A stretch of 33,465 nt of DNA from a virus, in the IMG/VR virus record IMGVR_UViG_3300036884_000103, positions 1-33,465 of that record, one strand, 5' to 3'. A program made the position numbers and the translations under genes. Shown in pieces: positions 1-33,465 of the stretch. Each line of letters begins with the position of its first letter. Within the stretch, counting starts at the first letter, position 1. The notes beneath the pieces are model-generated. The model did not search any database and was not told where the DNA came from. It saw only the letters and a program-made list of their open reading frames with translations.

Positions 1-132
1 CTCGCAAAGGTGAAGACTGAGAAGGCGGACAAGGACGCTATCGAGCATCAGTTGAATCGGATCGAGGTCTCGGTGGGCTACCTTGTGAAGCGCATAGACG
101 CGCACATTGACAAGGGGGGAGGGGAGGGATGA
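1..132 (+). CDS. 3' end of a coiled-coil protein gene (partial)
   Basis: An open frame enters from the left edge and ends at TGA 130-132, giving 43 residues with no start in view. The visible part is charged and heptad-like (for example KADKDAIEHQLNRIEVSVGY), so it is probably the coiled-coil C-terminus of a small protein. Its stop overlaps the lysozyme ATG at 129 as ATGA, which implies translational coupling with the lysis genes. The family is not recognisable from this fragment. It might be the other end of the gene cut at 33395, but that is inference and the frames do not join directly. Confidence 0.6.
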   Translation, partial: LAKVKTEKADKDAIEHQLNRIEVSVGYLVKRIDAHIDKGGGEG

Positions 133-542
133 CCATCACCGACCTGCTCCTCCTGCACGAAGGCGAACGGCTGAAGGCCTACACCGACACCGCGGGCAAG
201 GTGACGATCGGTGTCGGCCACAACCTCACCGACAAGGGCATCACCGTCAGTGAATCCCGGATGCTGCTGGCCGGCGACATCGCGGACGCCCAGCAGGACG
301 CCCGCACCTTCCCGTGGTTTGCCCCGCTGGACCTCGTACGGCAGGCCGTGGTGCTCGATATGCTGTTCAACCTAGGGCTGGAGACCTTCCGCGGCTTCGT
401 CAAGTTCCGGGCCGCCATGGTCGCGCAGGACTATCTCCAGGCATCGGCAGAGATTCTTAATAGCCACATCGCACCGAAACGGGCCGAGGACTTGGCGGCC
501 ATGATGCAAACCGGAGAATGGATCGAGGAGGTGAGGCAATGA
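129..542 (+). CDS. T4-type lysozyme (endolysin, glycoside hydrolase family 24)
   Basis: This 137-residue protein should hydrolyse the MurNAc-GlcNAc bond of peptidoglycan to release progeny. Its first 31 residues line up without gaps on T4 lysozyme. Glu11 sits in HEGERLKAY, Asp20 in YTDTAG and Thr26 in KVTIGVGHN, which is the full catalytic triad of that family. A later segment, AVVLDMLFNLG, matches the conserved lysozyme helix. There is no signal peptide, so it probably needs a holin, and the next gene encodes a small membrane protein. The start overlaps the upstream stop and its own stop overlaps the next start. It is somewhat shorter than T4 lysozyme (164 residues). Confidence 0.93.
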   Translation: MTITDLLLLHEGERLKAYTDTAGKVTIGVGHNLTDKGITVSESRMLLAGDIADAQQDARTFPWFAPLDLVRQAVVLDMLFNLGLETFRGFVKFRAAMVAQDYLQASAEILNSHIAPKRAEDLAAMMQTGEWIEEVRQ

Positions 543-745
543 AACAAACCTTTTTCATCTCGTGGCAAGGTCTCGCGGCCTTCTGTATCGCCTTCGGGAC
601 CAGCGTGGGTGTCCTGCAGGCGTGGCCGAACAAGCTCCAATGGCTCATCCTTATCAGTGGCAGCATCGTGGCCGGCGTGAAGGGTGTAGATGCCTATTTG
701 AGGAATGGGGGTGATCCGCCTCCTCCGCCGGTGGCGAAGCCATGA
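539..745 (+). CDS. Small membrane protein, holin candidate
   Basis: This 68-residue protein directly follows the lysozyme. The start chosen is the ATG at 539, which overlaps the lysozyme TGA and follows GGAGGTGAGG. An in-frame ATG at 518 would sit inside the lysozyme gene without a ribosome site. Two hydrophobic stretches are visible, about residues 8-26 and 36-54, separated by a short polar turn, and the tail is proline-rich (DPPPPPVAKP). Two membrane spans beside an endolysin suggest a holin or a related lysis membrane protein. Holins lack a diagnostic motif, so the role rests on position and topology only. Confidence 0.6.
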   Translation: MKQTFFISWQGLAAFCIAFGTSVGVLQAWPNKLQWLILISGSIVAGVKGVDAYLRNGGDPPPPPVAKP

Positions 746-837
746 CACCCCTGCAAGCAGTCGTGCCGAACGGTATCCTCGCGCACGCGATGGAGTGGCC
801 GTCGGATTTGTCCGTCATTGACGGAAACATCACGTAG
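742..837 (+). CDS. Possible 31-residue protein, unknown
   Basis: A short frame starts at ATG 742, overlapping the TGA of the membrane-protein gene as ATGA, and ends at TAG 835-837 just before the lipoprotein ribosome site. It would encode MTPLQAVVPNGILAHAMEWP and 11 further residues. No domain or membrane span is seen. The coupling is typical of this genome, but the frame is short and carries a perfect DNA dyad (811-825) inside it, so the region could instead be an untranslated leader for the lipoprotein gene. Confidence 0.3.
   Translation: MTPLQAVVPNGILAHAMEWPSDLSVIDGNIT
811..825. promoter_or_regulatory. 15-bp dyad upstream of the lipoprotein gene
   Basis: TCCGTCATTGACGGA has two perfect 7-base arms around one central base. 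It lies 24 bases before the lipoprotein ATG at 850 and is followed by an AGGAGG-type ribosome site. A copy matching at 13 of 15 bases lies at 8511-8525 in the same position relative to the Acb2-like gene. It could be an operator for a dimeric repressor or a small hairpin in the mRNA. Confidence 0.5.
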
Positions 838-849
838 GAGGGTAGGGCT

Positions 850-1167
850 ATGAAAATTGTTCTGGTTCTCCTTGTTCTCGGTCTCGCGCTGGGCGGCTGT
901 GCGGGAAGCGGCTGGCAGGCCGCCGATATCGGCGGGATGGTGGACTCGATCGGCAGGAACCACGCCGACTTCTGCCTCGGCTTCAACGTCACCAAACCCG
1001 GCCTGACCACGACAAGCCAGTTCGATGGGATACTCGGCCGCGTCAACAGCGTCGGCTCGGCGTTGACCCTCAGCGGAACCTCATGTACCATCACCAAGGA
1101 TGATGTCGCGGTCCCGGCCTCGGTTGCGGCTCCTGGAACAGCGGTGCCAGCGGTGCCTGCCAAGTAA
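850..1167 (+). CDS. Putative phage lipoprotein
   Basis: This 105-residue protein starts at ATG 850 after GTAGGAGGGTAGGGCT. It has a basic start (MK), a hydrophobic core and a lipobox LGGC with Cys17 as the predicted lipidation site, so it should be exported and anchored by signal peptidase II. The mature part is small and Ser/Thr/Gly-rich with two further cysteines, and it ends in an Ala/Pro/Val tail. Outer-membrane lipoproteins next to phage lysis genes are often o-spanins, but no partner i-spanin is adjacent, so a spanin role is only possible. Superinfection exclusion is an alternative role for phage lipoproteins. Confidence 0.75.
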   Translation: MKIVLVLLVLGLALGGCAGSGWQAADIGGMVDSIGRNHADFCLGFNVTKPGLTTTSQFDGILGRVNSVGSALTLSGTSCTITKDDVAVPASVAAPGTAVPAVPAK

Positions 1168-1169
1168 TC

Positions 1170-1183
1170 AAGGAGGTGATCCA
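1170..1183 (+). other. 14-nt perfect complement of the 16S rRNA 3' end, no gene start behind it
   Basis: AAGGAGGTGATCCA, three bases after the lipoprotein stop, is an extended match to the bacterial anti-Shine-Dalgarno tail. Ordinary ribosome sites match 5-9 bases. No convincing start codon follows at normal spacing, and a terminator-like hairpin begins nine bases later. Confidence 0.5.
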
Positions 1184-1191
1184 CTACCTCA

Positions 1192-1227
1192 AACGCCCTT
1201 CGGGAAACCGGAGGGCGTTGTGGTTTT
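1192..1227 (+). terminator. Rho-independent terminator-like hairpin after the lysis genes
   Basis: AACGCCCT (1192-1199) pairs perfectly with AGGGCGTT (1212-1219) across a 12-base interval that can partly extend the stem. A modest T-rich tail (GTGGTTTTCCTCTT) follows. It sits 25 bases after the lipoprotein stop and just before a promoter, as expected for the end of the lysis transcript. The T tract is interrupted, so termination may be partial. Confidence 0.6.
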
Positions 1228-1231
1228 CCTC

Positions 1232-1260
1232 TTGACATTTTCTGGCGTCAGTCCCATATT
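1232..1260 (+). promoter_or_regulatory. Sigma70-like promoter
   Basis: A consensus -35 TTGACA (1232-1237) is followed after 17 bases by CATATT (1255-1260), a 4 of 6 match to the -10 box. It lies straight after the lysis terminator in a gene-free stretch. It would transcribe the minigene region and, if the next hairpin is read through, the early genes. Confidence 0.55.
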
Positions 1261-1303
1261 CAAGATGCCCCTACTGATGATAGTGGCTATGGTCGTTTCA
1301 CCG

Positions 1304-1344
1304 AAAGGAGAATGCCATGTAGATCCAGAACAAAGGAATTATGA
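1304..1344 (+). other. Start-stop minigene or 10-residue leader peptide
   Basis: A good ribosome site AAAGGAG (1304-1310) stands six bases before ATG TAG (1317-1322), a start codon followed directly by a stop. An ATG at 1312, too close to the ribosome site for efficient use, opens a 10-residue frame (MPCRSRTKEL) ending at 1344, five bases before a strong hairpin. The stretch 1168-1496 otherwise holds no gene. Such a layout resembles lambda bar-type minigenes or attenuator leaders. The function is inferred. Confidence 0.35.
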
Positions 1345-1348
1345 TTTT

Positions 1349-1378
1349 GAACGCCCCTGGTTCCCGCCGGGGGCGTTC
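1349..1378 (+). terminator. Strong hairpin, possible terminator or attenuator
   Basis: GAACGCCCC (1349-1357) pairs perfectly with GGGGCGTTC (1370-1378) around a 12-base loop. No T run follows, so it may need Rho or may act as an RNA end-stabiliser or attenuator. The stem core repeats that of the hairpin at 1192-1219. Confidence 0.5.
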
Positions 1379-1426
1379 GTGTCTAATCCTACCAAATTAG
1401 TCCTGTCGCTTTTCTGAAAATAAGTC

Positions 1427-1455
1427 TTGACGACGGGAGTCCTCTGGTACATTAT
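1427..1455 (+). promoter_or_regulatory. Sigma70-like promoter for the early genes
   Basis: TTGACG (1427-1432), 5 of 6 to the -35 consensus, is followed after exactly 17 bases by CATTAT (1450-1455), 4 of 6 to the -10 box. The first gene begins 42 bases further on, at 1497. The long co-directional run of coupled genes from 1497 onward would be its operon. Confidence 0.55.
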
Positions 1456-1496
1456 CCCAGGTGAACGGATAACGTTAACCACTTAGAGGCGTATCC

Positions 1497-1706
1497 ATGA
1501 CCCCCACCCAAGTTGAGCGCATCTTGATCCGCAACCGGCGCGAGGGCCGTGTTCCTCATTCTCTCTACGCGCTGGCCGACCTCTACGTCAAGCCGGACGG
1601 GAGCATGGGCTGCTCCCGGTCCTTCGTGACCATGTGGATGCAGCGAAAGCGAACGAGCCAACATTTCAGCGCGTGGCTGGACAGGGCTTTGGGGGTGACG
1701 CCATGA
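1497..1706 (+). CDS. Small protein, possible DNA-binding regulator
   Basis: This 69-residue basic protein is the first gene behind the promoter at 1427. It reads MTPTQVERILIRNRREGRVP and continues through SLYALADLYV, SRSFVTMWMQ and TSQHFSAWLDRALG. The order of short helices, with LADLYV and CSRSFVTMW separated by a Gly-containing turn, could be a helix-turn-helix, and first position in an early operon is common for Cro-like regulators. I cannot assign a family. Its stop overlaps the next start (ATG 1703). Confidence 0.55.
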   Translation: MTPTQVERILIRNRREGRVPHSLYALADLYVKPDGSMGCSRSFVTMWMQRKRTSQHFSAWLDRALGVTP

Positions 1707-2119
1707 ACGCCAGACGAGAACTCGACGCCCTGGTGGCGGAGAAGGTGATGGGGTGGGCTAATTCTACGGTAGGCGGGATTCTACATGTATGGACTACAAC
1801 TGAGAAGGACGGACTTCTCTTTTGTCACCACCCGATTGACCAATGGTCCCCCTCCACCGACATCGCGGCGGCGTGGGAAGTGGTGGAGAAACTCAAAGAC
1901 GCTAATCTTGATGCAGGATGCTTCGACTTTGACTTGTTATACCAGAGACAAGAAGGAGCGGGCGAAGAGGGGGGGCCGTGTTGGAGAGAGATCCCGGAAG
2001 GTAAAAGGTGGTTTTGCCAATTTGGCGATTCTGACTGGGCTTGTGCCCATACCCCAACCGCCCCCCTATCCATCTGTCTCGCCGCGCTCAAAGCTGTTGG
2101 ATACGAGGTGGCACCATGA
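1703..2119 (+). CDS. Phage ABA-sandwich domain protein (copy 1)
   Basis: This 138-residue protein is read from ATG 1703, which overlaps the preceding stop. An in-frame ATG at 1634 lies inside the previous gene and is unlikely. The start MNARRELDALVAEKVMGW, the middle STDIAAAWEVVEKL and the end APLSICLAALKAVGYEV are the hallmarks of the phage ABA-sandwich family, small alpha-beta-alpha proteins of unknown function widespread in phages. A shorter paralogue lies at 17155-17508 beside the terminase and shares all three blocks. The central part, which holds several Cys and Trp residues, differs between copies. Confidence 0.85.
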   Translation: MNARRELDALVAEKVMGWANSTVGGILHVWTTTEKDGLLFCHHPIDQWSPSTDIAAAWEVVEKLKDANLDAGCFDFDLLYQRQEGAGEEGGPCWREIPEGKRWFCQFGDSDWACAHTPTAPLSICLAALKAVGYEVAP

Positions 2120-2418
2120 CCGATCGCGTCTCCCGCGTATGCGAGAACGGAATGTTCTGGACGACCCTGGCTATCGTCGGATTCATCGTGGTCGTCTTTC
2201 TCTCCACATGGGGAGCCTGTGACATCGTTTGGAAATTGATGAACCTTTTGGGGGGGGTGCGTGCGATGAAAACTTTTACTGCGCTTGTGGTCGGGTGGTC
2301 GGTAGGAGGTGCGGTAGCGTTCGTGACAACGCACTCTGGAATGTCGACCGTGTCCTCTGTCATACTTATTTTCGTGGCGGGATTTGTCTCCACAGTTTTT
2401 GTGTTGAACATCCGATGA
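2116..2418 (+). CDS. Small membrane protein, two to three spans
   Basis: This 100-residue protein starts at ATG 2116 inside the previous stop (ATGA). Hydrophobic segments are visible at about residues 14-31 (WTTLAIVGFIVVVFLSTW), 51-68 and 78-98. An internal ATG at 2266 (MKTFTALVV) could give a shorter form with the last two spans. The family is unknown. It belongs to a run of tiny coupled membrane-protein genes (2116-2788), a common early-gene pattern in phages that may alter the host envelope. Confidence 0.65.
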   Translation: MTDRVSRVCENGMFWTTLAIVGFIVVVFLSTWGACDIVWKLMNLLGGVRAMKTFTALVVGWSVGGAVAFVTTHSGMSTVSSVILIFVAGFVSTVFVLNIR

Positions 2419-2519
2419 CCGCCCATCACGTCCTGCTCGCCTTCGTTGCGGGGATGCTCATTGGCTCAGCGCTGACAGTCTTCGCCATGTGTATGCTGAT
2501 CGCGGGGAAAGCGAAGTGA
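2415..2519 (+). CDS. 34-residue single-span membrane protein
   Basis: ATG 2415 overlaps the previous TGA and the frame ends at 2519. The product is MTAHHVLLAFVAGMLIGSAL followed by 14 residues ending in AGKAK. Almost all of it is one hydrophobic helix with a basic C-terminus. A longer frame starting at 2229 is only a shadow of the preceding gene. The function is unknown. Topology and coupling support expression. Confidence 0.6.
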   Translation: MTAHHVLLAFVAGMLIGSALTVFAMCMLIAGKAK

Positions 2520-2788
2520 CCGGCGTCATGATTCTGGCGAAGTCGGCGGCCTGGATCAAGGGGTGGAAGAAAGCCCACACCACGTTACAGCGTTCCTGGT
2601 TTCGCCGATTCTTCGTGGCGCTCTTCATCTGGTGCGTGTTGGTCGGTAGCGGGATCGGATTTCTGTGGGAGTCGGCGAATATCTTTATGCACCTGACCAG
2701 TGGGGAGAGCCTGAAGGTCAAGACGGTTACGAAGTGGCAAGGATATTTCAGAATCCATCCGAGATACCCGAAAGAGGAGGGACGATGA
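2516..2788 (+). CDS. Small membrane protein
   Basis: This roughly 90-residue frame starts either at GTG 2516, overlapping the previous stop as GTGA, or at ATG 2528. GTG is preferred because coupling is the rule here and GGGGA lies nine bases upstream. A basic amphipathic start (AAWIKGWKKAH) precedes one membrane span, FFVALFIWCVLVGSGIGFLW. A polar basic tail follows, ending in KEEGR. The family is unknown. The stop overlaps the next ATG at 2785. Confidence 0.6.
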   Translation: MTGVMILAKSAAWIKGWKKAHTTLQRSWFRRFFVALFIWCVLVGSGIGFLWESANIFMHLTSGESLKVKTVTKWQGYFRIHPRYPKEEGR

Positions 2789-3606
2789 CAATTAGCGCGT
2801 ATCATTTTGCCGGCAAGACCTTGCGCAATGGCCAGCCGATCCCCCCAGACGGCGTCTGGCTGGAGTATGACGGTCCCCTCCCGGTCATCATGTGCGAGCG
2901 GGGACTGCACGGATCTCTAGACCCATTCGATGCCCTGACATATGCCCCCGGAGAGACGCTCTGCCGGGTCCAACTGGGTGGGACGATTATCCAGGGTGAC
3001 GACAAGTGCGTGGCGACACGTCGCAAGATTGTGACGCGGGTAGATGCAACGTCACTGCTCTGGTCCTTCGCGCGGTCCTGTGCGCTTGATGTTGTGAAAC
3101 TGTGGGATGCGCCTCCGGTCGTCGTGCAATATCTGACAACCGGAGAGGAGAGTCTCCGGGCCGCCGCACGGGACGCCGCACGGGACGCCGCAGGGGACGC
3201 CGCACGGGCCGCCGCAGGGTACGCCGCACGGGCCGCCGCACGGTACGCCGCATGGGCCGCCGCACGGTACGACGCACGGTACGCCGCAGGGGCCGCCGCA
3301 CAGGACGCCGCACGGTACGCCGCATGGGACGCCGCACGGGCCGCCGCACGGTACGCCGCATGGGCCGCCGCAGGGGCCGACGCAGGGGCCGCCGCATGGG
3401 CCTCCGCATGGGCCGACGCACGGTACGCCGCATGGGCCTCCGCATGGGCCGACGCACGGTACGCCGCATGGGACGCCGCACGGGCCGCCACACGGTACGC
3501 CGCAGGGGCCGCCGCAGGGGACGCCGCACGGGACGCCGCACGGGACGCCCAAAAAAAGAGATTCTCTCAGATGGTGAAAGATCTATTCAAGGAGGTCCCC
3601 CGATGA
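2785..3606 (+). CDS. Alanine tetrad-repeat protein with DUF7666-like N-terminus
   Basis: This 273-residue protein is read from ATG 2785 after AGAGGAGGGACG. Residues 1-120 (ISAYHFAGKTL, CERGLHGSLDPFDAL, YAPGETLCRVQ, ARSCALDVVKLW) match a phage-associated domain annotated as DUF7666, function unknown. Residues about 125-256 are a near-perfect four-residue repeat, [R/G/W]-[D/A/Y]-A-A, encoded by 12-base units, which should form a long alanine-rich helix. A basic tail (KKRFSQMVKDLFKEV) follows. Repeat number probably varies by slippage. The repeat makes all six frames open, so other long frames here are shadows. Confidence 0.8.
   Translation: MTISAYHFAGKTLRNGQPIPPDGVWLEYDGPLPVIMCERGLHGSLDPFDALTYAPGETLCRVQLGGTIIQGDDKCVATRRKIVTRVDATSLLWSFARSCALDVVKLWDAPPVVVQYLTTGEESLRAAARDAARDAAGDAARAAAGYAARAAARYAAWAAARYDARYAAGAAAQDAARYAAWDAARAAARYAAWAAAGADAGAAAWASAWADARYAAWASAWADARYAAWDAARAATRYAAGAAAGDAARDAARDAQKKRFSQMVKDLFKEVPR
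3158..3549 (+). repeat. Tandem 12-bp repeat, about 33 units
   Basis: Units related to CGGGACGCCGCA run without interruption, with variation at the first and second codons of each tetrad. A 36-base higher-order unit is duplicated between about 3397 and 3470, evidence of slippage or unequal exchange. The array is in frame inside the gene at 2785-3606. It has no unique spacers and is not a CRISPR array. Confidence 0.9.
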
Positions 3607-3866
3607 GCCACCGCGACGAATGGGGCTGGCAAGAGTGCCACGACAAACTGAGCGCCTATCTGCGTGAGATCCACGTTGCCCGCCTCCTGGCCGCGACCAG
3701 CTTGAAGGAATCTCGTAGCTGCCCCGGCCCAACATGGATCGCTACCGGCTGGCATGGCGATTACGGGCCGATCTGGGCCAGGAGTGCCATCCGCGTCTGG
3801 CTGGGGTGGCTCCTGTGGCTCGTGGCGATCGGGTTCCCCGTGGTGGCGTGGGTGAGGATGCAATGA
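3603..3866 (+). CDS. Unknown protein with C-terminal membrane span
   Basis: This 87-residue protein starts at ATG 3603, overlapping the previous TGA, with AAGGAGGTCCCCCG upstream. The N-terminal half is polar and His/Trp-rich (DEWGWQECHDKLSAYLREIH). The C-terminus is a Trp-rich membrane segment (VWLGWLLWLVAIGFPVVAW) with a very short MQ tail. It is probably anchored in the inner membrane with its N-terminus inside. The family is not recognised. Confidence 0.6.
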   Translation: MSHRDEWGWQECHDKLSAYLREIHVARLLAATSLKESRSCPGPTWIATGWHGDYGPIWARSAIRVWLGWLLWLVAIGFPVVAWVRMQ

Positions 3867-4207
3867 CCGAAGACGACCTCCTAACCGCCGTGCTGGAGCT
3901 GGCGAAGTTTGCGGGCTGGCGCGTGTGCCACTTTCGCCCGGCCCGGACTGCAATGGGATGGCGGACGGCGTTGCAGGGGCACAAGGGATGGCCTGACCTG
4001 GCGATGGTTAAGGGGGAGCGGTTCATCGTCGCGGAACTGAAATCTCGTAATGGGGTGACGACATTGGAGCAAACCTATTGGCTCCGGGACCTGTTACGGG
4101 CTGGAGTCGAGGTTCACGTCTGGCGGCCGGCAGATTGGGATCTTGGGACGATTGCGCAGGCGCTCGGGTGTGGGGGTGGGGTGATTCCAAAACGAGAGGA
4201 GGCGTGA
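3863..4207 (+). CDS. VRR-NUC domain nuclease
   Basis: This 114-residue protein is read from ATG 3863 (ATGA overlap). It has the compact phage VRR-NUC layout of the PD-(D/E)xK nuclease superfamily. Helix 1 carries ELAKFAGWRVCHFRPART, then GHKGWPD holds Asp45, AELKS holds Glu58 and Lys60, and TLEQ holds Gln70. It ends with the typical AGVEVHVWRPADW. Such stand-alone proteins are thought to cut branched or structured DNA during phage replication or packaging. All expected catalytic positions are present. It sits between small membrane-protein genes, upstream of the recombination genes. Confidence 0.88.
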   Translation: MTEDDLLTAVLELAKFAGWRVCHFRPARTAMGWRTALQGHKGWPDLAMVKGERFIVAELKSRNGVTTLEQTYWLRDLLRAGVEVHVWRPADWDLGTIAQALGCGGGVIPKREEA

Positions 4208-4461
4208 TGCGGTACATCATCGGGGGGTTGGTGGGGGCACTAGTGGTGTTCGCAGTGCAATGGTTGTTGGACGTGCTCGCTCCAGTGCGGAAGCGGGAAC
4301 AGAGTGAGACGGAGCGGAGAGTGTTGGTGTACTGGCAGACCACCGAGAAGCTGATGGCAGAAAGTGCGATGAGTTTCGCCCGCATCGCGGACGCGGTGGA
4401 GGTGTGGCGGGATCGGTATCAGGGGCGGAAGTCAAAGAAGGCTGAGGAGGTGCAGCCGTGA
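4207..4461 (+). CDS. Small membrane-anchored helical protein
   Basis: This 84-residue protein starts at ATG 4207 (TGATG overlap) with GAGAGGAGGCGTG upstream. An N-terminal membrane span (residues about 3-22, YIIGGLVGALVVFAVQWLL) is followed by a charged helical domain rich in Arg, Glu and Lys. The shape resembles i-spanins and many other phage membrane proteins, but it lies far from the lysis genes, so no role is assigned. Confidence 0.6.
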   Translation: MRYIIGGLVGALVVFAVQWLLDVLAPVRKREQSETERRVLVYWQTTEKLMAESAMSFARIADAVEVWRDRYQGRKSKKAEEVQP

Positions 4462-5288
4462 AAGTCACCGTGCCGTCAGAGAAGGACCCCGGCGTGACGT
4501 ACGAGGTGGACCTCGACGCCCAGACATGCACGTGCCCGCATTTCCAGGCGCGACTGAAGGGGACCGGGAAACTCTGTAAGCATTTGGCCCAGGCGGGGCT
4601 CGACGCGCTGCCTCCGCTTGGTCAGACGGTCCCTGGCCCTGCCGTGGCGATCCCGCTCGGACAGGTACCCACGGCTGAGCCCACCGACACGATTCCCTGG
4701 GAAACGCTGGGCGAGGTCCCGGACGAGCCCGCTCCTCCCACCGCGGCCGAAGAGGCGTTCTGGGCCGAGCTGATGAAGCCCGACCCCGACCCGGAGGTGC
4801 TCGCCGTCGCGGTGCGGGACGAGACCAGGCTTCAGGAGGCCACCGCAGGGCACCTGGTGCGGGCCATCCTCAAGGCCGAGGCGTCGGTGGAGCAACTCGA
4901 AAAGCGTGCCCGGGCGGACGCGCAAGCGTGGTCGGAGATGATCGCAAAGGCGTCGGCCCATTCGGACGCTTGGCGGGCCATGGTCCTGGGCTGGATGCGG
5001 CGGAATGAGGTCAAGAATCTATCGTCTCCCTGGTGGACCGTGTACATCAGCAAGGGGAGGCCGTCCCTGAAGGTGCTCGACGAAGAGAAAACGATTGCCG
5101 CCTGTGAGAAGCACTATCCCAAGGCAGTCGAGACCAAGAAGGTGCTCGTGATGAAGGAATTGAAGGTGGCCCTGGACAGCCTGCCGAAGGTGTTCGCGGA
5201 GCGCCCCGGCGACATCGCAGGCGTGACGCTCCCCGCGATCGCGGAGGAGAAGACGGGCGAGCCGAGCCTGGGGATTCGGAAGAAGTGA
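4458..5288 (+). CDS. SWIM zinc finger fused to a Gp157-like domain
   Basis: This 276-residue protein starts at GTG 4458, overlapping the previous stop. Residues 24-42 form a SWIM zinc finger: Cys24, Cys26 (CTCPHF), Cys40 and His42 (CKHLAQAGLDA). A proline-rich linker leads to a helical region and then a C-terminal domain resembling siphophage Gp157, with WWTVYISKGRPSLKVLDE and an ending LGIRKK like the L-I-R-K end of that family. SWIM fingers bind DNA or proteins, and Gp157-like proteins lie near phage recombination genes. A role in handling single-stranded DNA beside the ERF protein is plausible but inferred. The fusion is unusual. Confidence 0.75.
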   Translation: MKVTVPSEKDPGVTYEVDLDAQTCTCPHFQARLKGTGKLCKHLAQAGLDALPPLGQTVPGPAVAIPLGQVPTAEPTDTIPWETLGEVPDEPAPPTAAEEAFWAELMKPDPDPEVLAVAVRDETRLQEATAGHLVRAILKAEASVEQLEKRARADAQAWSEMIAKASAHSDAWRAMVLGWMRRNEVKNLSSPWWTVYISKGRPSLKVLDEEKTIAACEKHYPKAVETKKVLVMKELKVALDSLPKVFAERPGDIAGVTLPAIAEEKTGEPSLGIRKK

Positions 5289-5293
5289 ACCAG

Positions 5294-5461
5294 TGCCCGC
5301 CCTGCGGTGTGGAAGGACACGCCTGGACAGTAGGGCTCGTGGGCGACGGGCATGGTAGGGGAGGGTTTTCAATTCAAAGCGCCACTTCGTTTCCCTCCCT
5401 GGCGTACCTAAGCACTCCCGGGAAATCGAGCAGCCGGTATCAAGGCCGGCCAAGGCGGGCA
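5294..5461 (+). other. Gene-free stretch with a long closing stem; possible structured leader
   Basis: TGCCCGCC (5294-5301) is the exact complement of GGCGGGCA (5454-5461). Inside lie other pairings, such as GCCGG/CCGGC at about 5433-5450 and AGGGG/CCCTCCCT-type arms. The 3' arm ends just before TTTCACAAGGAGGTGGGAG and the ATG at 5481, the same arrangement as the leaders at 5673 and 8779. A GTG frame from 5285 reads through here (CPPC near its start) but looks non-coding later. Confidence 0.4.
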
Positions 5462-5480
5462 TTTCACAAGGAGGTGGGAG

Positions 5481-5672
5481 ATGCAAGAACTTGTGGACAC
5501 ACTGAGGGACGTGCGAAACGGGGCTAGCGAACCTGGAAACCTATTGCGTGATGCCGCTGTCAGGTGGACCACAGATGCCATACACGTCTATCGAGGCAAA
5601 CTGTTCGCCCGCGCACTGGCAATCTCGGCAGCGCTGGCGCAGTTCGCGGCTGAACTGGAGAAAACGAAGTAG
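5481..5672 (+). CDS. Unknown 63-residue helical protein
   Basis: ATG 5481 follows a strong ribosome site ACAAGGAGGTGGGAG. The product (MQELVDTLRDVRNGASEPGN, then an Ala/Leu-rich C-terminal helix ending in ELEKTK) looks wholly helical and soluble. No family is recognised. It lies between two structured gene-free leaders (5294-5461 and 5673-5842), and its TAG stop is the first base triplet of the second leader. Confidence 0.65.
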   Translation: MQELVDTLRDVRNGASEPGNLLRDAAVRWTTDAIHVYRGKLFARALAISAALAQFAAELEKTK

Positions 5673-5842
5673 GGCAGGCAAGGGGCGCGTGGGCTGTAAA
5701 GCAAAGACGACACGCGCAGGGGGTGGGCTGGTACGGTCTCAAAGCGGTGGGCGGATTGAAATGTCCGCTCTGGGCACAGCGTATAGGAATTTACTCCGAG
5801 GCCCTAGGGACCGACCAGCCCATCTTTCACGAGGAGGGAGTG
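5673..5842 (+). ncRNA. Structured leader element, copy 1
   Basis: Two stems are clear. Stem 1 is GCGCGTG (5685-5691) with CACGCGC (5711-5717). Stem 2 is TGGGCTGGT (5724-5732) with ACCAGCCCA (5814-5822) and encloses a small hairpin GCGGA/TCCGC (5751-5755/5764-5768). The ribosome site GAGGAGGGAG follows nine bases after stem 2. The copy at 8779-8954 shares AGGGGCGCGTGG, CTGTAAAG, CACGCGC, GGGGGTGG, CTGGT, CGACCAGCC and GAGGAGGG. In stem 2 two pairs are exchanged (T:A, G:C here; G:C, T:A there), which supports a real RNA helix. The family is unknown. It is probably a cis-regulatory leader of the next gene. Confidence 0.6.
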
Positions 5843-7309
5843 ATGGACGCAGAAACGTATTGGTGCCCGTCTTGTTGTGCAGACCACGGACCAAAAGAAA
5901 ATTGCGCTGACTATGCCGCGATGCGTCCTCTTACAGAACAGGACGTGATTCAAGCAGAGAACAAGGGCTACGACGGTGGACGAAAGCATGGGCAAGAAGA
6001 AAAGGAAGTAGAGATCGCCACCCTCCGCACCCAGCTTAGGAATGAAGTCGAGGAGCGGCTGCGTGTGGTCGGGATATTGAGGGCCGCATTGTCGATGGAT
6101 ACCACGGAGATATCTACCCTCCGCGTGCAACTCGCCGCAGCACAGGAGAAAGTTGCGAGTCGGGATGCTAGCCTCGCGGCGTTGCGAGTCGAGGACCAGC
6201 CTGCTTTCGTTCGGCTGCAAGAGGAGAATGCGCGGCTGAGGGAGCAACTGGAAACCGAACGCATGCGCCTTGCCGGATGTGGTGTGGCAGCAATGCAGAA
6301 CACCGCGGCTTCCACAAACGATCGTATTCTACCGGAGAGCCCCTATTGGTCTGCTTCCTATGGAGACGTATGCAGGGCTGTGGATCGGGAGATCGTGCTG
6401 AGGGAGCAACTGGCGGCAGCGATTGCCTTCAGCGACGAGAACATCGAGCGGCTGACGAAGCTGCACGGTCAAGCGTTGACGGACCTGGAGGCGGCGCGGG
6501 AGGAGGACGAAACCTCCCGAGAACTGCACGCTGCAGCGATGGCGGGCGTAGATAAAACGTGTGAGCGATTGCATGAGGAGAATACAACCCTTAGAACAGG
6601 TGTCTCTATTGCGCTTGCTCGTATTGCCACAGCGCAGGAGGAGATTGCGAAACTTCGCACGTGCGAGACGTGTGACGGAACGGGAATGATGACGGTCGTG
6701 GCCCGTGTCTTATTGCCAGATGAACGGGAAGAGGTGGAGCAGGAGCTGTGCGGAGAATGTCACGGGACTGGGCTCCATCACTACGCCATGACACTCGATA
6801 AGTGTGCGGCCCTGGACGCCGAGAATGCGCGGCTGGTGCAATTATTGGCTGAAGGTGGTCCGGATCGGTGTTCTGAATGTGGAAGTTATAACACGTCATT
6901 TCACTCACATGACTGCGTTACTCGCGAGAATGCGCGGCTGGTGCGGGAGCGGGATGAACAGAAGCGATGTAATCACCTGCATTGCCGTGCAGCCTGCCAG
7001 GACGGTGAACATTTCATTAAGTGCCAAGACTGTGGGCTTGAGTGGATTCAGGCTTGTGACCATCACATGCACGTTGACCTAGCTATCGCCCTCGCCCGCA
7101 TCGCGGCGCTGGAGGCGGGCGTGCGCGACATTTCCGAAAGTTGCGAGAATTGCACGAATGCCACCGACCTCCGCGAGATGGCGTGGCGAATCCTCCACGG
7201 CCAGGATATCGCTAGACCAGCGCCGTGTGACCTAGAACAGCGCATCGCGGCGCTGGAGTCGGCATTACGGGTGATTGAACCAAATCATCCGACACTCGAT
7301 ACCTTTTGA
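5843..7309 (+). CDS. Large coiled-coil protein with several zinc-binding motifs
   Basis: This 488-residue protein is read from ATG 5843 after GAGGAGGGAGTG. An in-frame ATG at 5723 lies inside the structured leader and is rejected. It opens with a Cys cluster (CPSCC), followed by long coiled coils with repeated ENARL, IATLR and IAALE motifs. A DnaJ-like pair CETCDGTG and CGECHGTG (about residues 274-310) follows, then CSECGSYN, CNHLHC and CQDCGLEW. This suggests modular zinc sites on a coiled-coil stalk. Similar modules recur in the genes at 8955 and 9622, with shared DNA repeats. The function is unknown. Such genes are common in uncharacterised phages. Confidence 0.75.
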   Translation: MDAETYWCPSCCADHGPKENCADYAAMRPLTEQDVIQAENKGYDGGRKHGQEEKEVEIATLRTQLRNEVEERLRVVGILRAALSMDTTEISTLRVQLAAAQEKVASRDASLAALRVEDQPAFVRLQEENARLREQLETERMRLAGCGVAAMQNTAASTNDRILPESPYWSASYGDVCRAVDREIVLREQLAAAIAFSDENIERLTKLHGQALTDLEAAREEDETSRELHAAAMAGVDKTCERLHEENTTLRTGVSIALARIATAQEEIAKLRTCETCDGTGMMTVVARVLLPDEREEVEQELCGECHGTGLHHYAMTLDKCAALDAENARLVQLLAEGGPDRCSECGSYNTSFHSHDCVTRENARLVRERDEQKRCNHLHCRAACQDGEHFIKCQDCGLEWIQACDHHMHVDLAIALARIAALEAGVRDISESCENCTNATDLREMAWRILHGQDIARPAPCDLEQRIAALESALRVIEPNHPTLDTF

Positions 7310-7321
7310 AAGGGGGAGCAC

Positions 7322-8506
7322 ATGGCAGGAACAGCAGCAGCACCACGCACAGAGGCACAGCCAGCCGGATCCGCGCTGGCGCTCATCACCCTGAACCCGC
7401 AAGACCTGTTGGCCCGGGCCGTGGACAAGGGGGCCACGGTCGAGACGCTGGAACGGCTGATGGCGCTGGCGAAGGACATGAAGGCGATCCGCGCGAAAGA
7501 GGCGTGGCACGAGGCGATGGCAGAGTTCCAGCGCACCTGCCCGCCGATCACGAAGACGAAGAAGGCCGACATCCAAACGACGCGCGGCTCGTACTCCTAC
7601 CGCTACGCGCCGTTGGACGAGATCATGGAGGTCGTCCGCCCGATCATGGGAGGGCTCGGCTTGTCCGTGTGCTGGTCGTCACGGATAGAGGCGAACGGCG
7701 TGGCGGTGAACTGCCGTATTTCCCACGTCCTCGGACACTCGGAGGACTCAGGCGAGGTCCGCATGCCCATCGCCGGCGCGGAGGAGCGGGGCGGCGGCAA
7801 TCCGGCACAACGGGTCGGGAGTGCCCTCTCCTATGCCAAGCGCTATTCATTTTTGTCGTCCAGCGGTCTCACCCCAGAGGATGATGACGACGCGCAGGGG
7901 ACCACGAGCGGCGACAGCGCGCAGGGAGGACAGGGCGAGGGCGGACCGCGGGCAGACAGCGGCCCGGTGTTCCCGTTTGGCAAGCACAAGGGGGAACCGC
8001 CGTCCGCCCTGGACGTGACCGACTTGCACAAAGAGCTGGCCTTCTGGCAGACGAAGACCGCGGAGGAGGAGAACGATCGGTACAAGGCTGGCAACCAGCG
8101 GCTCGTGGACGCCATCCAGGAGGCGATTGCCGAGAAGACCGCGAAGCCGGAGACGTCGACCGGCTCCGCCGAGACGGGCAAGAAGAACCTGATCCACCGA
8201 CACCCCGAGGACGAGAAGACGGCGGCCCCCGCTGCCGCTGGTCCCTCCACGCTGGACCTGCTAGGCATCCGCGATAAACTGTGGCTCGACATCAAGGCGC
8301 TCGCCGGGCCGCGCGGGTACGACAAGAAGAAGCTCATCGCCTACGTGCGCACGACGCACAAAGTGGGTCCGCAGGAGCTGGGCCTGGAGCAGGTGCGCGC
8401 GCTCAAGATGTTCCTGGCCGGCGAACCCGTGACCGACCAGGCGGCCGAGGAGGCGCGGCTGGTGGAAGTGGCCAAGACCGAGCCGCCCGAGGACACCCTG
8501 CCGTAA
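7322..8506 (+). CDS. ERF-family single-strand annealing protein
   Basis: This 394-residue protein starts at ATG 7322 after GAAAGGGGGAGCAC. Residues about 60-190 match the ERF family: EAMAEFQRTCPPITKTKKAD, YRYAPLDEIMEVVRPIM, GLGLSVCW, CRISHVLGHSE and the signature NPAQRVGSALSYAKRY (160-175), followed by an acidic DDDD run. ERF proteins anneal single-stranded DNA in phage recombination. Residues 217-225 (FPFGKHKGE) begin a second short domain resembling the fGKhKG motif of DUF3820-type proteins. The tail is charged and longer than in typical ERF proteins (around 200-250 residues). Confidence 0.9.
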   Translation: MAGTAAAPRTEAQPAGSALALITLNPQDLLARAVDKGATVETLERLMALAKDMKAIRAKEAWHEAMAEFQRTCPPITKTKKADIQTTRGSYSYRYAPLDEIMEVVRPIMGGLGLSVCWSSRIEANGVAVNCRISHVLGHSEDSGEVRMPIAGAEERGGGNPAQRVGSALSYAKRYSFLSSSGLTPEDDDDAQGTTSGDSAQGGQGEGGPRADSGPVFPFGKHKGEPPSALDVTDLHKELAFWQTKTAEEENDRYKAGNQRLVDAIQEAIAEKTAKPETSTGSAETGKKNLIHRHPEDEKTAAPAAAGPSTLDLLGIRDKLWLDIKALAGPRGYDKKKLIAYVRTTHKVGPQELGLEQVRALKMFLAGEPVTDQAAEEARLVEVAKTEPPEDTLP

Positions 8507-8510
8507 CCAT

Positions 8511-8525
8511 TCCGTCCATGACGGA
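8511..8525. promoter_or_regulatory. 15-bp dyad upstream of the Acb2-like gene
   Basis: TCCGTCCATGACGGA has 6-base arms around CAT, begins four bases after the ERF stop and ends 22 bases before the ATG at 8548. It matches the dyad at 811-825 at 13 of 15 bases, and the next bases (CATTCACACAAGGAGG) also resemble that site. It may be an operator or an mRNA hairpin shared by two genes 7.7 kb apart. Confidence 0.5.
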
Positions 8526-8547
8526 CATTCACACAAGGAGGAGAGAG

Positions 8548-8778
8548 ATGGCAAGGATTGACACGAAGGAGATGGAGACGCGATTCACCTACCACAAGCC
8601 GCAAGGCACACAGGGATATCGGTATATCCAGATCCGGGACAAGGCCAAGGATCTGGCGTACTTCATCGTCGAGAACACGCCGGAAAGCCGGGAGCAGTCG
8701 TTGGCCATCACCGAGTTGGAGCAGGCCATCTTCTGGGCGAACGCGGCGATCGCGCGGCGGGAAGTCCCGGTCGAGTAG
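8548..8778 (+). CDS. acb2: Acb2-type anti-CBASS cyclic-nucleotide sponge
   Basis: This 76-residue protein starts at ATG 8548 after CACAAGGAGGAGAGAG. The pattern MARIDTKEMETRFTYHKPQG, then RYIQIRDKAKDLA, SREQSLAITELEQA and WANAAIARRE, is that of the Acb2/Tad1-hairpin family. Acb2 proteins are small all-helical oligomers that bind cyclic di- and trinucleotides made by CBASS and so block abortive infection. Tyr15 in FTYH and the basic RD-K region are in the places where the family contacts ligand. The length is typical. It lies alone between the ERF gene and a structured leader, with its own dyad and ribosome site. Function in this phage is inferred from family. Confidence 0.8.
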   Translation: MARIDTKEMETRFTYHKPQGTQGYRYIQIRDKAKDLAYFIVENTPESREQSLAITELEQAIFWANAAIARREVPVE

Positions 8779-8954
8779 GGCGGGCGTTTCAGGGGCGCGT
8801 GGTGAGGGCGCTTGGGTAGGCAAGCCTGTAAAGGGGAAGGGCTATAGATGGTCCGTAGCCCTGTGTAACCACGCGCTGGGGGTGGCTGGTTGGAGTTAGT
8901 TAGGACAATTGCGATCCTTGGCTACGACCAGCCACTTTTCTTGAGGAGGGGACG
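8779..8954 (+). ncRNA. Structured leader element, copy 2
   Basis: It begins right after the Acb2 stop. Stem 1 is GCGCGTGGT (8795-8803) with ACCACGCGC (8868-8876), enclosing AGGC/GCCT (about 8818-8826) and GGGCTA/TAGCCC (8839-8844/8856-8861) hairpins. Stem 2 is GTGGCTGGT (8882-8890) with ACCAGCCAC (8927-8935), followed by TTTTC and the ribosome site GAGGAGGGG of the gene at 8955. Conserved blocks and two compensatory pairs relate it to 5673-5842. The sequence between stems differs greatly while the stems persist, as in a structured RNA. No known riboswitch class is recognised. Confidence 0.6.
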
Positions 8955-9467
8955 ATGAGTTGCTTTTCTGATTCTCACGTATTTTCTCGTGCTGGATCAA
9001 CCTCGGATTTACCGCCCATAGAGGACAGCGCACGATGCGATTGTGGCTTGGTGACGTGGGGAGAACTGCGGGACCGTGCCCTAGGGGGGTGTGAGTCTCT
9101 CCCTACCCTACGAGCCGAGATCGCCGCCCTCCGCGCCAAGCTGGAGACGGTGACGCGGGAGAAAGGTACTACCGTTATCGGGATGCACATCAACAGATTA
9201 TTGCACGATGAACGGTGCCCGATGACAACCAATCCGTCCGGGAACGCTGAATGTGATTGTGCCGTTGCGGCCGTCAATAGCCTTCAGGCGAAACTGGAAG
9301 CGGTGACGCGGGAGCGGCAAGGTTTTGAAAGTGCCCTTCTTGAAGAAATGCGCCTGCACTCTCGGACAGTTCGTGAGCGTGCCGCCGTCCTCGACGATTT
9401 TGCTGGTTTTCTCCGCCGCATCGCGGCGCTGGAGGCGGCGGGGGAACTAAACAAAGGGGGTGAATAA
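8955..9467 (+). CDS. Coiled-coil protein with Cys motifs
   Basis: This 170-residue protein is read from ATG 8955. The N-terminus has CDCG (residues about 28-31), then a coiled coil containing AEIAALRAKLETVTRE, a central CDC motif, a near repeat SLQAKLEAVTRERQ and a final RIAALEAAGE. It is a shorter relative of the proteins at 5843 and 9622. Its first coil is encoded by 47 bases identical to part of the 9622 gene, and its last by 30 identical bases. The function is unknown. Confidence 0.65.
   Translation: MSCFSDSHVFSRAGSTSDLPPIEDSARCDCGLVTWGELRDRALGGCESLPTLRAEIAALRAKLETVTREKGTTVIGMHINRLLHDERCPMTTNPSGNAECDCAVAAVNSLQAKLEAVTRERQGFESALLEEMRLHSRTVRERAAVLDDFAGFLRRIAALEAAGELNKGGE
9117..9163 (+). repeat. 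47-bp perfect direct repeat (second copy 9688-9734)
   Basis: The two copies encode the same coil EIAALRAKLETVTRE in the genes at 8955 and 9622. A second shared block of 30 identical bases lies at 9416-9445 and 9876-9905, with a partial third copy at 7096-7118. The repeats show that these genes exchange or duplicate coiled-coil cassettes and may recombine. Confidence 0.9.
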
Positions 9468-9688
9468 TGGGAGGGTTCAAATCATCCGTACTCAGCAAGT
9501 ATGACGGCTATAAATTCTATGATGGTCCGACCGATCCTGACAGATATCCAAGGGGGTCTGTGCCCAAACCTACGCGAAAGGTAAAACGAAAAAAGAAGCA
9601 GCCCCACGCTAAGGAGGGGAAATGGATATTGTTGACATGGGCGGAACAATGTCGGATTTGCGCGACGAATGCTCTGACCTCCGGATAG
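9467..9688 (+). CDS. Unknown small basic protein
   Basis: This 73-residue frame starts at ATG 9467 (overlapping TAA, with AAGGGGGTG upstream). The N-terminal half is Tyr/Asp-rich (SKYDGYKFYDGPTDPDRYPR), and a strongly basic stretch (RKVKRKKK) follows. The last 22 codons overlap the next gene in another frame, so the true C-terminus could be under dual constraint. No family is recognised. The start and first 50 residues look real. Confidence 0.5.
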   Translation: MGGFKSSVLSKYDGYKFYDGPTDPDRYPRGSVPKPTRKVKRKKKQPHAKEGKWILLTWAEQCRICATNALTSG

Positions 9689-10056
9689 AGATCGCCGCCC
9701 TCCGCGCCAAGCTGGAGACGGTGACGCGGGAGAACACACGGCTCACCAATGCGACCCTCTGCGACGTTTGTGGAGGCACAGGGCAGCCACCCCCCGAGGT
9801 TTGCGCGTGTGAGGGGACACACCAAGCATGGAAGGTGCTGGAAAATGTTCGGCTAGAGAACGTGCGGTTGGAGTCCCGCATCGCGGCGCTGGAGGCGGCG
9901 GGGGATGCTTTGGAGTCTGCAAGCGTAGAGGGAAGCTTCGACGAGCTTGCCGTCGAGTATGCCCGGTATCGCGGATACCTGAACGTCGAACTTGCCCCAG
10001 AGATAGGCTATGCGGTCAAGAAGTGGCGCGATGTGCGCGGAGGCGGCCATGAGTGA
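9622..10056 (+). CDS. Coiled-coil protein with a DnaJ-like zinc motif
   Basis: This 144-residue protein starts at ATG 9622 after CTAAGGAGGGGAA. The order is a short acidic start, coil IEIAALRAKLETVTRENTRL, then CDVCGGTG and CAC (one DnaJ-type half-site and a partial second), a second coil ending RIAALEAAGDALES, and a C-terminal ELAPEIGYAVKKWRDV segment. It shares modules with the genes at 5843 and 8955. It may bind one zinc ion. Function is unknown. It overlaps the previous frame by 67 bases. Confidence 0.65.
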   Translation: MDIVDMGGTMSDLRDECSDLRIEIAALRAKLETVTRENTRLTNATLCDVCGGTGQPPPEVCACEGTHQAWKVLENVRLENVRLESRIAALEAAGDALESASVEGSFDELAVEYARYRGYLNVELAPEIGYAVKKWRDVRGGGHE

Positions 10057-10357
10057 GCGACGGCATTGCGCGTGCTGCACTGGAGGGGAGTACGAGCAGC
10101 ATTTTAATTATGGGTATGCACATTCAGTCCTCGTAGAACAATGCCCAGGCCTCCCCGCACCCGAGGTGGCGGCGGTGGTGAAAGCGTACATCGAGCATCG
10201 GGACGCCAAGGTGGAGATGGCGCGATGTGGAGAGGAAGTCGAGCCGAGTGTGGTCCGCGATTTTGCTGGTGCTCTCCGCGCGTCGGTACGGGTGAAGAGA
10301 GCGTGGGACGTGTTAGAGGTTGCCCTCGCCGCCCTTGCCAAGAAGGATCAGCCATGA
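10049..10357 (+). CDS. Unknown protein with N-terminal Cys cluster
   Basis: This 102-residue protein is read from ATG 10049, inside the previous stop, after GGAGGCGGCC. It begins SERRHCACCTGGEYEQHFNY, where CxCC and His may bind metal, and continues with helical segments (APEVAAVVKAYIEHRDAKVE, RAWDVLEVALAALAKKDQP). No family is recognised. Its place between the coiled-coil genes and the replication genes gives no clear role. Confidence 0.6.
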   Translation: MSERRHCACCTGGEYEQHFNYGYAHSVLVEQCPGLPAPEVAAVVKAYIEHRDAKVEMARCGEEVEPSVVRDFAGALRASVRVKRAWDVLEVALAALAKKDQP

Positions 10358-10412
10358 GCACCACATGAAGACGATGGAAGGGGTGGCGAAGTAACCTCAA
10401 GAAGGGCGGACT

Positions 10413-11282
10413 ATGCCACGAATACGCAGCTTGAAACCGGAGGCGCTCCAGCATCGTAAGGTCGGCCGGCTGAGTGACCGCGCCTTCCGGTTGTGGATCG
10501 GGATGCTCACCCAGGCTGACGACGAAGGCCGACTCATTCTTGATCCAGACCAATTCCGTGTTCTATGTTTTGGCTATCATTCAAAGGTAAAAATTGAGCA
10601 CGTTCAGACCGCGATTTTGGAGGTAAAAACGGCCGGGTTAATTCGTTTGTACGGACAATCCGGGACAATCTACGCCGATTTCCCCTCTTGGTTAGATCAC
10701 CAAGTAGTCAACAAGCCAACCCCTTCCGTTTTGCCACGTTACGAGAGCGGAGAACCAATCACGGATTGGTCAGGGAATGGTCATGGATCATATCAGCATG
10801 ATCTGACCCGATCTGACCTGATCGGATCTGACCTGATCGGACCTGATCTGACCCGAGAGGACGTGACCATTCCGGCACTGATCCACCGAGACGACTTCGA
10901 AACGTTCTGGATTGCCTACCCGAAAAAGACCGGGAAGGGATATGCACTGACCTGCTTCTTACGAGCGCTCCCTAAGACGACCCTGGAAATCATGCTCGAC
11001 GCCATCAGAAAACAGCGGACCTGGCCGCAGTGGATTCGAGACGGCGGGCAGTTCATTCCAAACCCCTCAACGTGGCTCAATCAGGAACGGTGGCAGGACG
11101 AGGCGCCGAAGATCCGGGGGAGCCAATCCGTTACGGCCAAGACCGTCGGCAATCTCGCCGCGGCGCAATCCTTCCTCAGAGCAGGAGTAACCGATGGAAC
11201 AGAGCGAACGGAAAGCCTTCACGGCCTTGATGATTCAACTCGGGGAAGTCTACCAGCAGCAGTTATCCGACCTGCAACTTGA
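10413..11282 (+). CDS. Replication initiator (winged-helix, DnaD/O-like)
   Basis: This 289-residue protein starts at ATG 10413. Residues 1-100 (RIRSLKPEALQHRKVGRLSD, AFRLWIGMLTQADDEGRL, DPDQFRVLCFGY, WLDHQVVNKP) match the winged-helix N-terminal domain of many phage replication proteins. A linker of repeated DL(I/T) motifs (130-147) follows. Residues about 160-235 (FETFWIAYPKKTGKGYAL, GGQFIPNPSTWLNQERW) match the C-terminal part of phage initiator/helicase-loader proteins. The linker DNA holds iteron-like repeats, so the origin may lie within the gene as in lambda O. The last 89 bases overlap the next gene. Confidence 0.82.
   Translation: MPRIRSLKPEALQHRKVGRLSDRAFRLWIGMLTQADDEGRLILDPDQFRVLCFGYHSKVKIEHVQTAILEVKTAGLIRLYGQSGTIYADFPSWLDHQVVNKPTPSVLPRYESGEPITDWSGNGHGSYQHDLTRSDLIGSDLIGPDLTREDVTIPALIHRDDFETFWIAYPKKTGKGYALTCFLRALPKTTLEIMLDAIRKQRTWPQWIRDGGQFIPNPSTWLNQERWQDEAPKIRGSQSVTAKTVGNLAAAQSFLRAGVTDGTERTESLHGLDDSTRGSLPAAVIRPAT
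10800..10854. repeat. Iteron-like repeats inside the initiator gene (candidate origin)
   Basis: GATCTGACC occurs four times, at 10800, 10810, 10825 and 10845. Two adjacent 15-base units GATCTGACCTGATCG (10810-10824 and 10825-10839) are identical, and the flanking units are close variants. They fall exactly between the two protein domains, the position of the iterons in the lambdoid O gene. Each 15-base unit keeps the reading frame. Confidence 0.65.
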
Positions 11283-11664
11283 CGGCTACTGGCAGGCCCT
11301 GGAGGATTTACCGCTTGCACAGGTCCGCTCGGCGATGTTCCACGCCTTCAGGACGCGCGTCTTCTTCCCGAAGCCGGCCGAGATTCGATCCGATGCGTGG
11401 CTTGATGATGAGCGGGAGCGGCCCTCCCATCCCAAGGCACTAGAAAGCGGCCGGCGATTCCCTGAGATGGGAACGGAGTGTGCTGAATACCTAAAGAAAA
11501 TCTGGGCGCATGAGTTTACCCGGGCTGAGATTGTCGCGTGGATGCTGGGAAACGAGGAGCGTTGGCCGTATGTTGGGTGGATGACGGAGGCGGACGCCCT
11601 GGAACGGGCACCACTAAAACGGTACAAGCCCATAGCTTGTACAAGGAACGCCTCAACAGAATAA
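11194..11664 (+). CDS. Replicative helicase loader, G39P-like
   Basis: This 156-residue protein starts at ATG 11194, with GCAGGAGTAACCG upstream, 89 bases before the initiator stop. The core YQQQLSDLQLDGYWQALEDL, then RSAMFHAFRTRVFFPKPAEI, resembles the small phage G39P/loader family, in which a helical domain ending with a P-x-x-x-E-I motif contacts the replicative helicase. Its place after the initiator supports this. No phage helicase is encoded here, so it would load the host enzyme. The C-terminal half (ERWPYVGWMTEADALERAP) is not recognised. Confidence 0.65.
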   Translation: MEQSERKAFTALMIQLGEVYQQQLSDLQLDGYWQALEDLPLAQVRSAMFHAFRTRVFFPKPAEIRSDAWLDDERERPSHPKALESGRRFPEMGTECAEYLKKIWAHEFTRAEIVAWMLGNEERWPYVGWMTEADALERAPLKRYKPIACTRNASTE

Positions 11665-11681
11665 GGGGTTTACGATTTCGC

Positions 11682-11711
11682 TTGACAAGGTCCCAAAGAC
11701 CCTGCTACGCT
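11682..11711 (+). promoter_or_regulatory. Sigma70-like promoter with extended -10
   Basis: TTGACA (11682-11687) is separated by 18 bases from TACGCT (11706-11711), which is preceded by TGC, an extended -10 feature. It lies in the 114-base gap after the helicase loader and would drive the genes from 11779 onward. Confidence 0.55.
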
Positions 11712-11778
11712 TCGCGCGTGCGTTTCCTTTCCCGAATTGCTTCAGAGGGAGCTGATTACTCCAGACGGAGCACCTACC

Positions 11779-11847
11779 ATGTTGATTGCCATCGCCCTGA
11801 CATGGATCTTCCTCGTGGTTGTTCTCCGGCTTCAGGATACGCCATGA
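11779..11847 (+). CDS. 22-residue membrane peptide
   Basis: ATG 11779 opens a 22-codon frame that ends at TGA 11845-11847 and overlaps the next ATG at 11844. The product begins MLIAIALTWIFLVVVLRLQD and is one hydrophobic helix with a short polar end. GACGGAG lies 11 bases upstream. It is the first frame behind the promoter at 11682 and may be a membrane peptide or only a coupling leader for the next gene. Confidence 0.5.
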   Translation: MLIAIALTWIFLVVVLRLQDTP

Positions 11848-12209
11848 GTACCGCAACTGCGAGACGGGAAGCGGGGTGGCGATGGATGAGCGTCTTGATG
11901 CCCGGGGAGTACCGCAATCGTATCAAGCAGCTCGCCACGACACACCGGATGAGCATGCAAGAGATTTTCCTGCATGCCCTTACCTTGGCTATGTATCAGG
12001 CTCCACCGGGATATTGGGGGAGATGCTCACAAGCGGGAAAGGTGAGGACAGCAAGTGACGTGTTGAAGAGTAGGCGCTTGCGGCGACAAGCAATCCCTAG
12101 TGAGTCACTCGACAATCCTCCTCCCGTTTCACAATCTCCCGCTTGTGAAAGCACCAAACACCCGTCGCCCCCACCACAACATGTAGTGATCCCGGCTGAT
12201 GGTGAGTAG
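11844..12209 (+). CDS. Putative ribbon-helix-helix DNA-binding protein
   Basis: This 121-residue protein is read from ATG 11844 (ATGA overlap). A frame reaching back to 11538 runs through the previous gene and the promoter and is rejected. Residues 10-45 (GWRWMSVLMPGEYRNRIKQL, THRMSMQEIFLHALTLAMYQ) fit a short strand followed by two helices, as in ribbon-helix-helix regulators. The rest is polar and proline-rich, with no recognised domain. Early position behind a promoter suits a regulator of this block. The assignment is by pattern only. Confidence 0.55.
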   Translation: MSTATARREAGWRWMSVLMPGEYRNRIKQLATTHRMSMQEIFLHALTLAMYQAPPGYWGRCSQAGKVRTASDVLKSRRLRRQAIPSESLDNPPPVSQSPACESTKHPSPPPQHVVIPADGE

Positions 12210-12644
12210 ATGCTTACAAGTGACGTATCACTCAACTGCGCAATATCGTTGAATGATATGGAGCTTGTGAAATACAAACGAGCTTGTCATAATAGCGGTT
12301 ATCAGTATACCCAAGACATGATAGGAATAGTCCTGATTGAATCTGGTGAATCTGAAACCGGGCCGGCTGGACGGCACAGCGACAGCGTGAGCGGCCTTCT
12401 TCGCGCCTCCCCCAAAGTTTTTCCCAGGATTGTCTATAAACCCATACAACAAGGGATGCCGATCGAGATCCGTTTCTATCCTGCAGAGTACGCACCCCGC
12501 CATTGCGGGAAGGCCCTATCTGAAAGCGGGGCTGCCCTGACTGTTGTAAAAGTCCGAGCGTGCGTAAGGCGTCCCATGGGGCGCGGGTGGAGTCAGGAGC
12601 CACCGCGGATCTCGGTCGGCTGTTTCCTCTTATCTGGAGTCTAG
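12210..12644 (+). CDS. Uncertain 144-residue protein
   Basis: ATG 12210 directly abuts the previous TAG, with GATGGTGAG upstream, and the frame stays open for 144 codons in fairly A/T-rich DNA. The N-terminus (NDMELVKYKRACHNSGYQYT, QDMIGIVLIE) has a layout like the preceding putative ribbon-helix-helix protein, and a diverged second copy is possible. The C-terminal half is Arg/Cys/Gly-rich and less convincing. The DNA near 12575-12605 can fold (GGTGG/CCACC). If this frame is not coding, 12210-12648 is a gene-free, possibly structured stretch. Confidence 0.45.
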   Translation: MLTSDVSLNCAISLNDMELVKYKRACHNSGYQYTQDMIGIVLIESGESETGPAGRHSDSVSGLLRASPKVFPRIVYKPIQQGMPIEIRFYPAEYAPRHCGKALSESGAALTVVKVRACVRRPMGRGWSQEPPRISVGCFLLSGV

Positions 12645-12651
12645 GACAATG
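12636..12651 (+). repeat. 16-bp start-junction repeat (second copy 12830-12845)
   Basis: GGAGTCTAGGACAATG occurs exactly twice, 194 bases apart. Both copies end in the start codon of a small gene (12649 and 12843). The first copy also contains the stop codon of the upstream frame. The repeat brackets the 59-residue gene, suggesting insertion or duplication of a gene cassette at a start junction. Confidence 0.85.
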
Positions 12652-12828
12652 GCGGCCAACACGCTCCTGCGCCTCTATCAAGAAAAGGCCGCAACAGACG
12701 CATTGCTCTCTCGGATTGAACTGGAGCGCATGAACGAAAAAATCTTTTATGAAAACCTCTCCCATTTGTTTGAGATCCAGCGCATAGAAATGACATGGAT
12801 TCTCGCGCGGATGCGGATGATGAAGTGA
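12649..12828 (+). CDS. Unknown 59-residue helical protein
   Basis: ATG 12649 within the repeated start junction opens a frame ending at TGA 12826-12828. The product (MAANTLLRLYQEKAATDALL, then SRIELERMNEKIFYENLSHL and a Met-rich end) looks like one or two amphipathic helices or a short coiled coil. No family is known. It is flanked by exact 16-base repeats that carry the start signals of this gene and the next, so it may be a separately acquired cassette. Confidence 0.6.
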   Translation: MAANTLLRLYQEKAATDALLSRIELERMNEKIFYENLSHLFEIQRIEMTWILARMRMMK

Positions 12829-12842
12829 CGGAGTCTAGGACA

Positions 12843-13037
12843 ATGAAAACACACTTCCCCATCCCCTCTATCCCCGAACAGACAAAGATGTTTGCCTCTT
12901 TCATGTCCATAACCGGAGCCCCGGACTCCCTCGTAAAACACTTCAAGAAAACCGGAGAGATTAATAATCAGTTGTGGCCGATGGGGAAGTTACTGGGAAT
13001 AACCCGCCCACCCACCGACATGAGCACCCCATGCTGA
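12843..13037 (+). CDS. Unknown 64-residue protein
   Basis: This frame is read from ATG 12843 in the second copy of the start-junction repeat. The product (KTHFPIPSIPEQTKMFASFM, then TGAPDSLVKHFKKTGEINNQ) looks soluble with mixed helices. No family is recognised. Its stop overlaps the next gene, whose ATG lies at 13031. An in-frame ATG at 12795 would lie inside the preceding gene and lacks a ribosome site. Confidence 0.55.
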   Translation: MKTHFPIPSIPEQTKMFASFMSITGAPDSLVKHFKKTGEINNQLWPMGKLLGITRPPTDMSTPC

Positions 13038-13135
13038 CCCCCGACCCCTACACCAGTTTCGTCCTTGGCGTCCTCGCCTACGGGTGTTTCTGGGTCGGCC
13101 TCGGGATGCTTGTAGCCGGACTGGTGCTGCCATGA
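13031..13135 (+). CDS. 34-residue single-span membrane protein
   Basis: ATG 13031 overlaps the previous frame by seven bases, and the frame ends at TGA 13133-13135, overlapping the glycosyltransferase ATG as ATGA. The product is a short polar start (MLTPDPYTS) and one membrane helix (FVLGVLAYGCFWVGLGMLVA). It may act with the glycosyltransferase or simply couple its translation. The family is unknown. Confidence 0.5.
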   Translation: MLTPDPYTSFVLGVLAYGCFWVGLGMLVAGLVLP

Positions 13136-13893
13136 TCTCGATCATTATCCCCGTCTTTAACGCCCTTCCCCTCACCCGCCAATGTCTCGACAGTATCCTC
13201 CTGAATACGACGCAGCCCTACGAAGTGATCCTGATATACAACGGGTCCGAGGCGAGCACGCCCGATTGGCCGTGGCCTCGCTTTGAGAAAACCGAGTGGT
13301 CCGACGGATTCCGCTACATGAGGAACGAGACCAATCTCGGCTTTGCCGCGGCCTGCAATCAGGGAATCTTGGTGGCTAATGGCGAATATCTTGTCCTCCT
13401 CAACAACGACACGATGGTACCACCGAGGTGGGCGGAGCGGCTGTTGAACCACCTTCAAGCGTGTTACGTTCCAGACCCAAACATCGGCATGGTCGGTCCG
13501 TCCCTGAGTCGAGCGGGGGGAGTGCAGGAGTGCCCCGCGCAATATGCCACCTACGAGGAGTTCTGCCAGGTGGCAGGAAAGAGGGCGGTAGAATACGAGG
13601 GGCAGAGCGAGGAGGTCCCACTCCTCTCCGGGACGTGCCTGATGCTCCCCGCCCGCGTGGTGCGCGAGGTGGGCCTGCTGGACGAACGTTTCTTCCCCGG
13701 CATGTTTGAGGACAACGACTACTGCCTGCGGGTCCGGATGGCCGGCTACACCCTGCGGTGGGCCACGGACGTCTTCGTCCATCACGAAGCCTGTCAGGGG
13801 TTCCGGCAGTTGGCGGAGCCCTACGAGGACATCCTGGCGCGGAACCAGGCGCGGTTCCGAGAAAAGTGGGCACTGGGGAGGTACGGGATCTAA
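13132..13893 (+). CDS. Family 2 glycosyltransferase
   Basis: This 253-residue protein is read from ATG 13132. It has the GT-A fold signatures of family 2 enzymes: ISIIIPVFNALPLTRQCLDS (2-21), NLGFAAACNQGI (68-79), LVLLNNDTMVPPRW (87-100) with the metal-site NND, SGTCLMLPARVVREVGLLDE (166-185), FFPGMFEDNDYCLR (187-200) and HHEA (217-220). It resembles rhamnosyltransferase-like members that add sugar from a nucleotide donor. In a phage it could modify the host surface, virion proteins or DNA, and nothing here decides which. No sugar-nucleotide synthesis gene is nearby. Confidence 0.9.
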   Translation: MISIIIPVFNALPLTRQCLDSILLNTTQPYEVILIYNGSEASTPDWPWPRFEKTEWSDGFRYMRNETNLGFAAACNQGILVANGEYLVLLNNDTMVPPRWAERLLNHLQACYVPDPNIGMVGPSLSRAGGVQECPAQYATYEEFCQVAGKRAVEYEGQSEEVPLLSGTCLMLPARVVREVGLLDERFFPGMFEDNDYCLRVRMAGYTLRWATDVFVHHEACQGFRQLAEPYEDILARNQARFREKWALGRYGI

Positions 13894-13919
13894 CCGACTC
13901 AAACCGAAAGAGGTGTGCG

Positions 13920-14240
13920 ATGGTCGAGCAGGAACGGGTGGCGTGGTATCATGAGCACTTCGCGGGCAAGTGGTGTCTGGTCCATACCCGGACCGGGCTG
14001 GGGATCGAGGGGCGGATCTTGTCGATCACCGACCTGGGGGTGACGATCGATGAGATGTTGAACGTCTACAATGAGATCCAACCCATCATGCCAAGGGAGG
14101 CCGTGCTCGAGCCGTGTATCGGGGTGATTGCCCTTGCCGACGTGGACTGGATACGCACGGGGGACCGAACACGGGCGGAAAGGCTCTGCCGGGCGCTGAA
14201 CACGACGCACCTAGTCAGTCCCCGGAGGCCGAACGGATGA
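13920..14240 (+). CDS. Unknown 106-residue protein, possible Sm-like barrel
   Basis: The start at ATG 13920 follows AAAGAGGTGTGCG. The segment FAGKWCLVHTRTGLGIEGRI followed by LSITDLGVTIDE has the rhythm of a small beta-barrel such as an Sm/LSm fold (a strand, a Gly-containing turn and GRI). This is a weak pattern resemblance only. The C-terminal part is helical and basic. The stop overlaps the next ATG at 14237. Confidence 0.55.
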   Translation: MVEQERVAWYHEHFAGKWCLVHTRTGLGIEGRILSITDLGVTIDEMLNVYNEIQPIMPREAVLEPCIGVIALADVDWIRTGDRTRAERLCRALNTTHLVSPRRPNG

Positions 14241-14362
14241 ACTACCTCAAACCGAAGTTCACCGTCACCGGGGACCTGGCCGGCGTCCAGGCGTACCGAG
14301 AGAACTGGGAGCGGGTGTTCGGGAAGCGCAAGCGCACCAGGAAAGTGAGACGGAGCCCATGA
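14237..14362 (+). CDS. Unknown 41-residue basic protein
   Basis: ATG 14237 overlaps the previous TGA and follows CCGGAGGCCGAACGG. The product (MNYLKPKFTVTGDLAGVQAY, then RENWERVFGKRKRTRKVRR) ends in a strongly basic tail that could bind nucleic acid. Its stop overlaps the next ATG at 14359. No family is known. Confidence 0.55.
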   Translation: MNYLKPKFTVTGDLAGVQAYRENWERVFGKRKRTRKVRRSP

Positions 14363-14568
14363 TGGCCGTGGATCAATACATGGCGCAGTTACCGATGTTC
14401 TACATCCCCACCGGAAGGCCGACCACGGAGTCAGTCCGGTACGTGCTCTCCTCAGATGCGTGGTGTGTCCCAAACTTCCCGGATATCACAATCGAACTGC
14501 AAACACCCTTCCCCCCCTCCACCCCCGCGGAACGCGAAGCCTATTGGACGCATCTCGGGAGAAGCTAA
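14359..14568 (+). CDS. Unknown 69-residue protein
   Basis: It starts at ATG 14359, or at the next ATG at 14362, coupled to the preceding stop. The product (MMAVDQYMAQLPMFYIPTGR, then VRYVLSSDAWCVPNFPDI and a Pro-rich C-terminus) is soluble and mixed, with no recognised motif. It belongs to a string of short coupled genes ahead of the terminase. Confidence 0.55.
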   Translation: MMAVDQYMAQLPMFYIPTGRPTTESVRYVLSSDAWCVPNFPDITIELQTPFPPSTPAEREAYWTHLGRS

Positions 14569-14675
14569 TGGACTCCCCCGCAACCTGTAGCCACTATCTC
14601 CGCATCCGGCGCGTGTACCGGCACTACCGGCGGAAGACGATCGGGATGATGGTGCTGTTCCTGGGGCTGAACTGA
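14568..14675 (+). CDS. 35-residue basic protein with hydrophobic end
   Basis: ATG 14568 overlaps the previous TAA, with GGGAGAAGCTA upstream. The product begins MDSPATCSHYLRIRRVYRHY, continues RRKTIGMMVL and ends FLGLN. A basic N-terminal half and a hydrophobic C-terminus could attach it to the membrane. The family is unknown. Confidence 0.45.
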   Translation: MDSPATCSHYLRIRRVYRHYRRKTIGMMVLFLGLN

Positions 14676-14698
14676 TGCTGCTCTAATAGGAGGCCTCT

Positions 14699-15322
14699 AT
14701 GATCCAGAAATCGAGGATTAAGGTTGCGTCGTTCGACGGACTCTATGATGAGAAATCCATTGCGGCCGTCCATAACATTTCAAATCGTAAGTTTTGCGCT
14801 TCAGTAGTTGGCGGACATCACATATTTATCAACGCCTCTCTGGAGTGGGGATCAAGGCATGATCAGGACGGTTCTTATTTTTCAATCAGGTTTGAGAGCA
14901 AGGCAAGAGAGAATTTCAATCCTGAGTGGGGAATGGGTTATGGAGGGATTCGATTCTGCCAAAGATGCAAATTGATCGAGTGTATTCATTTATGGGGAGA
15001 GAGTAAAATATACGAAATAGAAGACAGTCCCGACTACAGCAGGATCGCCTGTGTGGATACATGCCGAATATGCAATCGGAGGATTTTTAGGTCATCCTAC
15101 GGGAGCGTTCACGCTTCTGTAGAAGCAAGTGAGTTAATTGACCGAGTGGCAAGAGAGTTCGGTTGGTCAATATGGGATGGGAAGAATACCGCCAGTGGAT
15201 GGATTCTCGAATTTCCATGTCAGGTCTCGGCTATTCTGAGAAGTCGTGGGACTCAGGCGGCAGAGGACTTTGCAAGACATGCGTTCTCATGCGGAGAAGT
15301 CTCCTGCGGAGTCTTTGTGTAA
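14699..15322 (+). CDS. Unknown Cys-rich protein in A/T-richer DNA
   Basis: This 207-residue protein starts at ATG 14699 after AATAGGAGGCCTCT. Two Cys pairs, CQRCKLIEC (about 87-95) and CRICNRR (about 121-127), suggest a zinc ribbon or treble clef. A C-terminal region has helices around SELIDRVAREFGWSIWDGKN. It does not resemble terminase small subunits, although it is directly upstream of the large terminase. Codon use is clearly A/T-richer than its neighbours, which points to recent acquisition. The function is unknown. Confidence 0.6.
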   Translation: MIQKSRIKVASFDGLYDEKSIAAVHNISNRKFCASVVGGHHIFINASLEWGSRHDQDGSYFSIRFESKARENFNPEWGMGYGGIRFCQRCKLIECIHLWGESKIYEIEDSPDYSRIACVDTCRICNRRIFRSSYGSVHASVEASELIDRVAREFGWSIWDGKNTASGWILEFPCQVSAILRSRGTQAAEDFARHAFSCGEVSCGVFV

Positions 15323-17155
15323 ATGCCTGACACCGCCGTTCTCTCCCTCCCCGGCATGCCGATTGCTAGGCCCAATATCATCGTCCCCGGCGCCGCCGAC
15401 GCCCTCGCCAAGTTCCCCCAGTTCTGTCACCACCTCCCCATCGACTCCAAGGAATACGGCGTCACGCGCCTCCACCTCTGGGGGACACAGAGTCGGCTGA
15501 TCCAAGAAGTGCAGCAGGGCATTGCTGAGGATGTCCGCACGTTCGTCATCCTGAAGGGGCGGCAGGACGGCGGCAGCACGATTCTCCTGGCCCTCGACCT
15601 CTACTGGCTTCAGAAGTTTGCCGGCCTCCAGGGGACGCTCATCGCCGACACCGACAAGAACCTGGTCAAGTGGCGGGATGAACTGAATACGATGTACGAG
15701 GGGCTCCCGCGGGCGTGGCGACAGACGAAGGAGGCCCACAACACGGCGCTCTTTAAGTTCGGGAACCGCAGCCGGCTGCTCTATCAGGTGGCGGGGATCC
15801 GCAACTCGACCGGGAAGGCCGCGCCGGTCGGGCAAGGCCGCGGGCTGAACTACATTCACGCGGAGGAGTTGGGGTCCTGGGCCGACCCGGAGCAAGTGGA
15901 CCGCCTGCGCGTCAGCAAGGCGAAGAAGCACCCCCATCGGCTCTTTTTCTTTATTTCCACGGCCAGGGGCTACAACGTCTTCTACGATATGTGGCAGGAC
16001 GCCCAGCGGGCGACGTCCGTGCGGCCCATCTTCTTGGGCTGGTGGATGAATGAGCAGAATCAGGTGGAGAAGGAGTCGCTCCAATTCAAGGTCTACGGGC
16101 AAACCCGGATGACCGGCGAGGAGCGGATCTGGACGAAGATCGTCAAGAAACAATACGGGGTGGAGATCCTCCCGGAGCAACTCGCCTGGTGGCGCTGGCA
16201 ACACGCCGAGGAGATTACCGATGAGGCGACGATGCATCAAGAACATCCATGTCTCCCGGAGCACGCATTTCAAGCGACGGGCAGCCAATTTGTTGGTCCG
16301 GCCCGGATCGCCGAGCTTGCGGAGATGGCGAAAGCCGCGCATGAGCCGGAGTGGTATAGCTACCAGTTTGGCCCCACGATTGACGATTCCCGCACCACCC
16401 TGACCGAATCGAACCGCGCCGCGGGGCAACTGGCGATCTGGGAGGACCCGATGGACGGAGCGCCCTACGTCGTGTCGGGCGATCCCGCCTATGGGGCGTC
16501 TCAAGACTCCGATCGCTTCTGCGCTCAGGTCTGGCGGGCCGATGGCCGCAAGTTGGTGCAGGTAGCCGAGTTTGTGAACGTCCTGATGAATACCAAACAC
16601 TTTGCCTGGGTCTTATCGCACCTGGCCGGCGTGTACCGCAATGCCTTCCTGATCTGCGAGCTGACCGGCCCTGGGTATCACGTCTGGCAGGAAATGCAGG
16701 ACATGCAGAACTACGGATGGGGGGCCGCGGACGCCAGCGCTCCGCAAGTCCAAAACCTCATCAGCGGCATCCAACACTATCTTTGGCGCCGAGCCGATAG
16801 CATGCGCCCGCAATGGGCCTACCAGTGGCAATCGACGCCGCGCTATCGGGAGGCCCTGATGCACCAGTTCCGGTCGGAGCTCGAATCCGGCTCCCTCGTG
16901 ATCCGCTCTCAGGCGCTCGTGCAGGAGTGCCGGGACCTCCGGAACGAGGACGGGGACATCCGGGCGCACGGGCGGGCCAAGGATGACCGCGCCTTGGCGG
17001 CGGCCATGGCGTGCGAGGCGTGGTTGCGGTGGGTGATTCCGAGCTTGGGGTTGCCGTCGCCCCGGGAACCGGAAGGGCCAACGACGGTCACGGGGGCGCT
17101 CCTGCTCAATTTCTTCAAGGGCGTGGGACGGCCCCCGAGAGAGGTGAGTTACTGA
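15323..17155 (+). CDS. terL: Terminase large subunit
   Basis: This 610-residue protein is the ATP-driven DNA packaging motor. The N-terminal ATPase has a Walker A-like LKGRQDGGST (77-86) and a Walker B segment NYIHAEELGSW (176-186) ending in acidic residues. The C-terminal RNase H-like nuclease has Asp387 in VVSGDPAYG, Glu446 in FLICELTGPG and Asp554/Asp555 in AKDDRALAAAM. The start at ATG 15323 follows the previous TAA directly, and the stop overlaps the next ATG (17155). No small terminase is recognised nearby. It acts with the portal at 18730. Confidence 0.95.
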   Translation: MPDTAVLSLPGMPIARPNIIVPGAADALAKFPQFCHHLPIDSKEYGVTRLHLWGTQSRLIQEVQQGIAEDVRTFVILKGRQDGGSTILLALDLYWLQKFAGLQGTLIADTDKNLVKWRDELNTMYEGLPRAWRQTKEAHNTALFKFGNRSRLLYQVAGIRNSTGKAAPVGQGRGLNYIHAEELGSWADPEQVDRLRVSKAKKHPHRLFFFISTARGYNVFYDMWQDAQRATSVRPIFLGWWMNEQNQVEKESLQFKVYGQTRMTGEERIWTKIVKKQYGVEILPEQLAWWRWQHAEEITDEATMHQEHPCLPEHAFQATGSQFVGPARIAELAEMAKAAHEPEWYSYQFGPTIDDSRTTLTESNRAAGQLAIWEDPMDGAPYVVSGDPAYGASQDSDRFCAQVWRADGRKLVQVAEFVNVLMNTKHFAWVLSHLAGVYRNAFLICELTGPGYHVWQEMQDMQNYGWGAADASAPQVQNLISGIQHYLWRRADSMRPQWAYQWQSTPRYREALMHQFRSELESGSLVIRSQALVQECRDLRNEDGDIRAHGRAKDDRALAAAMACEAWLRWVIPSLGLPSPREPEGPTTVTGALLLNFFKGVGRPPREVSY

Positions 17156-17508
17156 TGAACGCTGGAAGAAAGTTAGACGCATTAGTGGCGGAGGCGGTGA
17201 TGGGGATTTATCCGTTAAAAGATCCGTTCGGGGGAACACGGTGGCCGTGTAGTGACCACCAACGGCTCGGAGATGGATTTTCTACCGATCCACCGCCCTA
17301 CTCCACCGACATCGCAGCAGCATGGGAGGTAGTGGACAAGTTTCCTATTGTCGGTGTCAATAAAATACAGGACAACAAAAGAGGATTACAATACCGAGAA
17401 TGTATAATACGTAATACGAACGGAATCAAGTTTCACTCAACTGCGTCAACCGCCCCGCTTGCTATCTGCTTGGCCGCGTTGGAAGCGGTCGGTATGGAGG
17501 TCACCTGA
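17155..17508 (+). CDS. Phage ABA-sandwich domain protein (copy 2)
   Basis: This 117-residue protein is read from ATG 17155, overlapping the terminase stop. An earlier in-frame ATG lies inside the terminase gene. The blocks MNAGRKLDALVAEAVMGI, YSTDIAAAWEVVDKF and TAPLAICLAALEAVGMEV match the ABA-sandwich family and the protein at 1703. The central part is A/T-richer and shorter than in copy 1. The role is unknown. The separate placement of the two copies suggests independent gain rather than tandem duplication. Confidence 0.82.
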   Translation: MNAGRKLDALVAEAVMGIYPLKDPFGGTRWPCSDHQRLGDGFSTDPPPYSTDIAAAWEVVDKFPIVGVNKIQDNKRGLQYRECIIRNTNGIKFHSTASTAPLAICLAALEAVGMEVT

Positions 17509-17723
17509 TGTCCAACCCTTCCCATCCCAAGACTGTAGGCCGAAAATCGCCGCGCGAGGAGCCGCTGTCACCTCGGGCCGTGTGCAAAGCGATCAATGTG
17601 GCGTATGATGAAAGGACCTCCACGGAAAAGAAGCGGAAGCGGGGGAGGTCCGCCGGATCCGCTGCCGCCGGGACGGCCACGAGGTTCAAGCACCTGGATG
17701 ATCCGTGGGGGGATGTAACGTGA
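17508..17723 (+). CDS. Unknown basic 71-residue protein
   Basis: ATG 17508 overlaps the previous TGA. The product (SNPSHPKTVGRKSPREEPLS, then ERTSTEKKRKRGRSAGSAAA) is polar, with a strongly basic patch in the middle, and is probably disordered. It might bind DNA. Its stop overlaps the next frame at GTG 17720. No family is recognised. Confidence 0.5.
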   Translation: MSNPSHPKTVGRKSPREEPLSPRAVCKAINVAYDERTSTEKKRKRGRSAGSAAAGTATRFKHLDDPWGDVT

Positions 17724-17911
17724 GCGGAAAGGCGAAGCTGTACGAGGAGAACGATAGATTGAGGGAGGAGTTATCCCATGCTCGGACACTTCTTGAGTCG
17801 ATGGCGAACGCCCAAGGGGACCTCACCAGTTGGTGTCTCCTCAAAAACCGACTCGACCTCTCCGCCTATCGCACAGGAGGCACCGCCAAAGGTGAAGCGC
17901 ATCCGGCGTAA
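17720..17911 (+). CDS. Possible coiled-coil protein overlapping the next gene
   Basis: GTG 17720 overlaps the previous TGA (GTGA). The 63-residue product begins SGKAKLYEENDRLREELSHA and continues RTLLESMANAQGDL, a good coiled coil, then a less structured end. It overlaps the frame at 17778 by 134 bases. Either both are read, or the next gene really starts at GTG 17892, which has GGAGG upstream and would leave only a short overlap. Confidence 0.45.
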   Translation: MSGKAKLYEENDRLREELSHARTLLESMANAQGDLTSWCLLKNRLDLSAYRTGGTAKGEAHPA

Positions 17912-18404
17912 GAAGCTGGACCAGCTCGCCCTCCCCCTCCACGCACAGGGGCCGCGGGCGGATTTCGTCTGCAAACCGTGCGGCACAGTGGAGCTCCCCG
18001 TCACAGCCAAGTTCTGCCCGACCTGCGGGGGGGCCCTGGAGCGTCTCTGGTCCGCCAACATCGTCAGCAAGCCCGTCGTCAAGACGATCGGGAAGATGCT
18101 GGACGTGGCCCCCCAGCGTATCGAGACGCCGAAGCAACGCAGCGGAGAGGAACTCGTCACCGATACCGTCTACCCGGAACACGCCAAGGCCACCATGCAA
18201 GCCGCGCTCTCGGCGGGACGGGCACAGAACGCCATGCTTGGGCACATCCTCGACACCTCCAATTCCACGGCCCCGATTCCGATCGGCCAGCACCCCCGCG
18301 GCGGGGGACAGGTCCGCTTACCCAAACCGCACCCGATGGCCGGGACCTCGCTCATGGACGGGGACACCGCCAAGTCGGGGCGCTATCCGGTGGAGAGAAA
18401 ATGA
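17778..18404 (+). CDS. Zinc-ribbon protein, unknown role
   Basis: This 208-residue frame has ATG 17778 after GAGGGAGGAGTTATCC. GTG 17892 is an alternative start. Two Cys pairs, CKPC and CPTCGG, about 20 residues apart (residues 66-88), form a zinc ribbon. A basic stretch VKRIRRKKLDQLALP precedes it. The C-terminal part (ITYP-like helices, SAGRAQNAMLGHIL) is unrecognised. Between the terminase and portal genes it could be a packaging accessory protein, but this is only context. Confidence 0.65.
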   Translation: MLGHFLSRWRTPKGTSPVGVSSKTDSTSPPIAQEAPPKVKRIRRKKLDQLALPLHAQGPRADFVCKPCGTVELPVTAKFCPTCGGALERLWSANIVSKPVVKTIGKMLDVAPQRIETPKQRSGEELVTDTVYPEHAKATMQAALSAGRAQNAMLGHILDTSNSTAPIPIGQHPRGGGQVRLPKPHPMAGTSLMDGDTAKSGRYPVERK

Positions 18405-18580
18405 TGAAGAGAGATCCCCTCGCTCAATCGGAATGGAATCTTATCATCCACAACTACTTCAGGCCGAGTACTCTATATTTCAGTCTCGCCAGGAAAATGG
18501 ATGACTATGAAAAAATCATGAATGAGTGGAATCGAGATCACGGTAGGTTGATGTGGGAAAGGGCGGTTATGCGATCATGA
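18401..18580 (+). CDS. Unknown 59-residue protein
   Basis: ATG 18401 overlaps the previous TGA. The product (MMKRDPLAQSEWNLIIHNYF, then KMDDYEKIMNEWNRDHGRLM) is charged, Trp/Tyr-rich and helical. Its stop codon lies within the first copy of the 21-base portal-start repeat, overlapping ATG 18577, which suggests it once stood directly before the portal gene. No family is known. Confidence 0.55.
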   Translation: MMKRDPLAQSEWNLIIHNYFRPSTLYFSLARKMDDYEKIMNEWNRDHGRLMWERAVMRS

Positions 18581-18597
18581 GAATCCCGGAAAACCTC
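18577..18597 (+). repeat. 21-bp direct repeat of the portal gene start (second copy 18730-18750)
   Basis: The first seven codons of the portal gene (MRIPENL) occur exactly twice, 153 bases apart. The first copy runs into a 17-codon dead-end frame (18577-18630). Both copies keep an ATGA overlap with the stop of the gene before. The 39-residue membrane-protein gene lies between them. Confidence 0.9.
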
Positions 18598-18613
18598 TGG
18601 AGAGGAGATGACC

Positions 18614-18733
18614 ATGTTGAAGTGGATTGATTGGTGGGTAAAGGATTTGTGCGAGGGGCTAGATCACCCCGCATGTGCAGTCCAGATAGGGATACTCAAC
18701 ATCATCATTCTTATTCTGGTGTTCTTCAAATGA
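18614..18733 (+). CDS. 39-residue membrane protein inserted before the portal gene
   Basis: ATG 18614 follows TGGAGAGGAGATGACC with good spacing. ATG 18608 is an alternative but too near the ribosome site. The product (MLKWIDWWVKDLCEGLDHPA, then a strongly hydrophobic end) has a single C-terminal span containing NIIILILVFF. Its TGA overlaps the portal ATG at 18730. Flanking 21-base repeats indicate it was inserted into, or arose by duplication at, the portal gene start. Confidence 0.55.
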   Translation: MLKWIDWWVKDLCEGLDHPACAVQIGILNIIILILVFFK

Positions 18734-20391
18734 GAATCCCGGAAAACCTCACCGAGCGCGACTCCCTCTATTACGACACCATCCGCAAGTGCGAGGTGAG
18801 CCGGAACTTCCGCATCGACTTCTACCGGAAGATGAAGCGATGGTACTTGACCGGCTCACAGGAGATGGAGCGGGCCAAGTTCAACAAGCTCCTGGCCCAC
18901 ACGGACATGCTCACGTCCTACCTCTACAGCCAGGACACCACGCGCTTTGCCTGCACGCTCCCCCCGCACGCCATGCGCCCGTGGTTCAAACACCTCCAGG
19001 TCATCCGGGACGAGTTCGCCTACCTGTGGCACGAATCGGACAGCGATAAGCAATTCGGCATGGCGCTGGACTGGAGCATCCCCTACGGCGCCACGCTCAT
19101 CAAGGTGCTCGCGGCGCCCACACCCCGCCTCCGGTATCTGCACCCGGGCCAGTTTGGCGTGATCCAAGAAGATTGCCCCGACCTGGACGACCAGGAAGCC
19201 ATGGTGCATTGGTTTGTGATCGGGGAGAGCCAGTTGCAGCGGTCGCTCGGACAAGGCGAGCGAGGCCAAGCCCTCTTCAACGCGCTCAAGGCCACGGCGA
19301 CCCCCGGGCCCTCCTCACCCCCCGAGGAGAGCATGCCCCCGGCAATGAGCGCGGTGATGCTGTCGCAGACGCGCCCCACCATCGCCGGGAACGTGGTCAT
19401 CGGGGCCGCGCACGGCATCCCCGAAGCGCGGGTGGATGAGCCGACCATCGAACTGGCGGAGCTGTGGATCTGGGATGATGACGCGATGGATTACCGATGC
19501 GTCACGTTCGCCGAGACCATCGGGCAAGTGCTGTGGGAGCGGAAGGGAAAGAACCTCGTGGAGTTCGGCGAGCACCCCTTTACCCTGGTCTCTCCCTACG
19601 TGGACCCGGAATACCTCTGGGGCCTCTCGGAGATGCTGAACCTGATTGGCTTGCAGGTCTTGCGTGAGACCCGCATGGGCCAGATTGATAAGCTCCTCGC
19701 CAAGCAACTGAAGCGGACGCTCTCGTTCTCCAACTGGCCGGGGATCACGGAAGAGAAAGCCGAGGCCATGCGGCAATCGGGACTCTTGACGAACTCAAGC
19801 CCGATGGCGAAGGTCGAGGACATCACCGCGCCCATGCCGCCGGACGCCTTCGCCGAGGTCAAGGAGTTTGATCGCATGTTCGGCGAGGCCGAGGGCATGC
19901 CGTCCGTTCTGCAGGGGGAATCCGACCCGTCCGCCCGCGCCGGCAACCAGGTTGGCCAGATGGCCCGTTTTGCCGGGACGCGCATCCGAAAGCGGGCGGG
20001 CATCACGCAGGACCAACTTGAAGAAGCCGCCACCAAGTTCCTGCGCGTGTTCCGGCGGGTGGATGATACGGTGTACGAATTGCCGGGCGAGGAGGGAGAG
20101 TCGGAAAAGTTCCTCCTGGCGCACCTCCCTGCCACAATCTCGCTCCGGGTGTCCGCGCACAGTTCCACGCCGCTAGCCGCACCGGAGACCCAGGAGAAGG
20201 CCGAGCGCATGATGAAGCACAAGGCCATCGGCTTGGAAGATTATGTCGAGATGGTGGACCCGCCGCGGGCCGATTCCCTACGGTTGAAGGCACAGCACAT
20301 CGAGAAGGCACAGGCGGCGGCAGCCAAGGAGAAGTTCGACGCCGCGATGAAGATCCAGGAGATGAAGGCGACGAAGGGAGGGAGGCGCTGA
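18730..20391 (+). CDS. Portal protein (head-tail connector)
   Basis: This 553-residue protein is read from ATG 18730. The layout is that of podovirus-type portals: an N-terminal region with FYRKMKRWYLTGSQEMERAK, DWSIPYGATLIKVL, a long central segment ending GLSEMLNLIGLQVLRETRMG (stem and crown helices) and LLAKQLKRTLSFSN, MPSVLQGESDPSARAGNQVG, then a C-terminal Lys/Ala-rich helix. It forms the dodecameric ring through which the terminase pumps DNA. Its position after the terminase and before the scaffold supports the call. No single catalytic motif exists, so the call is by pattern. Confidence 0.85.
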   Translation: MRIPENLTERDSLYYDTIRKCEVSRNFRIDFYRKMKRWYLTGSQEMERAKFNKLLAHTDMLTSYLYSQDTTRFACTLPPHAMRPWFKHLQVIRDEFAYLWHESDSDKQFGMALDWSIPYGATLIKVLAAPTPRLRYLHPGQFGVIQEDCPDLDDQEAMVHWFVIGESQLQRSLGQGERGQALFNALKATATPGPSSPPEESMPPAMSAVMLSQTRPTIAGNVVIGAAHGIPEARVDEPTIELAELWIWDDDAMDYRCVTFAETIGQVLWERKGKNLVEFGEHPFTLVSPYVDPEYLWGLSEMLNLIGLQVLRETRMGQIDKLLAKQLKRTLSFSNWPGITEEKAEAMRQSGLLTNSSPMAKVEDITAPMPPDAFAEVKEFDRMFGEAEGMPSVLQGESDPSARAGNQVGQMARFAGTRIRKRAGITQDQLEEAATKFLRVFRRVDDTVYELPGEEGESEKFLLAHLPATISLRVSAHSSTPLAAPETQEKAERMMKHKAIGLEDYVEMVDPPRADSLRLKAQHIEKAQAAAAKEKFDAAMKIQEMKATKGGRR

Positions 20392-20552
20392 TGTTCCAAT
20401 GCTTAATTGATCTTTTTATGCCCCTGCCCAAGACTGGTGTCATATCAGAAATCAAGAGAGACGGGTTTGAAGTCTGGATGCGAAGAGAGACTATCAAAGC
20501 CCTAGAGGAGATTGCAGCTAGAAAAGGGGCCGGCGATAAGTTCTTGACATAG
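20391..20552 (+). CDS. Unknown 53-residue protein
   Basis: ATG 20391 overlaps the portal TGA, with GGGAGGGAGGCGCTG upstream, and the frame ends at TAG 20550-20552. The product (MFQCLIDLFMPLPKTGVISE, then IKRDGFEVWMRRETIKALEE) is a short mixed fold with a helical C-terminus. No family is recognised. Its last codons coincide with a consensus -35 box. Confidence 0.55.
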   Translation: MFQCLIDLFMPLPKTGVISEIKRDGFEVWMRRETIKALEEIAARKGAGDKFLT

Positions 20553-20572
20553 AAAACGCCCCCCCGTACCGT
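20544..20572 (+). promoter_or_regulatory. Possible promoter before the capsid genes
   Basis: A consensus TTGACA (20544-20549) is followed after 17 bases by TACCGT (20567-20572), only 3 of 6 to the -10 consensus. The gene-free stretch 20553-20696 follows and holds short hairpins and a strong terminator, so this promoter could make a small RNA of about 90 bases rather than the capsid message. Confidence 0.35.
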
Positions 20573-20630
20573 AAAAGTCGAACCCCACGTCGCGTCTAGC
20601 TAACGCGGCGGGATATTATCCGAAGCAGAG

Positions 20631-20667
20631 CGCCAATCCATGCATGGTGGATTGGCGTTTTGCTTTT
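20631..20667 (+). terminator. Strong Rho-independent terminator
   Basis: CGCCAATCCA (20631-20640) pairs perfectly with TGGATTGGCG (20648-20657) around a seven-base loop and is followed by TTTTGCTTTT. It separates the terminase/portal block from the scaffold/capsid block. Upstream small hairpins (CGCGT/ACGCG at 20591-20607; GGAT/ATCC at 20611-20621) give a folded 3' region. Confidence 0.85.
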
Positions 20668-20696
20668 GGGCCATCACCCGAAAGGAGGCGATAGGA

Positions 20697-20750
20697 ATGG
20701 AGACTCGTGAGCGGAAGCACAAGAAGTCCGGACGCAAGGGCAAGCGGTAA
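20697..20750 (+). CDS. 17-residue very basic peptide
   Basis: ATG 20697 after a strong CGAAAGGAGGCGATAGGA opens a frame METRERKHKKSGRKGKR ending at TAA 20748-20750. Ten of 17 residues are Arg, Lys or His. Despite its length, the ribosome site and the resemblance of its end (GRKGKR) to the peptide at 31821 support expression. It may bind DNA or the capsid interior. Confidence 0.55.
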   Translation: METRERKHKKSGRKGKR

Positions 20751-20849
20751 GTGGCGGCAACTCGTCGGCAGCGTCAGGCGTCCCGCCGGAGCGTGCGACT
20801 AGCGCAGCGGGCCGCGCAGTATCGCCGGAAGAACCGGCGGAAGAGGTGA
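20751..20849 (+). CDS. 32-residue arginine-rich peptide
   Basis: GTG 20751 directly follows the previous TAA. The product (first residue Met from GTG) is AATRRQRQASRRSVRLAQRA, then AQYRRKNRRKR, with about 14 arginines. It resembles a protamine-like or RNA/DNA-binding peptide. The spacing to the preceding and following genes is tight. The function is unknown. Confidence 0.5.
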   Translation: MAATRRQRQASRRSVRLAQRAAQYRRKNRRKR

Positions 20850-20853
20850 GGGA

Positions 20854-21285
20854 ATGCCAGATACCCCCCCGTCCATGATGGGAGCGCCAGGAGCACCGGG
20901 ATCGCCGCCGCCCGTCCCAGGAGCGGCCCCGCCGTCTCCTGCGCCCGCCGCCGCGCCGATGTCCGCGCCTGCCCCCGGGGCAGGGCAACACGCGAAAGGC
21001 CGTCTCCGTCTCCAGATCATCGCGAAACTCTTGAACGAGACCGTCGGCATGCTGGCGATGGGCTCCGATGAATGGAAAGACGCCATCGGCATGTTGAAGC
21101 TCGCCGGTCCCTATGGCGGGGGGGCATCTGACTCCCCGCTCCAGCAAAGTGAGATCAAGAGCATGGGGGCGAACGCCTCCCAACTTCCCGCAATCAATCC
21201 GGCGCAGCGCCAGGCCTTCGCCAATCTGATTCGGCAAAAGACCGGGCAACCCGCGCCGCCAGCCGCGCCCCCCGCGGGCGTATGA
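20854..21285 (+). CDS. Pro/Ala-rich virion-region protein
   Basis: This 143-residue protein starts at ATG 20854 after AAGAGGTGAGGGA. The first 45 residues are low-complexity Pro/Ala/Gly, followed by a helical domain (KGRLRLQIIAKLLNETVGML) and another Pro/Ala tail. It has the look of a disordered accessory or scaffold-associated protein. Location just after the portal terminator and before the scaffold suits capsid assembly. No family is recognised. Confidence 0.6.
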   Translation: MPDTPPSMMGAPGAPGSPPPVPGAAPPSPAPAAAPMSAPAPGAGQHAKGRLRLQIIAKLLNETVGMLAMGSDEWKDAIGMLKLAGPYGGGASDSPLQQSEIKSMGANASQLPAINPAQRQAFANLIRQKTGQPAPPAAPPAGV

Positions 21286-21292
21286 GGACACG

Positions 21293-21481
21293 ATGATTCC
21301 AAAGGAACCCCGCGCCGGGTCTGGAGCGATCCGCGACCCGCGGGACGCGAAGCAGAACAAGGGCCAGATCATCAACCCCCCTCGCTACATGAAGATGGGC
21401 GGGTTTGACGGCCCCAGCAAGCCGGGTAGTGGCAAGATGGGAATGACGGTCGAGAAGCCCATGAAGGGCGCAAAGGAGTAG
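21293..21481 (+). CDS. Unknown small structural-region protein
   Basis: This 62-residue protein starts at ATG 21293 after TATGAGGACACG. It is Gly/Pro/Lys-rich (KEPRAGSGAIRDPRDAKQNK, GFDGPSKPGSGKMGMTVEKP) and is probably disordered. It lies eight bases after the preceding gene and six before the next. A minor virion component is possible from position only. Confidence 0.55.
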   Translation: MIPKEPRAGSGAIRDPRDAKQNKGQIINPPRYMKMGGFDGPSKPGSGKMGMTVEKPMKGAKE

Positions 21482-21487
21482 ACGGCC

Positions 21488-22009
21488 ATGCCGGAAGTCT
21501 CCGACCAGGACGCCTCGGTCCTCCGCATGTTTCAAGACATGGACACTGATCCCGAGGTCCGCCTCGGCCTCCGCAAGCTCATCAAGCAGAAGTACCCCAA
21601 GCAGTTCATTCCCGAAATCGACCTCCCGGCCCGCGAAGTGGCTCGATTGAAGCCACAACTGGACGAGATCACCTCGCTTCGCAACGACTTCACCGCCTAC
21701 AAGAACAAGGAAACCACCGAACGGGAGTGGGGCAAGGTCGTCGGAAGCGCCATCACGGCCGAAGAGCGCCCCGAGGTCGAAAAGCTGATGACTGATCGGC
21801 TGATTGGGGATGTCGTGACCGCCGCCAAGGTCTTCAAGATGGAGAAGGCGGAAGCAGACCATACCTCCGCGGAACCTCGCGTAGGCCCGGCCCCGATCGA
21901 GTGGCCGCAAGACAAATACAAGGGTTTGGTCGAGAATCCGACCAAATGGGCCAGAAATGAGGCTTACGCTGCCCTCCAGGACGTGGCGAAGGGCAAGGCG
22001 GGCTTCTGA
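21488..22009 (+). CDS. Putative scaffolding protein
   Basis: This 173-residue protein starts at ATG 21488. It is charged and mostly helical, with a central coiled coil (LPAREVARLKPQLDEITSLR), an acidic character and no hydrophobic core segments, and it lies directly before the major capsid gene. This is the usual place and composition of internal scaffolds that guide procapsid assembly. No sequence signature confirms it. Confidence 0.6.
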   Translation: MPEVSDQDASVLRMFQDMDTDPEVRLGLRKLIKQKYPKQFIPEIDLPAREVARLKPQLDEITSLRNDFTAYKNKETTEREWGKVVGSAITAEERPEVEKLMTDRLIGDVVTAAKVFKMEKAEADHTSAEPRVGPAPIEWPQDKYKGLVENPTKWARNEAYAALQDVAKGKAGF

Positions 22010-22025
22010 GTGAAAGGAGGACAAG

Positions 22026-23081
22026 GTGCCTGTTGCGGGTAGTGGTATCCTCCCGGCATCGGGAGCGATTTACAATGAATTGAGCTATCTGACCCGGCGC
22101 GCGTTCGTGCCGAAGCTCATCGTCCAGGTCTACAAGGCGTCTCCCACAATCGCCACCTTCCTGGCGAACGCGCAGAGCGCTTCGGGCGGTGTGAGCCCCA
22201 TCACAGTCCCCGTGCAGGGCGGCCAGTTTGTCAAGACCGCCGCGGCGGGATACGATGGCTCCTTCGCGGCTCCCCAGGCGTTGCAGGGGGCGTACAACGC
22301 CGAGTTCGACCTCGGCGCCATCGTGACCCCGATCCCCTTCTTGGGGATGGAATCCATGGTGCAGGTCAACGCGGCGGTGATCCCGATTCTCGAAGCCCGC
22401 ATGAACGACGCGGGCAACTCCCAGGCGGAGTATTACAGCCTGGCCCTGTGGAACTCCGACGCGACCACAGGCACGAGCGCCTCCGATTCCTTCGGTAACA
22501 CCATCACCTACAGCGCCCTGGACATCTCCGGCTTCCCGGCCCTGTTCAGCGCGACCTCGACCTACGGCGGCCTGTCGCGGAGCACCTATTCGTGGTTCGC
22601 TCCGGGCATCAAGGCCGTCACCGGATCGCCAGCGCCCACCCGCGCGTCGGTCCTGCAGTACATCATCAGCGCGACGAAGACGAACGGCGGCGAAATGCCG
22701 AACTTCGGCGTGACCGGAATGGGGACGTGGAGCCTCTTGGCGCAGGACTTCCTGGCGCAAGAGTATTACACGGTGGGACCGGGCGAGGGCTTCGACAAGA
22801 CGGCGGGCGGCGTGCGGGCGGCGTTTGTGGCACTGGTCGTGGGCGGCGTGCCGATCTACTGCGACCCCTACGCGACGGAGGGCAGCTTCTACTTCTTCAA
22901 TGACAAGTATGCGTGCTTCTATTTGCATGAGGACGCAGCTTGGAGTTTCACCGGATTTGCCTCTAGCTTAGCGAACTACCAGCTCGGCTACGTCGGGGCG
23001 GTCGTGACGCTGGGGCAGTTCGTGTGCATGAAGCCGGCGTCCGCGACGGTCGTGACTGGTTACTCGTACAACACGGTCTAG
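22026..23081 (+). CDS. Major capsid protein
   Basis: This 351-residue protein starts at GTG 22026, where GTGAAAGGAGGACAAG gives a strong ribosome site. It is rich in Ala, Gly, Ser, Tyr and Phe with few charges, as capsid proteins are. Segments such as SGAIYNELSYLTRRAFVPKL, ALWNSDATTG and the C-terminal LGYVGAVVTLGQFVCMKP fit a HK97-type shell protein of this size. Position after the scaffold and before the adaptor genes fits. Expression is expected to be high given the ribosome site. Confidence 0.8.
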   Translation: MPVAGSGILPASGAIYNELSYLTRRAFVPKLIVQVYKASPTIATFLANAQSASGGVSPITVPVQGGQFVKTAAAGYDGSFAAPQALQGAYNAEFDLGAIVTPIPFLGMESMVQVNAAVIPILEARMNDAGNSQAEYYSLALWNSDATTGTSASDSFGNTITYSALDISGFPALFSATSTYGGLSRSTYSWFAPGIKAVTGSPAPTRASVLQYIISATKTNGGEMPNFGVTGMGTWSLLAQDFLAQEYYTVGPGEGFDKTAGGVRAAFVALVVGGVPIYCDPYATEGSFYFFNDKYACFYLHEDAAWSFTGFASSLANYQLGYVGAVVTLGQFVCMKPASATVVTGYSYNTV

Positions 23082-23094
23082 GGAGGAACGCAGG

Positions 23095-23379
23095 ATGGGA
23101 CTTGACAAGGTTACTCTCGGACAGTCGATGGTGCTCGGCGCCGCGGGCTCGCCGTTCGGGGCCGTCACCACCTATGTGCTCAGCAGCACGGGGAAGATCC
23201 TCCCGTCAGGGGATTGGTTTGTCCAGGGCGTGGCGGGCATCAAGGTCCAGCTCTTGACGGACAACTCGGCCAACTGGGTAGACATTACCCCCACCGGCAC
23301 GGGCGGGATGTTCTGGTCGGACGGCTATGTCGTCCGGGTGTATGGCACGGGCTCGGCGCTCTGCTATCAGATCCGGTAG
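23095..23379 (+). CDS. Small beta-rich virion protein, possible head decoration
   Basis: This 94-residue protein starts at ATG 23095 after TAGGGAGGAACGCAGG. Sequence such as VLGAAGSPFGAVTTYVLSST and GGMFWSDGYVVRVYGTGSAL has the alternating pattern of beta strands. A gene of this size just after the capsid is often a decoration or cement protein. The assignment rests on position and composition. Confidence 0.55.
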   Translation: MGLDKVTLGQSMVLGAAGSPFGAVTTYVLSSTGKILPSGDWFVQGVAGIKVQLLTDNSANWVDITPTGTGGMFWSDGYVVRVYGTGSALCYQIR

Positions 23380-23388
23380 AGGTGCCCC

Positions 23389-24027
23389 GTGACGCTGTCG
23401 GACTATTTGACCGACACGCGGCGACTGCTGCATGATTCGACGGCCCAGTATTGGTCGGATGCGGATCTGACCGCCTACATCAACAAGGGCCTACAACGGG
23501 TCGCCGAGCGATGTAAGCAGGTGCGCCTCTTGCAGTCGGTCACCCTGGCCGCCGGCACGAGTCCGTATACCGTGAACTACTCCACCCTCCCGAACACGGG
23601 CACCATTGACGTGCTCGGGATCGTGGTGATCTGGGGGAATACCCGGATTCAGTTGCGGCAGAAGTCCTATACGTGGCTGACGACCTTCGGCCAGCCGTGG
23701 ACGACCTATACCGACATGCCGCAGTTCATGGCCCGCTACGGGAAAAGCCAGATCATCCTGGCCCCGCCGCCGGGGATCATCTATCAAAGCGAATGGGACA
23801 CCGCCGTCTATCCTCCCGCGCTCGTCAATGCCCTGGACGTGGATGTCTCAGGCGCTCCCTACACCGAGCCCGTCCCCTACTACGCCGCCTACTGGGCGAA
23901 GATGACCTTCCAGCAATACGACGAGGCGGCCAAGTTTAACGCCATGTATAAAGAAGCGATGGCGGCCTGTCCGACGATTGCGATGGAGCGCATGATCGAC
24001 AGCATGTACGACCAGGAAGACGACTGA
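23389..24027 (+). CDS. Head-tail adaptor protein (SU10-adaptor type)
   Basis: This 212-residue protein starts at GTG 23389. The N-terminal SDYLTDTRRLLHDSTAQYWS, then DADLTAYINKGLQRVAERCK, is typical of phage adaptor proteins that sit under the portal. The middle has the characteristic beta region (GTSPYTVNYSTLPN, YGKSQIILAPPPG), and the C-terminal helices contain PYYAAYWAKMTFQQYDEAAK. It joins the portal to the nozzle. The stop overlaps the next ATG at 24027. Confidence 0.8.
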   Translation: MTLSDYLTDTRRLLHDSTAQYWSDADLTAYINKGLQRVAERCKQVRLLQSVTLAAGTSPYTVNYSTLPNTGTIDVLGIVVIWGNTRIQLRQKSYTWLTTFGQPWTTYTDMPQFMARYGKSQIILAPPPGIIYQSEWDTAVYPPALVNALDVDVSGAPYTEPVPYYAAYWAKMTFQQYDEAAKFNAMYKEAMAACPTIAMERMIDSMYDQEDD

Positions 24028-25361
24028 TGCCCTCCGAGAATGAGAAGAAGCGCGGCGAGCCCTCGCGGGAGACCAAGCAATACCGCGAGTGGAAGGGGAT
24101 GAATCAGACCGACGCGCGAACGGCCATTGACGACACGGAATGGTGGTGGCTAGAGAACGCCATGACGGTCGGCAAGGGCAAGGTCCGCATCCTCCCGCAC
24201 CAAGGCCCCGCCGTCTACACCGCCCCGTTCCTGATTGTCGGGCTCTACGGCGTAATGCTCCTCAACATTCCGTATCTGATCTGCATCCTGTCGGATGGCT
24301 CGATGGTGCAGGTGACGCTGGGGGGGATGCCTACACAGATTGCCCCCGCCGGGACGGTGACAGCCGCGGCGGACGTGAGCGTGTGGCAGGGGACCCGTAT
24401 CCTCATCCTGGACCCGGTGCATGGGTACATGACGTGGGACGGCGCAACGTTCACCGTGCTCGACGCCAGCAAATTGGGGACGACCATCGCCGTGTTCTCC
24501 GGGCGGGTGTGGCTGGCGAACGCGCGAACCATCACCTTTACGGATGCGGGCAGCTATACCAGCTTTGCAGGCTCCGGGGGGAGCTTCCCCATCACGGATG
24601 AAGCCTTCCCGGGGAACATCACCCGCCTCCTCTCTGCGATGGAGCAACTCTGGATCATCGGACAGGGAGCCGTCAACGCTCTCTCTAACGTTCAGGTTGT
24701 CGGAGGGATTGCCACCTTCAGCAACACTAACATCGTCTCGGGTGTCGGGACGCCAAACCGGCTCTCAGTGATTGCCTTCTTCCGGGCGCTGGCGTTTCTG
24801 AGCAAGGCGGGTGTCTACGGCTTGGTCGGAGTCACGCCGCAGAAGTTGAGCGACAAGCTGGACGGACTCTTCCCCGGACTCACCCTGACTCCGGATACGC
24901 CGGCGGCCCTGATGACCTTGAACGAATTGCCGGTCCTCTGTCTCCTCGTCACCTACAACGACCCGGCAACGTCTCCCTCCACCCCCCGCCCCGTGGTCAT
25001 GTGCTACTCGCAAGGCAAATGGTTCATGGCCTCGCAAGGGGCGCTGACCCTCATCGCGGACGTCGTGGTGAGTGGAGCCTGGCAGGCGTGGGGAACCGAC
25101 GGGAAGACACTCTTCGCCCTCTTCGGGGACGCGGCAACTCCCGTGGCCTACACCATCCGGAGCAAGCTATACGACTTCGGCTCGATGGTGACGATGAAGC
25201 AGATGTATCGGATCATGCTGGAATTTTCCGCCACCGGCATCATCAATCCTCAAGTGACAATCGAGACCGAGAAAGGCTCGCAGGTTGCAAACCTGTCGCT
25301 GGCGAATTATTCGTTCTGGGTCAACAACGCGGGGCAAGTTGTTCCGTGGACTACGGCGTAA
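24027..25361 (+). CDS. Tail nozzle-like protein (beta-propeller type)
   Basis: This 444-residue protein is read from ATG 24027. It starts with TDARTAIDDTEWWWLENAMT then VGKGKVRILPHQGPA, like the first repeats of podovirus nozzle or DNA-stabilisation proteins. The rest is strand-rich with repeated blade-like motifs (YLICILSDGSMVQV, GTRILILDPVHGYMTWDG, VFSGRVWLANARTITF). Placement straight after the adaptor matches the nozzle in podoviruses. It would close the tail channel below the adaptor ring. Confidence 0.72.
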   Translation: MPSENEKKRGEPSRETKQYREWKGMNQTDARTAIDDTEWWWLENAMTVGKGKVRILPHQGPAVYTAPFLIVGLYGVMLLNIPYLICILSDGSMVQVTLGGMPTQIAPAGTVTAAADVSVWQGTRILILDPVHGYMTWDGATFTVLDASKLGTTIAVFSGRVWLANARTITFTDAGSYTSFAGSGGSFPITDEAFPGNITRLLSAMEQLWIIGQGAVNALSNVQVVGGIATFSNTNIVSGVGTPNRLSVIAFFRALAFLSKAGVYGLVGVTPQKLSDKLDGLFPGLTLTPDTPAALMTLNELPVLCLLVTYNDPATSPSTPRPVVMCYSQGKWFMASQGALTLIADVVVSGAWQAWGTDGKTLFALFGDAATPVAYTIRSKLYDFGSMVTMKQMYRIMLEFSATGIINPQVTIETEKGSQVANLSLANYSFWVNNAGQVVPWTTA

Positions 25362-25370
25362 TGGAATGGA

Positions 25371-25643
25371 ATGGCACAAGGACTGCAAAGCTATAGCGAT
25401 GCCACGCGGCGACAGCGAACAAGCCCGCAGGAACGCGCGGCCTGGTCCTGGGCAGGGTCCGCACCGCTCAACGCCTCCGGACAAATCGTGCAGTGGATCT
25501 CAGTGTCCGGATTCGTCGTCTTTCAAACGGCGGCCTCTCTCTCCGTCTTCGGGCATTACCTGGGCTGGACGATCACCGGGACCGACGTGCCGTGGGATCT
25601 GTCCGGGATTGCGGTGGAGTATGACTTGGGGCGCGAATGGTAA
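25371..25643 (+). CDS. Unknown 90-residue virion-region protein
   Basis: Three ATGs lie at 25361, 25366 and 25371, and the frame uses 25371. The first part is polar (AQGLQSYSDATRRQRTSPQE), and then a hydrophobic, Ser/Gly-rich part (QIVQWISVSGFVVFQTAASL) that may form beta strands. It overlaps the next ATG at 25637. It is probably a minor tail or head protein. No family is recognised. Confidence 0.55.
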   Translation: MAQGLQSYSDATRRQRTSPQERAAWSWAGSAPLNASGQIVQWISVSGFVVFQTAASLSVFGHYLGWTITGTDVPWDLSGIAVEYDLGREW

Positions 25644-25975
25644 ACCCGCTGCTCTGGCAAGATTTGCCGTTCGGCAACCTGGACGCCTGGGCGTCGTTTC
25701 TGCGGGATCATGCCGATCTTCACACGGATCTGTGGCTCAAGACCGTGCTCGCCACCAAGCCGCAATACAACGCGCACCCGCTGGCCGATGGGGGCGGGGC
25801 GTCGTGGCTGTGGGCGAACTGGGAGGAGCATACCGGGGCGGCGCGGAGCTGGGGGATTGCGGAACCCCCCGACCTCGCTTCCTACGATTTGAACGATCAA
25901 TCGCAGTTTGCGGATTGGATGCAGAGCCATGCCGCTGACCATGTTCGACTCAACAGTGTCTCCGGGATTGTCTGA
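25637..25975 (+). CDS. Unknown 112-residue protein
   Basis: ATG 25637 overlaps the previous frame. The protein is Trp-, Asp- and His-rich (NPLLWQDLPFGNLDAWASFL, RDHADLHTDLWLKTVLATKP), soluble and helical. Similar small acidic proteins lie between nozzle and ejection genes in uncharacterised podoviruses. No role can be assigned from the sequence. Confidence 0.55.
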   Translation: MVNPLLWQDLPFGNLDAWASFLRDHADLHTDLWLKTVLATKPQYNAHPLADGGGASWLWANWEEHTGAARSWGIAEPPDLASYDLNDQSQFADWMQSHAADHVRLNSVSGIV

Positions 25976-26351
25976 GAAGACATCCCCGCCTTTGATGGTG
26001 CGACATTTACGAGACAGTGATGTGCTAGAGCCTCCCCGATGGCGCATGGGGAAATTGAGGCCGAACAACGAAACTACGCTGGTTTGCGTAGATGAAAATG
26101 AGAAGGTACGGGGAATCTGTTGGATGTCGTATGGGGGTCCGGTGGCGATGATCGGTATTTGGTTTCACGCGGAGCCGCAAGCGGCAATCCTGTTGGCAAA
26201 AGCGTCTTTGACGATGGCGAAGTCGTATGGATGCGCGATGCTCCTCACGCACACCATCGAAAACTCAAAGCTCCTTCGCGTACTGACGAAAATGGGATGG
26301 AAGGTGAATACCGACTTCAAGTCGGTCGCGGTAGGGAAACTCATCACATAA
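25929..26351 (+). CDS. Possible GNAT-like protein
   Basis: This roughly 140-residue frame uses ATG 25929, overlapping the previous gene, although ATG 25941 or 25995 are also possible. The core TTLVCVDENEKVRGICWMSY, then FHAEPQAAILLAKASLTMAK, and SKLLRVLTKMGWKV has the order (strand, long helix, K.GW ending) of N-acetyltransferases in the GNAT fold, often found in phage structural regions. The cofactor loop is not clear, so the match is weak. Confidence 0.5.
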   Translation: MPLTMFDSTVSPGLSEKTSPPLMVRHLRDSDVLEPPRWRMGKLRPNNETTLVCVDENEKVRGICWMSYGGPVAMIGIWFHAEPQAAILLAKASLTMAKSYGCAMLLTHTIENSKLLRVLTKMGWKVNTDFKSVAVGKLIT

Positions 26352-26361
26352 GGGGAGGCCG

Positions 26362-27648
26362 ATGGAGAGCGACGACGGCTTGGAAGCGATTGGGGCTGCA
26401 CTCGCAGCCTTGTTTGCATCTGGAGCGGGAGAGGCTGGCGTAGGTGCTGGCGTAGCCGAAGGCGTAGGTGCTGGCGTAGGCGCAGGCGTAGCCGAAGGCG
26501 TAGGCGCAGGCGTAGCCGAAGGCGTAGGTGCTGGCGTAGCCGAAGGCGTAGGTGCTGGCGTAGGCGAAGGCGTAGGTGCTGGCGTAGCCGAAGGCGTAGG
26601 TGCTGGCGTTGGAGAAATCGCTGGCACGGGCCTTGGAGCTGAAGCAGGTATGGGAGGAAGTGCTTTTGGAACGGGGGCGCTTGCGGATACAGCAGGCACG
26701 GGACTCTCAGGCCTCGCCGGAGCATCCGGCACAGGTCTTGACGTTGGCGCTGGGGTCGCTCCCGGAGCGAGTGGCCTTGGAGACGTTGCCGCTGCCGTTG
26801 CTCCAGCCCTCGGGGCGGGCGCCTCAGACCTTTCCGGACTTGCGGGGGCCAGTGGGACCGGCTTGGATGCGGGGGCCGGCGTTGCCCCTGGAGCAACCGG
26901 CATCGCCCCCGGAGCCGCCGCCGTTCCGGTTGCCGCGGAACCGCTTCCCGGGGCTTTGCCCTCTGGATCGGCTGGACCGTCTGGAGCCTTGGGGGGCGTT
27001 GGCCCCACAACCCCGTCAACCTCCTGGGGGGGCGGGGAAATTGGCGCAGGGAGTACCGCCTATGGACCAGGAGAAATTATCCCCGCGACGACCGCTCCCG
27101 ATACGGGAGGCGGATTCACCGGAGCCCTCAAGACGGCCCTCCCCTACATGCAAGCCGGCGGGGCACTCGGCTCGATTGCCTCCAATGTCATGGGCGGTAT
27201 GCAAGCGGCCAAGTCGAGCAACATCAGCATGCAAGCCCTGAAGGACGCTGAGGCGGCGAACAAACTTCGCATGGATGCGGCGCAACCCGCAGCAGACTAC
27301 GGAAAGTCGCAGCTTGCCACGGCCACGGCTGGCAACCTGACCGCCTCGCAACAGGCGAGCCTGGACACATGGACGACGAACCAGAAGTCCGCGATTCACC
27401 AGAAGCTCGCCAACATGGGCCTCCTGAACTCCACCATGATCGCGCAATGGGATGCGTGGGTAGACCAGCAGGCCCTGGCGCAGAAGCAAGCCATGGTGGA
27501 CCAGACGGCGCAGGAAGGCATTTCCGCCATCAGTGCGGCATCGGGGGCCGCGCCGGCCGGGGCCACGCAAGCCTCGCCCACGACCCTGACGGATTCGCTC
27601 TCCTCGGCCAATCAGACCTTGGCGCAGTTGGCGGCAGTGGGGACGTAA
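26362..27648 (+). CDS. Gly/Ala/Val-repeat virion protein, probable ejection protein 1
   Basis: This 428-residue protein starts at ATG 26362 after AAGGGGAGGCCG. Residues about 25-86 are an eight-residue repeat GVGAGVAE and variants. A Gly/Ala/Pro-rich region follows to about 250. The C-terminal helical part (ALPYMQAGGALGSIASNVMG, MGLLNSTMIAQWDAWVDQQA) resembles internal virion or ejection proteins of podoviruses, which leave the capsid with the DNA to form a channel. Its position as the first of three large helical genes supports this. It carries no enzyme motif. Confidence 0.6.
   Translation: MESDDGLEAIGAALAALFASGAGEAGVGAGVAEGVGAGVGAGVAEGVGAGVAEGVGAGVAEGVGAGVGEGVGAGVAEGVGAGVGEIAGTGLGAEAGMGGSAFGTGALADTAGTGLSGLAGASGTGLDVGAGVAPGASGLGDVAAAVAPALGAGASDLSGLAGASGTGLDAGAGVAPGATGIAPGAAAVPVAAEPLPGALPSGSAGPSGALGGVGPTTPSTSWGGGEIGAGSTAYGPGEIIPATTAPDTGGGFTGALKTALPYMQAGGALGSIASNVMGGMQAAKSSNISMQALKDAEAANKLRMDAAQPAADYGKSQLATATAGNLTASQQASLDTWTTNQKSAIHQKLANMGLLNSTMIAQWDAWVDQQALAQKQAMVDQTAQEGISAISAASGAAPAGATQASPTTLTDSLSSANQTLAQLAAVGT
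26434..26617 (+). repeat. Tandem 24-bp repeat (GVGAGVAE units)
   Basis: About seven to eight in-frame 24-base units related to GGCGTAGGTGCTGGCGTAGC (the first 20 bases) lie in the ejection-protein gene, with GGCGAAGGC and GGCGCAGGC variants. The array encodes a Gly/Val/Ala pattern like elastin or glycine-rich shafts. Its length could vary between phages. Confidence 0.85.
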
Positions 27649-29235
27649 ATGGCTGTCTTGACGGATACGCAAGACCTCTCGGACATCGCGCAGCAGACGC
27701 AGGATCAGCGCGAGCCGCCGGATACCCGGAAGGCGGAAGACTCCGTACTGGAGGAGAGGCGGGCAGTCGGTCGCAAGCAGGCCGAGGACATCGAGGCACG
27801 GGGCGCAGCCAAGGCGGAGGCGGTCCCCGCCCTCAAGGGAGCGATGGGGAAACTAGAGGCGACGGCCGCACAGGTCCCGGAGACTCCGGATCTTCCCAAG
27901 CCTCCCGACATGAAGCGTCACCCATTCCTTGAAGGGCCTGGCAAGCCGGCCGACACAATCAAGGAGTTTCTCCAGGCGCTCTCCATCTTGGCGGGACCGA
28001 TCGGCGGGTTGATCGGCAAGAGCGGGATCGTCGCCTCCTCGGCCATGAACGGGGCCATGAAGGGGTGGATGCAAGGGGATGACGCCCGCGTGCAGCGGGA
28101 GATGGACCAGTGGAAGGCGGCGACGGATCACGTACTCCAGACCGCGACGTCGCAACAGGAGCACTACAAGGCCATCCTGGAAAGCTCCAAGATCAGCTTT
28201 GAGATGAAGAGGCAAGCCTACGCCTTGGCGGGGGCGGAGTTTGAAGACAAGATTGCCGCTGACGCCTCCAAAGCGGAAGGATTAGACTCTATCCTGAAAT
28301 TCATGGAGGACCGGCAGAAGCACATCGACGCGCTGCAAACGCACCGAGACACGCTCTGGATGCAGTATGAGAATCACAAGGATATGCAGACTTTTCGAGA
28401 GCAGCAGGCGAAAGACAAGGAGAAGCAACACAAGGAAGACCTTGAGGAGCGGGAAAAGTATCACGCGGGCATGCTGAAGAAGGGCGAAGGGGGAGGTGGT
28501 TCAGGGGATACCATGACCGACGAGGAACTTGATGCGCTTGCGCGAAAGTCTTTGATGCCGGGCGGGAAAGATCCGAGCTTCGGGATGTCGGGAAAGGACC
28601 CCCTCAGAAAGAGATACCTGAAGCGACTCGCACAACTCTCGGTGCAACCCGGCAACACCCCCGAAGACGTTGCGACGAAGAAGGCCGCCTTTCATGCGAT
28701 CACGGTTCGGCTGAACAAGCTGGAGCAGCAATACGCGCAGGTGTCCCCGTTTGAAAAGACCGCGCGCGCGAACCTCCAGCTTGCGGTACAGAAGTCAAAG
28801 GCGGTCCCGCGCTCTGACTTCACGGCCATCAACAAGGCGCTCATTGCAGGGGAGCGCATGAGTGGAAGTTCCCCCGCCGCAGAGTTCGAGAGTGCCGCCC
28901 TTGTGGCCGCAAACGAAGTGGCCAGAGTCACGACCAGCTTAACCGGCGTGAGCAGTGATACGGCCCGCCGAGAGGCGAGAGAGGTGCTAGCAACGGCACT
29001 TTCTCAGGGGCAGTTTGAAGGGGTAGTCAACAACGTTCTCTCGAAGGATATGGATTCTCGAATTAAGGGACTCAAGGACGACATCGCAGAAGCACGGGAA
29101 ATGTTGAAGACGACGGCCGGAGGACAGACGGGCGGCGGGAAGTCTACTGAAAGTTCCCCCGCTCCCGAGGGGACCCGCATTAAAGTGGGGAAAAAGTTTC
29201 AGGTGAAGAAGAACGGGGCATGGGTGGATGAGTAG
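27649..29235 (+). CDS. Probable internal virion (ejection) protein 2
   Basis: This 528-residue protein starts at ATG 27649, directly after the previous stop. It is helical and highly charged, with one short hydrophobic Gly/Ala segment (about 106-125, LQALSILAGPIGGLIGKSG) followed by long coiled coils (QQAKDKEKQHKEDLEEREKY). This layout fits ejection proteins that cross the envelope. The C-terminal end RIKVGKKFQVKKNGAWVDE is a short positively charged tail often seen at the ends of such proteins. No lytic transglycosylase motif is visible. Confidence 0.6.
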   Translation: MAVLTDTQDLSDIAQQTQDQREPPDTRKAEDSVLEERRAVGRKQAEDIEARGAAKAEAVPALKGAMGKLEATAAQVPETPDLPKPPDMKRHPFLEGPGKPADTIKEFLQALSILAGPIGGLIGKSGIVASSAMNGAMKGWMQGDDARVQREMDQWKAATDHVLQTATSQQEHYKAILESSKISFEMKRQAYALAGAEFEDKIAADASKAEGLDSILKFMEDRQKHIDALQTHRDTLWMQYENHKDMQTFREQQAKDKEKQHKEDLEEREKYHAGMLKKGEGGGGSGDTMTDEELDALARKSLMPGGKDPSFGMSGKDPLRKRYLKRLAQLSVQPGNTPEDVATKKAAFHAITVRLNKLEQQYAQVSPFEKTARANLQLAVQKSKAVPRSDFTAINKALIAGERMSGSSPAAEFESAALVAANEVARVTTSLTGVSSDTARREAREVLATALSQGQFEGVVNNVLSKDMDSRIKGLKDDIAEAREMLKTTAGGQTGGGKSTESSPAPEGTRIKVGKKFQVKKNGAWVDE

Positions 29236-30940
29236 TAAGTATTCCGACCTCCCCGCGGGAGCTGAGGTTGTGTATTCCGACCTACCACCAGGCGCGGAGG
29301 TGGTGTCGGAATCCGCTTCTCCGTCTACCCCCGCGAAGGAAACCGGCTCCTTCTTCCCTGGAGGCCGTGAGTTTTTCTCTCGCATGGGGAAAGCCTTCAC
29401 GGACTACGGCGGCCCAGAGGCGGTAGGTTTCGCGGCAGGCGAGGCGGCCATGCCTCTCGGCGGTGGCATCCCTGGCGCCATGATGGGGACGGCAACCCGC
29501 CAACTGTTCCAGGGCAAGCCCGACGCGGGCGAGGCGGCCTTGACCGGGGCGACTACCGGGATAGGATCGGCTCTCGGCAGGGTGGGCCAGTGGCTCAAGA
29601 AGGCCCCGGGGAAATATCTCTCGCTTCCGGCCGAGCGTATGGGCGCAGGCGCGGAGATGATGGAGAAGGTACCGGAGCGGTTCGGCGTGTCGAATGACTC
29701 CGTGGACGCAGCCTATACGAAGGCCCGAAATCTCGCCAAGACGGTTCCGGAGTCACCGACGCCCAAGGCGGGAGCTACGGCCGCAGCCGCCAAGACAAAG
29801 AACCCTGTGGACCCGGTAGCGGTGGAAGATGCTATTTCCCGGCTCACGGGACGGGGATTCAACCACATCCGGGCCGGTGAGAAGGTCCTGGGGGAGTTTG
29901 TGCAGAAGGGATATAGCCTTGACGAGGTTCTCCCGGCTGTCAACAAGGGGATCGCCAAGACCATCGGGCGCCAGGGCGAGACGATCGCCGCAGACAAGGC
30001 TGCTCAGGTAGTCTCCAACCTTCCGAAGGCAGCCCCGCCACCCCCGGCTCCCACGCTTCTGAATGTCCGCCCCCCGGAGGTCAACGCGAGCCTGGATAAG
30101 TTCGGCGCTCGGATAGACGAGATCATGGGCCACATCAAGGGCAACCCGATCAAGTCCTTGCAAGACAAGCCGATGTTGAAGGAGCTGACGCAGGCCGCGA
30201 ACGAGGTGAAGGGCCTGAAGGCGGGCGGGGTGTCCCCGGAGCAGATTGACCGGATCATCAAGTCAGTCAACACGCGCATCAGCCAAGCGACTGACGCGAC
30301 GACCGAGGGCGTGTGGAAGCACCTTCTCGGGGGGCTCCACGAGGACCTGACCGCGGCGGCCACCAAGACCAAGGACCCGGCCTTCAAGGCATTCGCGGAC
30401 GCGATCCAGGAAGCCCGATTGAACTTTCTCCGGCAAGATCTGGAGAAGGTGATTAAAAGTTCGGGCGTGAGGCAATCCCGGACGGGTATGTCTGTCGTGA
30501 CCAGCCCGGGAAAGGTGATTCAGTGGATGACAACGCACCCGGAATGGGAGCAGTCGGTCGAGAAGGCCAAGCCGGGATTGCTCGATTCAATCCGGCAGGA
30601 CCTTGAGGAGATCATCCCAATCACCGACACGACCGGCCGCAGCATTCCCGGCCAGAAGTTCGGCTCTGGACGCTACGCGCTCGGAGCCTCAGCGGCGGCC
30701 CTGATTGGTCGGGCGCTTGGCATCCCGACAGCGGAGGCCGGGGCCATGGGGGCGCTCTTGGCCGGCGGATCACAGGGGCTTGAGGCCGTGGGGGGGCTTC
30801 GTATGTCTCCGGGCTACATCCAGAAGAGTTTTCAGCCGACCGTCGCCAAGGGGGCTTCGGCAATCGGTGGACAAATGGGAGCACCGCTCGGCAAGCTGGC
30901 GAGCGATGTCCTGCGAGGCGACAATGCCGGACCCCAGTAA
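29228..30940 (+). CDS. Probable internal virion (ejection) protein 3
   Basis: This 570-residue protein is read from ATG 29228, overlapping the previous stop by eight bases. The N-terminus has two 11-residue repeats, YSDLPAGAEVV and YSDLPPGAEVV (5-15, 16-26), a motif found at the N-termini of phage proteins. Hydrophobic Gly/Ala segments (about 65-85 and 480-515) and long helices make up the rest (VLGEFVQKGYSLDEVLPAVN, EVKGLKAGGVSPEQIDRIIK). It is the third large gene in the ejection block. The function is inferred from the context and composition. Confidence 0.55.
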   Translation: MSSKYSDLPAGAEVVYSDLPPGAEVVSESASPSTPAKETGSFFPGGREFFSRMGKAFTDYGGPEAVGFAAGEAAMPLGGGIPGAMMGTATRQLFQGKPDAGEAALTGATTGIGSALGRVGQWLKKAPGKYLSLPAERMGAGAEMMEKVPERFGVSNDSVDAAYTKARNLAKTVPESPTPKAGATAAAAKTKNPVDPVAVEDAISRLTGRGFNHIRAGEKVLGEFVQKGYSLDEVLPAVNKGIAKTIGRQGETIAADKAAQVVSNLPKAAPPPPAPTLLNVRPPEVNASLDKFGARIDEIMGHIKGNPIKSLQDKPMLKELTQAANEVKGLKAGGVSPEQIDRIIKSVNTRISQATDATTEGVWKHLLGGLHEDLTAAATKTKDPAFKAFADAIQEARLNFLRQDLEKVIKSSGVRQSRTGMSVVTSPGKVIQWMTTHPEWEQSVEKAKPGLLDSIRQDLEEIIPITDTTGRSIPGQKFGSGRYALGASAAALIGRALGIPTAEAGAMGALLAGGSQGLEAVGGLRMSPGYIQKSFQPTVAKGASAIGGQMGAPLGKLASDVLRGDNAGPQ

Positions 30941-31109
30941 CGATGACCTGGAATCCCTCATCGAGACGGGCTTCATGGAGATGCTCAAGAAGAAGTCTAT
31001 CTCCTCGGCGGACCTGGACTACTTGCAAGTCTTGAAAGAAGCAAAGGGCTGGATTGCCGTGAAGCAGCGGCGGGAACCCGAGGGCCAAGGGGCCGAACTG
31101 GCCGATTAA
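30924..31109 (+). CDS. Unknown 61-residue helical protein
   Basis: ATG 30924 lies inside the end of the previous gene with GCGAGGCGACA upstream. The acidic-then-basic helical product (PDPSNDDLESLIETGFMEML, SADLDYLQVLKEAKGWIAVK) may be a small virion or assembly factor. No family is recognised. The short overlap and tight spacing with the next gene support expression. Confidence 0.55.
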   Translation: MPDPSNDDLESLIETGFMEMLKKKSISSADLDYLQVLKEAKGWIAVKQRREPEGQGAELAD

Positions 31110-31120
31110 AGGAGAGCGCC

Positions 31121-31396
31121 ATGGCTGGACCCGGTACGATGTCATCCATTCCCCCGGAACTCTTGGACGCGGAGCGGATTCACGCGGAGAAACACAAGCC
31201 CTTCGTGATCTACGTGCTCGAAGTCATGCTGAAGGTTCTGGCCGATCGCTGCCTCCTCTGGCTGGCGATGCTCGGCACCATCGCCCTCTATGGGTATGCA
31301 ATCTATGATCCGACCTGGCTCCGCGAGGTGATCGCGACCAGTTTCGCGGCGGTGACATTCGTCCCTCAAATCGTGATGCGCAGCAAGGAGAAATGA
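31121..31396 (+). CDS. Small membrane protein, two spans
   Basis: This 91-residue protein starts at ATG 31121 after AAAGGAGAGCGCC. Two hydrophobic segments are visible, about residues 44-62 (CLLWLAMLGTIALYGYAIY) and 68-84 (REVIATSFAAVTFVPQIVM), and the end is basic. The form could suit a holin or a membrane factor for DNA entry. Its location in the virion genes, away from the lysozyme, leaves this open unless the genome is circular, when it lies just upstream of the lysis block. Confidence 0.55.
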   Translation: MAGPGTMSSIPPELLDAERIHAEKHKPFVIYVLEVMLKVLADRCLLWLAMLGTIALYGYAIYDPTWLREVIATSFAAVTFVPQIVMRSKEK

Positions 31397-31617
31397 GCAT
31401 GGGCAAGACCTACGGTCCCGGGCTTCGTTCAGCAGAAAAGATGGTCAAGGAGGGAATCTCCCGGCCCCGGCAGCGGACGGAGAACCCGTGGAAGACGTGG
31501 GATGTCTCTGCGCAGCCCATGAAGTTTGTCCACTCGTTCACGCCGCCGTTGCCCCTGGACCGGGGCCAGGCGGCCACCGATATGTCGGGGCGGAAGAAGC
31601 GTGGCAAAAAGGGATAG
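31393..31617 (+). CDS. Unknown 74-residue basic protein
   Basis: ATG 31393 overlaps the previous TGA. ATG 31399 is an alternative, 14 bases after AAGGAG. The product (MGKTYGPGLRSAEKMVKEGI, then PRQRTENPWKTWDVSAQPMK) has a Lys/Arg-rich end (GRKKRGKKG), like the peptides downstream. It is probably disordered or a minor virion protein. The GTG start of the next gene lies within its end. Confidence 0.5.
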   Translation: MSMGKTYGPGLRSAEKMVKEGISRPRQRTENPWKTWDVSAQPMKFVHSFTPPLPLDRGQAATDMSGRKKRGKKG

Positions 31618-31765
31618 GGTTTCCAAGAAGATTTCGATTCTCCGCCACGAGGGCGTCCCGCAGCGGCAAGCCGTGGCGGAGGCCCTGTCCATGAAACGCG
31701 CTGGACGCTTGACTAAGCGCGGGGGCTACCGTAGGGTCAAAAGAACGCGGAAAGGGGGACGATAA
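31601..31765 (+). CDS. Small basic protein, DUF6496-like
   Basis: GTG 31601 overlaps the end of the previous frame, with GGGGCGGAAGAAGC upstream. The 54-residue product (first residue Met from GTG) has DRVSKKISILRHEGVPQRQA, then VAEALSMKRAGRL, and ends with a Lys/Arg-rich tail. The pattern K-I-x-x-L-x-x-E-G-x-P-x-x-Q-A-V-A-x-A-L-S matches small phage proteins related to DUF6496, of unknown function. A longer frame from 31526 lies within the preceding gene and is rejected. Confidence 0.65.
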   Translation: MAKRDRVSKKISILRHEGVPQRQAVAEALSMKRAGRLTKRGGYRRVKRTRKGGR

Positions 31766-31824
31766 TGCCAGCCAAGGGGATCAGCAAGCGCAAGAAGAAG
31801 ATCCGCAGAGGGGGACGAAAATGA
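31765..31824 (+). CDS. 19-residue very basic peptide
   Basis: ATG 31765 overlaps the previous TAA, after GAAAGGGGGACGATA. The product is MPAKGISKRKKKIRRGGRK, ending at TGA 31822-31824, overlapping the next start as ATGA. The tight coupling on both sides suggests that it is translated. It is like other tiny Lys/Arg peptides in this genome. Confidence 0.5.
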   Translation: MPAKGISKRKKKIRRGGRK

Positions 31825-31886
31825 CCGATCTGCGCGGGAAGGGTGGAAAGCACGGCGGGCGAAAGGGCAAGCGGGGGCAACGGTAA
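31821..31886 (+). CDS. 21-residue very basic peptide
   Basis: ATG 31821 overlaps the previous TGA, with GAGGGGGACGAAA upstream. The product begins MTDLRGKGGKHGGRKGKRGQ and has one further Arg. Its GRKGKR block also ends the 17-residue peptide at 20697, on the other side of the capsid genes. The function is unknown. Nucleic-acid binding or packing within the capsid is plausible. Confidence 0.5.
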   Translation: MTDLRGKGGKHGGRKGKRGQR

Positions 31887-31914
31887 AACCTCTTATCAGA
31901 AAGGAGGTGACGCG

Positions 31915-32196
31915 GTGGGATCGGTGATCTTCGGAGCACACAGCTACTTGTCAATCGACAATCGGAACAACGGCGGGGGCCTGGAGGAGTTTGACCTGGT
32001 GAGCTGTCGGCATTGTCAGCGGCAACTGAAGATCAGCCGGAAGCAGCGGGAGGGGAACTGGTGCATGAAGTGTGGCGGTCCTATTTGTGAACGTGCCGAG
32101 TGCGTCCACTCACACGACCTGGGGCTCGGCTCCTGGTACGAGCAATGTGAGAAAGTGGCACAACGCGAGCGGCACAACGCGCTCCTCATCGGGTAG
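31915..32196 (+). CDS. Zinc-binding protein, unknown role
   Basis: This 93-residue protein starts at GTG 31915, six bases after the strong site AAAGGAGGTGA. An earlier in-frame ATG at 31843 lies inside the previous gene. The Cys clusters CRHC (about residues 32-35) and CMKCGGPIC (about 50-58), then CERAEC-type residues and CVHSH, can hold one or two zinc ions in a treble-clef-like fold. It is next to virion genes, so it may be a small structural or regulatory protein. Confidence 0.6.
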   Translation: MGSVIFGAHSYLSIDNRNNGGGLEEFDLVSCRHCQRQLKISRKQREGNWCMKCGGPICERAECVHSHDLGLGSWYEQCEKVAQRERHNALLIG

Positions 32197-32214
32197 GAGC
32201 AGGAGGAAGAGACA

Positions 32215-32679
32215 GTGGCACGGTACGGAGCAGGCGCGAACAACATCACCCCGTCAGCCGGCAACGACAACATCGCCCTCATCGGCGCGGCGGCCGGGAA
32301 CTTCAACGTCATCGACGTGCTGGCGGGTGGGCTGGGCACCGCCTCGGCGGTCGGTGTGATCGCCATCCAGCGGACCAGCACGGGCACCACGGCCGTGGCG
32401 ATGACCCTGAACCCCATGAGCATCTCGTCTCCGGCAGTCAACGCGAACATCACGGGCGCCGCCATGACCCTGAGCACGGCGGCCTGGACCAACCAGCCGA
32501 CGGCGGGCGTGGTTCTGCTGTATCTGCCGGTCAACAACAACGGCGGAGTAGTGCGCTGGCTGGCGGCTCCGGGCGAGGAAATCTACTGCCTGGGCGCGGC
32601 CACCACGAACAACATCAGCCTGCGGCAGACGACCGGCACGGGCGTCGAGGCTGTGAGCATCGTCTTCGACCAGGTCTAG
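32215..32679 (+). CDS. Beta-rich virion surface protein (putative)
   Basis: This 154-residue protein starts at GTG 32215 after AGCAGGAGGAAGAGACA. It is Ala/Thr/Asn/Gly-rich with alternating hydrophobic patterns (NFNVIDVLAGGLGTASAVGV, AGVVLLYLPVNNNGGVVRWL), typical of beta-sandwich decoration or receptor-side proteins. It has few charged residues and no cleavage signal. The exact family is not recognised. Confidence 0.55.
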   Translation: MARYGAGANNITPSAGNDNIALIGAAAGNFNVIDVLAGGLGTASAVGVIAIQRTSTGTTAVAMTLNPMSISSPAVNANITGAAMTLSTAAWTNQPTAGVVLLYLPVNNNGGVVRWLAAPGEEIYCLGAATTNNISLRQTTGTGVEAVSIVFDQV

Positions 32680-32695
32680 CTGAAAGGAGCCAGCC

Positions 32696-33385
32696 GTGAC
32701 TGGTGGTACATCGGATCTTGGCTTCCAACAGGTAGAAGACCTCGCCCGACGCGGGCGTCACCCGGCGTATGCGGACTGGAGGTCCTGGAGTAACGACCCG
32801 TTTTTCGGGCCGGTCCAGGACTTCCAGTCGCTCCCCTGCCTCCCGGATATGTCGCTTCCCCGCTGGTCTCATTGGAAACGGTGGCAGTGGCAGAAAGGCA
32901 CCGAGTTTGTCATGGGGCGGGTGGACGCGGGGACCATCGCCTATGCGATCAACCCGGCGTACTTGATTACGTCGCCGCCCCAGTTCTTGCCGGGGGCTCC
33001 GGCGTATGCCCAGTCGTGGCAAATCTTCTCGACGGAGCTGGTCACGGGGACCGCGAGTGTCGATTCGTGGTGTTTGAACCCCGCCACCGGGCGGCAATAT
33101 GGGATTCCCGTCGCGTATAACGGGATCTTCTTCGGCTGCTGGATTCAGTGTGTGGCCTGGAGTGGCACGCCAGCCGTGGCCTTACAGATGTTGCAGGCCC
33201 CGTTTGACGTGTCGGAAAAATACTGCGTCCCGACCGTCGGCGGGACGGCGGCAGTGCTCACCGACACGGCACCGCATGAGGTGCTGTTGACCCCGACCCC
33301 GGCTCCGTGGCTCCGCTTCCGACTGGTCGGACAAGGGAGCAACGGGACCACGGCCGTCAACATGGTCTTTTTCATGACCCGCTAG
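32696..33385 (+). CDS. Unknown beta-rich virion protein
   Basis: This 229-residue protein starts at GTG 32696 after CTGAAAGGAGCCAGCC. It is Trp-, Pro- and Gly-rich (SWSNDPFFGPVQDFQSLPCL, RWSHWKRWQWQKGTEFVMGR) with a strand-rich C-terminal half (GIFFGCWIQCVAWSGTPAVA, WLRFRLVGQGSNGTTAVNMV). It may be a minor capsid or tail protein. It shares style but no clear motif with the preceding protein. Confidence 0.55.
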   Translation: MTGGTSDLGFQQVEDLARRGRHPAYADWRSWSNDPFFGPVQDFQSLPCLPDMSLPRWSHWKRWQWQKGTEFVMGRVDAGTIAYAINPAYLITSPPQFLPGAPAYAQSWQIFSTELVTGTASVDSWCLNPATGRQYGIPVAYNGIFFGCWIQCVAWSGTPAVALQMLQAPFDVSEKYCVPTVGGTAAVLTDTAPHEVLLTPTPAPWLRFRLVGQGSNGTTAVNMVFFMTR

Positions 33386-33394
33386 GAGGCCGCC

Positions 33395-33465
33395 ATGCAG
33401 GAGGTTCAATCGCCGCACCCTCCGGGGGTGGTTATCGTCACCTCCGGGGACTTGGCGAGGTATGT
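33395..33465 (+). CDS. 5' end of an unknown gene (partial)
   Basis: ATG 33395 after GCTAGGAGGCCGCC opens a frame that runs off the right edge after 23 complete codons (QEVQSPHPPGVVIVTSGDLA, then RY). The start is Pro/Val-rich and not recognised. If the genome is circular, this would be the front of the coiled-coil gene that ends at 132, with some sequence missing at the join. Confidence 0.55.
   Translation, partial: MQEVQSPHPPGVVIVTSGDLARY

Follow-up and report, generated by a model that had tools for sequence, protein, structure and literature searches.

The window analysed here, the 33,465-base IMG/VR virus record IMGVR_UViG_3300036884_000103, carries two gene-free leaders that are related to each other; their relatedness, the conservation of both of their stems and their fixed layout relative to the stop codon, the Shine-Dalgarno (SD) sequence and the start codon are evident from the comparison of the two copies (Table 1). 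We propose, tentatively and with a probability of roughly 0.4, that the leaders are intercistronic, cis-acting tandem-hairpin RNAs which control the translation or the processing of the next gene; an action of the RNA, at a stage after transcription, is what we infer from the features described below.

Relatedness and extent of the two leaders

The TAG stops of the preceding genes were confirmed at 5670-5672 and 8776-8778, the leaders starting at the next base, and the ordered sequence blocks which the sequence-only reading had listed as common to both leaders were all recovered, in order and in place. Local alignment of copy 1 to copy 2 scored 240.5, while 3,000 dinucleotide-shuffled pairs reached a maximum of 227 (mean 159, sd 16), and the best match of each leader in the window, self-overlapping windows aside, is the other leader. 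The analysis supports the proposal of two related structured leaders immediately 5' of ribosome sites and, judged by their sequences, the two stretches are true relatives. The similarity spans the interval from the upstream stop codon to the next start codon, the flanking genes being unrelated, and resides mainly in the stem arms, the CTGTAAAG box and the SD region. The loops differ widely between the copies, as had been noted, including in length: copy 2 has two additional hairpins within the first stem (P1), and the loop of its second stem (P2) is shorter than that of copy 1.

Table 1 Features of the two leaders and of the neighbouring genes
Feature	Position	Strand	Remarks
63-aa gene	5481-5672	+	Ahead of leader copy 1
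Leader copy 1	5673-5842	+	After TAG of the 63-aa gene, up to ATG of gene 5843-7309
Copy 1 P1 5' arm GCGCGTG	5685-5691	+	Pairs with 5711-5717, probability 0.97-0.99
Copy 1 conserved box CTGTAAAG	5694-5701	+	In P1 loop; GCU[GUAA]AGC possible, mini-hairpin probability 0.33
Copy 1 P1 3' arm CACGCGC	5711-5717	+	Partner of 5685-5691
Copy 1 P2 5' arm GGGGTGGGCTGGT-A-CGGTCTC	5720-5740	+	One bulged A; pairs with 5807-5826
Copy 1 P2 3' arm	5807-5826	+	4 bases to SD; 8 without outer G.U pairs
Copy 1 Shine-Dalgarno GAGGAGGG	5831-5838	+	Of gene 5843-7309; from sequence
488-aa coiled-coil protein	5843-7309	+	Zinc-ribbon-like CxxC motifs; 3' of copy 1
Erf-type single-strand annealing protein	7322-8506	+	Between the 488-aa gene and the Acb2-like gene
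Acb2/Tad1 hairpin-domain protein	8548-8778	+	PF24729, E 3e-17; 5' of copy 2
Leader copy 2	8779-8954	+	After TAG of the Acb2-like gene, up to ATG of gene 8955-9467
Copy 2 P1 5' arm GCGCGTGGT	8795-8803	+	Pairs with 8868-8876, probability 0.94-1.0
Copy 2 conserved box CTGTAAAG	8826-8833	+	CCU[GUAA]AGG possible, mini-hairpin probability 0.12-0.22
Copy 2 P1 3' arm ACCACGCGC	8868-8876	+	Partner of 8795-8803
Copy 2 P2 5' arm GGGGGTGGCTGGTTG	8878-8892	+	Pairs with 8925-8939
Copy 2 P2 3' arm CGACCAGCCACTTTT	8925-8939	+	Partner of 8878-8892
Copy 2 Shine-Dalgarno GAGGAGGG	8943-8950	+	Of gene 8955-9467; from sequence
170-aa coiled-coil-like protein	8955-9467	+	3' of copy 2; replication genes follow

Stem architecture

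Both leaders fold better than their shuffles (z -3.1 and -2.9), and the GCGCGTG/CACGCGC stem and the second stem, as originally described, prevail in the predicted ensembles, their core pairs having probabilities of about 0.97-1.0. P1 is 7 bp long in copy 1 and 9 bp in copy 2, and only one or two bases lie between the P1 and P2 helices. The mini-hairpin that can form at the CTGTAAAG box is GNRA-like and forms in only a minority of the predicted ensemble of either copy. P2 had been read as a 9-bp stem ending before the ribosome site; the stem exists, but it is longer, about 20 bp in copy 1 (the bulged A separating 13 bp, with the outer G.U pairs counted, from a further 7 bp) and 15 bp in copy 2, where further interrupted pairs follow and the predicted probabilities are 0.97-1.0 for the inner and 0.43-0.98 for the outer G.U pairs. 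Its 3' arm stops 3-4 bases before GAGGAGGG, or about 8 when the core arm alone is counted. The region from -30 to -15 is predicted to be unpaired at 0.03 and 0.06 in the two leaders, the two lowest values among 18 genes examined. The SD sequence itself is predicted to be open at 0.85 in copy 1 and at 0.11-0.20 in copy 2; since these predictions conflict between the copies, SD sequestration as a common switch was rejected, and a simple conserved SD-masking switch is not indicated.

The rarity of this layout was assessed with a descriptor consisting of a perfect stem of at least 7 bp followed by a stem of at least 8 bp, with 2-14 bases from the end of the second stem to [AG]GGAGG, and a start codon after it. 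In 483 kb it matched both copies, a near-identical contig (L004, see below) and two other sites (L012 and L027), while 0, 0, 0, 0, 1, 0, 0 and 3 matches were obtained in eight controls whose upstream sequence had been shuffled. The P1-P2-SD layout thus occurs twice in the 33-kb window, whereas the shuffled controls average 0.5 per 483 kb. The L012 match (4450-4552, minus strand), which the covariance model also returned (E 0.17), is ascribed to chance, because it overlaps the end of an apparent coding frame and a match of this kind is to be expected at the rate of the controls.

Paired differences between the copies

The outer pairs of P2 had been interpreted as a double compensatory change, which is true letter by letter if the arms are compared without gaps, but the difference is simplest as one event: the gapped alignment gives copy 1 a G:C pair that copy 2 lacks (TGGGCTGGT/ACCAGCCCA versus TGGCTGGT/ACCAGCCA), most simply a single inserted base pair, coordinated on both arms. 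Two G-C/G-U exchanges between the copies are also found in outer P2, and copy 1 has G:C as the outer pair of the CU[GUAA]AG mini-hairpin where copy 2 has C:G. The P1 stem, the same in both, therefore provides no covariation. The covariation score was reached by 264 of 500 shuffles, two sequences being too few for this statistic.

Rejected identities and other local signals

A tRNA-like structure was rejected: ARAGORN found none, and the leaders lack both a 5-bp anticodon stem and a T arm. CTGTAAA resembles the tRNA-Tyr anticodon loop, and the pattern matched true tRNA-Tyr genes too. A coding extension of gene 5843 from the GTG at 5723 was rejected as well; the frame is open in copy 1 yet closed by an in-frame TAG at 8896 in copy 2, therefore the conservation is not at the protein level and there is no N-terminal extension. 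A scan for sigma-70 types found no sigma-70-like promoter in either leader, and within 5200-9700 it gave a single promoter-like site, located on the minus strand and at chance level. An intrinsic terminator or attenuator common to both copies, with a short-loop GC hairpin and a U run behind it, was discarded, a terminator-like hairpin being present in copy 2 alone (8919-8934); the region has 2 terminator-like hairpins versus 3.6 in shuffles.

A separate near-palindrome, TCCGTCNNTGACGGA, occurs twice in the window (811-825 and 8511-8525) and in none of the shuffled windows. Its copies lie 10-15 bases upstream of the AGGAGG ribosome sites of genes 850 and 8548 (the Acb2-like gene), and it might serve as an operator or form a hairpin in the RNA.

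Search for further members

The window has no match to a known RNA family (Rfam 15, gathering threshold), in agreement with the sequence-only reading, and in permissive Rfam searches neither leader had more than chance-level matches, which fell far short of the gathering scores. Exact-pattern scans of 2.9 million viral contigs and 85,000 genomes found the element in only two other contigs, IMGVR_UViG_3300037090_000130 (L004) and IMGVR_UViG_3300037090_000137 (L024), both from one other metagenome. In these, copy 1 is identical to that of the window and copy 2 has one loop substitution, and by sequence the two contigs apparently represent the same virus as the window. The end of L004 and the start of L024 break inside P1 of copy 2, with a gap of roughly 20 bases, for which a strong hairpin or population variation at that place may be responsible. 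BLAST of 50,697 phage records with both copies, and of plasmids with copy 1, found no further virus.

A covariance model (R1) was made from shortened copies with the variable loops removed, so that the scores of both copies themselves are by construction; applied to the fetched loci and 19 related virus records, it found only L004 and L024 beside the window. In related phages retrieved via Acb2 or Erf, a leader of this type is absent both downstream of Acb2 and upstream of Erf. The model search of 299 bacterial genomes of an arbitrary phylum, chosen without regard to the host, was empty and is uninformative. Pattern matches in L006, L007, L025, L027-L033 and L034-L040 were rejected on inspection, both stems together being present in none. 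A third copy before gene 5481 (5289-5480) was also rejected: this gap has neither CTGTAAAG nor the P1/P2 blocks, and its alignment is weak. The same gap has a long-range stem of its own at 5293-5300/5455-5462 (TGCCCGCC/GGCGGGCA), just before TTTCACAAGGAGG.

The suggestion of a new cis-regulatory RNA class is thus not borne out, the searches, as far as they extended, having returned the same virus only and no homologues with covarying stems. Either the element is new in this lineage, or it diverges too fast for the patterns used. It is doubtful that the pair are members of a new, rapidly diverging class of phage cis-regulatory RNAs; such a class would be defined by a P1 with the CTGTAAAG box and a P2 abutting the ribosome site, and its other members would be too diverged for exact patterns or would reside in unsearched metagenomes. 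The element is a candidate with n = 2 in one virus, which is a lead and not a class, and a class is not established.

Genome setting

The large terminase has its closest relatives among named phage records at 40% identity, therefore the virus is remote from sequenced phages. The leaders sit around an early operon with a recombination gene and an Acb2-like counter-defence gene. The product of the latter, encoded directly after the Erf recombinase, is by its sequence likely a cyclic-nucleotide sponge acting in counter-defence, and it has relatives with 54-69% identity in ten other viral contigs. Both leaders had been said to precede coiled-coil genes; both proteins do look coiled-coil, but homology between them is not detectable (BLASTP E 0.09). 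A third related coiled-coil gene, at 9622, has no P1/P2-type leader, which counts against the explanation that we favour.

The coiled-coil genes 5843-7309, 8955-9467 and 9622-10056 have the recurring modules EIAALRAKLETVTRE, ENARL, RIAALEA and CxxCxGTG, and a module of the 488-aa protein (about residues 80-229) is also present in Pseudomonas syringae phages. Elsewhere in the window, two small-protein paralogues at 1748-2119 and 17200-17508 (BLASTP E 1e-10), far apart in the genome, have the common motifs STDIAAAWEVV and TAPL(A/S)ICLAAL.

Possible modes of action

In the mechanism that we propose, both copies would lie in gaps of one polycistronic phage message, each with a strong SD sequence downstream, and each would fold into P1, with CTGTAAAG in its loop, and the adjacent long P2, whose outer, G.U-rich end would stop a few bases ahead of the SD. 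The stable helix over the ribosome standby region would likely uncouple the downstream gene from the preceding one and set its translation level. The CTGTAAAG box may be a point of contact for a protein or the ribosome. The RNA is favoured over the DNA level because of the G.U pairs and the coordinated base-pair indel in P2.

After post-transcriptional control by a standby helix, RNase III processing is the next candidate: P2 would be the processing site, and the cut would free and stabilise the 5' end of the message of the coiled-coil gene, as at the intercistronic sites of T7. We consider this unlikely, although the place between genes just ahead of the SD fits such a site. A processing site would call for a duplex of about two helical turns, and P2 has 20 bp with one bulge in copy 1 and 15 bp with further, interrupted pairs in copy 2; P1 and the CTGTAAAG box would be superfluous, and the inner parts of the two duplexes are unlike.

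The similarity might also be kept for DNA reasons, as a module-exchange boundary or a protein-binding site left from a cassette duplication. It does run from stop codon to start codon between unrelated flanking genes, and phage operators can sit at start sites, as was suggested for the ESAS elements of mycobacteriophages (PMC3203893). Neither the joint change of both P2 arms nor the tolerance of G.U pairs in the outer stem would be explained, however, and this reading too has a low probability.

By analogy with the put RNAs of phage HK022, the element might be a nascent-RNA antiterminator that binds RNA polymerase. HK022 has two related RNAs with two stem-loops each (PMC9378689), matched here by two near-adjacent helices, but the leaders are about 165 nt long and stand mid-operon at ribosome sites with no same-strand promoter-like site nearby, so that a put-like role is improbable. 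Least probable is a decayed duplication without function, its folding due to GC-rich sequence, which would accord with there being only two copies and with the modest fold z near -3, but not with stems and boxes that were kept where the loops were not, in a layout so rare by chance.

Comparison with known systems

In phage T7, intercistronic RNase III sites are formed by a long irregular duplex between genes of one message. P2 of the leaders is likewise a long irregular intergenic duplex near the next ribosome site; unlike the T7 sites, the leaders have another conserved helix beside P2, and a box in its loop is conserved too.

The SAS and ESAS of Cluster K mycobacteriophages are repeats upstream of the ribosome sites of some non-structural genes (PMC3203893). 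SAS is a 13-bp box in 11-19 copies, and ESAS are inverted repeats with 17-bp arms and a 4-13 bp spacer, for which the authors found little support for mRNA hairpins (PMC3203893). Similarly to ESAS, the leaders have an inverted repeat, the P2 arms, directly 5' of the ribosome site; unlike SAS/ESAS, they number two, have two helices and show paired changes. The SAS consensus GGGATAGGAGCCC, with up to 3 mismatches allowed, gave 5 matches in all, which is below chance, and 0 in the leaders.

HK022 putL and putR, each about 70 nt, are located after early promoters, and put RNA binds the zinc-binding domain of RNA polymerase and suppresses termination (PMC9378689). The leaders resemble them in being two related copies, each with two adjacent stem-loops, and differ in size, in their mid-operon place and in that no promoter or polymerase link was found. 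The leaders thus have the position of ESAS and the architecture of HK022 put, the SAS box and the put location having failed to match. If functional, they would be among the few repeated structured intercistronic phage RNAs whose differences between copies preserve pairing, and would offer a concrete test case of how a phage tunes neighbouring genes on one message.
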